NCBI RefSeq assembly: GCF_013347965.1
Contig: NZ_CP048810.1
Span: 1,302,001-1,366,000 of the forward strand
Length of the DNA: 64,000 nucleotides
Direction of reading: 5' to 3'
Source of the DNA: Pseudomonas bijieensis
Lineage (GTDB): Bacteria; Pseudomonadota; Gammaproteobacteria; Pseudomonadales; Pseudomonadaceae
In this document: in pieces, positions 1 through 64,000 of the stretch
How the letters are laid out: each line of letters opens with the position of its first letter
Position numbering within the stretch: the stretch's first letter is position 1
Notes under the pieces: generated by a model
The model's database searches: none
The model's input: the letters and a program-made list of their open reading frames with translations, nothing else
Told to the model about the DNA's origin: nothing
Position numbers and translations under genes: made by a program

Positions 1-999
1 AATGCCTACTGGCTAATCGTGATCCGCTTCATGCTTGGGGTGGTCGAGGCCGCGGTGATGCCGGCGATGCTGGTGTACCTTTGCCACTGGTTCACCCGGG
101 CCGAACGCTCGCGTGCCAATACCTTCCTGATCCTCGGCAACCCGGTGACCATGCTGTGGATGTCCGTGGTCTCGGGTTACCTGGTGCAGCAGTTCGACTG
201 GCGCTGGATGTTCATCATCGAGGGCCTGCCGGCAGTGCTCTGGGCCTTTATCTGGTGGCGCCTGGCCGATGACCGTCCGGCCCAGGCCAAGTGGCTCAGC
301 GACCAGGAAAAGCACGATCTGGAAAGTGCCCTGGCGGCCGAACAGGTCGGCATCAAGGCAGTGAAGAACTACGCCGAGGCCTTCCGCTCGCCCAAGGTGA
401 TCATCCTGGCGTTGCAGTTTTTCTGCTGGAGCATCGGCGTCTACGGGTTTGTGCTGTGGTTGCCGTCGATCCTCAAGGCCGGCCTGCAGATGAACATGGT
501 CGAGGCCGGGTGGCTGTCGTCCCTGCCGTACCTGGCGGCGGTAATCGCCATGCTGGTGGTGTCCTGGGCCTCGGACAAGGTCCAGAAGCGCAAACGTTTC
601 GTCTGGCCGCCGCTGCTGGTCGCCGCCATCGCGTTCTACGCCTCCTACCTGCTGGGGGCCGAGCACTTCTGGTGGTCCTATGGCTTGCTGGTGGTCGCCG
701 GTGCTTGCATGTATGCGCCGTACGGTCCGTTCTTCGCCATCGTTCCGGAAATCCTCCCGGCCAATGTCGCTGGCGGCGCCATGGCGTTGATCAACAGCAT
801 GGGCGCGCTGGGCTCGTTCGGCGGTTCGTACCTGGTGGGCTACCTCAACGGCACTACCGGTTCCCCCGGCATGTCCTTCCTGCTGATGAGCGGCGCGTTG
901 TTGCTCTCGGTGGTGCTGACCCTCGCCCTCAAGCCCGGCGCCAGCGACCGGACCGCCTCCCACCCCGCGACGCCACACCCGGCGCCCGCCCGTTCCTGA
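1..999 (+). CDS. kguT: MFS transporter, probable 2-ketogluconate permease KguT (5' end outside window)
   Basis: The reading frame is open from the first base, so the N-terminus lies upstream; 332 residues are visible. The protein is a chain of hydrophobic segments with a hydrophilic central loop near residues 80-125, typical of the anion:cation symporter group of the major facilitator superfamily. The next gene, 15 bases on, is a 2-hydroxyacid dehydrogenase of KguD type. In Pseudomonas the order kguE-kguK-kguT-kguD forms the 2-ketogluconate uptake and phosphorylation operon, so import of 2-ketogluconate across the inner membrane is the likely role. The substrate is inferred from context, not from a motif. 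Confidence 0.75.
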   Translation, partial: NAYWLIVIRFMLGVVEAAVMPAMLVYLCHWFTRAERSRANTFLILGNPVTMLWMSVVSGYLVQQFDWRWMFIIEGLPAVLWAFIWWRLADDRPAQAKWLSDQEKHDLESALAAEQVGIKAVKNYAEAFRSPKVIILALQFFCWSIGVYGFVLWLPSILKAGLQMNMVEAGWLSSLPYLAAVIAMLVVSWASDKVQKRKRFVWPPLLVAAIAFYASYLLGAEHFWWSYGLLVVAGACMYAPYGPFFAIVPEILPANVAGGAMALINSMGALGSFGGSYLVGYLNGTTGSPGMSFLLMSGALLLSVVLTLALKPGASDRTASHPATPHPAPARS

Positions 1000-1014
1000 A
1001 TCGAGACCCGCCCC

Positions 1015-1992
1015 ATGAAAAAGCACGTGGTGTTGTACAAAACGCTGTCAGCTCAGTTGATGGCTCGCCTGCAAGCCCAGGCCCAAGTCACGCACATCGA
1101 ACGCCTCGATGCCCAGGGCCTGGCGCAACTGCGCGAGACCCTCCCCACGGCCCATGGCCTGCTGGGCGCCAGCCTCAGGCTGGATGCGGCGCTGCTCGAC
1201 CTGGCGCCAAACCTGCAAGCCATCGCCAGCGTCTCGGTGGGGGTCGATAACTACGACATCGACTACCTCACCGAACGCCGGATCCTGCTCAGCAACACGC
1301 CGGACGTGCTGACCGAAACCACTGCGGACACCGGTTTCGCATTGATCCTGGCAACCGCCAGGCGCGTGGTGGAGCTGGCCAACCTGGTCCGCGAAGGTGG
1401 CTGGCAACAGAGCATCGGCCCCCGGCATTTCGGCACCGATGTCCATGGCAAGACCCTGGGCATCATCGGCATGGGGCGCATCGGCGAAGCCCTGGCCCAG
1501 CGCGGGCACTTCGGCTTCGGCATGCCAGTGCTCTACCACAGCCACTCCCCCAAACCCGCGGTCGAGCAGCGGTTCGGCGCCCGTTATTGCAGCCTCGAAA
1601 CGCTGTTGCGGCAGGCGGATTTCATCTGCCTGACCTTGCCGCTCACAGCCGAGACCCACGGGCTGATCGGCGCCCAAGCGTTCGCGCAGATGCGTCCCGA
1701 GAGTATCTTCATCAACATCTCCCGGGGCAAAGTGGTGGATGAAGCGGCACTGATCGAGGCCCTGCGCAACCAGCAGATCCGTGGCGCGGGGCTGGATGTG
1801 TTCGAGCGCGAACCCTTGAGTGCGGATTCGCCGCTGTTGCAGATGGACAACGTGGTCGCGACGCCGCACATGGGCTCGGCCACCCACGAGACCCGGGAAG
1901 CGATGGCGCGTTGTGCGGTGGACAATCTGTTGGCGGCGTTGGCGGGGGAACGGCCGGTGAATCTGGTGAATGCGGGGGCGTGGCGGGGCTGA
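1015..1992 (+). CDS. kguD: 2-hydroxyacid dehydrogenase, probable 2-ketogluconate-6-phosphate reductase KguD
   Basis: A 325-residue D-isomer-specific 2-hydroxyacid dehydrogenase. The Rossmann nucleotide-binding motif GIIGMGRIGEA lies near residues 147-157. The family's catalytic arginine is in NISRGKVVDE, a Glu in VFEREPL, and the catalytic His in TPHMGSAT near the C-terminus. After a KguT-like permease it most likely reduces 2-keto-6-phosphogluconate to 6-phosphogluconate, feeding the Entner-Doudoroff route. The alternative is a general glyoxylate/hydroxypyruvate or 2-ketogluconate reductase of the GhrB type, which is close in sequence. Translation starts at the ATG 15 bases after the permease stop. 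Confidence 0.8.
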   Translation: MKKHVVLYKTLSAQLMARLQAQAQVTHIERLDAQGLAQLRETLPTAHGLLGASLRLDAALLDLAPNLQAIASVSVGVDNYDIDYLTERRILLSNTPDVLTETTADTGFALILATARRVVELANLVREGGWQQSIGPRHFGTDVHGKTLGIIGMGRIGEALAQRGHFGFGMPVLYHSHSPKPAVEQRFGARYCSLETLLRQADFICLTLPLTAETHGLIGAQAFAQMRPESIFINISRGKVVDEAALIEALRNQQIRGAGLDVFEREPLSADSPLLQMDNVVATPHMGSATHETREAMARCAVDNLLAALAGERPVNLVNAGAWRG

Positions 1993-2367
1993 CATAGGCC
2001 GCCTTTTAATATGCCATCGCAAGCAAGATCGCGATGGCAACTGCGTTCATTTGAATGTGCACGCAACACAAACTTTCCGAGCACACCCGCCTTGAAACAC
2101 CGCTGTCAGATTATCTTTTTGATCCTTACTTAAAATAATATAAACATCCCAAACGGCGAGAATAGTAGAGAGAAACCACACTTTCAACAAAACAGTTACA
2201 TTCCTACACCCCCCTCCTACTCAACGGCAAGAACGAACCTACGTCAGCCTCGGAAGTCGCGCAATAGCCTTCACCCCACCCCAATGCTATTAATTAATCA
2301 CTTGCGAACAAACGCAAGTTGGGCGCTCGCCTCGCGACGCCCATTAACTACATTGGAGTAAATCGAC
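1993..2367 (+). other. Intergenic region between the kgu operon and the RiPP island
   Basis: This stretch marks a sharp change to AT-rich sequence. It opens with a hairpin at 2013-2038. Around 2119-2144 there is TTGATC followed by an A/T run containing TATAAA, a weak promoter candidate with short spacing. At 2318-2345 short self-complementary GC segments (GGGCG and CGCCC arms) could fold ahead of the peptide gene. No convincing gene was seen; a 25-codon frame ending just before 2360 lacks a ribosome binding site. Confidence 0.4.
2013..2038 (+). terminator. Hairpin after kguD, possible terminator or REP remnant
   Basis: GCCATCGC at 2013-2020 is exactly complementary to GCGATGGC at 2031-2038, giving an 8-bp stem with a 10-base loop. 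It lies 21 bases after the kguD stop. There is no T-run, and the sequence resembles the core of the local REP repeats, so it may be a repeat remnant rather than a true terminator. Confidence 0.4.
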
Positions 2368-2484
2368 ATGGGTAGGAAACGCTCTGAAATAAATAACACC
2401 TTCTTTGGCCTACCGCAGGCATTAGGCCTTTCTAAAGACCTCCTCGCAACAGAGGCCGATTTTTTTACGTCGCTGACCATCTAA
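2368..2484 (+). CDS. Candidate RiPP precursor peptide (38 residues)
   Basis: The ATG is preceded by a good ribosome binding site, GGAG at 2355-2358, about nine bases upstream. The 38-residue product begins MGRKRSEINN, has a hydrophobic middle (FFGLPQALGLSKDLL) and ends in TEADFFTSLTI. It contains Thr and Ser but no Cys. Small size, position directly ahead of a YcaO-family gene and an ABC exporter, and the shared AT-rich composition suggest a ribosomally made precursor whose C-terminal Thr/Ser residues could be modified. The basic, amphipathic N-terminal half would serve as leader. I do not recognise the peptide, and the leader/core border cannot be placed. Confidence 0.6.
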   Translation: MGRKRSEINNTFFGLPQALGLSKDLLATEADFFTSLTI

Positions 2485-2513
2485 GCCAGTGACCGATTAA
2501 TTATCGGCGAACA

Positions 2514-2541
2514 GATGCCGGAAGGATCTCCTTTCGGCATC
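2514..2541 (+). terminator. Strong hairpin between precursor and YcaO genes, possible attenuator
   Basis: Bases 2514-2525 (GATGCCGGAAGG) pair with 2530-2541 (CCTTTCGGCATC) in a 12-bp stem with one G-T pair and a 4-base loop, ATCT. A short CTTTAAT follows instead of a full T-run, so it looks more like a partial terminator or RNA-stabilising stem. RiPP operons often use such an element to make more precursor than enzyme. A second small palindrome, CCGAT-TAATT-ATCGG, lies at 2493-2507. Confidence 0.6.
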
Positions 2542-2558
2542 CTTTAATGGAGATCCAT

Positions 2559-3732
2559 ATGTCAGAACGAGAACTATCACCCACCGAAGCGCTATTCAAT
2601 ATCATGTCCACGCTGCATACACTGGGCCTCAGTGCAGTAACACGGTATACGACACCATCCAAGCTAGTAGCAACGGCCGAGCTGTTTGATGACAACGATA
2701 ACCTCGTTGAGTCGGGAGCAGGCAAGGGACCAGATTCACTAATAGGCGCACTGGCAGAAAGCATTGAACACTTCAGCACGTTCCAGCCTCTTACTGGTGC
2801 TCCTATACGATACCGTTCCGACAAAATAGCTACCCAAAAAGCAGTTACAGAAGATGGAATTTTTACCAGCCTGCCTCACACAGAAAATTTAATCGAATGC
2901 TTTCGACTTACCTCGCTCAACAACAATGAAGAACTATTCGCGCCGTGCGTCCTTCTATGCCCTAAAACGACGCAAAACATCCACAAAGATTCGAATTCCG
3001 CACTGCGCTTTCTATCTCGCTACTCATCAAACTCAGGAATTGCTTTTGGTTGCACAGAGAACGAAGCACTATTACATGGTGCCCACGAAACAATCGAGAG
3101 GCATATCCTGTCTCTTTTCTACATGACTGTCTGTGGCCTCGGTCCGGCAATGGAACTATACACACCTTCTGCCGCGTTGCTTCAAAACAGCGCTGAGGAG
3201 CCACCCCGCTGCCTTGGCGTCAGCGAACAGACTGCAAGTGATCATTATCAAGGACGTGCTGTCAGTTTATTTTGCAGTGGCTTTTCCCAAAGCGGGCCCT
3301 GGAGCTCACCATCTTTCACCCATTGGCTCCGGATGCTCGCTTGAAATCCATACTGCAATCCAAAGGGCAGTTACTGAACAATTCCAGTCCGAGGACTTAT
3401 ATGATGCCGCTGAAGAATCCATAGATAGAGAAACCTTTGATCTACTATCTAAATCAAGACACCTGAAACACTTGATTGACTTCGCACCCGTCACAACAGC
3501 AACACTCCCTACAATTGACGCCCCTGCACACATCAACTCTACAACAGTTTCCGCACAACTAGAAACGCTGCAAAAAAACCTATCAAACACTGGAATGAAA
3601 ATATTCCGCCGAACCGTAGCCCGCTTTTCAAGCAACAGCATCGTCACTCAAATTTATATTCCAGGACTTGAGCGCTTCAATATCATTAGAAACGGTCGCT
3701 TGGTGGTGCCACAGTACGTATTACGCGGTTGA
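2559..3732 (+). pseudogene. YcaO-family RiPP-modifying enzyme gene with an apparent +1 frameshift
   Basis: The first frame (ATG 2559, GGAG six bases upstream; an in-frame ATG at 2547 has no good site) runs to 3344. The second frame carries the rest to 3732. Dropping one C from CCCC at 3204-3207 joins them into 390 residues, a normal size for a YcaO cyclodehydratase. YcaO landmarks occur in both parts: GALAESIEH (63-71), NSGIAFGC and HETIERH (158-182), then GSGCSLEIHTAIQRAVTEQF (256-275) and IPGLERF (367-373). YcaO enzymes use ATP to activate backbone amides, forming azolines, amidines or thioamides in peptides. No partner protein gene is present. The break may be a true mutation, a sequencing error or programmed slippage. 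Confidence 0.8.
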
Positions 3733-3765
3733 ATTATCGAACACAAAGCAACCAGGAGCGAGTAC

Positions 3766-5481
3766 ATGCATAGTATCCGGGCAATGATAAAAAACGCCTA
3801 TAAAACACACACAAGACTTCTAGCAATGACTATAGCCACAATCATTGCACTCAAACTCATCACACTTGCCCCTCCACTGTTACTCGGAACCATCATCGAC
3901 ACCCTGCAAGGCAACAGAAACCCAGCATCCAACACTCTGCTCGCACTGACGACAGGTCTGATTGTCGCGGGGTGCATTCATGCCATCATCACTCCTCTGC
4001 AGCTCCATGCGCTATCTAAGTTGGTACAAAGCATTATCATGAACGCTTCCATTGAGTGGATCACCGAACTCATAGGCAAAGAGTTTTCGTTATTCAACTC
4101 TTGGAGAATCGGCCACTTCATAAAATCGGTCGAGCGCGGAATTACTGCACACGAACAACTACTCACTTTCCTTGTGACCATTGCGCTTCCCGTACTATTG
4201 GAATTCATAGTTGTTGGGACTGCTTTTATTTATATAGGTGGCGGTGAAATCTTTTTGAGCATGACGGCGCTCGGAGTTATCTATCTGGCTGCCACCCATC
4301 AAATTATCAAATGGCGGAGAAAGTACATCGATGCAGTCAATGAACAGGAAGATGAGTTAAGTGCCCACCTCTACAACACCCTCAACGCTGGAAAAATCAT
4401 AAAACTGGAAAGAGCCATACCTACTGCCCTGCGCCCGTTGAACGCGGCGTTCGGACGTTATGCCAACGCTGCGGTGACTACGGCATCATCTGGCGGCCTA
4501 CTGACCACCGCCAAGATACTGTTCGTAAGCCTTTCCACTGGGGGATTGCTCTACTGGGGCGTCGTGGACCAACTTTCGGGTCATCCCAGTATCAGTGTCG
4601 GACAGCTGGTTGCCATTTTTTCAATCGCGGGGAGTTATCTGCTCAGTATTTCAACCTTGACTGAAGGGTATCGTGTTCTTGATCAGTTCCTTGCAGACCA
4701 GCGTCAATTTCAGGGCCTGCTATCACTCCCGGATTTCGATCGCAGCAATCGGCTGGCCTGGGTTGATTTCCAGCGGCCCTCGGTTCTGGAACTCGGCCCC
4801 TGCGAAGTGGCAGGAACGGGACCGCTTCGCCTGTCGATCAAGCGCTCCCTGGCATTTGCTCAAGGGCAGTCAGTGGCTGTTACGGGCCCTAGCGGCGCAG
4901 GCAAAACCACTTTTTTGGAAGTTCTCGCCGGGCTTGATGCCTCAAAGCGAGACCAACTAAGTATCGACTCGGTACCGGTCTCACTTTTGTCCGGTCAAGC
5001 TCACTTGGACGCCTTGAGATACTGCCCCCAACAACCGCGGTTTCTGGAAGGCTCTTTTGAACAATCGGTTCTGTTCGGAGGCAGCGCATCGCCGATTTTG
5101 TCTAGAGCCATACGGCAATTGGAACTGGATGAGATCGTGACAACACGGCAGGTCAGCGAGAATGCATCGAATATCTCCGGAGGCGAAGCCAAACGCCTAT
5201 CCCTGCTGCGCCTGATCAACAAGCCCGGAAAATTCAATATGTTCGACGAGCCAAGCGCATCCATCGAACCCAGGCTGACCACGCCTCTTTGGGACCTGTT
5301 ATTCGACGTTTTTGCCGGGCAGGGGTTGATATGTGTCACCCATGACGTTGACCACCTGCATCGGTTTGACCGAGTCATTGTGATGCATGACGGGGCAATT
5401 GTGGAGGATGGTCCATGGCGGGAGCTGGTCGACAGGCCAGCAGTCAAGCTTCTGGTGGATGAGATTCGGACGCAGAACTAG
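3766..5481 (+). CDS. ABC transporter, fused permease and ATPase, probable RiPP exporter
   Basis: A 571-residue half-transporter. About six membrane segments occupy residues 15-310, followed by a nucleotide-binding domain with Walker A GPSGAGKTT (from residue 374), an ABC signature ISGGE (470-474, instead of LSGGQ), Walker B ending FDEPS (Asp494, Glu495) and the H-loop His at 526. There is no N-terminal C39 peptidase domain, so it should not cleave a leader itself. It starts 33 bases after the YcaO frame behind AGGAG. It probably exports the modified peptide and may give self-protection. The first half is AT-rich; the ATPase half is closer to the host composition. Confidence 0.85.
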   Translation: MHSIRAMIKNAYKTHTRLLAMTIATIIALKLITLAPPLLLGTIIDTLQGNRNPASNTLLALTTGLIVAGCIHAIITPLQLHALSKLVQSIIMNASIEWITELIGKEFSLFNSWRIGHFIKSVERGITAHEQLLTFLVTIALPVLLEFIVVGTAFIYIGGGEIFLSMTALGVIYLAATHQIIKWRRKYIDAVNEQEDELSAHLYNTLNAGKIIKLERAIPTALRPLNAAFGRYANAAVTTASSGGLLTTAKILFVSLSTGGLLYWGVVDQLSGHPSISVGQLVAIFSIAGSYLLSISTLTEGYRVLDQFLADQRQFQGLLSLPDFDRSNRLAWVDFQRPSVLELGPCEVAGTGPLRLSIKRSLAFAQGQSVAVTGPSGAGKTTFLEVLAGLDASKRDQLSIDSVPVSLLSGQAHLDALRYCPQQPRFLEGSFEQSVLFGGSASPILSRAIRQLELDEIVTTRQVSENASNISGGEAKRLSLLRLINKPGKFNMFDEPSASIEPRLTTPLWDLLFDVFAGQGLICVTHDVDHLHRFDRVIVMHDGAIVEDGPWRELVDRPAVKLLVDEIRTQN

Positions 5482-5591
5482 CGAAATAAGGTGCTGGATC
5501 TGCTGCCGTCATCGTCGGATCGCCGCCGAAGCAGGCTCGCTCCCAAGGTTTTGCGGTTTGCCCAGTATTTAAGGAATGACACAAGTCCCTT

Positions 5592-5722
5592 GTGGCGAGG
5601 GAGCTTGCTCCCGTTCGACTGGGCAGCAGTCGCAGGCCCGGCGGGCGCGGTATGTATGGGGAACCGCGCCGGCTCTGTTTGGGGCTGCTGCGCAGCCCAG
5701 CGGGAGCAAGCTCCCTCGCCAC
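5592..5722. repeat. REP doublet, GTGGCGAGGGAGC type
   Basis: The left arm at 5592-5613 (begins GTGGCGAGGGAGCTTGC) and right arm at 5701-5722 are exact reverse complements over 22 bases, separated by about 87 GC-rich bases. The same arms recur at 13552, 32622 and 44216. This matches Pseudomonas REP elements in inverted pairs, non-autonomous elements mobilised by RAYT-type transposases; none is encoded in the window. Confidence 0.9.
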
Positions 5723-5727
5723 GGGGG

Positions 5728-6096
5728 CTATGTCGACTGACGGGTTTCGATGTTGTCCAGTGCACGGTTCGCCAGCAGGCTGCCCAGTTCGATCAGTTGC
5801 TGAATGCCCAGGAGGAAATGCCGGCGTGAACCGTCCAGGTCGAAAGCCAGATCATTGGCCAGGGCATTGGCCGAAGCCAGGGTTTCGCTGAGGTTGGCAA
5901 GCAAGCTTTCGGTGTCGATGTCTTTGTTGACGGTGAAGAGTTGGCCGGGGGCAGGTTCTGCTTCGGGTTTGCCCGGTTTGGGGTTTAGGTAATGGTCGAG
6001 GACTCGGTCGGTGACTTCGTCGTGTTTTGGGGACTTGGTTTTTGGACGCGGTGAGGCCGGATCGGTGTCCGGGGGATTGGGGGTAGCTTTGAACAT
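5728..6096 (-). CDS. DUF6124 (formerly DUF3077) family protein
   Basis: A 122-residue protein with a Pro/Lys/Asp-rich N-terminal third (MFKATPNPPDTDPASP) and a helical C-terminal half, ESLLANLSETLASANALAND, ending in a helix rich in Leu and Ile. This is the pattern of the DUF6124/DUF3077 family, abundant and almost confined to Pseudomonas and of unknown function. The start follows an AGG-containing stretch and an unusual structured leader (6100-6320). The 3' end abuts a REP doublet. No enzymatic motif is visible. Confidence 0.8.
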   Translation of the reverse strand: MFKATPNPPDTDPASPRPKTKSPKHDEVTDRVLDHYLNPKPGKPEAEPAPGQLFTVNKDIDTESLLANLSETLASANALANDLAFDLDGSRRHFLLGIQQLIELGSLLANRALDNIETRQST

Positions 6097-6124
6097 AAAT
6101 AGAACCTCATGTGGGATAGGAGAA

Positions 6125-6180
6125 CCACCACCTCGCTACCAAACGAGGGTGGCGGCCATACGAAGGTTGGTAGACCGGCC
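6125..6180 (-). promoter_or_regulatory. Leader hairpin with TTTGGTAG loop, proximal copy
   Basis: Read on the minus strand, CCTCG-TTTGGTAG-CGAGG (6148-6131) forms a 5-bp stem with an 8-base loop just upstream of the DUF6124 gene. The loop can instead pair with CTACCAA at 6173-6167, so two alternative folds are possible, as in regulatory leaders. A near copy lies at 6284-6299. Confidence 0.5.
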
Positions 6181-6246
6181 CACATGAACTCCGGCGCGCT
6201 CGAGAGCGCCCTACGCATGGCCACCATCAATACAAATGCTGAGATG

Positions 6247-6320
6247 CACTTGTAACAAGTGACGCTTGCGTCATGTGGAGAGCCGGGCTACCAAACCCGA
6301 TCGCTGATTCATCAGCAACC
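6247..6320 (-). promoter_or_regulatory. Leader hairpin cluster with TTTGGTAG loop, distal copy
   Basis: On the minus strand, CGGG-TTTGGTAG-CCCG (6299-6284) repeats the proximal hairpin's loop exactly with a different but still complementary stem. Flanking it are GCTGA-TTCA-TCAGC (6303-6316), CACTTG-TAA-CAAGTG (6247-6261) and TGACG-CTTG-CGTCA (6260-6273). Both hairpins are followed by TCTCC and CACATGA-like blocks, so the unit appears duplicated. Confidence 0.5.
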
Positions 6321-6628
6321 CGGAAACGATAGAACCTGCCCCCCAAGCGCACAAGCCGGCGGATTCTGGCGCAGTTGTAGGCAATGGCGCAAGACCACGT
6401 AGCCTGTTCCAGAGCACTCCTACGTCCGGATAAACACCCCCCCATTTTGTGTGTACTTTGCAACTCAAGCGGGAGCAAACTCACCCCCACAATGCTTCCA
6501 AGCCGATCACAATTCACACGGCCGATCAAAATCCCGTTAGTCGCCACCCCCCGCCATGCATTAAAGTAACGCCCCCAGCCCCGGCGTTATCCGAACGCCT
6601 GGGCCACCCTTTCCAGGAACAGTCATCG
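6321..6628 (+). other. Intergenic region upstream of moxR
   Basis: About 300 bases separate the DUF6124 leader from the moxR start. The left part continues the GC-rich leader sequence on the minus strand; the right part holds C-rich runs (6437-6443) and should contain the promoter of the moxR-bat operon. No clear -35/-10 pair was found. Longer open frames on either strand here lack ribosome sites and recognisable protein features. Confidence 0.35.
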
Positions 6629-7588
<960 letters not shown>

Positions 7589-7597
7589 GCATGAGTC

Positions 7598-8542
7598 ATG
7601 AATAACCCACTGACGCCCGCACCGGGCATCCGCGTCAGCCTTTCGGAGCTGATCGAGATGCGCCATCGCGTGCGCGAGGTGCAGTTGTTCTCGACACCGG
7701 GCCAGCGCAGCCCGTTGATCGGCCTGCATCACTCCAAGCTGCGCGGACGCGGGGTGGACTTCGACCAGGTACGGGTCTACCAGGCCGGCGACGATGTGCG
7801 CACCATTGACTGGCGTGTCACCGCCCGGACCCAGGAGCCGCATACCAAACTGTTCCACGAAGAACGCGAGCGACCGATCTTCATCATGATCGAGCAAAGC
7901 CACCGGCTGTTCTTCGGCTCGGGGCTGATGTTCAAATCGGTGCTCGCCGCCCAGGCCGCCAGCCTGATCGGCTGGGCCGCGCTGGGACACAATGACCGGG
8001 TCGGCGGCCTGGTGTTCGGCAATAACACCCATTACGAGGTCAAACCGCGGCGCAGCAAACAGAGCCTGTTGCAATTGCTCAACCGGCTGGTGCGGGTCAA
8101 TCAGTCACTGCACACCGAGGGCGAGCCGGACCGCGACTCGTTCGGCATCGCCCTGCGCCGGGCCCGGGAAGTGCTGCGGCCCGGCAGCCTGGTGATCGTG
8201 ATTTGCGACGAGCGTGCGTTGTCCGACAGCGCCGAGCAGCAACTGAGCCTGCTGTCTCGCCATTGCGACCTGCTGCTGTTGCCGTTGTCGGACCCACTGG
8301 ACCATGCCCTGCCCGCCGCCGGCCTGTTGCGTTTCGCCCAACGTGGTTCACAGTTGGAGCTCGACACCCTGAATTTCGAACTGCGCCAGGCCTATCGCGC
8401 CCAGGCCGAGGCGCGCCAGGAGCGCTGGGAACTGCTGACGCAGAAACTGCGGATCCTGATGATGCCCTTGAGTACCCAGGGCGACATGGTCGAACAACTG
8501 CGTGAATACCTGAACCCCAAGCGGGCCGGGAAAAGCCGATGA
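7598..8542 (+). CDS. DUF58 domain-containing protein
   Basis: A 314-residue protein with the DUF58 hallmark GRGVDFDQVRVYQAGDDVR followed by TIDWRVTARTQEPHTKLF near residues 50-85. A VWA-like region follows (IFIMIEQSHRLFFGSG), and C-terminal helices. DUF58 proteins are the standard second gene of MoxR-VWA operons. It begins 9 bases after moxR and overlaps the next gene by 4 bases, implying translational coupling. It is predicted cytoplasmic, with no signal peptide, and likely bridges the ATPase to membrane VWA partners. Confidence 0.9.
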   Translation: MNNPLTPAPGIRVSLSELIEMRHRVREVQLFSTPGQRSPLIGLHHSKLRGRGVDFDQVRVYQAGDDVRTIDWRVTARTQEPHTKLFHEERERPIFIMIEQSHRLFFGSGLMFKSVLAAQAASLIGWAALGHNDRVGGLVFGNNTHYEVKPRRSKQSLLQLLNRLVRVNQSLHTEGEPDRDSFGIALRRAREVLRPGSLVIVICDERALSDSAEQQLSLLSRHCDLLLLPLSDPLDHALPAAGLLRFAQRGSQLELDTLNFELRQAYRAQAEARQERWELLTQKLRILMMPLSTQGDMVEQLREYLNPKRAGKSR

Positions 8543-9033
8543 GCAATCTGGATCAATTGCAGCCGCTGATGGCACCGCCCCCCATTGGTTTCTGGCCGCC
8601 CGCGCCAGGCTGGTGGTTGCTGCTGGTGGTATTGCCGTTGCTGGGTCTGGGGCTGTGGCAATTGCGCCGGTTCATTCCGACCCAGCGCACCACCGTCCGT
8701 AGCGAACAACCCCTGGACCCGGTGCGCCTGGCCGCCCTGGCCGAACTCGCCCGGCTGCCCAAGCCCTACGACGGCGCACCGGCCGGTGCCTGGCTGCAAC
8801 AGCTCAACGGACTGCTCAAGCGCCTGTGTCGCAACCATTATCCCTACAGCCAGAGCCACACCCTCAACGGGCGTAAATGGCTGGCCTTCCTGGATAACCG
8901 TTGCCCGGCCGCCGGCCTGACGCGCTGGATGGTACTGGTGGAAGGCGCCTACAAGCCCGAATGCAAGCTCGATGACAAAGCCATCGCCGGCCTGACCCAG
9001 GCGGTCGAAATCTGGATCCGCAAACATGTTTGA
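8539..9033 (+). CDS. DUF4381 domain-containing membrane protein
   Basis: A 164-residue protein with one strong membrane segment at about residues 22-42 (PGWWLLLVVLPLLGLGLWQL) and a soluble C-terminal domain containing RLPKPYDGAPAGAWLQQLNG, as in DUF4381 proteins of MoxR-Bat operons. ATGA overlaps the DUF58 stop, and its own end overlaps batA by 8 bases. The function is unknown; its location suggests a membrane anchor within the MoxR-Bat complex. Confidence 0.85.
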   Translation: MSNLDQLQPLMAPPPIGFWPPAPGWWLLLVVLPLLGLGLWQLRRFIPTQRTTVRSEQPLDPVRLAALAELARLPKPYDGAPAGAWLQQLNGLLKRLCRNHYPYSQSHTLNGRKWLAFLDNRCPAAGLTRWMVLVEGAYKPECKLDDKAIAGLTQAVEIWIRKHV

Positions 9034-10105
9034 GTTCGCCTGGCCGTGGGTGTTCGCCCTGTTGCCGCTGCCCTGGCTGATGCGCCTGGTGCTGCCGGCG
9101 GCCGACAGTGGCGAGCCGGCGCTCAAGGTCAGCTTCCTTGGGGACCTGGAAGGCCTGGTGGGCCGTCGAGCCCGGGCCAATCTGCCGACCTGGCGGCAAC
9201 AGGCGCCCTTTATCCTGCTTTGGCTGCTGTTGCTGATCGCCGCGGCACGACCGCAGTGGCTGGGGGAGCCGTTGCCCATTGCCGCCAGCGGCCGTGATCT
9301 GTTGGTGGCGGTGGATGTCTCGGGCTCCATGGACTTTCCCGACATGCAGTGGAAAGACGAAGAAGTCAGTCGCCTCGCGCTGGTCCAGCATATGCTCGGG
9401 GACTTTCTCGAAGGGCGCGAAGGTGACCGGGTCGGCCTGATCCTGTTCGGCAGCCAGGCCTACTTGCAGGCACCGCTGACTTTCGACCGGCGCACCGTGC
9501 GCCATTGGCTCGATGAGGCGCGCATCGGCATTGCCGGCAAGAATACCGCCATCGGCGACGCCATTGGCCTGGCCCTCAAGCGCCTGCGCCAGCGGCCGGC
9601 CCACAGTCGCGTACTGATCCTGGTTACCGACGGTGCCAACAACGGCGGCGAAATCGATCCGCTGACCGCCGCGCGTCTGGCCGCCGATGAAGGCGTGAAA
9701 ATCTACCCGATCGGCATCGGTGCCGACCCGGAACAAAGCGGCACGGCAGGCTTTCTCGGTGTCAACCCGAGCCTGGACCTCGACGAAGCGACCCTCAAGG
9801 ACATTGCCCAGGCTACCGGCGGCCGCTATTTTCGGGCCCAGGACGGTGAGCAATTGTTGGCGATCAAGACCACCCTCGACCAGCTCGAACCGGTGACCCA
9901 GCAACCGACCCAGGCCCGCCCGGCCCTGGCGCTGTATCACTGGCCCCTGGCCGTGGCCCTGCTGCTGAGCATGTTGCTGGTGGCCCGGGCGCGCTGGCCG
10001 GACAATCCGTTGCAGCGCCTGTTCAACCAGCCGCTGTTCCAGCCGGCCCAACACACCGAGTGGCGCCAGCGGCTCAAGCGCCTGCGCTTGCGGAGGCGTC
10101 GATGA
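9026..10105 (+). CDS. batA: BatA-like von Willebrand factor A domain membrane protein
   Basis: A 359-residue protein with a membrane segment at the N-terminus (WVFALLPLPWLMRLVL) and another before the VWA domain (FILLWLLLLIAAA). The intact MIDAS motif is DVSGSMDFPD (near residue 97), with LVTDGANNGGE as the later metal-site loop. A C-terminal hydrophobic helix follows (WPLAVALLLSMLLVA). The VWA domain would bind divalent metal and a protein ligand on the periplasmic side. It overlaps both neighbours by 4-8 bases. Confidence 0.9.
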   Translation: MFEFAWPWVFALLPLPWLMRLVLPAADSGEPALKVSFLGDLEGLVGRRARANLPTWRQQAPFILLWLLLLIAAARPQWLGEPLPIAASGRDLLVAVDVSGSMDFPDMQWKDEEVSRLALVQHMLGDFLEGREGDRVGLILFGSQAYLQAPLTFDRRTVRHWLDEARIGIAGKNTAIGDAIGLALKRLRQRPAHSRVLILVTDGANNGGEIDPLTAARLAADEGVKIYPIGIGADPEQSGTAGFLGVNPSLDLDEATLKDIAQATGGRYFRAQDGEQLLAIKTTLDQLEPVTQQPTQARPALALYHWPLAVALLLSMLLVARARWPDNPLQRLFNQPLFQPAQHTEWRQRLKRLRLRRRR

Positions 10106-11838
10106 TCGCCCTCTGGCCACACTGGCTGCGCCCCTGGTTCGTGTTGCTGCTGCCGTTGCTGGGCTGGTTGCTCTGGCAACTGTGGCATCGACAGAAACGG
10201 GTGGGCCGCTGGCAGATGATCCTGCCGCCGGCCTTCCATGCCGTGCTGCTCAGCGGTGGCAGCGGCCGTGAAAGCCGGTTGCCATGGATTGCCCTGGGCC
10301 TGGGTTGGCTGTTGATCGTGCTGGCGTTGCTGGGGCCGAGCTGGGCGCGGGTCGAACAGACCAGCCAGAAACCCGCCGACCCGCTGGTGGTGGTACTGGA
10401 ACTGACCCCGGAAATGCTCGCCACCGATGTCCCGCCCACGCGCCTGGAACAAGCCCGGCGCAAGGTCCTGGACCTGCTGCACAACCGCAGCGATGCCCAG
10501 ACCGCGATCATCGTCTATGCCGGCAGCGCCCACACGCTGGTGCCGCTGTCCGACGACCTGTCCACCAGCGCCAACCTGCTCGAAGCCCTCGCCCCGTCGA
10601 TCATGCCCCAAGGCGGTCATCGTGCCGACCTGGCGGTCCACAAGGCCATGGCCCTGCTAGATCAGGGTGAGCTCGGCCACGGCCGGATCCTGCTGATCGG
10701 CTCGTCGCTGAACGAGCAGGAACGTGCAGGCATTCGCCAGGTACTGGATGGTTCCGCCACCCAATGGCTGATGCTGGGTATCGGTACCCGGGAAGGCGCA
10801 CCGGTGGCCCAGGAAGATGGCAGTTACCTCAAGGATGCCCAGGGTGCGATCCTGGTGCCACGGTTGGACAGCCCGGCCCTCAAGGCCTTCGCCAACGAGT
10901 TGGACGGCCGCTACCGGCCGGCGCGGCTGGACGATAGCGACCTGCGTGGCCTGGGCCTGCTGGACGGTCCTCGCCACCTGCGCAGCGATGGGCAAACGTT
11001 GCGCCTGGACACCTGGGCCGACCAGGGCTATTGGCTGCTCCTGCCCCTGTTGCTGCTAGCCGCCTGCGCCGGGCGGCGAGGCTGGCTGTTCTGCCTGCCG
11101 TTGCTGTTCGTGTTGCCGCAGACTGGCCACGCCTTCGAATTCCAGGACCTGTGGTTGCGCGCCGACCAACAGGGCCAGCACTTACTCAAGCAAAAACGCC
11201 CCGCCGAGGCCGCCGCGCATTTCGAGGACAGCCAGTGGCAAGGTGTTGCCCTGTACGAAGCTGGCCAATACAGCGAAGCCGCCCGGCGCTTCGCCGAAGG
11301 CAACGACGCCCGCGCGCACTACAATCGTGGCAACGCCCTGGCCCGCAGCGGTGAACTGGAAGCAGCGCTGGATGCCTATGAGCAAGCCCTGGAGTTGCAG
11401 CCCGACCTGCGCCCTGCCCAGACCAACAGGGCTCTGGTGCAGAGCCTGTTGAACGAGCAGGCACCGCCGGCGCAAGAACCCAAGCCCGACGAAAGCAAGG
11501 AACCGGGCCCCGCCGAGCAAGCGCCGGATGCCGATTCACCCAGCCAGTCTTCCGAACCGGGGCAGCCCTCCTCCGAGGCAACCGCGACGCCGGACGAATC
11601 CCAGCCCCCGCGAACGGCACAACCGCCCACCGCCCAGGATGTACCGGGCAGCGAGCTACCGGACGAGCAGACCACCACCCCGCCGCTGCGCCCCGCCGCC
11701 GGCCAGCGCAATGAAGAAGAACAACGCCAGGCCCTGGAACAATGGCTGCGCCAGATCCCGGACAATCCTGGCGAGCTGCTCAGGCGTAAATTCTGGTATG
11801 AACAGCAAAGCCATCAGGCCCAGGGAAAAACCCCATGA
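10102..11838 (+). CDS. batB: BatB/BatC-like VWA and TPR fusion protein
   Basis: A 578-residue protein starting at the ATG preceded by GGAGG six bases upstream. Two N-terminal membrane helices precede a VWA domain whose MIDAS is degenerate: LELTPEMLATD where DxSxS is expected. After a third hydrophobic stretch near residues 312-345 come TPR units (AAHFEDSQWQGVALYEAGQY, AHYNRGNALARSGELEAALD) and a long Pro/Glu/Gln-rich low-complexity tail. It therefore joins the BatB and BatC functions of other bacteria. The altered MIDAS may prevent metal binding and leave this subunit structural. Confidence 0.85.
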   Translation: MIALWPHWLRPWFVLLLPLLGWLLWQLWHRQKRVGRWQMILPPAFHAVLLSGGSGRESRLPWIALGLGWLLIVLALLGPSWARVEQTSQKPADPLVVVLELTPEMLATDVPPTRLEQARRKVLDLLHNRSDAQTAIIVYAGSAHTLVPLSDDLSTSANLLEALAPSIMPQGGHRADLAVHKAMALLDQGELGHGRILLIGSSLNEQERAGIRQVLDGSATQWLMLGIGTREGAPVAQEDGSYLKDAQGAILVPRLDSPALKAFANELDGRYRPARLDDSDLRGLGLLDGPRHLRSDGQTLRLDTWADQGYWLLLPLLLLAACAGRRGWLFCLPLLFVLPQTGHAFEFQDLWLRADQQGQHLLKQKRPAEAAAHFEDSQWQGVALYEAGQYSEAARRFAEGNDARAHYNRGNALARSGELEAALDAYEQALELQPDLRPAQTNRALVQSLLNEQAPPAQEPKPDESKEPGPAEQAPDADSPSQSSEPGQPSSEATATPDESQPPRTAQPPTAQDVPGSELPDEQTTTPPLRPAAGQRNEEEQRQALEQWLRQIPDNPGELLRRKFWYEQQSHQAQGKTP

Positions 11839-13472
11839 CCCGCTTCACCGCCTACCTACTCATCTTGCTGCTCTGGGCCTCTGGAACCCAGGCTGCACAG
11901 CTGACTGCCAGTGTCGATCGCAGCCGCCTGAACTCCGGGGAAACGGTGGAACTGACCCTGGAATCCAACGATGCCACGTTGTTCGGCAAACCCGACCTCG
12001 GCCCGCTCCAGGCCCTGTTCGACGTGCGCGGCACCCGCCAGGTCAACCAGTTGACGACCCTCGACGGTGAGAACCGCGCCACCACCCGCTGGATCATTAC
12101 CCTGCTGCCACGCCAGAGCGGCACCGTGATCATTCCCCCGCTGCAACTGGGCGAGGTGACCAGCCAGCCGATCACCTTGCAAGTGATCGAAAGCGAAACC
12201 CGCAACGCATCGGGGACCCTGGCGCCGGTGTTCATCGAGGCCAGTCTCGACCAGACCCACGTGTACGTGCAGGCCCAGGCGATCCTGACCCTGCGCATCT
12301 ACCATTCGGTGTCGCTGTACGACGACAGCAGCCTGACGCCGTTGCACATCCCCGATGCTCGCACCGAACAACTGGGCGAATCGCGCACTTATGAAAAGGT
12401 CATCAACGATGTGCGCCACGGCGTGATCGAACTGCGCTACGGCATCTACCCGCAGCGCAGCGGTGAACTGACGATTCCGGCCCAGACCTTCAGCGCCACC
12501 CTGGTCGAGCCGGTGGCCCAGGACGCGGTGCCTTCGGGGCCGAAACCCGGCCAACTGATGCGCGTCAGTTCCGAGCAACTGCGGCTGACCGTCAACCCCA
12601 AGCCCGCCAGCTACCCAGCCGATGTGCCCTGGCTGCCAGCACGCAGTCTGTCCTTGAGCGAGAGCTGGAGCCCCGAACCGACTCACAGCCAGGTCGGCGA
12701 TTCCCTGACCCGCAGCCTGACCCTGGAAGCCGAAGGCCTGGCCAGTGCCCAGTTGCCGCCCCTCCCGGCCACCGAGATCAATGGCTTGCGGCGCTATCCG
12801 GACCAGCCGGTACTCAGCAGCCGCAGCAGTGAACGCGGGCTGGTGGGCAGCCGCGAAGACCGCGAGGCGCTGGTGCCCAACCGCAGCGGCACCATCGAAT
12901 TGCCACCGGTGGAAGTGGTCTGGTGGAACACCCTGGAAGACCACCTGGACCGCACCAGCCTGCCGGCGCGGACCCTGCAAGTGGCGAACAACCCAAACCT
13001 GATGGTGGATACGCCGGCGGGTACGGCGCAGATCGTGACGACGGTCGACAGCGAGACCCTGTGGTATTGGCAACTGAGCACTTTCATCCTGGCTTGCACG
13101 ACACTGCTCGGCTTTGGCTTGTGGTGGCGCGCCCGTTGGCAACCGGCCATCCTGCGCTCGACCCAGGCCGGGCCGAGCCCGCGCACTCTGCTGGACGACC
13201 TCAAGCGCGCCTGCCTGGCCAACGATCCACACGCCACCCGCCAGGCCCTGGACGCCTGGGCCCGGCAGCAACCGGAAACCCTGGCCGACATGGCCGCGCG
13301 GTTCGTGCCGTTGTCCGACGCCCTCGACGGCCTCAACGGCGCGCTCTACAGCGAAACCGGCCAGCATTGGCAAGGCGAAGACCTGTGGCGGGCCATTCGC
13401 ACCATCCCGCCCACCGAAGGGGCGCTGGATTCGGCCGGTGATTCGGGATTGCCGCCGCTTTATCCTAAATAA
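11835..13472 (+). CDS. batD: BatD-like periplasmic protein
   Basis: A 545-residue protein with an N-terminal signal peptide (FTAYLLILLLWASGTQA, cleavage near residue 20). A long beta-rich periplasmic region follows, containing QLTASVDRSRLNSGETVELT, typical of BatD/oxygen-tolerance proteins. One membrane helix (WQLSTFILACTTLLGFGLWW) precedes a cytoplasmic helical tail. It is the last gene of the operon, overlapping batB by 4 bases. Bat proteins were first linked to aerotolerance in Bacteroides; in Pseudomonas they are thought to act in envelope stress, which is inference here. Confidence 0.88.
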   Translation: MTRFTAYLLILLLWASGTQAAQLTASVDRSRLNSGETVELTLESNDATLFGKPDLGPLQALFDVRGTRQVNQLTTLDGENRATTRWIITLLPRQSGTVIIPPLQLGEVTSQPITLQVIESETRNASGTLAPVFIEASLDQTHVYVQAQAILTLRIYHSVSLYDDSSLTPLHIPDARTEQLGESRTYEKVINDVRHGVIELRYGIYPQRSGELTIPAQTFSATLVEPVAQDAVPSGPKPGQLMRVSSEQLRLTVNPKPASYPADVPWLPARSLSLSESWSPEPTHSQVGDSLTRSLTLEAEGLASAQLPPLPATEINGLRRYPDQPVLSSRSSERGLVGSREDREALVPNRSGTIELPPVEVVWWNTLEDHLDRTSLPARTLQVANNPNLMVDTPAGTAQIVTTVDSETLWYWQLSTFILACTTLLGFGLWWRARWQPAILRSTQAGPSPRTLLDDLKRACLANDPHATRQALDAWARQQPETLADMAARFVPLSDALDGLNGALYSETGQHWQGEDLWRAIRTIPPTEGALDSAGDSGLPPLYPK

Positions 13473-13488
13473 ACCGCTCCTTTTTTGT

Positions 13489-13551
13489 AGCTTTCGAGCT
13501 TTTGAGCTTTCGAGCTTTTGAGCTTTTGAGCTTTTGAGCTTTTGAGCTTTT
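13489..13551. repeat. Eight-base tandem repeat (GAGCTTTT)n beside a REP doublet
   Basis: About eight copies of GAGCTTTT run head to tail, with GAGCTTTC variants in the first and third units. The array ends exactly where the REP arm GTGGCGAGG begins at 13552. It lies between batD and sbcD. The pattern suggests replication slippage or duplication at the edge of a REP element. Confidence 0.9.
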
Positions 13552-13641
13552 GTGGCGAGGGAGCTTGCTCCCGCTCGATTGCGCAGCAATCGCAAAACAA
13601 GGGCCGCTGCGCAGCCCAGCGGGAGCAAGCTCCCTCGCCAC
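13552..13641. repeat. REP doublet, GTGGCGAGGGAGC type
   Basis: The left arm starts at 13552 and the complementary right arm ends at 13641, with a short GC-rich centre. It is the same family as at 5592, and sits between the tandem repeat and sbcD. Confidence 0.9.
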
Positions 13642-13767
13642 AGGATTGCGCTGCAGCAGATACCTCGAAGTTGAACAAGTCCTCCCCCCCCAGTTTCCCA
13701 GTAAACTCTGCTTCTTTTAGCCGCCCTCCTCTTCACCGCGGCCATCATCTGTTTCCTGGAGTTTACC

Positions 13768-15012
13768 TTGCGTCTGTTTCACACCTCCGACTGGCACCTG
13801 GGGCAAAACCTGCACGGCCAGGAGCGCGATTTCGAACACGCCTGTTTCCTCGACTGGCTGCTGCGTCAGCTGACCCACGAAAAACCCGACGTACTGCTGA
13901 TCGCCGGGGATATCTTCGACACCGTCAACCCACCGGTCAAAGCCCAGGAGCGGCTGTACGATTTCATCGTCAGCGCCCATGAACAAAACGCCAACCTGAC
14001 CATCGTGATGATCGCCGGCAACCATGACTCCGGCTCGCGGATCGAGTTGCCGGCGCCGCTGATGCGCCGCTTGCGCACCCACGCCCTGGGCCGGGTGTTG
14101 TGGCTGGACGACGGTCAATTGGATGTCGAGCGCCTGCTGCTGCCATTGCCCGACGCCAAGGGCAAGGTCAAGGCGTGGTGCCTGGCCCTGCCGTTCCTGC
14201 GGCCCGCCGAAGTCACCGGCGCGCAACTGGGTGACGACTACCTGCGCGGTATCGGCCAGGTCCATGAATGGCTGATCGCCGCCGCCAACAGCAAGCGCAA
14301 GAAAGGCCAGGCCCTGATCGCCATCAGTCACGCACACATGGCCGGCGGTTCGGTGTCCGAGGATTCCGAACGCAGCCTGATCATCGGCAACGCCGAGGCC
14401 CTGCCCGCCAGCCTGTTCGGCCCCACCATCAGCTACGTCGCCCTCGGCCACTTGCACAAGCCGCAGAAGGTCAACGGTGAAGAACGGATCCGCTACAGTG
14501 GCTCGCCGATCCCGCTGTCATTCTCGGAGATCGGCTATCAGCATCAGATCCTCGACATCACCCTGGACGGCGACACCCTGGTCAAGGTCGAGCCACGCCT
14601 GATTCCCCGGGCCGTCAACCTGCAACGCCTGGGTCCGGCACCGCTGGCCGAGATCCTGGCGCAGCTCAAGGACCTGCCCGACATCGACCTGCTAGCCGAC
14701 ATCCATCGTCAACCCTGGCTGGAAGTGCGGGTGCGCCTCGACGAACCGCAACCCGACCTGCGTCACCAGGTTGAAACCGCGTTGCAAGGCAAGGCCGTAC
14801 GCCTGGTACGGATCGCTGCCGAATACGCCGGCAACGGTGGCACCGGCAGTGCCGATGACGGCGGCGCGCTGGTGGAGCTGGATCAGCTCAGCCCGCAGGA
14901 GCTGTTCAGCCGCGCCTGGCTGGACACCTACGGCAACGAAGTGGACGAACAGACCCTCAAGGATTTTGCCGTGCTGTTGCAAGACGTGCAGATGGAGAGC
15001 GAGCAACCATGA
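13768..15012 (+). CDS. sbcD: Exonuclease subunit SbcD
   Basis: A 414-residue Mre11-type nuclease subunit. The phosphoesterase motifs are all present: TSDWHLG (residues 6-12), GDIFDT, GNHDSGSR, SHAHMAGG and LGHLHKPQ, supplying the metal ligands. Translation begins at TTG, with TGGAG seven bases upstream; the residues RLFHTSDWHLG fit the family N-terminus. The stop overlaps sbcC by 4 bases. With SbcC it cleaves DNA hairpins and processes protein-blocked ends, and limits long palindromes. Confidence 0.95.
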   Translation: MRLFHTSDWHLGQNLHGQERDFEHACFLDWLLRQLTHEKPDVLLIAGDIFDTVNPPVKAQERLYDFIVSAHEQNANLTIVMIAGNHDSGSRIELPAPLMRRLRTHALGRVLWLDDGQLDVERLLLPLPDAKGKVKAWCLALPFLRPAEVTGAQLGDDYLRGIGQVHEWLIAAANSKRKKGQALIAISHAHMAGGSVSEDSERSLIIGNAEALPASLFGPTISYVALGHLHKPQKVNGEERIRYSGSPIPLSFSEIGYQHQILDITLDGDTLVKVEPRLIPRAVNLQRLGPAPLAEILAQLKDLPDIDLLADIHRQPWLEVRVRLDEPQPDLRHQVETALQGKAVRLVRIAAEYAGNGGTGSADDGGALVELDQLSPQELFSRAWLDTYGNEVDEQTLKDFAVLLQDVQMESEQP

Positions 15013-18000
15013 AGATTCTCGCGATCCGCCTCAAGAACCTGGCGTCCCTGGCCGGGCCTTTTGAAATCGATTTCACCGCCGAACCCTTGGCCAGCGCCGG
15101 CCTGTTCGCCATCACCGGCCCCACCGGTGCCGGCAAGAGCACCCTGCTCGACGCCTTGTGCCTGGCGCTGTTCGGCGCCGTGCCACGTCTCAATAACACC
15201 GGACGCGACGCCAAGGTGCCGGACGTCGATGGCGAAATCGCCACAGGCGACCCGCGCACGCTATTGCGCCGTGGTACCGGCGATGGTTATGCCGAAGTGG
15301 ATTTTCGCGGCATCGACGGGCGCCGCTATCGGGCCCGCTGGGAAGCCAATCGCGCCCGGGAAAAGGCCGGTGGCAAGTTGCAAGCCAGCCGCCAGAGCCT
15401 GCGGGACCTGGACAACGATCAACTGCTGGCGAGCCAGAAAGGCGAGTACAAGGCCCAGCTCGAAGCCGCCCTGGGCCTGAATTTCGAACAGTTCACCCGC
15501 GCCGTGCTGCTGGCCCAGAGCGAGTTCAGCGCGTTCCTCAAGGCCGATGACAACGATCGCAGCGAACTGCTGGAAAAACTCACCGACACCGCCCTGTACA
15601 CCCGCCTCGGCCGCCGTGCCTTCGACAAGGCCAAGCAAGCCAAGGAAACCCACAAGCAGTTGCAGGACCAGGCTACCGGCGTGACACCGCTGGCCCCGGA
15701 GGCCCGGGCCGAGCTGGACCAGCGCTTCAACGACGCCCAGCAACAACTCAAGGCCCAACAGGCACAACTCAAGCAGTTGGAGTTGCAACACACCTGGCTC
15801 AAGGACCTGCGCCAGTTGCAGGACGAACAGACCAGCGCCGCCGAGCAGCTGCAACAGGCCCAGGTCGATTGGGATGCGCTGGCCGACGAACGCCTGAAAT
15901 TGACGCGCCTGGAACAACTGGCGCCCCAGCGGCATCAGTTCATTCGTCAGACGGAACTGACCCGCCAGCTCGAACCGTTGGCGGTGCAGATCCAGCAACT
16001 CACCCAGCAGCAGATCGACTTGCAGGCACAGCAGACCACGCTGGAGAAGGACCTGGCCAATGCGCAACTGGCACTGACCACCGCTCGCCAGCACAGCAGC
16101 GACAGCGCGCCGTTGCTGCGTCAGGCCTTCGACGAGCAAAGTACCCTCACCCGCCTCGCCAGGGACGTCAGCCAGAGCGCCGAGCGCCAGGAACAGGCGC
16201 AACAAGCTTGCAGCGAAGGCCAACGCACGATTGACAGCCTGCTCGAACAGCAAAGGCTGGTGGCCGAGCGCTTGCAGCGGATCGCCGGCGAACTTGAACA
16301 AAGCACGCACCTGGCACCGCTGAGCGATGCCTGGAACGCCTATCGCGATCGCCTCCAACAACTGATGCTGATCGGCAATCGCTTGAACAAGGGCCAGGCC
16401 GAACTCACCGCCCTGGAACAAAGCGCCGCGCGCGCCTTCGAGGCGCTGGCAAACCAGCGACAAAACCTCGAAGTGCTCTATAAAGAAGCCGGCGCTGAAC
16501 CGGAAGCGGTGGCCGAACAGATCCAGTTGCTCGGCAACCTGCTGCAAGACAACCGCAAGCAACTACGCGCCTTCGAAGACCTGACCCGGTTGTGGGCCAG
16601 TCAGCAAGAGTTGGACAAACGCGGGGCCGAGCTTGAGCAGCGCCAGCAACGAGCGCTGCAGGAACGTGACCGGCTGGTGCGTGAAGGCGGCGAAGCCAAG
16701 GCCGAACTGACCATTGCCGAACAGACCCTGACCGTCACCCGGGAACTGCTGGAGCGTCAGCGCCTGGCCCGCAGTGAAAGCGTCGAGCAACTGCGCGCGC
16801 AGTTGCAGGACGAGCAACCGTGCCCGGTGTGCGGCAGCGTCGAGCATCCTTACCATCAGCCCGAAGCCCTGCTGCAAAGCCTCGGGCGCTTCGATGAAAC
16901 CGAAGAGGCCAACGCCCGCAAGGTCGTCGACCTGCTCAATGAAAAAGTCATCGACCTGCGGGCCCAATACAGTGGCGTCATCGCCCAACTCAAGGAGCTC
17001 AAGCAGCAGCAGGAACAACTCGCCGCCCAGCAACAAAGCCTGGCGCCCAGCCTTGAAGCCCACCCGCTGTCGACGCAATTGCTGGCCCAGGATTCGAACA
17101 AACGCGACGCCTGGCTGGCGCAGCAGAACAGCCAGTTGCACCAGCACATCAACCAGGACGAACAACGGCAAACCGCCCTGCTGACCCTGCAACAGGACGC
17201 CGCGCGCCTGGCGCAGCAACTGCGCAATGCCGAAACGGCCAGCCAGCAGGCATCACAGCAACTGAGCAATCAGCAGCAGGAACTGGCCCGTGATCGCCAG
17301 CGCCTGGACGATGAATTGCATCACTTCAGCGCTTTGTTGCCAGCAGACACGTTGCAAGCCTTGCGCACCGAGCCCGCCGCCACCTTCATGCAGCTCGATC
17401 AGCAAATCGCCCAACGCCTGGAGCAATTGGAACAGCAGCGTGACGAATTCGGCGAACAACTCCAGCGTCAGCAAACCCTGGAGAAGGAACAGGACCGCCA
17501 GCAGACCCGCGTGCAGCAATTGGAATCGGCGCAGCAGCAATTCAAGGCCCTGACCGAACAACATCACGCTTGCCAGGAAAAACTCACACACCTGCTGGGC
17601 TCATACGCCAGCGCCGAACAGTGGCAGCAACAACTCGATCAGGCCCTGGAACAGGCTCGTCTTGGCGAAGCAGCGGCCAATCAACAGCTGCAGCAATTGC
17701 GCAACAACCTCGTGCAACTGGCCGCCGAACTCAAGGCCCGGCAGGAACAGGCCCAGTCCCTGGACAGCGAACTCCAGGCCCTGGCAACGGGCATCGCGCA
17801 ATGGCGCACGACCCATCCCGAACTGGACGACGCCTCCCTCGAGGCCCTGCTCAGCCTCGACGAACAGCACGTCAGCCAGTTGCGCCAACGCTTGCTCAAC
17901 AGCGAGAAAGCCATCGAACAGGCCCGCGTACTGCTCACCGAACGCGAGCAGCGCCTGCAAAACCACCAGGCCCAGCACAACGGCAACCTGGCGCCCGAAC

Positions 18001-18650
18001 AACTCGCCCAGGCCCTCGCCGACTTGCAGGCCCAATTCGCCGTCAGCGAACAGCGTTGCGCCGAATTGCGCGCCGACCAGGCCGAGGACCAGCGCCGACA
18101 GAATGCCAACCAGGCCCTGGCCCAGCAGATCGACCAGGCCTACACCGAGTACCAACGCTGGGCACGCCTGGATGCGCTGATCGGCTCGGCCACCGGCGAC
18201 CGCTTCCGCAAGCTGGCCCAGGCCTACAACCTCGATTTGCTGGTGCACCACGCCAACGCCCAACTGCGGCAATTGGTGCGCCGCTATCGGCTCAAGCGCG
18301 GCGGCAGCATGCTCGGGCTGCTGGTGATGGACACGGAAATGGGCGATGAACTGCGCTCGGTGCATTCGTTGTCCGGCGGCGAGACTTTCCTGGTCTCCCT
18401 CGCCCTGGCGTTGGGCCTGGCCTCGATGGCGTCCAGCACCCTGAAGATCGAATCGCTGTTCATCGACGAAGGTTTTGGCAGCCTCGATCCTGAATCCCTG
18501 CAACTGGCGATGGACGCCCTCGACGGACTGCAGGCCCAAGGTCGCAAGGTCGCGGTGATTTCCCACGTGCAGGAAATGCACGAGCGGATCCCGGTACAGA
18601 TCCAGGTCCGGCGCCAGGGCAACGGCTTGAGCACGGTGGAGGTGACATGA
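15009..18650 (+). CDS. sbcC: Exonuclease subunit SbcC
   Basis: A 1213-residue SMC-like ATPase. Walker A GPTGAGKS is at residues 37-44. Two very long Gln/Glu-rich coiled coils flank the zinc hook CPVCG near 604-608. The C-terminal half supplies the signature LSGGETF near 1120 and Walker B LFIDEGFGSLD near 1150. It pairs with SbcD as the ATP-driven DNA end-processing complex. The Gln-rich coils make several antisense frames look long and open, but these are shadows. The stop overlaps the next gene by 4 bases. Confidence 0.96.
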   Translation: MKILAIRLKNLASLAGPFEIDFTAEPLASAGLFAITGPTGAGKSTLLDALCLALFGAVPRLNNTGRDAKVPDVDGEIATGDPRTLLRRGTGDGYAEVDFRGIDGRRYRARWEANRAREKAGGKLQASRQSLRDLDNDQLLASQKGEYKAQLEAALGLNFEQFTRAVLLAQSEFSAFLKADDNDRSELLEKLTDTALYTRLGRRAFDKAKQAKETHKQLQDQATGVTPLAPEARAELDQRFNDAQQQLKAQQAQLKQLELQHTWLKDLRQLQDEQTSAAEQLQQAQVDWDALADERLKLTRLEQLAPQRHQFIRQTELTRQLEPLAVQIQQLTQQQIDLQAQQTTLEKDLANAQLALTTARQHSSDSAPLLRQAFDEQSTLTRLARDVSQSAERQEQAQQACSEGQRTIDSLLEQQRLVAERLQRIAGELEQSTHLAPLSDAWNAYRDRLQQLMLIGNRLNKGQAELTALEQSAARAFEALANQRQNLEVLYKEAGAEPEAVAEQIQLLGNLLQDNRKQLRAFEDLTRLWASQQELDKRGAELEQRQQRALQERDRLVREGGEAKAELTIAEQTLTVTRELLERQRLARSESVEQLRAQLQDEQPCPVCGSVEHPYHQPEALLQSLGRFDETEEANARKVVDLLNEKVIDLRAQYSGVIAQLKELKQQQEQLAAQQQSLAPSLEAHPLSTQLLAQDSNKRDAWLAQQNSQLHQHINQDEQRQTALLTLQQDAARLAQQLRNAETASQQASQQLSNQQQELARDRQRLDDELHHFSALLPADTLQALRTEPAATFMQLDQQIAQRLEQLEQQRDEFGEQLQRQQTLEKEQDRQQTRVQQLESAQQQFKALTEQHHACQEKLTHLLGSYASAEQWQQQLDQALEQARLGEAAANQQLQQLRNNLVQLAAELKARQEQAQSLDSELQALATGIAQWRTTHPELDDASLEALLSLDEQHVSQLRQRLLNSEKAIEQARVLLTEREQRLQNHQAQHNGNLAPEQLAQALADLQAQFAVSEQRCAELRADQAEDQRRQNANQALAQQIDQAYTEYQRWARLDALIGSATGDRFRKLAQAYNLDLLVHHANAQLRQLVRRYRLKRGGSMLGLLVMDTEMGDELRSVHSLSGGETFLVSLALALGLASMASSTLKIESLFIDEGFGSLDPESLQLAMDALDGLQAQGRKVAVISHVQEMHERIPVQIQVRRQGNGLSTVEVT

Positions 18651-19249
18651 GCCACGCCACGCTCTATTCCTTCCGGCGCTGTCCCTACGCGATGCGGGCG
18701 CGCATGGCATTGCGCTATAGCGCGGTCGAGGTGGAGATTGTCGAGGTCAGCCTGAAGGCCAAGCCAGCCGAGATGCTCGCACTTTCCAGCAAAGGCACGG
18801 TGCCGGTGCTGCAGGTCGATGGTCGGGTGATCGATGAAAGCCTGGATATCATGCGCTGGGCCTTGGCGCAGCAGGACCCGGATAATTGGAGATTGTTCGG
18901 CGACCTCGAAGGCCAGGCGTTGACGGCAGCGTTGATCGAGGAAAACGACCAGGTGTTCAAGCTGCACTTGAATCGCTACAAATACCCCGAACGCCATCCC
19001 GAGTATCCGCAGGAACATTACCGCCGCGAGGGTGAAGACTTTCTGCGCCGCCTGGAGGCATTGCTTGCAACCCGGCCGTTTCTGGCGGCGGATCACCAGA
19101 GCCTGGCCGATGTGGCGCTGATGCCGTTCGTGCGCCAGTTCGCCCATGTCGACCGTGAATGGTTCGCCCAGGCGCCCTACCCGCGGCTACAGGACTGGTT
19201 GCAAAGGTTTCTGGAGTCCGAGCTGTTCATGGCGATAATGGCCAAGTAA
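18647..19249 (+). CDS. Glutathione S-transferase family protein
   Basis: A 200-residue protein with an N-terminal thioredoxin-like fold, TLYSFRRCPYAMRARMAL, where the CPYA dipeptide position resembles glutaredoxin-2 and omega-type transferases with a catalytic Cys. GTVPVLQVDGRVIDESLDIM gives the glutathione-binding loop with its cis-Pro and Glu-Ser. The C-terminal half is helical. Its ATGA start overlaps sbcC, so it is cotranscribed with the nuclease genes, which is a common Pseudomonas arrangement without an obvious functional link. Confidence 0.85.
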   Translation: MSHATLYSFRRCPYAMRARMALRYSAVEVEIVEVSLKAKPAEMLALSSKGTVPVLQVDGRVIDESLDIMRWALAQQDPDNWRLFGDLEGQALTAALIEENDQVFKLHLNRYKYPERHPEYPQEHYRREGEDFLRRLEALLATRPFLAADHQSLADVALMPFVRQFAHVDREWFAQAPYPRLQDWLQRFLESELFMAIMAK

Positions 19250-19284
19250 CTGCCCGCACACAGCCCTGTGGCGAGGGGCACTTC

Positions 19285-19374
19285 TGTGGGAGCAAGGCTT
19301 GCCCGCGATGCAGACGCCTCAGTCCCTGAAAAGAACCGCGTCATCGTTCATCGCGAGCAAGCTTTGCTCCCACA
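19285..19374. repeat. REP doublet, TGTGGGAGCAAGG type
   Basis: TGTGGGAGCAAGGCTTGCCC at 19285 pairs with the inverted, slightly diverged copy at 19349-19374. A third degraded copy (GGGCAAGCCTTGCTCTCGC) follows at about 19396-19414. It fills the gap between the GST gene and a small secreted peptide gene on the other strand. Confidence 0.85.
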
Positions 19375-19435
19375 GAGAAAATCAACCTCCACTACGGGCA
19401 AGCCTTGCTCTCGCAAAATCTCTAAGCAGACCCAC

Positions 19436-19561
19436 TCAGTCACTCAGCAAACTCAACAATCGCTCACGCGCCACTTCCAACTCAGCGGAATCCGGCTGAG
19501 CGGCTGAAACAATTGGAGTCGAGTAGAGAAACAGCAGCATCACTGCCAGACGCATCGCCAT
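19436..19561 (-). CDS. Small secreted peptide (41 residues)
   Basis: The minus-strand frame starts at ATG 19561 with AAGGA about nine bases upstream and encodes 41 residues. An N-terminal signal-like segment, MAMRLAVMLLFLYSTPIVSA, is followed by AQPDSAELEVARERLLSLLSD, a short charged amphipathic helix. Signal peptidase would cut after VSA. I know of no function. The good ribosome site, signal-like N-terminus and codon use support a real gene, but conservation was not testable here. Confidence 0.55.
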   Translation of the reverse strand: MAMRLAVMLLFLYSTPIVSAAQPDSAELEVARERLLSLLSD

Positions 19562-19656
19562 GGTGTCGATCCTTATCGGTAAAGGAGTCAATTTGTCAGC
19601 GCCAAATTTAAACACATGGCCAAGTGATATTACAGTAGGATTTCACTGGAAACGGC

Positions 19657-19717
19657 GAAGCCTGCGATCTTTTCTCTCCACCTGAACGTCAGGGAAGATG
19701 AAAAGATCGCAGGCTTC
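19657..19717. terminator. Long perfect inverted repeat, probable terminator or repeat element
   Basis: Bases 19657-19674 (GAAGCCTGCGATCTTTTC) and 19700-19717 are exact 18-base reverse complements around a 25-base loop. It sits between two small minus-strand genes, just after the stop at 19735. It may end transcription of that gene. The arm sequence is also reminiscent of dispersed Pseudomonas repeats, so a mobile origin is possible. Confidence 0.7.
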
Positions 19718-19734
19718 TGTCGTTGGGCGATATT

Positions 19735-19914
19735 TCAGTGTTGGGTCTTGTGGTCCAACGCGGCATAGAAGTTGGCGCTTTGTTGCAGGTATTTCTCGGT
19801 GTAGCTCTGGGTGCGGTTTCTTTTGTCGCTGATCTCGATGTTGGCACTGGCTGGCAGCGCCACGGTGGCGGAGATAGCGGAAGCGGCGATTACAGAGAAG
19901 AGATTCAGATTCAT
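19735..19914 (-). CDS. Small secreted protein of unknown function (59 residues)
   Basis: The ATG at 19914 has GAGGT eight bases upstream. The 59 residues comprise a signal peptide (MNLNLFSVIAASAISATVAL, cut after ASA) and a mature part beginning NIEISDKRNRTQSYTEKYLQ that is polar and lacks Cys. This type of small periplasmic protein is common in Pseudomonas but uncharacterised. A longer frame reaching 19968 has no supporting start. Confidence 0.7.
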   Translation of the reverse strand: MNLNLFSVIAASAISATVALPASANIEISDKRNRTQSYTEKYLQQSANFYAALDHKTQH

Positions 19915-20070
19915 GGCGGTAGACCTCGGATTCAGTTGGCTGGCTTGCCCGGTTGGGCCGTGAAGCAAACTTACGCGCCGAGGCGTCTCGTCTTGAAATG
20001 CTTTGTAGTACTAGCGAATATCAGTCTCGTTGATACAACGGCGCGGGCCACGAAAAACGCGGCCTGCGGT

Positions 20071-21246
20071 CTATTGACGGACGATGAACTTCAGGTCGCT
20101 GGGGGCATCCACCGGCAATTTCTGCACGGTTTTACCCAGCAGGCCGGTCTTGGAATCGCGCTCGAGCACCACGATCTGGTTGCTCTTCTGGTTGGCGATC
20201 AGCAGGAACTTGCCACTCGGATCGAGACTGAACTCCCGAGGATGATCGCCTTCGACCGAGCGACGCTGAAGCTCTTTCAGCGTGCCGGCGACCGGGTCGA
20301 TGGCGAACACCAGTATTTCATTGGTGGTGCCACGATTGCTGACGTAGAGAAACTTCCCGTCCCCGGAAGCATGCAGCGCGGCTGCCGCCCTACCCGGCTG
20401 AGGTTTGCCAGCCGCCAGGTCCACCAATTGGCGCTGGGTCAGGTGTCCGTCCTGGTAATCGAACACAGCCACTTGCGCGCTCATTTCCATGGTCAGCCAG
20501 GCATGCTTGCCATCGGCGCTGAACAGCAGGTGACGCGGGCCGCTGCCGGGTGGTAACTGCACGAAGGCAGGGGCGGCGGCGGTCAACGGTAGTTCGGGAT
20601 TGGCCTTGGGGTCATAGCGGTAGATGAACACCTTGTCCGCCCCCAGGTCGTTGGCGAATACGTACTTGCCATCTGGAGAGGACACGGCGGCATGCACATG
20701 GGCCGACATCTGCCGCTCGGGATTGACCCGGCTCGGCTGATGGCTGCTCAACTGCACCGGGGGTGACAACTTGCCGTCAGAGGCCACCGGCAACACCGCC
20801 AGGGTGCCACCCGGGTCTTCCACCACCGAATAGTTGCTGACCAGCAAATGACGGCCATCGCCGCTGAGGCTGGAATGAGTCGGCTCGTTGCCCAGGGACT
20901 GCACCTGGTTGATCAGGCTCAGTTCGTGGGTCTTCGGGTCGATGGTGTAACTGCTGACCTTGCCCACCGGGTCTCTCTGGCCCGGACCGTTTTCGTTGAC
21001 CACGAACAGCCGCGTCAGGTCGGGCGAGAGAGTCAACCACGAAGGGTTGTCCGTCTTGATGACTTGCAAGGGATTGGCATCGAGCTGGCCGGTGCGGCTG
21101 TCGAATTGCAAGCGGTAGATGCCCTGGCTCTGGCCGGCGGTGTAGGACCCCACCAGCAGTTGATGACGTTCGTTGGTATCGGCCTGAACGCCCATGGCAC
21201 CCAAGCTGCCGGCCATCAACAGCGGCCAGAAACTACGCATCTTCAT
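20071..21246 (-). CDS. Periplasmic lactonase-family beta-propeller protein
   Basis: A 391-residue protein with a signal peptide (FWPLLMAGSLGAMGVQA) and seven-bladed propeller repeats such as GSYTAGQSQGIYRLQFD, HSSLSGDGRHLLVSNY and GPRHLLFSADGKHAWLTMEM, matching the 6-phosphogluconolactonase (Pgl/YbhE) lactonase family. The signal peptide makes a cytoplasmic pentose-phosphate role unlikely; a periplasmic aldonolactone hydrolase is plausible. ATG 21246 is chosen for the GAGG motif about nine bases upstream, though 21240 and 21261 are possible. The start overlaps the DUF5629 gene by 14 bases. Confidence 0.82.
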   Translation of the reverse strand: MKMRSFWPLLMAGSLGAMGVQADTNERHQLLVGSYTAGQSQGIYRLQFDSRTGQLDANPLQVIKTDNPSWLTLSPDLTRLFVVNENGPGQRDPVGKVSSYTIDPKTHELSLINQVQSLGNEPTHSSLSGDGRHLLVSNYSVVEDPGGTLAVLPVASDGKLSPPVQLSSHQPSRVNPERQMSAHVHAAVSSPDGKYVFANDLGADKVFIYRYDPKANPELPLTAAAPAFVQLPPGSGPRHLLFSADGKHAWLTMEMSAQVAVFDYQDGHLTQRQLVDLAAGKPQPGRAAAALHASGDGKFLYVSNRGTTNEILVFAIDPVAGTLKELQRRSVEGDHPREFSLDPSGKFLLIANQKSNQIVVLERDSKTGLLGKTVQKLPVDAPSDLKFIVRQ

Positions 21247-21529
21247 GTTCCTCATCCTCATCGTCGTGGCCGCTGGTCGCTTCCACGCACTCCAAGTGGT
21301 GGTCGCCCGAATCGCTGGTGATGATCCAGTGATTCTCGGCTTTGTCGAACGTCGCGGCCTGCATTTGCGTCGGCGTGAAACGCCAGTACTCGAGGGTACG
21401 GCCGTTCATGCACTCGACGTGCAATTGCTCCTGCTCGTCGAGGTAAAAATCGAACGCGTGCAACCTGTCGATAATCAGCATGTCGCAGGATTCGAGGGCG
21501 AGCAGGAGGGGGGCGGTTACGGCAGTCAT
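21233..21529 (-). CDS. DUF5629 family protein
   Basis: A 98-residue acidic protein, MTAVTAPLLLALESCDMLII then DRLHAFDFYLDEQEQLHVEC, ending in an Asp/Glu/His-rich tail (GHDDEDEEHEDA). It matches the small Pseudomonas family DUF5629, of unknown function. Its 3' end overlaps the lactonase start, so the two are probably cotranscribed. No signal peptide or membrane segment is visible. The His/Asp/Glu tail could bind metal, but that is speculation. Confidence 0.72.
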   Translation of the reverse strand: MTAVTAPLLLALESCDMLIIDRLHAFDFYLDEQEQLHVECMNGRTLEYWRFTPTQMQAATFDKAENHWIITSDSGDHHLECVEATSGHDDEDEEHEDA

Positions 21530-21625
21530 GGTGATCAGTCGGTCATTGGGAAAGTTGCCATGATAACCCAATGTGGGAGTGGGCCTTGGGCCATAAGGTT
21601 CGAAAGCACTTTCGCCTGCCAGATC

Positions 21626-21724
21626 GCCATCGCGAGCAGGCTCGCTCCCACACTTGGATTTTCAGCGAACACAAACTCTGTATTCACTAGAGATCCCCTG
21701 TGGAAGCGAGCCTGCTCGCGATAG
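21626..21724. repeat. REP doublet, GCGAGCAGGCTCGCTCCCAC type
   Basis: The arm at 21626-21653 and the inverted arm at 21699-21724 (TGTGGAAGCGAGCCTGCTCG) flank about 45 AT-richer bases between the DUF5629 and aldehyde dehydrogenase genes. A further degraded arm lies near 21571. Confidence 0.85.
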
Positions 21725-21767
21725 CTGCAGCTCATTCAACCCCGATGCAACTGCCTCACCGCGAAGG

Positions 21768-23348
21768 TCAGAGCGCCTCGCGCCCCGGCACCCCATCCAC
21801 CAACCGCAGGATCCCCAACGGGTTGGCATTCTTCAGCGGCTCGGGCAACAGGCTGTCGGGATAGTTCTGGAAGCACACCGGACGCAGGAAACGATCGATC
21901 GCCAAAGTCCCCACCGAAGTACCACGAGCATCGGAGGTCGCCGGGTAAGGCCCGCCGTGAACCATCGAATCACACACTTCCACCCCGGTCGGATAACCGT
22001 TGAGCAGGATGCGACCGACCTTCTGTTCCAACAACGGCGTCAATTCGCTGAAGCGTTCGAAATCCGCCGGTTCGCCGATCATCGTTGCGGTCAGTTGACC
22101 GTGCAGGCCGTTCAGCGCGGCGGTCAGTTGCGCCTGGTCGGCGACTTCGACAAATACGGTGGTGGGGCCGAACACTTCTTCTTGCAGCGCTTCGTCACCC
22201 TTGATCAACAGACTGGCGTCGGCCTTGAACAGCTGCGGCTGGGCCTGGTTGCCCTGCTGCTCGCGCCCGGCCAGGCGTTCGATGCCCGGGTGAGCCAGCA
22301 GTTTTTGCAGGCCCTTGCCGTAGCTTTGCAGCGTGCCGGCGTTGAGCATGGTCTGGGGCGCCTGGTCGCCGATCAGCGCGGCGACCTGCTGGGTGAAGGC
22401 CGTGAATTGCGGCGAGCGAATACCAATCACCAGGCCCGGGTTGGTACAGAACTGACCGCAGCCCTGCACCACCGAAGCGGTCAGGTCGCGAGCGATACTT
22501 TCGGCGCGGGTCTCCAGCGCTTGCGGCAGCACGATCACTGGGTTGATGCTCGACATTTCGGCAAACACCGGAATCGGCTGTGGCCGCGCGGCCGCCATGT
22601 CGCACAAGGCACGCCCACCCTTGAGGGAGCCGGTGAAGCCCACGGCCTGGATCGCCGGATGCTTGACCAGCCACTCGCCGACGCCACCGCCGTAGATCAT
22701 GTTGAACACACCGGCCGGCATCGCGGACTTTTCAGCCGCACGGATAATTGCATCGGCCACGTACTCGGCGGTCGCCATGTGCCCGCTATGGGCCTTGAAT
22801 ACCACCGGGCAACCGGCGGCCAGGGCCGACGCCGTGTCGCCACCGGCCGTGGAGAACGCCAGGGGGAAGTTGCTGGCGCCGAACACCGCCACCGGGCCCA
22901 GGCCGATGCGGTACTGACGCAGGTCCGGACGGGGCAACGGCGTGCGCTCCGGCAAGGCCCGGTCGATGCGCGCACCGTAGAAATCGCCACGGCGCAAGAC
23001 CTTGGCGAACAGACGCATCTGGCCGCTGGTGCGACCGCGCTCGCCCTGGATCCGCGCCGCCGGCAATGCGGTTTCACGGCAGACTACGGCGACGAACTCA
23101 TCGCCCAGGGCATCCAGTTCATCGGCAATGGCTTCGAGGAACTCGGCGCGACGCACCGCGCTCAGGCTGCGATAGGCCGGATAAGCAGCAGCGGCGGCCT
23201 TGGCGGCGGCGTCGACTTCTTCTGCCGTGGCCTGGATGAAATCATGGGGCAAGGCTTCGCCGGTGCTGGCGTCGACGCTCTGCAGGCGAGTCTGGCCGGC
23301 CGCACTGCGCGCCCCGCCGATGTAGTTGTGGCCAAGGATCTGGTTCAT
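21768..23348 (-). CDS. Aldehyde dehydrogenase, probable alpha-ketoglutaric semialdehyde dehydrogenase
   Basis: A 526-residue aldehyde dehydrogenase of the long (NADP+) class. The fold is indicated by FGASNFPLAFSTAGGDTASA (cofactor region), AVGFTGSLKGGRALCD, the general-base Glu in FAEMSSINP and the catalytic Cys in GCGQFCTNPG near residues 297-306. Sitting next to an AraD1-type hydrolase and an IlvD-type dehydratase, it most likely oxidises 2,5-dioxopentanoate to 2-oxoglutarate, the last step of non-phosphorylative pentonate or hexarate degradation. It starts 13 bases after the hydrolase stop in the same operon. Confidence 0.88.
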   Translation of the reverse strand: MNQILGHNYIGGARSAAGQTRLQSVDASTGEALPHDFIQATAEEVDAAAKAAAAAYPAYRSLSAVRRAEFLEAIADELDALGDEFVAVVCRETALPAARIQGERGRTSGQMRLFAKVLRRGDFYGARIDRALPERTPLPRPDLRQYRIGLGPVAVFGASNFPLAFSTAGGDTASALAAGCPVVFKAHSGHMATAEYVADAIIRAAEKSAMPAGVFNMIYGGGVGEWLVKHPAIQAVGFTGSLKGGRALCDMAAARPQPIPVFAEMSSINPVIVLPQALETRAESIARDLTASVVQGCGQFCTNPGLVIGIRSPQFTAFTQQVAALIGDQAPQTMLNAGTLQSYGKGLQKLLAHPGIERLAGREQQGNQAQPQLFKADASLLIKGDEALQEEVFGPTTVFVEVADQAQLTAALNGLHGQLTATMIGEPADFERFSELTPLLEQKVGRILLNGYPTGVEVCDSMVHGGPYPATSDARGTSVGTLAIDRFLRPVCFQNYPDSLLPEPLKNANPLGILRLVDGVPGREAL

Positions 23349-23360
23349 CGCAAGTCTCCT

Positions 23361-24353
23361 TTAAAGTGTGCCGATAGTACCCGGGTTGAACACCGCGTCC
23401 ACCGGGGCAATGCCGTTGACCAGCGGCGCGCCGAACTCAGCCTGGCTGATTTCGAACACATCCCCCGGCTGCGTGCGGATGCCGTCGGCGAACGACAGGG
23501 TCGCGGTGCCGAAGAAGTGAACGTGGACATCCCCCGGGCGCAGGAACTGACTGTACTTGAAATGGTGGAATTCCAGGTTTTCCAGGCTGTGGCACATGTT
23601 CGCCTCGCCGCTGAGGAATTCGTTCTGCCACAGCACTTCGCCGTTGCGCAGGATACGACTGGTCCCGGACAGATGTTGAGGCAATTCACCCACGCGAAGT
23701 TCCGGGCCAAAACTGCAACTGCGCAATTTCGAATGGGCCAGGTACAGGTAATTCTTGCGCTCCATCACGTGGTCGGAAAACTCGTTGCCCACCGCAAAGC
23801 CCAGGCGATACGGCTTGCCGTCATGGCCGATGACATACAGGCCACTGATTTCCGGCTCCTCGCCCGCGTCTTCGGCGAACGGCGGCAGCGGGAACGGATG
23901 GCCCGGACGGACCACAATACTGCCGTCGCCCTTATAGAACCATTCCGGTTGCACACCGGCCTGCCCGGCCTCGGGCTTGCCGCCCTCCACACCCCACTTG
24001 AAGATGCGCATGGTGTCGGTCATGGTCGCTTCGTCGCCAGCCTGCTGGTGCATCTTGTCCCGGGCCGAGGCACTGCCCAGGTGGGTCAGGCCGGTGCCGC
24101 TGACCAGCAGGTGCGCCGGGTCCGGGTGGTCCAGTGGAGGCAGGATGCGCAGCTCAGCGAGCAACCGCGCGTAGTCATGGCTGGCGCCCAAGCCCAGGCT
24201 GTTGACCTGCTGCTCAAGCTTCACACCGGCCTTGATGGCCGCCAGCGCCAGGTCGCGCACGCTCCCGGCGCCCTGCACTTCCCGTACTTGCTGGCCGTCG
24301 ACCACACCGACACGGCGCTCGCCGCCAGGCAATTCGAACTGAACTAAACGCAT
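23361..24353 (-). CDS. araD1: AraD1-family 2-keto-3-deoxy-sugar-acid dehydratase (FAH superfamily)
   Basis: A 330-residue protein of the fumarylacetoacetate hydrolase superfamily, starting MRLVQFELPGG at ATG 24353 behind GGGAG. Recognisable blocks include LLVSGTGLTHLGSASARDKM, EPEISGLYVIGHDGKPYRLG and SFGPELRVG, as in AraD1-type L-2-keto-3-deoxyarabonate dehydratases. Such enzymes convert 2-keto-3-deoxy acids to alpha-ketoglutaric semialdehyde, the substrate of the adjacent dehydrogenase. The precise sugar acid is inferred. A REP doublet separates it from the MFS gene upstream. Confidence 0.85.
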   Translation of the reverse strand: MRLVQFELPGGERRVGVVDGQQVREVQGAGSVRDLALAAIKAGVKLEQQVNSLGLGASHDYARLLAELRILPPLDHPDPAHLLVSGTGLTHLGSASARDKMHQQAGDEATMTDTMRIFKWGVEGGKPEAGQAGVQPEWFYKGDGSIVVRPGHPFPLPPFAEDAGEEPEISGLYVIGHDGKPYRLGFAVGNEFSDHVMERKNYLYLAHSKLRSCSFGPELRVGELPQHLSGTSRILRNGEVLWQNEFLSGEANMCHSLENLEFHHFKYSQFLRPGDVHVHFFGTATLSFADGIRTQPGDVFEISQAEFGAPLVNGIAPVDAVFNPGTIGTL

Positions 24354-24397
24354 GGATTTTCTCCCTGTAAACAAAACTTGAATTCGGTGCGGTCCCC

Positions 24398-24487
24398 TGT
24401 GGGAGCGAGCCTGCTCGCGATGCGATCTCACAGTCGACATCATGGGTGAATGTAAAACCGCTATCGCGAGCAGGCTCGCTCCCACAG
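24398..24487. repeat. REP doublet, TGTGGGAGCGAGCCTG type
   Basis: TGTGGGAGCGAGCCTGCTCG at 24398 and its inverted copy ending at 24487 flank about 38 bases. It lies inside the minus-strand operon, between the MFS and araD1 genes, where it may affect mRNA stability. Confidence 0.9.
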
Positions 24488-24511
24488 TTTGATCGGCGTC
24501 GACCCGCAAAT

Positions 24512-25834
24512 TTATGTACGCGTTGCCCCCCGGGCGCTGGCCGCGAATTGATCCGCCGGCAGCACATGCTTGCGCTCCAGCAACCGATACACCACGCCGG
24601 TCAACACCAGGCCAAAGACCATCACACCCGACAGGAAATACAGCCCCGAAGCCAGGTTGCCGGTGTACTCCTTCAACGCGCCGATCACGAACGGCCCGAT
24701 GTAACCACCCAGGTTGCCCACCGAGTTGATCAGCGCGATACCCGCCGCCGCACTGGCGCCGGCAAAGAATCGCCCGGGCAAGGTCCAGAACACCGCCGTG
24801 CAGGAAAACAGCGCGAACGCCACCAGGCACAGCGCCGCCAATTGCAACACCGGCACCGACAACCAGGCGCTGAGGAACAGGCCGATGGCGCCCAGCACGT
24901 ACAACACGGCCAGGTGACCGTAGCGATCGTTCAGGCGGTCGGAACTGCGGGGAATGATCAGCAGGCCGACGATGCCGAAGATGTACGGCACCGACGACAC
25001 GAAGCCGGTCACCAAATCACTGCCGCCGAACTGTTTGATCAGCGTTGGCAGCCACAAGCCCAGGCCGTAAATGCTCAAGGTCACCGGCAGATAGAACAGT
25101 GCCAGCAGCAAGACACGCTTGTCTTTCAAGGCGTGCAGCGGGTTGCCATGGCGAGTCTGACCATATTCCTGTAAGTCTTTTTTCAGCTCACCGGTCAGCC
25201 AGTCCTTCTCGGCCTGGTCCATCCATTTCACTTGTTGCGGGCCATCCGGCAGGTAACGCAGCACCGGCCAGGTCAACAGCACCGCTGGCAGGCCGATGAC
25301 GATGAACAGCCACTGCCAGCCGTGCAGGCCAAGGATGCCGTCCATGCCCAGCAAGCCACCGGACACCGGGCCGGTGATCATCATCGCGATGGGTTGGGAA
25401 AGAATGAACAGGCCCAGGATCTTGCCGCGATGGCGCACCGGAAACCATTGGGTGATGTAGTACAGCACGCCCGGGAAGAACCCGGCTTCGGCCGCGCCCA
25501 GCAAAAAGCGCATCACATAGAAGCTATGCGGGCCTTGGACGAACGCCATGCCGATGGTGATGGCGCCCCAGGTGATCATGATCCGGGCGAACCAGCGCCG
25601 GGCTCCGAAGCGTTCGAGCATCAGGTTGCTGGGGATCTCCAGCAGGAAATACCCGATGAAAAACAGCCCTGCGCCCAGGCCGTAGGCGGCATCGCCAATA
25701 CCGATGTCAGCGCCCATGTGCAGCTTGGCAAAGCCCACGGCGGAGCGGTCTACATAGGCGATCAGGTACAGCAGGATCAGGAAGGGAATCAGTTTCAGCG
25801 TGATGCGACGAATAAGCCGCAATTCCTGGCTCAT
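24512..25834 (-). CDS. MFS transporter, sugar-acid (ACS) type
   Basis: A 440-residue major facilitator with twelve predicted membrane helices. The family motif region YLIAYVDRSAVGFA and ERFGARRWFARIM follow the first helices, and a basic loop (LKDKRVLLLALF) divides the halves. It resembles the anion:cation symporter group that carries hexuronates, tartrate and related acids. The locus supplies dehydratase and semialdehyde dehydrogenase enzymes, so uptake of an aldonate or aldarate is likely. It is transcribed divergently from the dehydratase, sharing the operator region at 25835-26027. Confidence 0.85.
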   Translation of the reverse strand: MSQELRLIRRITLKLIPFLILLYLIAYVDRSAVGFAKLHMGADIGIGDAAYGLGAGLFFIGYFLLEIPSNLMLERFGARRWFARIMITWGAITIGMAFVQGPHSFYVMRFLLGAAEAGFFPGVLYYITQWFPVRHRGKILGLFILSQPIAMMITGPVSGGLLGMDGILGLHGWQWLFIVIGLPAVLLTWPVLRYLPDGPQQVKWMDQAEKDWLTGELKKDLQEYGQTRHGNPLHALKDKRVLLLALFYLPVTLSIYGLGLWLPTLIKQFGGSDLVTGFVSSVPYIFGIVGLLIIPRSSDRLNDRYGHLAVLYVLGAIGLFLSAWLSVPVLQLAALCLVAFALFSCTAVFWTLPGRFFAGASAAAGIALINSVGNLGGYIGPFVIGALKEYTGNLASGLYFLSGVMVFGLVLTGVVYRLLERKHVLPADQFAASARGATRT

Positions 25835-25927
25835 GGGACCGGTCTCCGATTGTTGTTGTTATGGAACCTCGGGGGATTTCTCTCGCGAATGACCGCCAGG
25901 ACAATCCCTCCGTTGAATCGGACTATA

Positions 25928-25938
25928 TAGTAATACTA
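25928..25938. promoter_or_regulatory. GntR (FadR-type) operator, MFS-proximal
   Basis: TAGTAATACTA at 25928-25938 fits the FadR-subfamily consensus TNGTNNNACNA and is extended by the flanking bases to the palindrome ATAGT-AAT-ACTAT. It is preceded by ACTATATAGT, shared with the second site, and lies 94 bases upstream of the MFS start. Confidence 0.65.
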
Positions 25939-26002
25939 TTTACCCAACAACACTTCCAAACCGCGTAAATTGCGCTTATGTTACGCTTCAGCTCGAACTA
26001 TA

Positions 26003-26013
26003 TAGTCATACAA
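26003..26013. promoter_or_regulatory. GntR (FadR-type) operator, dehydratase-proximal
   Basis: TAGTCATACAA at 26003-26013 repeats the first site with three changes and keeps GT and AC at the diagnostic spacing. It lies 15 bases before the dehydratase ATG, where a bound repressor would block transcription. The regulator at 28016 is the obvious candidate. Confidence 0.65.
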
Positions 26014-26027
26014 TAAGAGAATCGATC

Positions 26028-27764
26028 ATGTCTGATAAGAAACCCTCCCTGCGCTCGGCCCAATGGTTTGGCACCGCCGACAAAAACGGCTTCATGTACC
26101 GCAGCTGGATGAAAAATCAGGGCATCGCCGACCATCAGTTCCATGGCAAGCCAATCATCGGCATCTGTAACACCTGGTCGGAGCTGACGCCGTGCAACGC
26201 GCACTTCCGGCAGATCGCCGAGCACGTCAAGCGCGGCGTGATCGAGGCCGGGGGCTTCCCGGTGGAATTTCCGGTGTTCTCCAACGGCGAATCGAACCTG
26301 CGCCCCACTGCCATGCTGACCCGCAACCTGGCGAGCATGGACGTGGAAGAGGCGATTCGCGGCAACCCGATTGACGGCGTGGTGTTGCTCACCGGTTGCG
26401 ACAAGACCACTCCAGCCCTGCTGATGGGCGCCGCCAGTTGCGACGTACCGGCTATCGTCGTCACCGGCGGGCCAATGCTCAATGGCAAGCACAAGGGCCA
26501 GGACATCGGTTCGGGCACGGTGGTCTGGCAACTGAGCGAGCAGGTCAAGGCCGGCACCATCACCATCGACGATTTCCTCGCGGCCGAGGGCGGCATGTCT
26601 CGCTCGGCCGGCACCTGTAACACCATGGGTACCGCCTCGACCATGGCCTGCATGGCCGAAGCCCTCGGTACGTCCCTGCCCCACAACGCGGCCATTCCAG
26701 CCGTGGACGCGCGCCGTTACGTGCTGGCGCACATGTCCGGCATGCGCGCTGTAGAAATGGTCCGTGAAGACTTGAAGCTGTCGAAGATCCTGACCAAGGA
26801 AGCCTTCGAGAATGCCATCCGCGTCAACGCCGCCATCGGTGGCTCGACCAACGCGGTGATCCACCTCAAAGCCATTGCCGGGCGCATCGGCGTGCAACTG
26901 GACCTGGACGACTGGACCCGCATCGGTCGTGGCATGCCGACCATCGTCGACCTGCAGCCGTCCGGACGCTTCCTGATGGAAGAGTTCTACTATGCCGGCG
27001 GTCTGCCCGCCGTGCTGCGCCGTCTCGGTGAAGCAAACCTGATCCCCCATCCGAACGCCCTGACCGTCAACGGCAAGAGCCTCGGCGAGAACACCAAGGA
27101 CGCACCGATCTACGGCCAGGACGAAGTCATCCGCACCCTGGACAACCCGATCCGCGCCGACGGCGGCATCTGCGTGCTGCGCGGCAACCTGGCGCCGCTG
27201 GGTGCGGTGCTCAAGCCGTCCGCCGCGACGCCGGAGCTGATGCAACATCGCGGTCGCGCAGTGGTGTTCGAGAACTTCGACGAGTACAAGGCCCGCATCA
27301 ACGACCCGGAACTGGACGTGGACGCCAACTCGATCCTGGTGATGAAAAACTGTGGGCCGAAGGGTTATCCGGGCATGGCCGAAGTCGGCAACATGGGCCT
27401 GCCGGCCAAGCTGCTGGCCCAGGGCGTGACCGACATGGTACGGATTTCCGACGCACGCATGAGCGGCACTGCCTACGGCACCGTGGTGCTGCACGTGGCA
27501 CCGGAAGCCGCTGCTGGCGGACCTCTGGCCGCGGTGAAGGAAGGTGACTGGATCGAGCTCGATTGCGCCAGCGGCCGCCTGCACCTGGACATCCCGGACG
27601 CCGAACTTGCCGCGCGCCTGGCCGACCTGCCGCCACCGCAGAACCTGTTGGTGGGCGGCTACCGCCAGCTGTACATCGACCATGTGCTGCAAGCGGACCA
27701 GGGTTGTGACTTCGACTTCCTGGTGGGCTGCCGTGGCGCCGAGGTGCCTCGCCACTCCCACTGA
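26028..27764 (+). CDS. IlvD/Edd-family sugar-acid dehydratase, probable L-arabinonate dehydratase
   Basis: A 578-residue dehydratase. Cys47 (GICNTWSEL), Cys124 (GCDKTTPALLMG) and Cys197 (SAGTCNTMGTASTM) are the three cluster ligands of the [2Fe-2S] pentonate dehydratase group. The active-site block SDARMSGTAYGT lies near the C-terminus. The group removes water from L-arabinonate, D-xylonate or D-galactonate to give a 2-keto-3-deoxy acid, which the divergent operon would turn into 2-oxoglutarate. No sugar dehydrogenase is nearby, so the cell may take up the acid itself. IlvD proper is less likely because of length and context. Confidence 0.88.
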   Translation: MSDKKPSLRSAQWFGTADKNGFMYRSWMKNQGIADHQFHGKPIIGICNTWSELTPCNAHFRQIAEHVKRGVIEAGGFPVEFPVFSNGESNLRPTAMLTRNLASMDVEEAIRGNPIDGVVLLTGCDKTTPALLMGAASCDVPAIVVTGGPMLNGKHKGQDIGSGTVVWQLSEQVKAGTITIDDFLAAEGGMSRSAGTCNTMGTASTMACMAEALGTSLPHNAAIPAVDARRYVLAHMSGMRAVEMVREDLKLSKILTKEAFENAIRVNAAIGGSTNAVIHLKAIAGRIGVQLDLDDWTRIGRGMPTIVDLQPSGRFLMEEFYYAGGLPAVLRRLGEANLIPHPNALTVNGKSLGENTKDAPIYGQDEVIRTLDNPIRADGGICVLRGNLAPLGAVLKPSAATPELMQHRGRAVVFENFDEYKARINDPELDVDANSILVMKNCGPKGYPGMAEVGNMGLPAKLLAQGVTDMVRISDARMSGTAYGTVVLHVAPEAAAGGPLAAVKEGDWIELDCASGRLHLDIPDAELAARLADLPPPQNLLVGGYRQLYIDHVLQADQGCDFDFLVGCRGAEVPRHSH

Positions 27765-27809
27765 CTCCATCCATCCCCTTGTGGCATCCCCCTGTGGGAT
27801 GCAAGCTTT

Positions 27810-27902
27810 TGTGGGAGCTGAGCTTGCTCGCGATTGCGGTGTGCCAGACAACAGAGATATTGACTGGAAGGGCCTCATCGCGAGCAAGCTCAGCCCCCAC
27901 AT
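27810..27902. repeat. REP doublet, TGTGGGAGCTGAGC type
   Basis: The arms at 27810-27836 and 27876-27902 are near-complementary and flank about 40 bases between the dehydratase and its regulator gene. Confidence 0.85.
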
Positions 27903-28015
27903 AAGCTCCCACAATGGGGTCTGCATCCACCTCAAAAAATCGCACTAGCGACCCGCCCTCACCGCGCCTGCTATCATGCGCAGCACCCCCTTCGCACAGG
28001 ATCGCGCCATCCCCC

Positions 28016-28735
28016 ATGGATTACCGTAAACCCTCCGACCGCAAAAGCATGCACGCGCGCATCGTCCAGGAACTGGGTATGCAGATCGTCTCCGGGCGTT
28101 TCAAACCGGATGACAAACTGCCCGCCGAAGCCTTGTTGTGCGAAGAGTATGCGGTCAGCCGCCCGGTGCTGCGCGAAGCCACACGGGTGCTCGTCGCCAA
28201 GGGCCTGGTGTATTCGCGCCCGCGCGTGGGCACGGTGGTCAAGGCCCGCCGGGAATGGCACATGCTCGACCCTGACGTGCTGCACTGGCTGATGCAGAGC
28301 AGCCCGCAAAACGAATTCTTCGGTTTGCTGACCAGCGTGCGCAGTATCATCGAGCCGGCCGCTGCCGCCCTCGCTGCGCAATTCGCGACCGACAGCGACA
28401 TCGCCGCCATCCGCGAAGCCTACCAGCGCATGGAAGCGGCACCGACCCCCGAGGCCGTGCTGCAACCGGACCTGGACTTCCACAGCCGCATCGCCGACGC
28501 CACCCACAACGATCTACTCGCCAACCTGTGCAACATGTTGTCGGTGGCCATCGCCGAAGCGCTCAAGCACTCCAACCAGCGGCCCAACCTGCACGAGTTG
28601 GCGATGCCGCGGCACAAGGCGATCCTCACCGCCATCGAAAACCGCGATGCCCTCGGCGCCCGCCATGCCACCCTAGTGCAGTTGGACGACGCCCGTAGCG
28701 CGCTGAATGTGGTGCTGGGCGCCGATCCTTCCTGA
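28016..28735 (+). CDS. FadR-subfamily GntR transcriptional regulator
   Basis: A 239-residue regulator. The N-terminal winged helix contains SGRFKPDDKLPAEALLCEEY and VSRPVLREATRVLVAKGLVY, standard for GntR. The C-terminal FCD domain has metal-binding positions in DLDFHSRIADATHN and MPRHKAILTAIENRD. It lies downstream of the dehydratase and most likely controls the divergent sugar-acid operons through the two TAGTNATACNA sites at 25928 and 26003. Its start follows a weak ribosome site after a REP doublet. Confidence 0.88.
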   Translation: MDYRKPSDRKSMHARIVQELGMQIVSGRFKPDDKLPAEALLCEEYAVSRPVLREATRVLVAKGLVYSRPRVGTVVKARREWHMLDPDVLHWLMQSSPQNEFFGLLTSVRSIIEPAAAALAAQFATDSDIAAIREAYQRMEAAPTPEAVLQPDLDFHSRIADATHNDLLANLCNMLSVAIAEALKHSNQRPNLHELAMPRHKAILTAIENRDALGARHATLVQLDDARSALNVVLGADPS

Positions 28736-28810
28736 TACCCCCCTGGCAACCACCCGACGTGGCACACCTCAGATTGGCTGGAATGATCAGTCTGTGGGTC
28801 ACTAGAAAAC

Positions 28811-28902
28811 CTGTGGGAGCGAGCTTGCTCGCGATGGCGGACGGACATTCAACACCTTCATTGACTGTCACACCGCTATCGCGAGCACGCTCGCTCCCAC
28901 AT
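28811..28902. repeat. REP doublet, TGTGGGAGCGAGCTTG type
   Basis: The arms at 28811-28836 and 28876-28902 are inverted copies flanking about 40 bases in the gap between the convergent regulator and RND transporter genes. Confidence 0.9.
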
Positions 28903-28943
28903 GGGTTCGCCACTAGGGCTGTACTGGACAGGTTCGCCCTCGA

Positions 28944-31319
28944 TCAATGTGCAAACAACGAATTACCCTTCTGCCCCGCCAGCTTCTCCGGCTTGATCAG
29001 GAACCGTGCCAGCGCCGGCAGCAGCCACAGCGCACCGAACATGTTCCACAGCAACATGAACGTCAGCATCAAGCCCATGTCGGCCTGGAACTTGATGGCC
29101 GAGAAGATCCAGGTGCACACGCCGATGGCCAGGCACAGGCCGGTGAACAATACGGCTTTACCGGTGGACTTCAGGGTCTGGTAGTAGGCCTCCTGCAACG
29201 GCAATCCGGCGCGCAGGAAGCTCTCCAGGCGGCTGTAGATGTAGATCCCGTAGTCCACGCCAATCCCCACGCCGAGGGCGACCACCGGCAAGGTCGCGAC
29301 CTTCACGCCAATGCCCATGAAGGCCATCAGGGCGTTGCCCAGTACAGAGGTCAGTACCAGCGGCAGCACGATGCACAGCGTCGCCGCCCAGGAGCGGAAG
29401 GTGATCATGCACATGGTCGCCACGCAGATGTACACCAGGATCAGGATGGTCAGTTCCGATTCCTTGATCACTTCGTTGGTGGCCGCTTCGATGCCGGCGT
29501 TACCGGCGGCGAGGATGAACTCCAACCCGTCACGGTTGTTTTCCTTGGCGAAGTCCTGCACGGCCTTCACCGCGCGATCCAGGGTCTCGGCCTTGTGGTC
29601 GTTGAGGAACACCAGCACCGGCGCCAACGAACAGCTGTTGTTGTACAGGCCATCGGCCCGGGCGATGGAGTTGTTCAGCACGTCAGGGTTGCGCGACAGG
29701 GTTTCCCATTTCAGGTTGCCCTCGTTCATGCCCTTGATCATCTGCTTGGACACGGTCACCAGGGAAATCGCCGACTGCACGCCCTCGGTGTTCTGCATCT
29801 TCCACATCAGCTCGTCGATGGGCGCCATGGCTTCATAACGCGAGCAGCCTTCGGCCTTGGTCTTGACCATCACCACCAGTACATCGGAACTGGTGGAATA
29901 GTTGCTGATGATGAAGTTGTTGTCCTGGTTGTAGCGCGAGTCTGGACGCAGTTCCGGCGCGCCCTGGTCGAGGTCGCCGATCTTCAGGTTCTGGCTGTAC
30001 CAGAGGCCACCGCCAAAGGCGATCACCGCCAGGGCAATGGACACTGGCGCGACCTTGGCGCTGGCGAAGTTCGACAGCATGCGCCAGAACGGATGTTCGC
30101 GGGTCGCGTCTTTCTTGCTGCGCTCGACCGCGCGCTTGCTGATGCCAGCGTAGGAGATCGCCACCGGCAGCAGGATCAGGTTGGTGAACACAATCACCGC
30201 CACACCGATGGAGGCGCCAATGGCCAGTTCGCGGATCACACCGATGTCGATGATCAGCAAGGTGATGAAGCCCACGGCGTCCGCCAGGATCGCAATCATC
30301 CCCGGCAGGAACAACTGCCGGAAAGTGCGCCGCGCCGCGGTCAGGGCGTTGTCCGCCTCGCTGGACTGCAAGGCGATACCGTTGATTTTCTGCACGCCGT
30401 GGGAAATGCCGATGGCAAAGATGAGGAACGGCACCAGCATCGAGTACGGATCCAGGCCGAAACCGGCGGCGTGCATCAGCCCCAATTGCCAGACCACCGC
30501 CACCAGGGTAGTGGTCAATACCGCAATGGTGCTGCGCATGCAGTTGGTGAACCAGTACAGCAGGATCAGGGTGATGACGAACGCCACGCCGAAGAACAGC
30601 ACCACCATGACCAGGCCGTCGATCAGGTCGCCGACTTTCTTGGCGAAGCCGACGATATGGATCTGCACATTCGGGTTCTGGGCCTCGAACTTGTTGCGGA
30701 TCTTGTCTTCAAGCTCGTGGGAAAATTTCCGGTAGTCGAGGGCGAGCAATTTGCCCTGGTCCTGCGGATCCGGATAGGACTCCAGCAGCGGGATGTCGAT
30801 AATGCTCGACTTGAAATCGTTGGCCACCAGGCGCCCGACCTGGCCGGACTTGAGCACGTTGTTGCGCAGCAGATCGAGGCTGTCGGCCGAGCCGTTATAG
30901 CTCTGGGGGATCACCTCGCCACCGGCGAAGCCCTCCTCCGTCACTTCGGTCCAGCGCACGCTCGGGCTCCACAATGACTTGAGCCCGGAACGGTCGACGC
31001 CGGAGATGTAGAAGACCTCGTCGTGGATCTGGCGCAGGGTCTCCATGTATTCCTTGGAGAAAATGTCGCCATTGGTGGCTTCCACGGAGATGCGCACCGT
31101 ATTGCCCAGGTTCGCCAGGTCGTTGCGGTGTTCGAGCATCTTCTGGATGAAGGGGTGCTCGAGGGGGATCATTTTTTCGAAGCTGGTCGATGGCCGGATC
31201 AGCGTGGCCTGCCAGAACAGGAAAATGCTGACCAACAGGCAAATGACGATCACTGCCGGGCGGTTGTTGAAAATCAGGCGCTCGAGGAACGTCGCCTTGT
31301 CTTGGTGATGACTGCTCAT
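28944..31319 (-). CDS. RND/MMPL-family transporter
   Basis: A 791-residue inner-membrane protein. One N-terminal helix (AVIVICLLVSIFLFWQATLI) leads to a periplasmic domain, then five or six helices containing GISHGVQKINGIAL, and the arrangement is repeated in the second half with VVALGVGIGVDYGIYIYSRL. This is the layout of the smaller, sterol-sensing-like RND exporters (MMPL), not the large drug pumps. It follows a YCF48-like gene. In other Pseudomonas loci this pair comes with DUF1302 and DUF1329 outer-membrane genes and is thought to move lipids or hydrophobic compounds; those partners are absent here. Confidence 0.85.
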   Translation of the reverse strand: MSSHHQDKATFLERLIFNNRPAVIVICLLVSIFLFWQATLIRPSTSFEKMIPLEHPFIQKMLEHRNDLANLGNTVRISVEATNGDIFSKEYMETLRQIHDEVFYISGVDRSGLKSLWSPSVRWTEVTEEGFAGGEVIPQSYNGSADSLDLLRNNVLKSGQVGRLVANDFKSSIIDIPLLESYPDPQDQGKLLALDYRKFSHELEDKIRNKFEAQNPNVQIHIVGFAKKVGDLIDGLVMVVLFFGVAFVITLILLYWFTNCMRSTIAVLTTTLVAVVWQLGLMHAAGFGLDPYSMLVPFLIFAIGISHGVQKINGIALQSSEADNALTAARRTFRQLFLPGMIAILADAVGFITLLIIDIGVIRELAIGASIGVAVIVFTNLILLPVAISYAGISKRAVERSKKDATREHPFWRMLSNFASAKVAPVSIALAVIAFGGGLWYSQNLKIGDLDQGAPELRPDSRYNQDNNFIISNYSTSSDVLVVMVKTKAEGCSRYEAMAPIDELMWKMQNTEGVQSAISLVTVSKQMIKGMNEGNLKWETLSRNPDVLNNSIARADGLYNNSCSLAPVLVFLNDHKAETLDRAVKAVQDFAKENNRDGLEFILAAGNAGIEAATNEVIKESELTILILVYICVATMCMITFRSWAATLCIVLPLVLTSVLGNALMAFMGIGVKVATLPVVALGVGIGVDYGIYIYSRLESFLRAGLPLQEAYYQTLKSTGKAVLFTGLCLAIGVCTWIFSAIKFQADMGLMLTFMLLWNMFGALWLLPALARFLIKPEKLAGQKGNSLFAH

Positions 31320-31362
31320 GGGTTCCGCCTTCTTGTTTTTATGCCCTTCTTGCAGGCCTGAC

Positions 31363-32415
31363 TCATTTGCTCAGTTCGGCGCCGGTGGACGTGGTGGCAC
31401 GCACGCCGCCTTGCCCCGCCAGGATCAGGTTGCCGTTGCCTGCCGCCGTAACGGCTGCCACGGAAATCCGGTCCGGACGGTTGAACACGCTGAAGGTCAC
31501 GCCGTCGTCGGTGCTGCGCACCACGCTGCCGCCGTTGCCGACAATCACGATGGAACCGTCCGCCAACAGCGTGGCGCCTGACAGACCAAACTCCAGGGCG
31601 CCCCGAGCGGCCTTGAGCTCGACCTGTTCCCAGGTACCGCCAAAGTCCGTGGAGCGATAAAGGTTGCCGCGCAAGCCGTAGGCCAGCAGCGTCGAGGGTT
31701 GGGCGGTGCCGATGACCCCGAACAGCGAGCCTTCGTAAGGGCCTTCGACCTTTTCCCAGGTCTGCCCCCAGTCGGCGGAGCGGAACATGCTGCCGGCCTC
31801 GCCGACAATGAACAGTCCGGCATCTTTCACAGCGGCGATGGCATTGAGGTGGAACTGGTCTTCGTTATCGAGGCGGTCGCTGACACTTTCCCAGTGCTGG
31901 CCGCCGTCGGTGGTTTCCAGCAGCGCACCGTAGGCACCCACGGCGAAACCGTTACTGGCATCCTTGAACCAGACATCCAGTAGCGGCGCTTCACGGGTCA
32001 GGTCTTCGAATTGCTTGGTCCAGGTGCTGCCACCGTCATCGCTGGCGAGGATCTGCGCGTCGTGCCCCACGGCCCAGCCGTGTTTGTCATCGACGAAAAA
32101 TACCGCGGTAAGCAATTGGCGAGTCGGCACCTTGGCCTGGGTCCAGGACTTGCCCTGGTCGTCCGAATAGACAATGTGGCCCCGATCACCGACCGCCACC
32201 AGGCGCTGGCCGGCGTGGACCACATCGAGCATCAGGGTTTTGCTGGCCTTGGCCGATTCGACGGAATAGATGACATCGGATGTCGACGCCGCAACAGCCA
32301 TCACCGGTGCCGATAACACGGCAGAGCCCAGCAGCGAGAGCGCCGAAGCCAGCAACGCGACCCTGCGCAGCATCGGCGGCCGGCTGCGGCCCACAGCCAT
32401 GACAGGCTCATTCAT
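31363..32415 (-). CDS. YCF48-related beta-propeller protein
   Basis: A 350-residue exported protein. The signal region is LRRVALLASALSLLGSAVLS, ending near AVA. Repeats of the photosynthesis-assembly-like/BNR type follow: GHIVYSDDQGKSWTQAKVPT, AQILASDDGGSTWTKQFEDL, GALLETTDGGQHWESV, SMFRSADWGQTWEKVEG. ATG 32415 is chosen for GGGGGAAAGG upstream. It lies 43 bases before the RND transporter and is probably its periplasmic partner. The biochemical role is unknown. Confidence 0.82.
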   Translation of the reverse strand: MNEPVMAVGRSRPPMLRRVALLASALSLLGSAVLSAPVMAVAASTSDVIYSVESAKASKTLMLDVVHAGQRLVAVGDRGHIVYSDDQGKSWTQAKVPTRQLLTAVFFVDDKHGWAVGHDAQILASDDGGSTWTKQFEDLTREAPLLDVWFKDASNGFAVGAYGALLETTDGGQHWESVSDRLDNEDQFHLNAIAAVKDAGLFIVGEAGSMFRSADWGQTWEKVEGPYEGSLFGVIGTAQPSTLLAYGLRGNLYRSTDFGGTWEQVELKAARGALEFGLSGATLLADGSIVIVGNGGSVVRSTDDGVTFSVFNRPDRISVAAVTAAGNGNLILAGQGGVRATTSTGAELSK

Positions 32416-32771
32416 AGACCTTTCCCCCATTATTATTGTTATGGCTTGGTACGTTGCCAGTCTTGGAGCATAGTCCTGAAACCTGCAATCTAGAGCCACT
32501 TCGGAAGCTGACCTATCCTATCGGGCTTTCGAAAGGTCTGACAATCGACGCCACGTTATCTTTTGTTAACCAGGAGGATATCGCCAAGGGTGAATCGGAA
32601 GACATTCGTGAGACTGATGAATGTGGCGAGGGAGCTTGCTCCCGCTGGAGGCCGAAGGACTCCCTGATCTTGGTCCACCCGCTATTTGCAGCGAAAGTGA
32701 ATCAGGATCAGGCCTGCTTCGCAGGCCAGCGGGAGCAAGCTCCCTCGCCACACAGGTAACGCAGTGCCTGT
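32416..32771. other. Intergenic region between the YCF48 gene and pepN
   Basis: The first 100 bases upstream of the YCF48 gene are AT-richer (TTATTATTGTTATGG) and should contain its promoter. The remainder is a REP doublet (32622-32752). No gene was seen. Confidence 0.5.
32622..32752. repeat. REP doublet, GTGGCGAGGGAGC type
   Basis: The left arm begins TGTGGCGAGGGAGCTTGC at 32622 and its inverted copy ends at 32752, with an 84-base centre. It is the same family as at 5592 and 13552 and lies just after the pepN stop. Confidence 0.9.
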
Positions 32772-35429
32772 TTATGCCAGGCTCTTGCTCACCACCTCGA
32801 ACACATCGGCGGAGAGCGCGCCGGACGCCAGGATACGTTCCAGCTCGGCTTTCATCAGCGCCTGGCGGGCACTGTCGTATTTGCGCCAGCGGGTCAGCGG
32901 CGCCAGTTGCCGCGAGGCGATCTGCGGGTTGAAACCGTTGAGCTGGATCACCAGGTCCGCCAGGAAGCGATAGCCCGAACCGTCGGCGGCGTGGAAGTTG
33001 ATCAGGTTCTGTCCGGCGAATGCACCAATCAGCGCCCGCACCTTGTTCGGGTTCTTGATGTTGAACGCCGAGTGCTCCATCAATGCCTTGACCCGCGCCA
33101 GGCCACCCGGCAGCGGGCTGCCGGCCTGGACGCTGAACCATTGGTCCATGACCAGCGGGTTGCCCTTGAAGTTTTCCGCGAACACTTCCAGAGCCTTGGC
33201 CTTCTCGGCTTCGAACGGCGAATTGACCAGCACTGCCAGCGCGGTCAGACGCTCGGTCATGTTATCGGCGGTATCGAACTGCTCCAGGGTCGCGCTCAGC
33301 ACCTCGGGCTTGTCGGTAAGCATCAGGTACGACAATGCGATGTTCTGCAATGCGCGACGGGCGAAATGCTCGGCCTCGGCCACGTATGGCGTGCGTTTCG
33401 ACAGGTCGCGGTTGGCTTCATAGCGCAGCCACAGGGCTTCGAACAGGTTATCGGCCAATTGCTGGCGGGCGAACTCGCGAGCGGCATGGATCGCCTCGAC
33501 GTCGGCCACTTCGCTGATTTCCGTCAGATAGGCTTCACTCGGCAGCGAGAGCATTTCCGCGACCATGGCCTGATCCAGGGATTCGTCCGACAGCACCGTG
33601 CGCAAGGCGCTGACCAGACGCGGATCCAACGACAGGCTGGTGCCCTGCTGATGCTGGGCGATCAGTTCCTGCAACACCTGCACCGACAATTGCTGGCCGG
33701 CATCCCAGCGGTTGAAACCGTCGCTGTCGTGCTGCATCAGGAACATCAGTTGGTCGCGGTTGTACGGGAAGCTCAGTTTCACCGGTGCCGAGAAACCACG
33801 CAGCAACGATGGCAAAGGTTGTTCGGCGATGTCGACAAAGGTGAAGGTCTGCTCGGCTTCGGTCACCGAGATCACCCGGGACGTGCCGCTCGCCGCGGCT
33901 TCACCGGCCAGGCGCAACGGGATTTCGGCGCCCTTGCTGTCGAGCAGGCCCAGTTCGACGGGAATCACGAACGGCAGCTTTTCCTGCTTGTCCGGGGTCG
34001 GCGGGCAGCTCTGGCTGAAGGTCAGGCTGTAAGTCTTGGCCGTAGCGTCGTAGGACTCGCTCACCGCCAGCCGTGGCGTACCGGCCTGGCTGTACCAGCG
34101 CTTGAACTGAGTCAAGTCGACGCCATTGGCATCTTCCATGGCCTTGATGAAATCATCGCAGGTCACGGCCTGGCCATCATGGCGTTCGAAATACAGATCA
34201 CTGCCCTTGCGGAAACCCTCAGGCCCTAGCAGGGTGTGGATCATGCCGACCACTTCCGAGCCCTTTTCGTACACGGTCAGGGTGTAGAAGTTGGAGATCT
34301 CGATGAAGCTGTCTGGACGCACCGGGTGGGCCATGGGGCCGGCGTCCTCGGCGAACTGGTGGGTGCGCAGGTAGGCCACGTCCTGGATACGCTTGACGGT
34401 GGCGGAGTTCATGTCGGCCGAGAACCCGGCATCGCGGAACACCGTGAAACCTTCCTTGAGCGACAGCTGGAACCAGTCGCGGCAGGTCACACGGTTGCCC
34501 GACCAGTTGTGGAAGTATTCGTGGGCGACGATCGCCTCGACCCGCTGGTGCGCGGCATCGGTGGCGGTTTCGGCGCGGGCCAGCACAGCGCTGGAGTTGA
34601 AGATATTGAGGCCCTTGTTCTCCATGGCGCCCATGTTGAAATCGTTGACCGCAACGATCATGAAGATGTCCAGGTCGTATTCACGCCCGTACACTTCCTC
34701 GTCCCAGCGTATCGACTTCTTCAGGCTGGTCATGGCGTGCTGGCATTTGTCGATGTTTTCCGGCTCGACATAAATGCGCAGGGCCACGGTGCGCTCGCTC
34801 ATGGTGGTGAAGGTGTCTTCGACGCACCACAAGTCACCGGCCACCAGGGCAAACAGGTAGGCAGGCTTCTTGAACGGGTCTTCCCAGGTCGCCCAATGGC
34901 GGCCGTCTTCGCCAGGACCGCTGGCAATCGGGTTGCCGTTGGACAGCAGCACCGGATAACTGTGCTGCTCGGCCACCACGGTGGTGGTGAACTTGCTCAT
35001 CACGTCCGGGCGGTCGAGGTAATAGGTGATCTTGCGGAAACCTTCGGCCTCGCACTGGGTGCAGAACATGCTGCCGGATTTGTACAGGCCTTCCAGGGCG
35101 GTGTTGGTTTCCGGGTGGATCCTGACGGTAGTATCGACCGTGAAGGCCTGGGCCTTGGGCTGCAGGGTCAGGTGACTGTCGTCCAACTGGTAGTCGCCCT
35201 GCCCCAGGTCGGCGTCATCGAGCTTGAGCGAAACCAGTTCCAGGTGCTGGCCATCGAGCACCAGCGGTGGCAGCCCGGCCCCGCGCTCGGGGTTGCGGCG
35301 CATCACCAGTTGCGCATGGACCAGGCTGTGGTCCTCGAACAACTCGAAGGTCAGGTGCGTCTCGTCGATCAGGTATTCGGGGGCCTGATAGTCCTTCAGG
35401 TAGATCATCTTCGGTTGTTCGGTGCGCAT
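32772..35429 (-). CDS. pepN: Aminopeptidase N
   Basis: An 885-residue M1-family zinc aminopeptidase. The substrate-binding GAMEN motif appears in NMGAMENKGLNIF, and the zinc site HEYFHNW with the downstream Glu in LKEGFTVFRD lies near residue 300. The N-terminal beta domain and the helical C-terminal domain are complete, and the length fits PepN of gamma-proteobacteria. It removes N-terminal residues from peptides in the cytosol. The gene follows DUF2797 by 13 bases on the same strand. Confidence 0.96.
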   Translation of the reverse strand: MRTEQPKMIYLKDYQAPEYLIDETHLTFELFEDHSLVHAQLVMRRNPERGAGLPPLVLDGQHLELVSLKLDDADLGQGDYQLDDSHLTLQPKAQAFTVDTTVRIHPETNTALEGLYKSGSMFCTQCEAEGFRKITYYLDRPDVMSKFTTTVVAEQHSYPVLLSNGNPIASGPGEDGRHWATWEDPFKKPAYLFALVAGDLWCVEDTFTTMSERTVALRIYVEPENIDKCQHAMTSLKKSIRWDEEVYGREYDLDIFMIVAVNDFNMGAMENKGLNIFNSSAVLARAETATDAAHQRVEAIVAHEYFHNWSGNRVTCRDWFQLSLKEGFTVFRDAGFSADMNSATVKRIQDVAYLRTHQFAEDAGPMAHPVRPDSFIEISNFYTLTVYEKGSEVVGMIHTLLGPEGFRKGSDLYFERHDGQAVTCDDFIKAMEDANGVDLTQFKRWYSQAGTPRLAVSESYDATAKTYSLTFSQSCPPTPDKQEKLPFVIPVELGLLDSKGAEIPLRLAGEAAASGTSRVISVTEAEQTFTFVDIAEQPLPSLLRGFSAPVKLSFPYNRDQLMFLMQHDSDGFNRWDAGQQLSVQVLQELIAQHQQGTSLSLDPRLVSALRTVLSDESLDQAMVAEMLSLPSEAYLTEISEVADVEAIHAAREFARQQLADNLFEALWLRYEANRDLSKRTPYVAEAEHFARRALQNIALSYLMLTDKPEVLSATLEQFDTADNMTERLTALAVLVNSPFEAEKAKALEVFAENFKGNPLVMDQWFSVQAGSPLPGGLARVKALMEHSAFNIKNPNKVRALIGAFAGQNLINFHAADGSGYRFLADLVIQLNGFNPQIASRQLAPLTRWRKYDSARQALMKAELERILASGALSADVFEVVSKSLA

Positions 35430-35442
35430 GGGTCGAGTCCTT

Positions 35443-36273
35443 CTACTGATGCACGGCGAGCTGGTAGGCCGTGTATTTACGAATATTGATCACGCCGGTG
35501 TCGAAAATCAGGTACTGGCCCTTGATCCCCAGCAGCGTGCCTTCAGCAATCGGGTTCTTGTCCAGGTTGAAACTGACGATCTTGGCCGGGTATTGCTCCA
35601 CCGGATAACGGATCTCGATAGGCTCGACGTCCGCTATGGTCTGGATCGCCTGTAAGCCAAAACGTTCCTGCAAACCCTGCAATCCCTGGGCGCAGCTTTC
35701 GAACAGCGAGTCACGGATCGCCGGCAGGTCCACCGCCACGGCGTCGCCCTTGAGCAATGCGCGCCAGTTGGTCTTGTCCGCCACCTGGCTGCGGAACAGG
35801 TCTTCGACAAACCCCGATTGCTGACGCGTGGCGACCCGCAGGATCGGCAGCGCCTGGCTGGCGCCCTGGTCCAGCCAGCGGGTCGGCAATTGCGTGGCAC
35901 GGGTAATGCCGACCTTCACGCCCGAGGAGTTCGCCAGGTAGACCACATGATCGGTCATGCAGAACTGCTCGCCCCAGGCCGGCTCACGGCAGGTGCCCGC
36001 CTCGAAATGGCAGCGTTCGGGGCTCATGATGCACAGGTCGCACTGGGCCAGCTTGGTCATGCAAGGGTAGCAATAACCCTGGCTGAAGCTGGTCTTGGTC
36101 CGGCGCCCGCAATGGGTGCAGTGGATCGCACCGAGAAACTCCAGGCGCACCGTGCTGCCAATCAACGGGTTGACCGGCACCTCGGCATCGCCCAGGCGAA
36201 AGGCGTATTGAACAGTCGGCCCGTCAAGGCGCGCCGACATCTTGCTGATTGCACCGCGGCCAATCTCGATCAA
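35443..36273 (-). CDS. DUF2797 domain-containing protein
   Basis: A 276-residue protein beginning at TTG 36273: LIEIGRGAISKMSARLDG is the family N-terminus, and the TTG overlaps the TGA of the yeaC gene, which suggests coupled translation. Cys residues at about 52, 55, 68, 71, 78 and 81 (CTHCGR, GYCYPCM, CDLC) form a probable zinc-binding cluster. The middle contains a GIY-YIG-like stretch, VVYLANSSGVKVGITRATQL. DUF2797 proteins have no established function; a nucleic-acid role is plausible from the fold. Confidence 0.85.
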   Translation of the reverse strand: MIEIGRGAISKMSARLDGPTVQYAFRLGDAEVPVNPLIGSTVRLEFLGAIHCTHCGRRTKTSFSQGYCYPCMTKLAQCDLCIMSPERCHFEAGTCREPAWGEQFCMTDHVVYLANSSGVKVGITRATQLPTRWLDQGASQALPILRVATRQQSGFVEDLFRSQVADKTNWRALLKGDAVAVDLPAIRDSLFESCAQGLQGLQERFGLQAIQTIADVEPIEIRYPVEQYPAKIVSFNLDKNPIAEGTLLGIKGQYLIFDTGVINIRKYTAYQLAVHQ

Positions 36274-36530
36274 TGGATGGCGTCCGACTTGAACAGGATA
36301 TTCGGGACGGTGGTCGACTTCGACTGGCACTCCTGCGGGCCCATGTAGCCGGTGCGCTCGTCTTCGGGCAGGTTCTGGATCTCCCAGGCGATCATCGCTT
36401 GCAGCGACAACTCGCGCTGCTCGGCGGTGAGCTTGTTGCCATCGGCCCATTTACCGATTTCCACCGCCAGTTTCAGGCTTTGGTAGATGTCAGGGGTGAT
36501 GTTCTCGATCATTTCTGCAAAAGACGACAT
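36270..36530 (-). CDS. yeaC: YeaC-like DUF1315 family protein
   Basis: An 86-residue protein, MSSFAEMIENITPDIYQSLK then LAVEIGKWADGNKLT, matching the small conserved YeaC/DUF1315 family of unknown function. ATG 36530 has GGAGA nine bases upstream. Its stop codon shares two bases with the TTG start of the DUF2797 gene. No membrane or signal sequence is present. Confidence 0.85.
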   Translation of the reverse strand: MSSFAEMIENITPDIYQSLKLAVEIGKWADGNKLTAEQRELSLQAMIAWEIQNLPEDERTGYMGPQECQSKSTTVPNILFKSDAIH

Positions 36531-36602
36531 GTTAAGCAATCTCCAATAATGTCGCGGGTTCCAAGGCAAAGCACGACTGACCGCCGTGTGGGCACTCGCT
36601 GT

Positions 36603-37526
36603 TTAGAATTCCCTGGACAGCTTGACCTGGGCCAGCTCTTTTTCCAGGGAGTGCCTGAATATCTGTGGCGCGGCAAAGGTGTACGCGGCAAACCCCAGCC
36701 ATAGCCAATCAATCACCTGGGCCACCTGCGGGTAGCCCTGGGCCGTCAGGGTGATGACCACCACCCGATAGACCACGAACATGAGCAACAACACCACGAT
36801 GGCGCGACTGGCGCTGCGCTCGCTCATCCAACTGTTGAATCGCCACCATGTTCCCAGAAACAGACTGCTGCGAGCCTTGACGGCAGTCAGCAAGTGCAGC
36901 GCGGCCCGGTCATTGGCGTTTTCCTGCAAGGCCCAGATCGCGTGCTCGCGCGCGCCCTCGACGTCACCTTCGCGCAATAGCAAGTGCCCGAGTACCACCA
37001 CGGCCCCGGTATGCCCTGGCTCGACCTGCAAGGCCTGGCGGGCGAACTGATGCGCTTGCCCCCACTGGCCGCTGGCACGATAAAACTGGGCCATGGCCAC
37101 CAGGTTGGACGCATCGTCGGGGGCCAGTTCCAGGGCTTTTTCCAATGGTTCGCGGCTTTGTTCCAGGCGGCCGGTCAACTGGTAAAGGTCGGCCAGCGTG
37201 CGGTAGTTGACCGGATTGAGCGGTTCCATATCCAGCAACTGGGTCAAGTGTTCCTGGGCCAGCTTGAACTTGCGCAAGGCAATGGCAACCTGGGCGGCAG
37301 CGTAATGGGCGAGCGGCAACTGTGCATCGGCCAGCAGCGCCAACTGCACCTCGCGCCTGGCGGCATGCACGCGGCGCAGATTGATCAGGCACACCGCCAG
37401 CAACGCATGGGCTTCGGCCGAGTCCGGATCGCTCGCCAGCAATTGGCGCAGCGCGTCGATGGCACCGTCGTAATGGTCGGCCTGCAAGCGTTGATACGCC
37501 AGTTGCAGCAGATAATCGGTATTCAT
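36603..37526 (-). CDS. Tetratricopeptide repeat membrane protein
   Basis: A 307-residue protein with at least five TPR units in the first 200 residues (LLQLAYQRLQADHYDGAIDA, NYRTLADLYQLTGRLEQSRE, NLVAMAQFYRASGQWGQAHQ). Two hydrophobic segments follow near the C-terminus (AIVVLLLMFVVYRVVVITL and VIDWLWLGFAAYTFA). It overlaps the membrane protein gene upstream by one base. With that protein and the AAA ATPase it forms a three-gene unit; a scaffold role at the inner membrane is inferred. Confidence 0.8.
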   Translation of the reverse strand: MNTDYLLQLAYQRLQADHYDGAIDALRQLLASDPDSAEAHALLAVCLINLRRVHAARREVQLALLADAQLPLAHYAAAQVAIALRKFKLAQEHLTQLLDMEPLNPVNYRTLADLYQLTGRLEQSREPLEKALELAPDDASNLVAMAQFYRASGQWGQAHQFARQALQVEPGHTGAVVVLGHLLLREGDVEGAREHAIWALQENANDRAALHLLTAVKARSSLFLGTWWRFNSWMSERSASRAIVVLLLMFVVYRVVVITLTAQGYPQVAQVIDWLWLGFAAYTFAAPQIFRHSLEKELAQVKLSREF

Positions 37527-38011
37527 CAGCTCACCACCAGATACCAGAGAGTGGCAGGCACCCACTTGATGACCATGCCCTTGAGCACGAACGCGCCAAT
37601 CAACACCACTGGCAAACCGAAGCGGTTCAGCACGCCACCGTAGTATTGGTAGATCTCGATGGTCGCGTTCTGCTGCATGAACAGCAGATAGCCGATGGCA
37701 AGCTTCCACACCACCAAGGTCAACAAGGCGTACTGAATCTGCGCCTGGCTCTGGATGTACCCCGCCTCTACCAATTGCAGCAATCCCAAACCGATGAGCA
37801 GGCTGCCCACCAGGCAAAGGCCGGCCAGCAACCATTCACGCACCCGGGTCGGGCTGCCCACCGCGATGGCGTTGAAGACAAACCACGGCAAGCCGAGCCA
37901 GGCGCCCCCCAACATCAGCCCCAGCAGCGGCCAGAAAGGCGAGACGGCCCACTTGGCCAGGGCGCCCGGACGTGGCTCGTCCTCAATGCGATAACCACCG
38001 TACTGCGCCAT
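37526..38011 (-). CDS. Small integral membrane protein of the AAA/TPR operon
   Basis: A 161-residue protein with about four hydrophobic segments (PFWPLLGLMLGGAWLGLPWF, WLLAGLCLVGSLLIGLGLLQ, YALLTLVVWKLAIGYLLFM, GLPVVLIGAFVLKGMVI) and a short polar N-terminus, MAQYGGYRIEDEPRP. I do not recognise the family. Start and stop overlap the neighbouring AAA ATPase and TPR genes by one base each, indicating tight coupling. It may anchor the ATPase at the membrane. Confidence 0.75.
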   Translation of the reverse strand: MAQYGGYRIEDEPRPGALAKWAVSPFWPLLGLMLGGAWLGLPWFVFNAIAVGSPTRVREWLLAGLCLVGSLLIGLGLLQLVEAGYIQSQAQIQYALLTLVVWKLAIGYLLFMQQNATIEIYQYYGGVLNRFGLPVVLIGAFVLKGMVIKWVPATLWYLVVS

Positions 38012-39360
38012 CAGCGACCCTTCCCGTGTTTGTCGAGGAAGGCCAGCACTTCGTCGTACTGGTTGCCTTCATTGGCATAGCGCGCGTAGTTGCGCGCCGT
38101 GGTCAGCCATTCCAGGGTGGTTGCCCGCACTTCCTTGAGCGCCTGCTTGAAATGCCGGTCGCAGATCGGTTGCTCGCTCGCGCCGCTGATGGACTCTTCG
38201 ATCGCTTCGTCAGCGGCGGTTTCCACCAACTCACCCAGGTCCGCACCGGAAAAGCCCGAGGTGTTTTTCGCCAGGAAGGCAAAGTCGATGTCCTCGGCCG
38301 TCGGACGACCTTCCATCATCAGCTTGAGCATGGCTTCCCTGGCTGGCCGGTCGGGTGGCGGCACGAACAACACCCGGTCAAAACGCCCCGGGCGCCTGAA
38401 GGCCGAGTCCACCGACCAAGGCACGTTGGTCGCGGCGAGGATCAGTACGCCGTGGTTGTCCTTGGTAAAACCGTCCATCTCGGACAGGAACTGGCTGACC
38501 AGCTTCGAAGAGGTCGAGTCCCGGGTGTTGGAACGCTTGCCACCCAAGGCCTCGACTTCATCGAAAAACATTACCGCCGGAGCCTGGGCACGGGCCTGTT
38601 CGAACAGCGCGTGCAACTTGCGCTCGGATTCGCCGATGTACATGTCCAGGACATCGGAAATGGCCACGTTGAAGAACGTCGCCTTGCACTCCCCGGCGGT
38701 GGCCCGCGCCAGCATGGTCTTGCCACATCCCGGAGGCCCATAGAGCAACACGCCCCCGCCGACCCGCTTGCGAAAGCGCTGGAACAGGCCGGGCTTCTGG
38801 TAAGGCAGGATGATTTTCTTGTGAATGGTTTTCTTCAGCTCGTCCAGGCCACCGATATCATCGAAGGACAGGGCTTCCTTTTCCGGCACCAACAGGCGCC
38901 GGACCTCGGTCTGGTCGGTGTTGTCATTGGAGATCACGCGCAAGCGCGGACGCCCTTGCGCAGCGGAAAAGTCGGTCACGGATACGTTCAAGCGACGCCA
39001 TAGCGCCATGTCTTCCAGGGCCGGGTTGGCGTCTACCGCGGCACGGTATTCCACCTGGGCTTCCTTCATCTGCTCAAGGGCTGCGAAGGCGCGCGCCCTG
39101 AGCATCCGCGCGGCAGGCTCGTTGCCTTCAATCAGGCCGAGGGCCCGTTGCGCCTGGCTCGCGGCGATACATAACCTGGCCGCGGCCATTTTCAAGGCCT
39201 GGGCATCGCTCCATTGCTCAAGATCGGCAGGCAACAACCCAAGCCCGCGCTCGTACTCGCTGCGCTCGACACTGGCGTCGAGCAACAGTGTCAGCAGCGC
39301 GACGTTACCGGGGGCAGCCAGGAGCGCGGCCTCCAGTTGGTCGAACGTCGAATCATCCAT
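38011..39360 (-). CDS. AAA family ATPase with N-terminal TPR-like region
   Basis: A 449-residue protein. The first 130 residues are helical and TPR-like (SDAQALKMAAARLCIAASQA). A classical Cdc48/FtsH-type AAA module follows: LSFDDIGGLDELKKTIHKKI, Walker A GPPGCGKT, Walker B VMFFDEVEALG, sensor ILAATNVPWSVDSAFRRPGR with the arginine finger, and a C-terminal lid. There is no protease domain. GAGGAAG lies five bases before the ATG. It heads the membrane/TPR operon and probably remodels a protein complex; the target is unknown. Confidence 0.85.
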   Translation of the reverse strand: MDDSTFDQLEAALLAAPGNVALLTLLLDASVERSEYERGLGLLPADLEQWSDAQALKMAAARLCIAASQAQRALGLIEGNEPAARMLRARAFAALEQMKEAQVEYRAAVDANPALEDMALWRRLNVSVTDFSAAQGRPRLRVISNDNTDQTEVRRLLVPEKEALSFDDIGGLDELKKTIHKKIILPYQKPGLFQRFRKRVGGGVLLYGPPGCGKTMLARATAGECKATFFNVAISDVLDMYIGESERKLHALFEQARAQAPAVMFFDEVEALGGKRSNTRDSTSSKLVSQFLSEMDGFTKDNHGVLILAATNVPWSVDSAFRRPGRFDRVLFVPPPDRPAREAMLKLMMEGRPTAEDIDFAFLAKNTSGFSGADLGELVETAADEAIEESISGASEQPICDRHFKQALKEVRATTLEWLTTARNYARYANEGNQYDEVLAFLDKHGKGR

Positions 39361-39399
39361 GGCACTTCCTCAAAAAATGCGTTCGCGTGACAGACAGTC

Positions 39400-40371
39400 T
39401 CACTGCACCACCTCCGGCCGCTCGACATCGACCCAGACAAACTTGTGCGGGTCCAGACGGGTTTCCTGGTCCAGGCGATAAGCAACCAGTTTGCCGTAGA
39501 GCACCGCACTGTAATCCAGGCAGGCCAGGTTCGGGCGAATCGGCGCGGGTTTACCGCTGCGCCAATAGTGGCCGACGAACAGCAAGGGTTCATGGGCGCC
39601 ATAGCGCAACAGGTTGTTTTTTTCATCCGGCGACAGCGGCGTACGGGCCACCGGCTCCGGCAAGGCGTCGGGCTGGAACACGATGTCGCCGTAGGTCTGC
39701 GGGTTGTCTTCCCAGAACTTGGTGCGGAAAAACGAACGGGTCAGGCCATCGCCACCGGTCAGCGTCAGGCCATGGGGCAGGCGCATATCGGTGCCGCGCA
39801 GCAAACGATCGAACACCGTGCAGGCAAAACTGCCCGGTTGCGCCGAGGCCTGGAGGAAATGCTCGTCGACACAACCGTCCGGGAACAGCCCACGCAACGG
39901 TTCGATCAGGCCCGCATCCCAACAGGCATGCACCACCCGGAACCGACCGGCATCGACAAACAGCGGCAGGTCATAGAACCATTCGAGGAAGTCGTGCCAA
40001 TCACCGGGATGCTGCTCGAACTGGGTCAGGGTCTCGTGGAGCAAGCGGGCGTGACGCGGTGTGTGTTCACGCACGTAGCGCTGGCCGCTGCCGGGCAAGG
40101 CCGGTGTGCTCCAGCCCAGGGCATTGAACTCGTGGTTACCCATGATGCACAGCGCCTGACCGGCCACGACCATGTCATGGACGATATGCAGCGCCTCACG
40201 AATCCGCGGGCCACGGTCGATGATGTCCCCCAGGAACACGGCCATGCGCGACGGATGCCGCCAGACCCCGCCCTGCTTGTGGTAACCGAGTCGGTCCAGC
40301 AGGTGTTCCAGGGTCAGGGCGCATCCGTGCACGTCACCGATCAAATCGTAACTGCGCGCAGGATCGAGCAT
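39400..40371 (-). CDS. Calcineurin-like metallophosphoesterase
   Basis: A 323-residue enzyme with all phosphoesterase motifs: DLIGDVHGCALTLE (residues 9-22), AVFLGDIIDRGPR, IMGNHEFNALGW and FVGHYWRSG. The family includes ApaH (diadenosine tetraphosphatase) and serine/threonine phosphatases; this protein is longer than ApaH and its substrate cannot be assigned. It starts in the last base of nadK, so the two are coupled. Confidence 0.85.
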   Translation of the reverse strand: MLDPARSYDLIGDVHGCALTLEHLLDRLGYHKQGGVWRHPSRMAVFLGDIIDRGPRIREALHIVHDMVVAGQALCIMGNHEFNALGWSTPALPGSGQRYVREHTPRHARLLHETLTQFEQHPGDWHDFLEWFYDLPLFVDAGRFRVVHACWDAGLIEPLRGLFPDGCVDEHFLQASAQPGSFACTVFDRLLRGTDMRLPHGLTLTGGDGLTRSFFRTKFWEDNPQTYGDIVFQPDALPEPVARTPLSPDEKNNLLRYGAHEPLLFVGHYWRSGKPAPIRPNLACLDYSAVLYGKLVAYRLDQETRLDPHKFVWVDVERPEVVQ

Positions 40372-41261
40372 CAGTCGCCTCCACCCCCCAACCGACTGCC
40401 CCAGCCGAGCTTGGTCCGGCAGACTTCGTAGTAATTGTGATCCAGCGGATGGATCAGGCGCAGCTTCTGCGCTTTCTTGCTGACGGTGATGGTGTCACCC
40501 GGCGCGCAGGTGAAATGGTTCTGACCGTCACAGGACACTTGCGGGTAGATCTGCATATCCTTGGACACAACGATTTTCAGCTCACTGTTGCCATCGACCA
40601 CAATCGGTCGCCCAGACAAGGTATGGGGGTACATGGGCACGATCACAATAGCGTCGAGCTTGGGGTGCATGATCGGCCCGCCGGCTGAAAGCGCGTAAGC
40701 CGTGGAACCGGTCGGGGTCGCGACGATCAGGCCGTCGGCCTTCTGGCTGCAGACGAACTGACCGTCGATGTACAGTTCGAATTCGATCATGCGCGTGGAT
40801 TTGCCGGGGTGCAGCACCACGTCATTGAGGGCATCGCCCTGGCCGATGGCCTCGGCGTGACGGCGGACCTCGGCTTGCAGCAGGAAGCGGTTTTCCACCA
40901 GGTAATGGCCGTCCAGCACCTCGGCGACCTTGGTCTCCAGCTCGTCAGGGCGGATATCGGTGAGGAACCCCAGGCTGCCGCGGTTGATCCCCAGCACCGG
41001 GATATTGTGCCGCGCCAGGGCCCGGGCGGCCCCCAGCAGGCTGCCGTCGCCGCCAACCACGATCACCATGTCGCAGACTTCGCCGAGCATCTTGCGCGAC
41101 GAGGTCTGCAGGCCATGGCCCGGCAACACTTCGGCGATGGTATCTTCGAGGATCACATGCAGGTGCCGCTCCAGGAGGAAACGTTTGAGACGGCGAACGG
41201 TGTCCAACACCTGCGAACTGCCCAGGCGACCGATGATGCCGATATTGCGAAATTGCTCCAT
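40371..41261 (-). CDS. nadK: NAD kinase
   Basis: A 296-residue NAD(+) kinase. It carries the diphosphate-binding [13 protein letters not shown] near residue 72, the [10 protein letters not shown] block, and [19 protein letters not shown], characteristic of the family, with a C-terminal beta domain. It phosphorylates NAD to NADP. AGGAG sits five bases before ATG 41261. The gene is followed by the phosphoesterase with a one-base overlap. Confidence 0.96.
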
Positions 41262-41363
41262 GAGGCTCCTGCGAGGGTCTGCGGCGGGCGAAAACCACGA
41301 TTATGGGCGAAAGCGCTCCATAGACAAAATTCTTTAAGCCTTGCCACAGGCTATGCTCGCAAA

Positions 41364-42329
41364 ATGATCCTGTTCCCTGAATTGCTGGACTTGCCCCGCC
41401 GCCTACGCCATCCCGAAGTGCGCGACCTCGCGTGGGCGATCATCGCCCCGCCGATGCTCATCGACACGCCCTGGCCCCAGCGCCATCCCCTGGCCGGCAG
41501 TGACTGGGTGCAGGATCCCCATCGACTGGAACACTGGCTGCGGCAATTGGACCGCGACAGCTACCCATTGCTGCACTGCCTGTCCCAAGGGCGGACACGA
41601 CGCCTGGGCCTGTATTACGAAAGGCTCTGGCAGTTTGCCGTGCAGCATGCCCCGGGCATCGAATTGATCGCCGCGAATCTGCCGATCCGGCGCGAAGGCC
41701 ATACGCTGGGCGAACTGGACCTGCTGCTGCGCGATCGCGACGGCATCCACCACCTGGAGCTGGCCATCAAGTTGTACCTCGGGCCGCAGGACGGCAATGG
41801 CCGGGACGCCGCGCAGTGGCTCGGGCCGGGCTGTCACGACCGGCTCGACCGTAAACTGGCGCATCTGCGCGAACACCAATTGCCGATCTCGGCCCGCCCG
41901 GAAAGCCGTGAGGCCTTGGCGACCTTGGGCATTGAACCGGCCGGCCTCGAGTCGTTTCGCTCCGAGCTCTGGCTCGGCGGCTACCTGCTTTATCCCTGGC
42001 CGGGCCGGGCCGACCCGCCAACCGGTGCGCACCCTCGGCATTTACGGGGCAGTTGGCTGCATCAGCGTGATTGGCCAGCATTCGTCGACCAACGTCCACC
42101 AGGGCGCTGGCAACCCCTGCCCCGCGCCGCCTGGCTGGCCCCGGCCCACTATCCGGCGGAGCAGACCTGGGACACCTCGCAACTGGAGGCCTGGCGAATG
42201 GCCCTAGAGCCCATGGCGCCGGCGCAGTTGATGGTGCGCCTGACTGAAAATGCCGAGGGCGAGTGGGAGGAAGCCGAGCGGGTATTCCTGGTGGCCGATC
42301 TTTGGCCGGATGTGCCGGGTACCGGATGA
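41364..42329 (+). CDS. DUF1853 family protein
   Basis: A 321-residue protein starting [20 protein letters not shown]. It includes [17 protein letters not shown], then [24 protein letters not shown], an acidic/Lys arrangement (E-x-D...E-x-K) like that of PD-(D/E)XK nuclease-fold proteins. This agrees with DUF1853, of unknown function. It is divergent from nadK with a 102-base gap. Earlier in-frame starts would run into nadK antisense and are rejected. Confidence 0.82.
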
Positions 42330-42353
42330 GTTTTGTGGCGCCTTTCAGGGCTT

Positions 42354-42446
42354 CATCGCGAGCAGGCTCGCTCCTACAGGGTTATGTGCAGATCATCGAA
42401 GCTGTAAACAACACAATCCACTGTGGGAGCGAGCCTGCTCGCGATG
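42354..42446. repeat. REP doublet, GCGAGCAGGCTCGCTCC type
   Basis: The arms at 42354-42378 and 42422-42446 are inverted copies in the gap between the convergent DUF1853 and arsB genes. Confidence 0.88.
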
Positions 42447-42459
42447 CAGCCAACTCGGT

Positions 42460-43743
42460 TCAGATGGACAACCGCAAAGCCAACGCCGCCAACGTCACCA
42501 GCAACACCGGCACCGTAAGCACGATCCCGACCTTGAAGTAATACCCCCAGCCGATCCGGATATTCTTGCGCTCCAGCACATGCAGCCACAGCAACGTCGC
42601 CAGGCTGCCAATCGGTGTGATTTTCGGGCCCAGGTCGCTGCCGATGACGTTGGCGTAGATCATCGCCTCCTTCACCACCCCGGTGGCCTGGCTGGCATCG
42701 ATGGACAAGGCACCGATCAGCACCGTCGGCAAATTGTTCATCACCGACGAGAGCAACGCCGTCAGCACGCCGGTGCCCATCGCCGCACCCCACACGCCAT
42801 ATTCGGCGAAACCGTCGAGCCAGTGGGCCAGGTAGCCGGTCAGCCCGGCGTTGCGCAGGCCATAGACCACCAGGTACATACCGAGGGAGAAAATCACGAT
42901 CTGCCAGGGCGCTTCCTTCATCGCCTTGCGGGTGGAAATCTTGTGACCGCGGGCCGCGACTGCCAGCAGCAACGCCGCACAGACCGCGGAGATCGCACTG
43001 ATGGGAATCCCCAGCGGCTCCAGGGCAAAGCAGCCCAACAACAGGATCACCAACACCACCCAACCGGCATAAAACGTCGCCTTGTCGTGGATCGCCGTCG
43101 CCGGATCGTCCAGTTGATGCGGATCGTAGTCACGCGGGATGTCGCGACGAAACAGCCACAGCAGTATCGCCAGGCTCGCCGCCACACTGACCAGGTTCAC
43201 CGGCACCATGACCGCCGCGTAGCGGTTGAAACCGATGCCGAAGAAATCCGCCGAGACAATGTTCACCAGGTTCGACACCACCAAGGGCAGGCTCGCGGTG
43301 TCGGCAATGAAACCAGCCCCCATCACGAACGCCAGGGTCGCCGCCGGGGAAAAACGCAACGCCAGCAACATCGAAATCACGATGGGTGTCAGAATCAGCG
43401 CCGCTCCGTCATTGGCAAACAGCGCCGACACCAGCGCCCCCAGCAGCACCATGAACGCAAACAGCTTGCGCCCACTGCCCTTCCCCCAACGGGCCACATG
43501 CAAGGCCGCCCAGGCGAAGAAGCCGGCCTCGTCCAGCAGCAGGCTGATGATGATCAGCGCGACAAAGGTCCCGGTGGCGTTCCAGATAATCTGCCAGACC
43601 AGCGCAATGTCACCGACCTGCACCACCCCGCTCAACAGGGCCAGCAACGCGCCGAGCGTCGCGCTCCAGCCAACGCCAAGCCCCCTGGGCTGCCAGATCA
43701 CCAGCGTAATGGTCAGCAGGAAAATCAACGACGCGATGAGCAT
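42460..43743 (-). CDS. arsB: ArsB-type arsenite efflux transporter
   Basis: A 427-residue membrane protein with about twelve helices, the usual length of ArsB. It begins [20 protein letters not shown]. The block [20 protein letters not shown] and the later [15 protein letters not shown] are conserved in the ArsB/NhaD ion-transporter superfamily. It expels arsenite or antimonite across the inner membrane. It lies 37 bases after arsR on the same strand. No arsC was found nearby, so the cell would rely on an arsenate reductase elsewhere. Confidence 0.9.
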
Positions 43744-43780
43744 GCGCAACAGCCTTGAAAGAAGGTTTGAAAAGAGGAAA

Positions 43781-44131
43781 TCAGCAGCAACGCGCCACCG
43801 GACGATCAACCATGGCAACCAAACGCTCGACATCGGCCATCAGCCATGCCGTGTTGGCGGCCAACGCCTGCTCCAGCAAGGTGCTGACCCAGGACGGCAA
43901 CTGCGGATGCAGACGGTAGTAGACCCATTGCCCTTGGCGCCGATCGCTGAGCAGGCCAGCGCTGCGCAGCTGCGCCAGGTGCCGGGAGATCTTCGGCTGG
44001 CTCAGGCCCAGCGCGGCGGTGAGCTCGCAGACACATAACTCGCCTTCGCGGGCCAACAGCAGCGCAATGCGTGTACGAGTGTCATCGGCCAGGGCCTTGA
44101 AGACATCGACGGGGTTGTGGGAATCGGACAT
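43781..44131 (-). CDS. arsR: ArsR-family metalloregulator
   Basis: A 116-residue winged-helix repressor. [20 protein letters not shown] contains the CVC pair that binds As(III) in the recognition region, followed by [20 protein letters not shown] as DNA-binding helix and wing. The C-terminus ends RPVARCC with two more Cys. ATG 44131 gives [20 protein letters not shown]. It should repress its own operon with arsB until arsenite binds. Confidence 0.9.
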
Positions 44132-44215
44132 GGCGACGGAAAGCCTGGATGAGCGAAGGGCGAATATATGGAGATTCGAATATTCAGTAAAGCGCGGATT
44201 GAAGGGGGGCGCACT

Positions 44216-44326
44216 TGTGGCGAGGGAGCTTGCTCCCGCTGGACTGCGAAGCAGGCCCTGGAGCGGTTGCTGCGCAACCGAGCGGGAGCAAGCTCCCTCG
44301 CCACAAGCCAGCTCCCTCGCCACAGG
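44216..44326. repeat. REP doublet with an extra partial arm, GTGGCGAGGGAGC type
   Basis: The left arm starts TGTGGCGAGGGAGCTTGC at 44216 and the right arm ends near 44305. It is followed at once by a second truncated right arm, GCTCCCTCGCCACAGG, to 44326. The partial duplication is unusual among the doublets in this window. Confidence 0.88.
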
Positions 44327-44348
44327 GTTTACCTGAAATCTCGGGGCA

Positions 44349-44906
44349 TCAAACCTTCTTGTGTTGCTCGACCCACTTGCCATAGGCATTGATGAACGTT
44401 TGCAGGAAAGGCCGTACCGACTCCGACAGCTTGCCCGCCTCGTCAAACGCCGTCCCGGCACCGCTCAGGTAGGCTTCCGGCTGCTGCATGCAGGGAACGT
44501 CGAGGAATACCAGCGACTGGCGCAAATGATGGTTGGCACCGAAACCGCCGATGGCACCCGGCGAAGCACTGATCACCGCACCCGGCTTGCCACTCAGGCA
44601 ACTCTGGCCGTAGGGACGCGAACCGACGTCGATGGCATTTTTCAACGGTGCCGGCACCGAGCGGTTGTACTCAGGCGTAACGAACAACAAAGCATCAGCC
44701 GCGCCCACCTGTTGACGGAATGTGGTGTAGGCTGCCGGCGGCGTTACGTCAATGTCTTCGTTATAAAGCGGCAACTCGCCGATTTCAACGATGTTCAGTT
44801 TCAGATTGGCCGGTGCCAGCTCCGCCAGCGCCAGTGCTACCTTGCGGTTGATCGATGCCTTGCGCAGGCTGCCCACTAAAACGGCCACTGTGTAGACATT
44901 ACTCAT
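44349..44906 (-). CDS. NADPH-dependent FMN reductase (ChrR/YieF type)
   Basis: A 185-residue flavodoxin-fold reductase. VLVGSLRKASINRKVALAL binds the FMN phosphate, and LLFVTPEYNRSVPAPLKNAI with SGKPGAVISASPGAIGG are typical of the ChrR/YieF/NQR group that reduces quinones and chromate with two-electron transfer. It lies upstream of arsR, separated by a REP doublet. It is shorter than ArsH and lacks the ArsH extension, so a direct arsenic role is uncertain. Confidence 0.86.
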   Translation of the reverse strand: MSNVYTVAVLVGSLRKASINRKVALALAELAPANLKLNIVEIGELPLYNEDIDVTPPAAYTTFRQQVGAADALLFVTPEYNRSVPAPLKNAIDVGSRPYGQSCLSGKPGAVISASPGAIGGFGANHHLRQSLVFLDVPCMQQPEAYLSGAGTAFDEAGKLSESVRPFLQTFINAYGKWVEQHKKV

Positions 44907-45091
44907 GAGAGGCTTCTCGACTGTCGGCTCAAAGGAGCCTGTAGTTATAGATGATCGGCATCACAATTGGACCAGTGGAGAGACGAAAACCCGCCGGCTG
45001 GACTATTTTTTTCATGTAGGAAAACTTACCGCGCTTGACCGGGGTCTACAGAACCGCAAATCGAGTGATCTATTTCCAGAGGTTCTAAGCA

Positions 45092-45355
45092 ATGGCAGCA
45101 GTACTTGTCGGACAATTTCATGCGCGGGACGCCGAAGGTCGCGTCTATTCGGTGCATGAGTTCCAGGAATCGACCCCGTCGCCCGACGGAAATGGCAAGG
45201 AGCCTGTCACTACCTATAAGTTGGCGATCGGTGATCGCGTCAACAAACTCGACGACGGAAAATTCGTGCTGGTGCAGTCGCAAATCGAACTGACGCGCGA
45301 GCCGGAAACGCCGCTGCAAGCTCAAACGCCCACTGAAACGCAAATCGCCTTATAA
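45092..45355 (+). CDS. Small conserved hypothetical protein (87 residues)
   Basis: MAAVLVGQFHARDAEGRVYS leads into VHEFQESTPSPDG and TTYKLAIGDRVNKLDDGKF, then a Thr/Pro/Gln-rich tail. The beta-rich body is free of Cys, signal peptide and membrane segments. I do not recognise a named domain; similar short proteins are common in Pseudomonas. It stands alone between the FMN reductase and a LysR gene. Confidence 0.7.
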   Translation: MAAVLVGQFHARDAEGRVYSVHEFQESTPSPDGNGKEPVTTYKLAIGDRVNKLDDGKFVLVQSQIELTREPETPLQAQTPTETQIAL

Positions 45356-45441
45356 ACGGTTGTTATGAGCAGAAGTCATGCCCGGACTTGGGTTAGGATT
45401 CAGCCATTCAATGGCTCACCCGCCGAACATGGACTTCTTGC

Positions 45442-46335
45442 ATGCGTTTACGCCACATCGAAGTGATCCAGGCGCTGCTGCAGACCGGTCACCTCGGCAC
45501 GGCGGCCGAATGGCTGCAACTGCCGGTGACGGAGGTCGAGGCGATCCTGCGCGACGCCGAGGCCCAACTGGGCTTCATGCTGTTTGCCAGCGTGCGCGGG
45601 CGCTTGCAGGCCACCCGGGAAACCCTTGAGCTGCGTGACAGCATCACGCGGGTGTACGACACCCTCGAGCCGGTGCTGCGGCTGGCCAGCAGCCTGAAGC
45701 ACTATCAGGCACCCCCTCTGCGTATCATCTGCACCCCGCCGCTGGCCCAACAATTATTACCCCAGAGCATCGCCGCCCTGCGTCGACGTCATCCGGATGC
45801 GCCTTGCACCCTGCTCAGCCAACCGACCCGCGACATCGTCCACAGCTTGCTATTGCGTGAAGCCGACCTTGGACTGAGCCTGCACGACCCTGAACACCCC
45901 GACATCCATTGCCAGATGATCGCCCAGGGCAAACTGCAATTGCTGGCGCCCCACGGCTGGCTGCAACCGCGGCAGAAATACGTTTCGCTACAGGATCTGG
46001 CAGGCCAGTCGTTGGTGGGGCTCGATGGCCATGACCCGCTAAGCCCGGCGTTCGAGCATAAACTGGCGGCGCTACGCCCGGCACCGGTGATCCAGATCCG
46101 CGTACAGACCCATCAGATGATGCGCGCCATGGTCGAGGCCGGCGAAGGCCTGGCCATCGTCGACCCTTTCACCGCCTCGGGCGCCAAGGACGGCGGCCTG
46201 GACGTCTGCCCGGTGTCGCCCGCTATCCCGATTGGTCTCTATGCCCTGAGCCTGAACGGCACGACGCCCTCGCCCGCCGTTCAATCGCTGCTGGAACGGG
46301 TTACGGAACAAGCCGAGGCGTTGCTGGGCCACTGA
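45442..46335 (+). CDS. LysR-family transcriptional regulator
   Basis: A 297-residue regulator. The N-terminal helix-turn-helix, MRLRHIEVIQALLQTGHLGT and AAEWLQLPVTEVEAILRDAE, is somewhat unlike the usual LysR signature but well placed. The effector domain begins near PPLRIICTPPLAQQLLPQSI. Target genes and effector are unknown. Its last 35 bases overlap the convergent acetyltransferase gene. Confidence 0.85.
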   Translation: MRLRHIEVIQALLQTGHLGTAAEWLQLPVTEVEAILRDAEAQLGFMLFASVRGRLQATRETLELRDSITRVYDTLEPVLRLASSLKHYQAPPLRIICTPPLAQQLLPQSIAALRRRHPDAPCTLLSQPTRDIVHSLLLREADLGLSLHDPEHPDIHCQMIAQGKLQLLAPHGWLQPRQKYVSLQDLAGQSLVGLDGHDPLSPAFEHKLAALRPAPVIQIRVQTHQMMRAMVEAGEGLAIVDPFTASGAKDGGLDVCPVSPAIPIGLYALSLNGTTPSPAVQSLLERVTEQAEALLGH

Positions 46336-46963
46336 TCGACATGCCCAACGGATCGTCGAACAGCCGATACCAGAACAACGCCACTTCAGCGGTATGTCGG
46401 TCAATGCCGCGATAGCGCAAGTGATCGATGCCGCCGAGCACATAACCGCAGCGCTCATAGAGCCGGCAGGCCCCCAGGTTGTTGTTCTGGGTTTCCAGCA
46501 TGATCCCCGGCAGTTTTTTCTTGCGGCTCCAGAAGTGCGCGACATCGAGCAGCGCCTTGGCCACCCCGTGGCGACGGGCCGGAGCATGCACCGCCAGTTC
46601 GTCGATGTGGGCGAAACCGTTCCAGTTGGTACTGACCACCAGATGCCCCACCGGTTGATCGTCGAGATAGGCCATGAAGATCTCGCTGTCCGGGGCATCG
46701 CGAAAGCTGCTGAACTCTTCGGGATCGATGCCGTAGCACTTGCGATAGGGAACGATGGGCGTCACCGGCCACTGGCTCACGGGCCGACCTATCTGCGCCG
46801 TACCGTAGTCGCTGACTTCGAAACTGAAATCACTGCCCCATATATAGGCGGCGAAGCCATCATCGACAACGCGCACCGACAACCCCGGGTGCTTGGGATT
46901 CATGACCGGTTGCATACTGGGGAAGGTCCTCATTCCTTGAGGCAACCAACGGCGTATTGCCAT
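46301..46963 (-). CDS. GNAT-family N-acetyltransferase
   Basis: A protein of up to 220 residues. The acetyl-CoA region is HIDELAVHAPARRHGVAKAL, with the pyrophosphate loop RRHGVA, and GIMLETQNNNLGACRLYERC as the final motif, resembling streptothricin-type acetyltransferases. The start is uncertain: ATG 46963 has AAGGG upstream, while ATGs at 46933 and 46915 are also in frame. The 3' end runs 35 bases into the convergent LysR gene. The substrate is not predictable. Confidence 0.82.
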   Translation of the reverse strand: MAIRRWLPQGMRTFPSMQPVMNPKHPGLSVRVVDDGFAAYIWGSDFSFEVSDYGTAQIGRPVSQWPVTPIVPYRKCYGIDPEEFSSFRDAPDSEIFMAYLDDQPVGHLVVSTNWNGFAHIDELAVHAPARRHGVAKALLDVAHFWSRKKKLPGIMLETQNNNLGACRLYERCGYVLGGIDHLRYRGIDRHTAEVALFWYRLFDDPLGMSISGPATPRLVP

Positions 46964-47086
46964 CCATTGCCCTTGCCTTTCAAGTCTTCACACATCAAGC
47001 GGGATCCATAGCCTGCCCGTTACCTCAGGTTAGAAGGTCGTGGCGATTGTGGCGAGAAATGAACAATTGGTTGGTGGCATCCTTTA

Positions 47087-47176
47087 GTAGGAGCGGGCTT
47101 GCTCACGAAAGCGGTGGGTCAGCTTGCATGTGTGCTGAGCGTACCGACACCTTCGCGAGCAAGCCCGCTCCCACAG
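47087..47176. repeat. REP doublet, GAGCGGGCTTGCTC type
   Basis: The arms at 47087-47114 and 47150-47176 are inverted copies with more divergence than other doublets, lying just after the dnaQ stop. Confidence 0.85.
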
Positions 47177-47183
47177 GGGTTCA

Positions 47184-47945
47184 TCAGTTCGCCGCGGCCT
47201 GCGCCTCGGCCAACTGCGTCCACAATGCCGGAGCACCTGCGGACTTGGCGATGGCTTCCAGACGCGCGGCATGTTCGGCCAGGTCGCTTTCGCTGGCACG
47301 GATGATCCGCGCTGGCTGACGGTCAGCGGGCAAACGGCGGATTTCCGTGGCCTGGTTGCCGGAGCCTTCGCCGGTACCATTGCCGTCCGAGGCGTTGCCG
47401 GCCAGGGACAGGCTGGTCTGGCCACCGGTCATGGTCAGGTAGACGTCGGCCAGGATCTCGGAGTCGAGCAAGGCGCCGTGCAGTTCACGGCCGGAGTTGT
47501 CGACACCGTAGCGCTTGCACAAGGCATCGAGGCTGTTGCGCTGCCCCGGGTGACGCTCCCGGGCCATCATCAGGGTATCGAGGATGGTGCAGTGCTGGGT
47601 AATGTCAGCCCGGTCGTGCTGGCCCATCAGGGCAAATTCGTTGTTGATGAACCCAACGTCGAACGCCGCGTTGTGGATGATCAACTGCGCGCCCTGGATG
47701 AATTCGAAGAACTCATCGGCCACTTCGGCGAAACGCGGCTTGCCCACCAGGAATTCGTTGGTAATGCCGTGCACGCCAATGGCGCCCTCGTCACTTTCAC
47801 GATCCGGTTGCAGGTAAACGTGGAAATGGCGACCGGTCAGGCGCCGACCGATCAGCTCGACACAACCGATTTCAATAATCCGGTGACCATCGGTCACCGG
47901 CATGCCGGTGGTTTCGGTATCCAGTACTACAGATCTGTTGGCCAT
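47184..47945 (-). CDS. dnaQ: DNA polymerase III epsilon subunit (proofreading exonuclease)
   Basis: A 253-residue DEDDh 3'-5' exonuclease. Exo I is VVLDTETTGM (residues 6-15), Exo II HNAAFDVGFINNEF near 100, and Exo III HGALLDSEILADVYL near 160. A C-terminal tail follows that in family members contacts the polymerase subunit. It removes misincorporated bases during replication. The neighbouring rnhA on the same strand is the usual Pseudomonas arrangement, here separated by a REP doublet. Confidence 0.95.
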   Translation of the reverse strand: MANRSVVLDTETTGMPVTDGHRIIEIGCVELIGRRLTGRHFHVYLQPDRESDEGAIGVHGITNEFLVGKPRFAEVADEFFEFIQGAQLIIHNAAFDVGFINNEFALMGQHDRADITQHCTILDTLMMARERHPGQRNSLDALCKRYGVDNSGRELHGALLDSEILADVYLTMTGGQTSLSLAGNASDGNGTGEGSGNQATEIRRLPADRQPARIIRASESDLAEHAARLEAIAKSAGAPALWTQLAEAQAAAN

Positions 47946-48064
47946 CAGTGTTCAGCTCTCAACGGGCAGTCTTGCAAAAGCGCGGATCTTAACACGCTCT
48001 TGTCGCAAGGGGATTTACCTGGGAGCCAGGCTCCTGGAAGCAAGTGATGAACGAGAGCAAACAC

Positions 48065-48154
48065 TGTGGGAGCAAAGCTTGCTCGCGATAAAGATCATGC
48101 GGTCTTTCAGGAAAACCAGGGCGCCTGTGTCGCGAGCAAGCTTTGCTCCCACAC
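48065..48154. repeat. REP doublet, TGTGGGAGCAAAGC type
   Basis: The arms at 48065-48090 and about 48129-48154 are inverted copies between dnaQ and rnhA. Confidence 0.88.
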
Positions 48155-48186
48155 AAGTGCCCGGGCCACAGGGGCGCAACCGAGAA

Positions 48187-48639
48187 TCAAGCCTGCTTGT
48201 AACCCCGCACCTCATCCACCCCACGATTGGCCAACTGATCAGCCCGTTCATTGCCGTGGTGGCCGATGTGGCCGCGCACCCATTTCCAGGTGACGTTGTG
48301 GCGATTGACCTGCTCATCCAGCAATTTCCACAGGTCGGCGTTTTTCACCGGCTCCTTCGCCGCCGTCTTCCAGCCGCGTTTCTTCCAGTTGGCCATCCAC
48401 TCGTTGATGCCTTTCATGACGTACTGCGAGTCGGTCACCAGCAGCACATCGCAAGGCCGCTTGAGTTCTTCCAGGCCACGGATCGCGCCCATCAGTTCCA
48501 TGCGATTGTTGGTGGTATTGGCTTCGCCGCCCCAGAGCTCCTTCTCCACGCCCTTGCACACCAGCAACGCGCCCCAGCCACCCGGACCGGGGTTGCCCTT
48601 GCAGGCGCCATCAGTGAAGAGTTCTACGCTATCGCTCAT
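48187..48639 (-). CDS. rnhA: Ribonuclease HI
   Basis: A 150-residue RNase HI with the metal-binding Asp in [20 protein letters not shown], the Glu in [15 protein letters not shown], the Asp in [16 protein letters not shown], and the basic protrusion [15 protein letters not shown]. It cuts the RNA strand of RNA-DNA hybrids in primers and R-loops. Length and order match the family. Confidence 0.96.
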
Positions 48640-48727
48640 GCCAATCTATCCAGAAAAAAATGCGAAGACCCGCCGATCGGGCCCGACAACACCCGCAGCC
48701 CAATGCCGGCAAGAACCATCGAAAAGG

Positions 48728-49486
48728 TTACGGCTCGATGTGGCGACGATTGACCTTGGCCATCGGCAAGGGAATCAGCTTGCCCATCGGCTCGCGTCGC
48801 GCCTGGCGTACCGGGCGCAGCCCGACCGCAATCTTGCGCGCCACCAATAGATAGAAACCGCCGCCGGACAGTTGCCAGTCACCAGCCTTGCGCTCCCACC
48901 CAGCCAGGCGCGCCTGCCACTTGGGCGAGGCAAGCGGCGGACGATAGCACCCGAAGCGGCGTTTCTCCAGCGCGAAGCCCAGCAGGTTGAGCCAATCGCC
49001 GACCCTTGAGGCCGAGATGCAGCGGGCCTGGCGCAAGGCGTCGTGGGCGAACACGTGACGCAACCCCCAACTGCTCCAGGGATTGATACCGACGATCAAC
49101 AGATGGCCACCAGGACGCACGCTGCTGGCGGCTTCACGCAGCAAGCCATGGGGCGACAGGCAGAAGTCCAGGCCGTGCTGCAAGACCACGACGTCGGCGG
49201 CATGTTCGCTCAAGGGCCAGGCCTGCTCCTCGCAGACGATCTCCACCCCGGGCAACGGCGCGCCCAGGCGCACGTTACGCTGGACCTGCGGTGCCGACGG
49301 CGGGGTCTGGGCCGAAGGCCCGTAATGCACCAGGTAGCCGCCGAAGAACCGACCCAACTCGTCTTCGAGCATGCGCCGTTCTTCTTCCAGCAAAAATTGC
49401 CCGACAGGGCCGGACAGCCATTCACGGGCGGCGCTGATCAACGCCAGCCAGTCAGGATCAGCCTGAGCGAACGCTTCATCGGTCAT
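48728..49486 (-). CDS. Class I SAM-dependent methyltransferase
   Basis: A 252-residue protein starting [20 protein letters not shown] at ATG 49486 with GGAG six bases upstream. The fold is of the Methyltransf_11 kind: [20 protein letters not shown] and [20 protein letters not shown] give motif II-III, but the glycine-rich SAM loop is poorly defined. It lies between rnhA and gloB, divergent from gloB, an arrangement conserved in Pseudomonas. The substrate is unknown. Confidence 0.82.
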
Positions 49487-49551
49487 TGCATTCTCCAACG
49501 CGTCAGGAAGTTCTAAGATGCGCCTTTGTTTTCCGCTTGGCGAATTCCACG

Positions 49552-50319
49552 ATGATACAGATCAGTGCCCTGCCCGCATTCACCGATAACTACATCTGGT
49601 TGTTACAGGATCATGCCACCCAGCGCTGCGCCGTGGTCGACCCGGGTGACGCCGCGCCAGTGCAGGCCTGGCTCGAAGCCCATCCGGGCTGGGTCCTGAG
49701 CGACATCCTGGTCACCCACCATCACCATGACCATGTCGGCGGCGTCCAGACGCTGAAAAATGCGACGAACGCCACCGTCCATGGCCCGGCCAGCGAAAAC
49801 ATCCCGGCGCGGGACCAGGCCCTCAATGACAACGACACGGTCAGCGTGCTCGGCTGGGACTTCGATGTCTACGCCGTGCCCGGCCATACGCTGGGGCACA
49901 TCGCCTACTACCACCATGGCCTGCTGTTCTGTGGCGACACCCTGTTCGCCGCCGGTTGCGGCCGACTCTTCGAAGGTACGCCGACGCAAATGCACCACTC
50001 GCTCAGTCGCCTCGCCGCCCTGCCTGAAGATACGCTGGTCTACTGCACCCATGAATATACCCTCGGCAACCTGAAATTCGCCGCCGCGGTGGAGCCAGGC
50101 AACCCGGACATCGCCGCCCGCCTGGAAAAAGTCAGCCGGCAACGCAGCGAAGGCATCATGACGCTGCCCTCGACCCTGGCCTTGGAAAAGCTCACCAATC
50201 CGTTCCTGCGCACGACTGAAACATCCGTTAAACAAAAAGCAGACGAACGGAGCGGCCAGCGAAACCAGACGCCGAGTGAGGTTTTTGCGGCCTTGAGGGC
50301 TTGGAAAGATACGTTCTAA
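49552..50319 (+). CDS. gloB: Hydroxyacylglutathione hydrolase (glyoxalase II)
   Basis: A 255-residue metallo-beta-lactamase-fold hydrolase. [11 protein letters not shown] is the binuclear metal site (near residue 53), followed by [28 protein letters not shown] and [13 protein letters not shown]. It hydrolyses S-lactoylglutathione to lactate and glutathione in methylglyoxal detoxification. ATG 49552 gives [20 protein letters not shown], the family start. Confidence 0.95.
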
Positions 50320-50418
50320 GGCAGCTATCGATTGATACAAAAATTCTGAAAGGTTGACCTGTTGGGGTGCGCTTCCTAGAATCGGCCGACATTTTTGCCC
50401 GGAACTTACTTCCAGCCA

Positions 50419-51867
50419 ATGTCGTCATCTATACGCAGGTCCGTCCAGTCAGACACATTGACCCGCTTGGCTCAAGCCATCGCGGTGGCTGTGTCCGCCA
50501 CCTTGGCGGGCTGCCAGAGCACGAGCCAGCTGCCGCAGACCGACGCGGCCCACACGCCGAATATCGCCGCCCGCGCCAAACAGAAGCCGGTATGGCTCAC
50601 TGAAAAACCCAGCCCCCAAGTACCCCAGGACATCTGGGAGCGCATGCGCCAGGGCTTCCAGTTGCAGGAAACCGCCGGGGTCAATCCACGTATCGAGCAA
50701 CAGCGCCTGTGGTTCGCCAGCAACCCCTCCTTCCTGGAAAACGCCGGTGAGCGCGGCAGCCTGTACATCCATTACATCGTCGAACGCCTCGAAGAGCGCA
50801 ACATGCCGCTGGAGCTGGCGCTGCTGCCGGTGATCGAGAGTGCCTACAACCCCATGGCCTATTCCCGGGCCAACGCAGTGGGCCTATGGCAATTCATCCC
50901 ATCCACGGGGCGTTACTTCAACCTGCGCCAGACCCGCTTCTATGACGGGCGTCGCGATATCACCGCTTCTACCACGGCCGCCATGGACTACCTGACGCGC
51001 CTGCATGACATGTTCAACGGCGACTGGTTGCTGGCGCTGGCGGCCTACAACGCCGGCGAAGGCACGGTCAGCCGCGCCATCGAGCGCAACGAGAAGCTCG
51101 GCCTGCCCACCGACTACTGGAACCTGCCGCTACCCAGCGAGACCCAGGCCTATGTGCCGAAGCTGTTGGCGCTGTCCCAGGTGGTGCTGTCGCCCGATGC
51201 CTATGGCGTGAACCTCAACCCGATCGCCAACGAACCGTATTTCCAGGTCGTCGAGATCAACCAGCGCATGGACCTTTCCAAGGTCGCGGCAGTGGCCAAT
51301 ATCGACGAAGACGAGCTGTTCCAGCTCAACCCGGCCTTCAAGCAGCGCACCACCATCGACGGCCCGCAGCACCTGCTGGTGCCAACATCCAAGGCTCAGT
51401 TGCTGACCGCCAGCCTCTCGACCATGCGCCCGGAAGAGCTGATCAGCCAGCGCTCGCTCAAACCAGTCTTTGAAAATGTCGACGACAGCGAAGTGGAAGG
51501 CGCAAGACGTACCTACCGCGTCAAGCGCGGCGAGAACCTGGCCCAGATTGCCAAGGCCAACAACGTCCAGACCAAAGACCTGCAACGCTGGAACAAACTC
51601 AGCGGCAACAAGCTCAAGGTCGGCCAGACCCTGGTGATGCAGGACGCCAAGCCGACCAAGGCCACCGGCAAGCGCATCAGCACCGTGGTAGCCGCCAATA
51701 CCAAGGACCAGAAGAAGCAGACCCAGTACAAGGTCAAGCAAGGCGACTCGCTGTATGTGGTAGCCAAGCGCTTCAACGTGGAAATGCAGCACCTCAAGCG
51801 CTGGAACCCGCGGATGGGCAAGGCACTCAAGCCTGGGCAGATGTTGACGGTCTACTCCCCGCACTAA
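50419..51867 (+). CDS. mltD: Membrane-bound lytic murein transglycosylase D
   Basis: A 482-residue lipoprotein. The signal region AVAVSATLAGC gives a lipobox with Cys32. The SLT domain has the catalytic Glu in LLPVIESAYNPMAYSRANAV and the GLWQFIPSTGRYFN motif. Two LysM domains end the protein (TYRVKRGENLAQIAKANNV and YKVKQGDSLYVVAKRFNVEM). It cleaves peptidoglycan glycan strands from the outer membrane. ATG 50419 is chosen because upstream in-frame codons lack a ribosome site. Confidence 0.92.
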   Translation: MSSSIRRSVQSDTLTRLAQAIAVAVSATLAGCQSTSQLPQTDAAHTPNIAARAKQKPVWLTEKPSPQVPQDIWERMRQGFQLQETAGVNPRIEQQRLWFASNPSFLENAGERGSLYIHYIVERLEERNMPLELALLPVIESAYNPMAYSRANAVGLWQFIPSTGRYFNLRQTRFYDGRRDITASTTAAMDYLTRLHDMFNGDWLLALAAYNAGEGTVSRAIERNEKLGLPTDYWNLPLPSETQAYVPKLLALSQVVLSPDAYGVNLNPIANEPYFQVVEINQRMDLSKVAAVANIDEDELFQLNPAFKQRTTIDGPQHLLVPTSKAQLLTASLSTMRPEELISQRSLKPVFENVDDSEVEGARRTYRVKRGENLAQIAKANNVQTKDLQRWNKLSGNKLKVGQTLVMQDAKPTKATGKRISTVVAANTKDQKKQTQYKVKQGDSLYVVAKRFNVEMQHLKRWNPRMGKALKPGQMLTVYSPH

Positions 51868-52162
51868 GGTGACCGGGGAGCTTTGTGTGGTGAGGGGTTC
51901 ATCTGTGGGAGCAAGGCTTGCCCGCGATGGCCACACTGCGGTTTAACAGTTGAACCGCGATATCGTTCATCGCGGGCAAGCCTTGCTCCCACAGGTCAAA
52001 GCTCCCACAAAGAGGATAAATCCCCTCACCAAAGGTTCTGCGCTCGGCCGGTATCCGCTTAGCCGACTGGCACCCCCCTCTAAACCCCGCCTTTTTCCTG
52101 CCGATACAAGCTGTTACTGTACAGGTCATAAAAGCCCAAGCCGCCTGGTTCGGATCTCAGAT
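51868..52162. other. Intergenic region between mltD and the yej operon
   Basis: It contains a REP doublet (51903-51994) and then about 170 bases that should hold the yej promoter. TTACTGTACAGG near 52112 is a short palindromic patch. No gene was seen. Confidence 0.45.
51903..51994. repeat. REP doublet, TGTGGGAGCAAGG type
   Basis: The arms at 51903-51929 and 51968-51994 are inverted copies, as at 19285. Confidence 0.9.
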
Positions 52163-54007
52163 TTGACACGTCCCCTCCTCCTGCTCCTGCTCCTGCTCCT
52201 GATCAGCCTGGCCTTGAGCTTCCCCGCCAGCGCAACCATCAGCGAAAGCCATGGCTATGCGCAGTTCGGCACGCTCAAGTATCCGGCCAGGTTCACCCAC
52301 TTCGACTGGGTCAACCCGCAAGCGCCCAAGGGCGGAGTCTTGCGGGTCATGGCATTCGGCACCTTCGATACGCTCAACCCCTATACATTCAAGGGCAGCA
52401 GCCCGGTTTCCACGCCCAATTTCCTGCAATACGGCATCAATGAGCTGAACGAACCGTTGATGGTCGGCACCGGCCAATACGCCCCGTCCGGCGATGAGCC
52501 GACGTCCAGCTATGGCCTGATCGCCCAATCGGTGGAATACAGCGAAGACCGCAGTTGGGTGGTGTTCAACCTGCGACCCGAAGCACGGTTTCACGATGGC
52601 GTGCCGATCACCGCCTATGACGTGGCGTTCTCCTACAGGACGCTGCTCAAGGAAGGCCATCCGCAATACCGCACCAACCTGCAGGAAGTGCTGCGGGTCG
52701 ACATTCTCAACCCGCTGAAAATCCGCTTTGTCTTCAAGCGTGCGGGCAATCCGTTGCTGATCCTGCGCCTGGGCGAACTGCCGGTGTTGCCCCAGCACTA
52801 CTGGAAAGACCGCGACTTCAAGGCGACGACCTTCGACCCGCCCCTGGGCAGCGGACCTTATCGCATCACCAAAGTACAGCCAGGCCGCCAACTGGTGTTC
52901 GAACGGGTCAAGGATTACTGGGGGAAGGACCTGCCAGTCAATCGCGGCAAATACAACGTCGACCGCATGGACGTGGAGTTCTATCGCGACAGCGAAGTGG
53001 CCTTCGAAGCCTTCAAGGCTGGCGAGTTCGATATCTACATCGAACACCAGGCCAAAAACTGGGCCAACGGCTATGACTTCCCGGCGATCAAGCGTGGCGA
53101 CGTGATCAAGGCGCAGATTCCCCACCAGATCCCGACCCAGACCCAGGGCCTGTTCATGAACACTCGGCGCGCTACGTTTGCCGAGGTCAAGGTGCGTGAA
53201 GCCCTGGGGCTGATGTTCGATTTCGAGTGGACCAACCGCACCCTGTTCAGCGGCGCCTACAAGCGCACCCTCAGTTACTACCCCAACAGCGAATTCTCCG
53301 CTACCGGCCTACCGGTGGGCCATGAATGGCTGTTGCTCAAGCCCTACCGGGAACAACTGCCGGCCAAACTGCTCACCGAACCCTTCAGCTTGCCCAGGAC
53401 CGATGGGCGCGGCATTCCCCGGGAAACCCTGCGCAAAGCCTTGGGGTTATTGAAGGAAGCCGGCTGGACCCTCAACGGCCAACGCCTGCTGAACGCCGAC
53501 AGCCAGCCCCTGAGCTTCGAAATCCTGCTGGTGAACCCGAACCTGGAGCGCATCCTGCAACCCTACGTCGAGAACCTCGCCAGTATCGGCATCCAGGCCC
53601 GGCTGCGCACGGTGGACCGCGCCCAGTACAAGCAGCGCCTGGACCAGTTCGACTTCGACATGATCCTGCTGACCTTGAACCAGACCCTCAGCCCGGGCCT
53701 TGAGCAATGGCAGTACTTCCACTCCAGCCAGGTCGGGGTCAAGGGCAGCAAGAATTACGCCGGGATCGCCAACCCGGTGGTCGACCATCTGCTGGAAAAG
53801 CTGCTCGCCGCCCAGACCCGCGACGAACAGGTCGCCGCCGGCAAGGCCCTGGATCGCGTGCTGCTGTGGCAGCATTACTGCATCCCCAACTGGTATCTCA
53901 ATTATCATCGCCTGGCGTACCGCAACCGGTTCGCCTTCGTCACCACGCCGCCCTACACCCTGGGCCTGAGCGCATGGTGGCTGAAATCTTCGGAGAAAGA
54001 TCAATGA
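52163..54007 (+). CDS. YejA-like extracellular peptide-binding protein (first paralogue)
   Basis: A 614-residue SBP family 5 protein. The start is probably TTG 52163 with GGAT upstream, giving a signal peptide with a run of nine or ten leucines coded by CTCCTG repeats and cleavage after PASA. The mature part starts ISESHGYAQFGTLKYPARFT and holds FNLRPEARFHDGVPITAYDV, typical of oligopeptide-binding proteins. It overlaps the second yejA-like gene by 4 bases. It likely delivers peptides to YejBEF. Confidence 0.88.
   Translation: MTRPLLLLLLLLLISLALSFPASATISESHGYAQFGTLKYPARFTHFDWVNPQAPKGGVLRVMAFGTFDTLNPYTFKGSSPVSTPNFLQYGINELNEPLMVGTGQYAPSGDEPTSSYGLIAQSVEYSEDRSWVVFNLRPEARFHDGVPITAYDVAFSYRTLLKEGHPQYRTNLQEVLRVDILNPLKIRFVFKRAGNPLLILRLGELPVLPQHYWKDRDFKATTFDPPLGSGPYRITKVQPGRQLVFERVKDYWGKDLPVNRGKYNVDRMDVEFYRDSEVAFEAFKAGEFDIYIEHQAKNWANGYDFPAIKRGDVIKAQIPHQIPTQTQGLFMNTRRATFAEVKVREALGLMFDFEWTNRTLFSGAYKRTLSYYPNSEFSATGLPVGHEWLLLKPYREQLPAKLLTEPFSLPRTDGRGIPRETLRKALGLLKEAGWTLNGQRLLNADSQPLSFEILLVNPNLERILQPYVENLASIGIQARLRTVDRAQYKQRLDQFDFDMILLTLNQTLSPGLEQWQYFHSSQVGVKGSKNYAGIANPVVDHLLEKLLAAQTRDEQVAAGKALDRVLLWQHYCIPNWYLNYHRLAYRNRFAFVTTPPYTLGLSAWWLKSSEKDQ
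52173..52202. repeat. Hexanucleotide CTCCTG repeat inside a signal-peptide coding region
   Basis: About five copies of CTCCTG run in frame as Leu-Leu pairs in the signal peptide of the first YejA-like protein. Gain or loss of units would change only the length of the hydrophobic core, without a frameshift. Confidence 0.75.
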
Positions 54008-55860
54008 AGCCTTTGCGCGCCCTGCTCCTGCAGGCCAGCAGCCTGTTATTCGCCGGGCTGGCCTGTGCCGCGCCACAGCATGCCGTGACCTTGTACAACG
54101 AGCCACCGAAATACCCGGCCGACTTCAAGCATTTCGACTACGTCAACCCGGACGCACCCAAGGGCGGCGTGTTTCGCCAGGGCGGCTTCGGTGGCTTCGA
54201 CAGCCTCAACCCGTTCATCAGCAAAGGCGTGCCCGCCGATGACATTGGCCTGATCTACGACACCCTGGCCAAGCAGGGCCTGGACGAACCGTTCACCGAA
54301 TATGGCCTGATCGCCGAAAAAATCGAGAAAGCCCCGGACAATGGCTGGGTGCGCTTCTACCTGCGCCCCGAAGCTCGCTTCAACGACGGCCATCCGGTGC
54401 GCGCCGAAGACGTGGTCTTCAGCTTCCAGACCCTGACCAAGGACGGCGCACCGATGTTTCGCGGCTATTACAACGACGTCGCCGAAGTCATCGCCGAAGA
54501 ACCGCTCAAGGTGCTGTTCAAATTCAAGCACACCAATAACCGCGAACTGCCGCTGATCCTCGGCCAACTGCCGGTATTGCCGAAACACTGGTGGGCCGAG
54601 CGCGACTTCAGCAAGGGCAACCTGGAGATCCCCCTGGGCAGCGGTCCCTACAAGGTCACCGAAGTGAAGGCCGGTCGCTCGATCCGCTATGAACGGGTGA
54701 AGGACTATTGGGGCAAGGACTTGCCGGTCAATCGCGGCTTCTACAATTTCGACGTGCTGGTCACCGACTACTATCGTGACAACACCGTCGCGGTCGAGGC
54801 CTTGAAAGCCGGGCAATTCGATTTCTGGCTGGAAATGACCGCCAAGAACTGGGCCAATGCCTACAACATCCCGGCCGTGACCGAAGGCCGGTTGATCAAG
54901 GAACAGATTCCCAACGGCAACCCCACTGGCATGCAGGGCTTCGTCTACAACCTGCGCCGTCCGATCTTCCAGGATGTGCGGGTGCGCAAGGCCTTGAGCC
55001 TGTTGCTGGATTTCGAGTGGACCAACAAGCAACTGTTCAACGGCGCCTATGCCCGTACCCGCAGCTACTTCGAGAATTCGGAAATGGCCGCCACCGGCCT
55101 GCCCGGCGAAGACGAGTTGAAAATTCTCGACCCCCTGCGCGGCAAGATTCCCGAGCAGGTCTTCACCGAAGCCTTCCAGCCTTCGGTGTGCGACGGCAGC
55201 GGCATGCTCCGCGACCAGCAGCGCAAGGCTTACCAATTGCTGCAAGAAGCCGGCTGGCGCATCGTTAACGACAAAATGGTCGATGCCCAAGGCAAACCGG
55301 TGGTGCTGGAATTCCTGCTGGCCCAGACCGAGTTCGAGCGGGTGCTGCTGCCGTTCAAGCGCAACCTGAGCGACCTGGGCATCGAACTGGTCATCCGTCG
55401 GGTAGACGTGTCCCAGTACATCAACCGCGTACGCTCCAGGGATTTCGACCTGGTGGTGGGCAGCTTCCCGCAATCCAGCTCGCCGGGGAATGAACAACGC
55501 GAATTCTGGATGTCCGCCGCCGCGGACAAACCCGGCAGTCGCAACACCATGGGCCTGAAGGACCCGGCCGTGGACCAACTGGTGGAACAACTGATCAACG
55601 CCGATTCGCGCAAGAGCCTGGTGGCCCACGCCCGGGCACTGGACCGGGTTCTGCAATGGGGCTACTACGTGATCCCCAACTGGCACATCAAGACCTGGCG
55701 CGTGGCCTACTGGAATCACATCGGTCACCCGAAAATCACGCCGACCTATGACATCGGCACCACGACCTGGTGGGTCAAGCCGGACACCAAGCCTGCCATC
55801 GAAGTAGAGAAACAAGTCATGGAACAACAGATCAACGCTGCCCCCGCGAGCGTGGAGTAA
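54004..55860 (+). CDS. yejA: YejA-like extracellular peptide-binding protein (second paralogue)
   Basis: A 618-residue SBP family 5 protein with signal peptide [16 protein letters not shown] and mature start [20 protein letters not shown]. It is a clear paralogue of the preceding gene (both have [19 protein letters not shown] and [14 protein letters not shown] blocks). Its ATGA start overlaps the previous stop. It binds oligopeptides in the periplasm; in enterobacteria the Yej importer also takes up microcin C-type antibiotics. Confidence 0.9.
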
Positions 55861-55864
55861 CCCG

Positions 55865-56938
55865 ATGCTGGCTTATATCTTCCGGCGACTGCTGCTGATC
55901 ATCCCGACGCTGTTCGGCATCCTGTTGATCAACTTCGTCATCATCCAGGCCGCGCCCGGCGGGCCGGTGGAACAGATGATCGCCAAGCTCGAAGGCTTCG
56001 AAGGCGCCACCAGCCGCATTGCCGGCGGCGGCGCCGAAGTTTCGGTGGCGGGTTCCTCCTATCGCGGCGCCCAAGGCCTGGACCCGGGACTGGTCAAGGA
56101 AATCGAGCGCATGTACGGCTTTGACAAGTCGGCGCCCGAACGCCTGTGGATCATGATCAAGAACTACGCCCACCTGGACTTCGGCGACAGTTTCTTCCGC
56201 GATGCCAAGGTCATCGACCTGATCAAGGAAAAGATGCCAGTGTCCATCTCCCTCGGGTTGTGGAGCACGCTAATCATGTACCTGGTGTCGATCCCGCTGG
56301 GGATCGCCAAGGCTACGCGACACGGTAGCCATTTCGACGTGTGGACCAGTTCGGCGATCATCGTCGGTTACGCGATCCCTTCGTTCCTGTTCGCCATCCT
56401 GCTGATCGTGGTGTTTGCCGGCGGCAGTTATTTCGACTGGTTCCCGTTGCGCGGGCTGACCTCCAACAACTTCGACGAATTGAGCATGGGCGGCAAGATC
56501 CTCGACTACTTCTGGCACCTGGCCCTGCCCGTGACCGCCCTGGTGATCGGTAACTTCGCCACCATGACCCTGCTGACCAAGAACAGCTTCCTCGACGAAA
56601 TCAACAAGCAATATGTAATCACCGCCAAGGCCAAGGGCCTGACTCGCCATCGGGTGCTCTACGGCCACGTCTTCCGCAACGCCATGCTGCTGGTGATTGC
56701 CGGCTTTCCTTCGGCGTTCATCGGGATCTTCTTTACCGGTTCGCTGCTGGTGGAAGTGATCTTCTCCCTCGACGGCCTGGGCCTGATGAGTTTCGAAGCG
56801 GCGATCAACCGCGACTACCCGGTGGTATTCGGCACCCTGTTCATCTTCACCCTGCTGGGGCTGGTGGTGAAACTGATCGGCGACTTGACCTACACCTTTG
56901 TCGATCCGCGCATCGACTTCGAAAGCCGGGAGCATTGA
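55865..56938 (+). CDS. yejB: Peptide ABC transporter permease YejB
   Basis: A 357-residue permease with about six helices. It starts [20 protein letters not shown], as in family members, has a longer first periplasmic loop ([18 protein letters not shown]) typical of YejB, and the EAA-type loop [20 protein letters not shown] that contacts the ATPase. It is cotranscribed between the binding proteins and yejE. Confidence 0.93.
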
Positions 56939-56939
56939 G

Positions 56940-57959
56940 ATGAACCTGTCTCCTCTCAATCGCCGCCGTTTCGAACTGTTCAAGGCCAACAAGCGAGGCT
57001 GGTGGTCGCTGTGGCTGTTTTTGATCCTGTTCGGGCTGAGCCTGGGCGCCGAGTTGATCGCCAACGACAAGCCACTGGTGGTGCATTACGACGACGGCTG
57101 GTACTTCCCGGCCCTCAAGCGTTACCCGGAAACCACGTTCGGCGGCGAATTCCCCCTGGAAGCCAACTACAAGAGCCCGTATATCCGTGAACTGCTGGCC
57201 GCCAAGGACGCCTGGGTAGTGTGGGCGCCGATTCCGTTCAGCTACCAGAGCATCAACTACGACCTGAAGGTCCCGGCCCCGGCACCACCCTCCTCCGTAA
57301 ACTGGCTGGGCACCGACGACCAGGGGCGCGATGTCCTGGCCCGGGTCATCTATGGCTTCCGCATCTCGGTGCTGTTCGCCCTGACCCTGACACTGCTCAG
57401 CTCGATCATCGGCGTGATCGCCGGTGCCTTGCAGGGCTTCTATGGCGGCTGGGTCGACTTGGCCGGCCAGCGCTTCCTGGAGATCTGGTCCGGGCTGCCG
57501 GTGCTGTACCTGCTGATCATCCTGGCCAGTTTCGTCCAGCCGAATTTCTGGTGGCTGCTGGGCATCATGCTGCTGTTCTCGTGGATGAGCCTGGTGGACG
57601 TGGTCCGCGCCGAGTTCCTGCGCGGGCGCAACCTGGAGTACGTGCGCGCCGCGCGGGCGTTGGGCATGCAGAACGGCGCCATCATGTTCCGTCACATCCT
57701 GCCCAATGCCATGGTCTCGACCATGACCTTCATGCCGTTCATCCTCACCGGTGCCATTGGCACCCTCACCGCCCTGGATTTCCTCGGTTTCGGCCTGCCG
57801 CCGGGCGCGCCGTCCCTGGGCGAGCTGGTGGCCCAGGGCAAATCCAACCTCCAGGCGCCGTGGCTGGGCATCAGCGCGTTCGCCGTGCTGGCCCTGATGC
57901 TGAGCCTGCTGGTGTTCATCGGCGAGTCCGCTCGCGATGCCTTCGATCCGAGGAAGTGA
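56940..57959 (+). CDS. yejE: Peptide ABC transporter permease YejE
   Basis: A 339-residue permease, MNLSPLNRRRFELFKANKRG, with about six helices and a large first periplasmic loop (residues 45-130, YFPALKRYPETTFGGEFPLE) characteristic of YejE. The EAA loop RNLEYVRAARALGMQNGAIM lies near residue 235. It starts one base after the yejB stop. Confidence 0.93.
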   Translation: MNLSPLNRRRFELFKANKRGWWSLWLFLILFGLSLGAELIANDKPLVVHYDDGWYFPALKRYPETTFGGEFPLEANYKSPYIRELLAAKDAWVVWAPIPFSYQSINYDLKVPAPAPPSSVNWLGTDDQGRDVLARVIYGFRISVLFALTLTLLSSIIGVIAGALQGFYGGWVDLAGQRFLEIWSGLPVLYLLIILASFVQPNFWWLLGIMLLFSWMSLVDVVRAEFLRGRNLEYVRAARALGMQNGAIMFRHILPNAMVSTMTFMPFILTGAIGTLTALDFLGFGLPPGAPSLGELVAQGKSNLQAPWLGISAFAVLALMLSLLVFIGESARDAFDPRK

Positions 57960-57960
57960 T

Positions 57961-59571
57961 ATGAACCAGGACAATCTGATCGAAGTGCGCGACCTGGCGG
58001 TGGAGTTCATTGTCGGCGAACGCCGCCAGCGAGTGGTCGAGGCGGTCAGCTTCGATATCAAGCGCGGCGAAACCCTGGCCCTGGTGGGCGAAAGCGGCTC
58101 GGGCAAATCGGTCACCGCCCACTCGATCCTGCGTTTGCTGCCCTACCCGCTGGCCCATCACCCGACCGGGACCATCCAGTACGCCGGCCAGGATTTGCTG
58201 GGCCTGAAAGAAAAGACCATTCGCCACATCCGTGGCAACCGGATTGCGATGATCTTCCAGGAGCCGATGACCTCCCTCAATCCGCTGCACTCCATTGAAA
58301 AGCAGATCAATGAAGTGCTCGGCATCCACAAGGGTTTGAGCGGCAAGGTCGCGACCCGCCGAACCCTTGAGTTGCTGGAGCTGGTTGGCATTCCCGAACC
58401 GCACAAGCGCCTGAAGGCCCTGCCCCATGAATTGTCCGGTGGCCAGCGCCAGCGGGTGATGATCGCCATGGCCCTGGCCAACGAGCCGGAATTGCTGATC
58501 GCCGACGAGCCGACTACCGCCCTGGACGTCACCGTCCAGCTGAAAATCCTCCAATTGCTCAAGGAACTGCAGGCACGACTAGGCATGTCGCTGCTACTGA
58601 TCAGCCACGATTTGAACCTGGTGCGCAGAATTGCCCATCGCGTATGTGTCATGCAGCGCGGTTGCATCGTCGAACAGGCGTCGTGCGAAGAGTTGTTCCG
58701 CGCGCCGCAGCATCCGTACACTCGGGAACTGCTAGGCGCCGAACCCAGCGGCACCCCGGCAACCAATGTGGTCGGCCAGCCGCTGTTGCAGGTCGAGGAC
58801 TTGAAAGTCTGGTTCCCGATCAAGAAAGGTCTGTTCAAACGCACGGTAGACTACATCAAGGCCGTGGACGGGATCCGTTTCAGCCTGCCCCAGGGCCAGA
58901 CCCTGGGCATCGTCGGCGAAAGCGGCTCCGGCAAGTCCACCCTGGGCCTGGCGATCTTGCGGTTGATCGGCAGCCAGGGCGGGATCCGCTTTGAAGGCAA
59001 ACAGCTCGATAGCCTGACGCAGCAACAGGTCCGGCCGCTGCGGCGGGAGATGCAAGTGGTGTTTCAGGACCCGTTCGGTAGCCTGAGCCCACGGATGTGT
59101 GTAAGCCAGATCGTCGGCGAAGGCCTGCGGATCCACAAGATCGGCACCGCAGCCGAACAGGAACAAGCGATAATCGCGGCATTGAAGGAGGTAGGCCTGG
59201 ACCCGGAGACCCGGAACCGCTACCCCCATGAATTTTCCGGAGGGCAGCGCCAGCGTATCGCCATTGCCCGGGCCCTGGTGCTCAAGCCGGCGTTGATTTT
59301 GCTGGATGAGCCGACGTCGGCCCTGGACCGTACCGTGCAACGCCAGGTGGTGGAGCTGTTACGGTCGCTGCAAACCAAGTACAACCTGACGTACCTGTTT
59401 ATCAGCCATGACCTGGCTGTCGTCAAAGCGCTGAGCCACCAACTGATGGTGGTCAAGCATGGCCAAGTGGTCGAACAAGGTGATGCCCGCAGCATATTCG
59501 CCGCGCCGCAACACCCCTATACACAGCAGTTGCTGGAGGCCGCCTTCCTGGCCCCAACGACTGCCGAATAA
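57961..59571 (+). CDS. yejF: Peptide ABC transporter ATP-binding protein YejF (duplicated ATPase)
   Basis: A 536-residue protein with two ATPase domains. Domain 1 has Walker A GESGSGKS (near residue 43), signature [16 protein letters not shown] and Walker [13 protein letters not shown]. Domain 2 has GESGSGKST (near 319), [16 protein letters not shown] and [12 protein letters not shown]. It powers peptide import with YejB and YejE. It begins one base after yejE and is followed by fabI after 19 bases. Confidence 0.95.
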
Positions 59572-59590
59572 CCTGAAAGAGGAGCAACAC

Positions 59591-60385
59591 ATGGGTTTTC
59601 TCGCCGGTAAGCGCGTACTGATCGTCGGTGTCGCCAGCAAGCTGTCCATCGCATCCGGCATCGCCGCCGCCATGCATCGCGAGGGCGCTGAGCTTGCCTT
59701 CACTTATCAGAACGACAAACTGAAAGGTCGTGTCGAAGAGTTCGCGCAAGGCTGGGGTTCAAGCCCTGAGCTGTGCTTCCCGTGCGACGTGGCCAGCGAT
59801 GAAGAAATCGCCAAGGTCTTCGAAGAACTGAGCAAGAAGTGGGACGGCCTGGACTGCATCGTGCACTCCGTGGGCTTCGCCCCGGGCGACCAACTGGACG
59901 GCGACTTCACCGAAGCCACCACCCGCGAAGGTTTCCGCATTGCCCACGACATCAGCGCCTACAGCTTCGTCGCCCTGGCCAAGGCCGGTCGCGAAATGAT
60001 GAAGGGCCGCAACGGCAGCCTGCTGACCCTGTCGTACCTGGGCGCCGAGCGCACCATGCCGAACTACAACGTCATGGGCATGGCCAAGGCTTCCCTGGAA
60101 GCCGGCGTGCGTTACCTGGCCGGTTCCCTGGGCCCGGAAGGCACCCGCGTCAACGCCGTATCGGCCGGCCCGATCCGCACCCTCGCCGCTTCCGGCATCA
60201 AGAACTTCCGCAAGATGCTGGCCGCCAACGAAGCGCAAACCCCGCTGCGTCGCAACGTCACCATCGAAGAAGTCGGCAACGCCGGCGCCTTCCTGTGCTC
60301 GGACCTGGCATCGGGCATCAGCGGTGAAATCATGTACGTGGACGGCGGCTTCAACACCACCGCCATGGGCAACATCGAAGAGTAA
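59591..60385 (+). CDS. fabI: Enoyl-[acyl-carrier-protein] reductase [NADH] FabI
   Basis: A 264-residue short-chain dehydrogenase-like reductase. [20 protein letters not shown] binds the cofactor; the FabI active-site Tyr and Lys are in [20 protein letters not shown] (Tyr-x6-Lys). AGGAG lies upstream of ATG 59591. It catalyses the last step of fatty-acid elongation and is the target of triclosan-type inhibitors. A strong terminator follows. Confidence 0.96.
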
Positions 60386-60427
60386 TCTTCACGGGGCGTC
60401 CCGGCAGCAATGCAAGCCCGGTTTTGA

Positions 60428-60476
60428 CAAAAAGAAGCGCCGCCTACCTGGTAAAAGGCAAGCGGCGTTTTTATTT
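60428..60476. terminator. Rho-independent terminator after fabI, probably bidirectional
   Basis: CGCCGC at 60438-60443 pairs with GCGGCG at 60462-60467, followed by TTTTTATTT. Upstream of the stem is a run of A (60429-60433), which reads as T on the minus strand, so the structure can also end transcription of the convergent immunity gene. Confidence 0.8.
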
Positions 60477-60884
60477 CGACCTTTCGGGAGCGCCTAACAG
60501 CACCAAAGCAAAGGAAAGCGAAAACAACAGCGCCGCGACTACCCCAGAGACGGTGTCATAAGTGTAAATCACCGAGATTAACGCACCCATGAGTGACGTT
60601 AAAGAAAGAGGAGTATTCGTAAGTACATACAACCCCATGCGCAAACTGAAAGGTTGATGGTTCAGAAACACCTGGATAACACTGCCCAATCCTGTTAGCG
60701 CCACTGACGTAGCCGTCAGTATGATTAATATGACAAGGTACATCGCAACAGATGAAATACCTTGGGTATCGTTGAGATCTTCAGGATTCTCCACTGCACC
60801 GTCTGTGGCAAAGAAGAATAACATTGCACACGCCACTAATACGCAAACAACAGCGACTCCCAATCCTTGCGCACTGCGTTTCAT
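60471..60884 (-). CDS. Probable immunity protein for the colicin M-like bacteriocin
   Basis: A 137-residue membrane protein with four predicted helices: GVAVVCVLVACAMLFFFA, AMYLVILIILTATSVALTGL, LYVLTNTPLSLTSLMGALIS and GVVAALLFSLSFALVLLG. Starting at ATG 60884, it lies 7 bases after the bacteriocin stop on the same strand. Its AT-rich codon use differs from neighbouring core genes. Four-helix inner-membrane immunity proteins are known for Pseudomonas M-type bacteriocins (PmiA). The assignment rests on topology and position, not on a sequence match. Confidence 0.7.
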   Translation of the reverse strand: MKRSAQGLGVAVVCVLVACAMLFFFATDGAVENPEDLNDTQGISSVAMYLVILIILTATSVALTGLGSVIQVFLNHQPFSLRMGLYVLTNTPLSLTSLMGALISVIYTYDTVSGVVAALLFSLSFALVLLGAPERSK

Positions 60885-60891
60885 ACCCTGA

Positions 60892-61713
60892 TCACCTTGA
60901 AAAATTAATGGGTAGCTCACCCGTAATTCGAATTTCATAATCCTGCGCTCTGGCAACTCTTCCTACTTCACGCAGGGCAGTCGTCGCTCCCTCGTCAAAC
61001 GCTGCACGATGGCTGCTGGCATTCGCGTCATATCGATCTGAGTAGGCCTTGACGGTACCGGCGAATTTGAGATTACCAGAGGTATACCGAATGACTTCAC
61101 CCTTAATCTGAAGCGTAATGTTTCCAAGGTAAATTCTTGCGACGTTCGAATCCTGGGCCGTCGAGTAAGGGACCTTCAGATTGATGGTAGTTACCCCCAC
61201 TCCCGCAGTATTGATAATCGCCATCAAATCGGGAATTTTGTTCGGTGTTGGGCTGATACCTACTCTGTCGAGCCGAACGCTGGCAGGCTTGCCCTTGCCA
61301 AGTAACCAATGGCCAAAAGCCCTGAACGGAGTAAAGACGCCGCCGGAGAACTCCTGCTCAATTGCCATGTCTTGTGTGTTGGTGATTTTGGCTCCCTCCT
61401 TTATCCCGAGCCTCCAAGCATCCGCAGTGTTGAGGTTTGGATTCTTCAGCATTAATAGATCAGCACCATGTGCAACCTTTAAATCGCCAATAATAAAGCC
61501 GTCAAGTCCGTACCGAACAGGTCGATTGTTACGCATTTCTTGTAAATGACGTTGTAGCATTTGAGGCCAGTGACCCCGCTCGTAAGCCACGTTCCGCTCT
61601 TGGATCATTTGTCCAACCATTGCCATTGAGAAAGGAGCTGGCGCACCTCCTCTTCCACGCGAAGTGCCATATTCATCGGGATAAACAAATGTCGGGGGCA
61701 GTTCAATATTCAT
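60892..61713 (-). CDS. Colicin M-like lipid II-degrading bacteriocin
   Basis: A 273-residue protein, close to colicin M (271 residues). The stretch DRYDANASSHR places Asp226, Tyr228, Asp229, His235 and Arg236 exactly in the colicin M catalytic pattern and numbering. That domain hydrolyses lipid II between undecaprenol and pyrophosphate in the periplasm of the target. The N-terminus (MNIELPPTFVYPDEYGTSRG) is Pro/Gly-rich and probably unstructured, as expected for receptor uptake; a TonB box is not obvious. No signal peptide is present. The gene is AT-richer than its surroundings and is followed by a four-helix membrane protein. The ATG has only a weak ribosome site. Confidence 0.88.
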   Translation of the reverse strand: MNIELPPTFVYPDEYGTSRGRGGAPAPFSMAMVGQMIQERNVAYERGHWPQMLQRHLQEMRNNRPVRYGLDGFIIGDLKVAHGADLLMLKNPNLNTADAWRLGIKEGAKITNTQDMAIEQEFSGGVFTPFRAFGHWLLGKGKPASVRLDRVGISPTPNKIPDLMAIINTAGVGVTTINLKVPYSTAQDSNVARIYLGNITLQIKGEVIRYTSGNLKFAGTVKAYSDRYDANASSHRAAFDEGATTALREVGRVARAQDYEIRITGELPINFSR

Positions 61714-61917
61714 ATGAGTACCAGTCAAGTCTAGTCATTCATAACGCTGTAGTTATGAGCCTGCATCAAATGATGCAAAGTCTCATTCTGCGTACATTCC
61801 GCCCCCTCGTGCGGTACATATATATAGCGTTACGCTGGTCCACCTATGTCATTGTTTACGAAACCTGTACCTATACCTCCAAGAATAGAAAAAGCCATGC
61901 TTGAGTACCAAGCAGTC
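61714..61917 (-). promoter_or_regulatory. AT-rich region upstream of the bacteriocin gene
   Basis: This 204-base stretch should hold the bacteriocin promoter. Two inverted repeats stand out: CATAAC-N6-GTTATG (61739-61756) and GCATCA-AA-TGATGC (61763-61776), possible operators. An ATATATATA run lies near 61818-61826. No clear LexA box was seen. Confidence 0.4.
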
Positions 61918-62880
61918 CTACTCCCGTAGCGCCTGCTTGTGCACATACATCGCCGCATCGGCGTCAGCCAGCAGGTTGTCGATTGACCGATGGCGCTGGG
62001 CGTCGTACTCGATCTGGCCGACGCTGAACCGAATGTCGTATCCACGCTGCAACATCGCATTGCGCTCATCGAGGATTTCCTTGAGCCGCGCCATGATTGC
62101 CGCGGTCTCGACATGGGAAGAACCGGTGAGCAACGCCACGAACTCATCACCGCCCAGGCGACCGATCACATCACTCTCGCGAAACGCGATACGCAGCACA
62201 TCGGCGAAGGTTTTCAGCGCGCTGTCACCCTCCGCATGCCCATAACGGTCATTGATCGGCTTGAAGTCGTTGAGGTCGAAGTACAGCAGCGTCGCCGGGC
62301 GCAACAAGCGATCACACACATTCAACGCATGCTGGGCCAACGTCCTGAAGCCGCGCCGATTGGACAGCAGCGTCAGTTCGTCCATGCTCGCCATCTGCAC
62401 CGCGACCATTTCCTGCTCGGCCATGCGCGCCAGGTCGCGCAATAGTTCGCGTTCCTCATCATTGAGCTTGCGCGGCCGGGTGTCGAGCAGGCACAACGTG
62501 CCGAGCTTGCTGCCATCCTCCAGCTCGAGCGGATGCCCGGCGTAGAAACGAATGCCAGGCGCGTCCGTGACCAGTGGGTTGTCGTGGAAGCGCTCGTCCT
62601 GCTCCGCATCGCAGATCTCCAGGATCCGATCCTGCAGAATCGCATGCCCACAGAAGGAAATCTCCCGTGGGGTCTCGCTGATGTCCAAGCCGGCGCTGGA
62701 TTTGAACCACTGCCGGTTGGCGTCTATCAGTGACACCAGCGCGATAGGCACGTCAAACAGACGGCGGGCAAGGCGGGTCAGGCGGTCAAACCGTTCTTCG
62801 GGTGCGGTATCAAGCAGTTTGAGCGAGTGCAGATTCTTGAGGCGAGCGGCTTCGTCGTCCGGTTTGCGTGGCGCAAGCAT
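61918..62880 (-). CDS. GAF-GGDEF diguanylate cyclase
   Basis: A 320-residue protein. A GAF domain (LFDVPIALVSLIDANRQWFK through GIRFYAGHPLELEDGSKLGT) precedes a GGDEF domain with the intact signature RLGGDEFVALL near residues 241-251 and FDLNDFKPINDRYGHAEGD. It should make cyclic di-GMP in response to a ligand or redox state sensed by the GAF domain. An upstream RxxD inhibitory site is not evident. ATG 62880 is preferred for GGAG six bases upstream; 62892 is an alternative. Confidence 0.9.
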   Translation of the reverse strand: MLAPRKPDDEAARLKNLHSLKLLDTAPEERFDRLTRLARRLFDVPIALVSLIDANRQWFKSSAGLDISETPREISFCGHAILQDRILEICDAEQDERFHDNPLVTDAPGIRFYAGHPLELEDGSKLGTLCLLDTRPRKLNDEERELLRDLARMAEQEMVAVQMASMDELTLLSNRRGFRTLAQHALNVCDRLLRPATLLYFDLNDFKPINDRYGHAEGDSALKTFADVLRIAFRESDVIGRLGGDEFVALLTGSSHVETAAIMARLKEILDERNAMLQRGYDIRFSVGQIEYDAQRHRSIDNLLADADAAMYVHKQALRE

Positions 62881-63017
62881 CGGGAACTCCATTGGCGGGA
62901 CTTCATGAAGTCTAGTCCAGGACCCCTGCCGTTCAAATCGAACGGCTAAATCCAACGGGCATTTGTCGGCCAGGGCTAATACACTGCCACCCAGGTTCAA
63001 GACGAGGACGCCGACCG

Positions 63018-63842
63018 ATGAAGCACGCCCCCCACGACGCCGCCCCTCGCTTCTGGCGCGACGCGGCCCTGCCCTTCATCGAAGCCCGGGCCATCGACGA
63101 CGGGCGCAAGGTCTGCTATTCGCGCCATTCCCATGACCATTTTTCCATCGGCGCGATCACCGCCGGGCGCAGCACATACATTCACGAACAGTCGAATTTC
63201 CAGGTGGAGAGCGGCACGGTGGTGCTGATGAACCCCGGCGACGTCCATGCGTGCAATCCGATCGACGATCAGCCATGGTCCTACCTGATGCTGTACGTCG
63301 ACACCCAGTGGCTTCGGGACCTGCAGCGTCGTATCGGCTTTGACGAAAACCTGGATTTCCAGGGCTTCGCCACCACCCACAGTCGCGATGTGGAGCTGTT
63401 TGCCGCCTTGGGACGGCTGTATGAGCAATTGGTGGACGAGCAGCTCGACGCGACCAGCAAGCACGCCGCCGCCGAGGCGTTTTTCATTGACCTGCAACTA
63501 CGGCTCAACCCTGCCGGCCGCCCAGACCGGGGCAGCCATCCCGGCCTGATGCGTGCGGCACAGTTTATCCACGACCACTGCAGCGAAGCCTTGAAACTCG
63601 AGGACATCTGCATTGCCGCGCAACTGTCGCCGTCTTACCTGAGCCGAGCCTTCAAGCGCCATTACGGGATGACGCCCCACGCCTTCCTGGTCAACCGCCG
63701 GATCCAGTTCGCCCGACGCCAGTTGCGTGAAGGCAAGCTGATCGCTGACGTGGCGCTGGACAGCGGGTTTGCCGACCAGGCGCATTTCCAGCGCGCCTTC
63801 AAGCAACACCTGGCGGCTACGCCCGGCCAGTATCGCGGCTGA
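63018..63842 (+). CDS. AraC-family transcriptional regulator
   Basis: A 274-residue regulator with an N-terminal cupin (SRHSHDHFSIGAITAGRSTY, GTVVLMNPGDVHACNPID) and two C-terminal helix-turn-helix motifs (LKLEDICIAAQLSPSYLSRA and LIADVALDSGFADQAHFQRA). In Pseudomonas this type often sits beside a LysE amino-acid exporter, as here, and may control it. It ends 23 bases from the convergent exporter gene. Confidence 0.88.
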   Translation: MKHAPHDAAPRFWRDAALPFIEARAIDDGRKVCYSRHSHDHFSIGAITAGRSTYIHEQSNFQVESGTVVLMNPGDVHACNPIDDQPWSYLMLYVDTQWLRDLQRRIGFDENLDFQGFATTHSRDVELFAALGRLYEQLVDEQLDATSKHAAAEAFFIDLQLRLNPAGRPDRGSHPGLMRAAQFIHDHCSEALKLEDICIAAQLSPSYLSRAFKRHYGMTPHAFLVNRRIQFARRQLREGKLIADVALDSGFADQAHFQRAFKQHLAATPGQYRG

Positions 63843-63865
63843 ATCACACTTGCGTTCGGCCCCAC

Positions 63866-64000
63866 TCAAGGCAACAACAGATACACCGCACTGGCCACCA
63901 ACAACACCGCCATCGCCCGGTTGAACAGACGCATGGTCGCCGGGTTACCCAGCCAGGTGCGCAGAAAACTCCCGGCGTAGGCCCAGCAGCCCACCGAGAC
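63866..64000 (-). CDS. LysE/RhtB-family exporter, C-terminal fragment (continues beyond window)
   Basis: The minus-strand frame is open from the window edge to a TGA at 63866-63868 and shows 44 residues: VSVGCWAYAGSFLRTWLGNP, then RLFNRAMAVLLVASAVYLLL. The last helix and the preceding Arg-containing loop match the end of LysE/RhtB amino-acid exporters. The N-terminus lies outside. Confidence 0.75.
   Translation of the reverse strand, partial: VSVGCWAYAGSFLRTWLGNPATMRLFNRAMAVLLVASAVYLLLP

What the first reader, a model, noticed from the sequence alone, without database searches (positions are those of the whole stretch)
2368..5481. Possible undescribed minimal YcaO RiPP cluster: 38-residue precursor, YcaO enzyme, ABC exporter
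Three AT-rich genes in one direction between core genes fit a compact RiPP operon. The sequence shows a YcaO-family enzyme, a half-transporter ATPase without protease domain, and an upstream 38-codon gene with a good ribosome site. Family knowledge says YcaO enzymes modify peptide backbones using ATP. The peptide has no Cys, and no dehydrogenase, E1-like partner or TfuA is present, so the product would be an unusual stand-alone YcaO modification such as Ser/Thr azolines or an amidine. I cannot match the peptide to a known class.
Basis: partly seen in the sequence, partly recalled or inferred. Interest (0 to 1): 0.88.

Follow-up and report, generated by a model that had tools for sequence, protein, structure and literature searches.

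The report
Three-gene YcaO peptide operon in Pseudomonas
A very small bacterial operon encodes a tiny peptide, one YcaO enzyme that probably modifies the peptide's start, and a pump that probably exports it; the set is conserved in many Pseudomonas and in some Vibrio plasmids, although the enzyme gene is broken in this particular genome.

Summary
The triad is real: a 38-codon gene (2368-2484), a YcaO gene (2559-3732) and an ABC exporter without peptidase domain (3766-5481), in one direction and low in GC. Its start, MGx(K/R)R(S/T)E(I/V), is nearly fixed; a peptide-first scan of 298 genomes found no convincing orphan copy. The precursor is under purifying selection, and in Pseudomonas a hairpin with compensatory changes separates it from ycaO. 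Only ycaO and the ABC gene recur in all 29 neighbourhoods compared. I read it as a minimal RiPP system with a stand-alone YcaO. The likeliest, unproven mechanism is ATP-dependent ring closure at the peptide's N terminus (Gly freed by Met removal, near an invariant Ser/Thr), with the C-terminal block as follower, as in bottromycin. No description was found in the open-licence papers searched. New variant of a known kind.

The parts
2288..2294 (+). TATTAAT, -10-like element (weak candidate)
   Evidence: similar position in the alignment of upstream regions; the sigma-70 consensus scan did not report it
2300..2343 (+). two adjacent inverted repeats (2300-2319, 2320-2343), probable 5' hairpins of the precursor mRNA
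   Evidence: folds; in 16 of 26 sequences chosen, 5 of 10 pairs with changes on both sides; the 10 left out include 8 in which the pattern is different or unclear
2355..2358 (+). ribosome binding site GGAG of the precursor gene
   Evidence: sequence; a Shine-Dalgarno-like motif in 29 of 29 loci tested
2368..2484 (+). precursor peptide gene, 38 aa: N block MGRKRSEI, variable middle, C block EADFF
2514..2541 (+). intergenic hairpin between precursor and ycaO, 12 pairs
   Evidence: z -4.4 for the whole spacer, 10 of 10 consensus pairs with a compensatory change in at least one of 22 sequences
2559..3732 (+). ycaO gene, reading frame broken here (N part 2559-3344, C part in another frame to 3732); intact 390-aa homologues in close relatives
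3766..5481 (+). ABC exporter, 571 aa, transmembrane and ATPase domains, no peptidase domain

Best explanation
A minimal RiPP operon. The short peptide (32-43 residues in most loci) is the substrate of the stand-alone YcaO encoded next to it, and the ABC exporter pumps the product out and may give self-protection. Proposed mechanism: the housekeeping methionine aminopeptidase removes Met1 and frees Gly. The YcaO, using ATP, activates a backbone amide in the N-terminal segment G-x-(K/R)-R-(S/T)-E-(I/V) and removes water (-18 Da), giving either an amidine closed by the Gly amine or an Arg-Ser/Thr oxazoline. The C-terminal block (E-x-x-F-F/Y/L) serves as a follower for enzyme recognition and may be trimmed later by a general protease. 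Shown: gene set, conservation, purifying selection, spacer hairpin, ATP-site motifs in intact relatives, no other recurring neighbour. Inferred: that the peptide is the substrate, the site, the chemistry, the export and any protection. In this strain the pathway is predicted to be silent unless the frame break is a sequence error.
For: Peptide gene in 31 of 31 loci. In 30 peptides G2, R5 and E7 are 30 of 30 and position 6 is S 24 / T 6; the 30 motif hits among 6,904 short ORFs all lie directly upstream of a family-1 ycaO. Without any motif, ribosome site plus position gives exactly one candidate, this peptide, in 28 of 29 loci (none in the deleted L059). Peptide-first scan of 298 genomes: precursors in 19, each beside family-1 genes. 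Vibrio YcaO is about 31% identical, yet the octapeptide differs from the window's only at position 3. dN/dS of the precursor is 0.06-0.20. E67/E70, E177/E180-R181 and E273/Q276 are invariant in 18 of 18 intact enzymes. Sister YcaO genes also have adjacent short ORFs starting MG: family 2, 15 of 17 loci by ribosome site and position, 16 of 17 when picked with an M[GS]Y pattern; Pantoea/Acinetobacter, Streptomyces and Nonomuraea. Background: Gly second in 4 of 42 and 9 of 331 long ORFs. In bottromycin the core is N-terminal, Gly1 is proposed to attack a backbone amide, Met removal comes first and the follower seems to be required (PMC5103208, passages).
Against: No biochemical or mass-spectrometric data. 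The N block could be a leader or an export signal. The C block is conserved too (29 of 30), and the residue before its Glu is S/T in 22 of 29, so a Ser/Thr there could also be modified. No follower-removing hydrolase recurs, whereas bottromycin has one. The best solved match is MJ1094 and the second-best NCBIfam model is a thioamidation family, so thioamidation (+16 Da) is possible. The Nonomuraea peptide was picked among 13 listed frames and the Streptomyces one among two; one family-2 peptide starts MS; two family-2 loci give no candidate by ribosome site. The enzyme is broken in 4 of 28 Pseudomonas loci, so the function is dispensable in some lineages.
Confidence: 0.5

Rival explanations
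1. Conventional leader-core RiPP: MGxKR(S/T)EI is the recognition leader (or export signal) and the YcaO modifies residues in the variable middle or the conserved C-terminal segment; the product is the C-terminal part.
For: Most RiPPs are built this way (recalled knowledge); the middle varies as cores often do; the C block is conserved in 29 of 30 and is preceded by S/T in 22 of 29; peptides hold 2-9 Ser/Thr outside the N block.
Against: Cys occurs in only 5 of 30. The residue before the C block is not S/T in L041, L049, L105, L109 and the three Vibrio peptides, whereas position 6 is S/T in 30 of 30; the N block sits at the start codon in 30 of 30. No protease domain in the exporter.
Confidence: 0.28
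2. The YcaO thioamidates a backbone amide of the peptide (+16 Da) rather than dehydrating it.
For: Best profile match in PDB is MJ1094 (E 7.6e-12), by recall a relative of the McrA thioamidation enzymes; 18 of 18 members match TIGR03266 at E <= 0.01; no PxPxP.
Against: The match is far below the curated cut-off (36 against 365 bits for the member shown); the PDB match covers profile positions 159-347; the generic YcaO model TIGR00702 scores higher; no recurring neighbour that could be TfuA.
Confidence: 0.12
3. The short ORF is a regulatory leader peptide with an attenuator hairpin controlling ycaO-ABC, not a substrate.
For: Short ORF followed by a strongly supported hairpin before the next gene.
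Against: No terminator was called at the hairpin; two Vibrio loci keep the peptide but lack the hairpin; the whole peptide is constrained, most at its far N terminus; sister YcaO genes have unrelated adjacent peptides.
Confidence: 0.05
4. Not exclusive of the above: the window copy is decaying and has no function in this strain, its ycaO being a pseudogene.
For: Frame break; other broken copies in L042, L059 and L161.
Against: dN/dS of the part after the break is not raised (0.14-0.16 against four close relatives; 0.11-0.21 among the intact copies), so the break is recent or a sequence error.
Confidence: 0.5

Closest known systems
Bottromycin (Streptomyces; two YcaO enzymes without cyclodehydratase partner)
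   Same: no E1-like partner; precursor starts MG; N-terminal core and C-terminal follower (PMC5103208, passages)
   Different: here one YcaO, mostly no Cys, and no recurring methyltransferase, M17 peptidase, P450 or amidohydrolase; an ABC exporter; precursor sequence unlike
Streptamidine family (stand-alone YcaO, amidine)
   Same: stand-alone YcaO; precursors without Ser/Thr/Cys-rich regions; a Ser of the core conserved in motif A precursors (PMC8442711, passages)
   Different: larger clusters with dehydrogenase, hydrolase, iron transporter genes and two ABC transporters; Actinobacteria and six Firmicutes; core is central
MJ1094-type archaeal YcaO; E. coli YcaO, studied in connection with uL16 thioamidation (PMC13063428, passages)
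   Same: MJ1094 is the best PDB profile match; no RRE partner (recalled)
   Different: substrates are large proteins; the match is confined to profile positions 159-347
Microcin B17-like clusters of Pseudomonas (PMC8719888, passages)
   Same: YcaO RiPP in the same genus
   Different: cyclodehydratase and dehydrogenase partners, which do not recur here; Gly-rich cyclised core (PMC4603692, passages)
Family 2 of this study (Pseudomonas, MGYMxSWNAN-type peptide beside a YcaO)
   Same: related YcaO (about 28-37% identity to the window's N part); adjacent peptides starting MG
   Different: no adjacent ABC exporter of this kind; other peptide; separate side of the tree (100/97)

Membership tests
YcaO superfamily (PF02624) | match above the Pfam cut-off and intact ATP/Mg-binding Glu/Gln motifs | tested here: met
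   45 and 42.5 bits for the two window parts against 25.7; motifs invariant in 18 of 18 intact relatives; the role of the motifs is recalled
YcaO-dependent RiPP | short precursor gene conserved beside the YcaO | tested here: met
   31 of 31 loci; motif-free check 28 of 29
YcaO-dependent RiPP | peptide chemically modified by the YcaO | not testable with these tools
   needs expression and mass spectrometry
Azol(in)e-forming LAP/TOMM (SagD/McbD type) | E1-like/ocin-ThiF partner and flavin dehydrogenase encoded nearby | tested here: not met
   no gene except ycaO and ABC recurs in more than 9 of 29 neighbourhoods; neighbours were not all scanned with Pfam
Azol(in)e-forming LAP/TOMM (SagD/McbD type) | Pro-rich C terminus PxPxP (recalled) | tested here: not met
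   0 of 18 rows of A2
Azol(in)e-forming LAP/TOMM (SagD/McbD type) | score over TIGR03604 | tested here: not met
   34 bits for the member shown against a cut-off of 219.25
Thioamitide / TfuA-YcaO | TfuA gene adjacent | tested here: not met
   no recurring neighbour other than the ABC gene; none annotated beside the Vibrio loci
Bottromycin | bottromycin precursor family NF033414 | tested here: inconclusive
   no NCBIfam match to the window peptide and no hit in the own genome, but the model rang in none of the 14 control genomes
Bottromycin | N-terminal core starting Gly after Met removal | not testable with these tools
   MG start in 30 of 30 is consistent; product unknown
Peptidase-containing ABC exporter (PCAT) | N-terminal C39 peptidase domain | tested here: not met
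   no such domain among the Pfam matches

The most novel reading that the evidence does not exclude
A new RiPP class with a three-gene system: a leaderless precursor whose N-terminal Gly, freed by the housekeeping methionine aminopeptidase, is cyclised by one partnerless YcaO onto the amide just before an invariant Ser/Thr (macroamidine, or an oxazoline of that Ser/Thr), directed by a C-terminal follower. The MG-start rule would extend to sister YcaO groups in Pseudomonas, Pantoea/Acinetobacter and actinobacteria, making N-terminal cyclisation the common trait of a large uncharted YcaO branch.
Probability: 0.35. Interest if true: 0.78.

Novelty: new variant of a known kind. Interest (0 to 1): 0.62.

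Why it matters
Many stand-alone YcaO enzymes have no known substrate. Here the likely substrate, enzyme and exporter come as a set of about 3 kb with a nearly fixed N-terminal motif, so the reaction can be tested directly by co-expressing two genes from an intact relative. If the N-terminal reading holds, it gives a simple model for YcaO chemistry without partner proteins and a rule (MG start, adjacent short ORF) for finding more such peptides.

Tried and rejected
Rejected: peptide as chance ORF (conserved and under purifying selection). Other matches of the DNA pattern as orphan precursors: three fetched MGRKRSEI copies are 10-residue frames without a ribosome site (G000, G039, G289; a fourth with the same DNA, G209, was not fetched), one MGRKRTEI is a 17-residue frame (G086), and one MGVKRSEI is a 53-residue frame without the C block or a YcaO match on its contig (G081 C22). 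Phage origin (no match in phage records). Known RNA family at the hairpins (no Rfam match at E <= 0.5 in 2000-5800). Bottromycin precursor family (no control rang). Scans of the class (2 of 369 genomes, own included; the other, L110 on a 5.9-kb contig, has a long-branch YcaO and showed no MGxKR peptide or ABC) and of the phylum (1 of 349, the own one) suggest the family is rare outside Pseudomonas; the Vibrio members came from the plasmid collection. Literature searches listed nothing that describes it; no paper held KRSEI together with RiPP and YcaO (15 of 325 two-term papers were listed, none with KRSEI). Open-licence papers only.

Limits: one genome per species, so I could not see whether the frame break is shared by other strains. 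The family-1 peptides and the family-2 peptides were picked with patterns; the motif-free check was made afterwards. Rows left out: WIN, L042, L059 from the enzyme alignment and tree, and L161, found later; L059, L068, L069 from hairpin covariation; one search had 22 of 26 Pseudomonas spacers, trimmed to the hairpin and its downstream side (L032, L033, L035, L107 omitted as near-copies); one search had 16 of 26 upstream regions (L032, L035 as near-copies; L045, L047, L049, L105-L109 because they fold differently or unclearly, which favours the structure). Neighbour clustering used ORFs of 70 aa or more chosen greedily by length, so antisense frames can hide true genes and smaller genes were not seen. 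Three of the 19 genomes put in family 2 by score (G720, G722, G742) and the second match of G272 were not looked at.
Full report
What is there. Window 2368-5481 holds three co-directional genes between a 2-hydroxyacid dehydrogenase gene (1015-1992) and a convergent DUF6124 gene (5728-6096, minus strand). GC is 0.46-0.56 in most 500-base windows of the triad against 0.61-0.69 at 1-2000 and 6500-13000. The 38-codon gene has GGAG nine bases before its ATG. The ABC protein (571 aa) has a transmembrane and an ATPase domain and no peptidase domain. The YcaO gene begins at 2559 but is not one frame: the N part is open to 3344 and matches PF02624 9-147, and the C part in another frame to 3732 matches 190-325. 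Against four close relatives the window gene differs by a net one base in length, and the intact copies there are 390 residues. It is the only PF02624 match in the genome.

Relatives. With the N part as query, 35 of 298 Pseudomonas genomes match at E <= 1e-10. With the profile A2, 44 of 398 match at E <= 1e-30: 24 belong to the family of the window (E <= 1e-80, own genome included), one (G115) is a remnant of it, and 19 fall by score with a sister family, family 2. G272, whose contig length is that of the P. agronomica record, has a second match at family-2 level, not looked at. Outside the genus: 2 of 369 genomes of the class including the own one, 1 of 349 of the phylum, the own one, no phage record, and 8 plasmid records. 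Three of those are Vibrio, with 30-32% identity over 98% of the query and an ABC gene directly downstream.

The peptide. All 27 Pseudomonas loci first examined and the three Vibrio loci have the peptide gene directly upstream of ycaO; a remnant found later, L161, also has it, making 31 of 31. In 30 sequences, positions 1, 2, 5 and 7 are M, G, R, E in 30 of 30; position 4 is K 22/R 8, position 6 S 24/T 6, position 8 I 29/V 1, position 3 R, S, K or N. A C-terminal block E-x-x-F-(F/Y/L) is found in 29 of 30; the exception, L059, appears to have lost the peptide's end and the enzyme's N part by deletion. The residue before that block is S/T in 22 of 29. Cys occurs in 5 of 30. Scanning 810 kb on both strands, 6,904 ATG frames of 25-75 residues (nested starts counted) gave 30 hits to MG.[KR]R[ST]E[IV], all of them these genes. 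Because some picks had used the motif, I repeated the choice with ribosome site and position only: exactly one candidate, this peptide, in 28 of 29 loci and none in L059. A DNA-pattern scan of 298 genomes starting from the peptide found precursors in 19 genomes, the same that carry the YcaO family or its remnant. The remaining pattern matches do not look like precursors: most encode MG(K/R)QRWEI, four carry an exact MGRKRSEI (three fetched, 10-residue frames, one of them in the window's own genome), and single 17- and 53-residue frames lie elsewhere in G086 and G081.

Selection. Against six relatives, dN/dS (NG86; dS above 1 for the two most distant in most comparisons) of the precursor is 0.06-0.20, of the YcaO N part 0.06-0.18, of the YcaO C part 0.09-0.16 and of the ABC gene 0.12-0.15. 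The part after the frame break is not evolving faster, so the break is recent or a sequence error. The enzyme is also broken in L042 (premature stop), L059 and L161 (only the part from about profile position 249 matches): 4 of 28 Pseudomonas loci counting the window.

RNA. Between precursor and ycaO, 26 Pseudomonas spacers were folded: a hairpin of differing sequence is predicted in all, with z between -1.8 and -7.0 in 25 and about 0 in L046. On 22 of the 26, trimmed to the hairpin and its downstream side, the consensus has 10 pairs, each with a compensatory double change in at least one sequence (up to 5 of 22 sequences break a given pair). The two Vibrio loci tested (L068, L069) lack it. It was not called a terminator. 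It may raise precursor over enzyme levels or stabilise the precursor mRNA; this is inference. The 5' region shows hairpins in a chosen 16 of 26 sequences (5 of 10 pairs with double changes); eight of those left out fold differently or unclearly. No Rfam family matches.

Unit. Clustering the neighbouring ORFs of 29 loci (27 Pseudomonas, 2 Vibrio), only ycaO and the ABC gene recur in 29; the next cluster recurs in 9 (limits in Tried and rejected). There are several chromosomal settings: beside moxR/DUF58 genes in 11 of the 26 other Pseudomonas loci tested, and another shared setting in six (L045, L049, L059, L106-L108). So the recurring unit is precursor, YcaO and exporter; no linked protease, flavin dehydrogenase, E1-like protein, TfuA or methyltransferase recurs.

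Enzyme. Eighteen intact sequences keep three acidic motifs, by recall the YcaO ATP site, and a C-terminal P-x-x-x-R-F-x-x-I-R-x-G-x-x-V-x-P signature; PxPxP occurs in 0 of 18. The best solved relative is MJ1094 (E 7.6e-12), then MusD, LynD and TruD. NCBIfam models match below cut-off for the member shown. The tree puts the window family plus Vibrio on one side and family 2 with the remaining rows on the other (100/97); it is rooted at the midpoint only, and the tool warns of long branches and uneven composition.

Why the N terminus. The octapeptide is the most conserved part and sits at the start codon in 30 of 30, even between Pseudomonas and Vibrio. Position 6 is the only one outside which no Ser/Thr is universal. 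Sister YcaO groups carry unlike adjacent peptides that also begin MG: family 2, 15 of 17 loci by ribosome site and position and 16 of 17 picked by pattern, the other starting MS; Pantoea and Acinetobacter, the same peptide; Streptomyces, one of two frames listed and the annotated one; Nonomuraea, one of 13 frames listed. Background is 4 of 42 and 9 of 331 long ORFs with Gly second (longest frames from the first ATG, so approximate). In bottromycin the N terminus of the precursor becomes the product, Gly1 is proposed to attack a backbone amide, Met must be removed first, and the macrocyclising YcaO and its partner seem to need the follower (PMC5103208, passages). I therefore favour N-terminal ring closure, at even odds overall; a conventional leader-core reading and thioamidation remain open.

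Literature. Searches listed no paper describing this unit. Passages, and one whole section, were read in PMC8719888, PMC12636437, PMC13063428, PMC8442711, PMC10885120, PMC5103208, PMC9784478, PMC7136475 and PMC4603692; none mentions it in what I saw. PMC4603692 (2015) says that the substrates of YcaO proteins outside TOMM clusters were unknown (section 16). Subscription papers were not searchable.

Verdict. A real, conserved, minimal YcaO operon, most likely for a RiPP. The chemistry is untested.

Noticed in passing
L050-L058, L060-L067 (family 2), e.g. L055:7307-10531: Related Pseudomonas system: peptide of the type MGYMxSWNAN...LQLTEEEQAEL, YcaO, and in L055 a methyltransferase and an alpha/beta hydrolase, with no ABC exporter of the window's kind adjacent; possibly another undescribed RiPP family.
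   Followed up: partly
L071:3661-6888 (Pantoea plasmid), same peptide in L125:2661-2792 (Acinetobacter plasmid): MG-starting 43-aa peptide, YcaO, methyltransferase and, in L071, a FeeM-type N-acyl amino acid synthase protein; shared by plasmids of different genera.
   Followed up: partly
L124:3128-3244 (Nonomuraea): Unannotated 38-aa ORF MGNVVDYVSVASLDRW... reaching into the upstream end of a YcaO frame.
   Followed up: no
window 2200-2260 and homologous positions: CCTAC...GGAAGT-like motif upstream of the precursor in many Pseudomonas loci, possibly a regulator site.
   Followed up: no
window 5490-6300: Intergenic and DUF6124 region with 34 matches in the own genome and many in relatives, a repeated sequence family.
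   Followed up: no
L069:7658-9181 (Vibrio plasmid): The gene next to the Vibrio YcaO-ABC pair, on the opposite strand, is annotated as a TcdA/TcdB-type glycosyltransferase domain protein.
   Followed up: no
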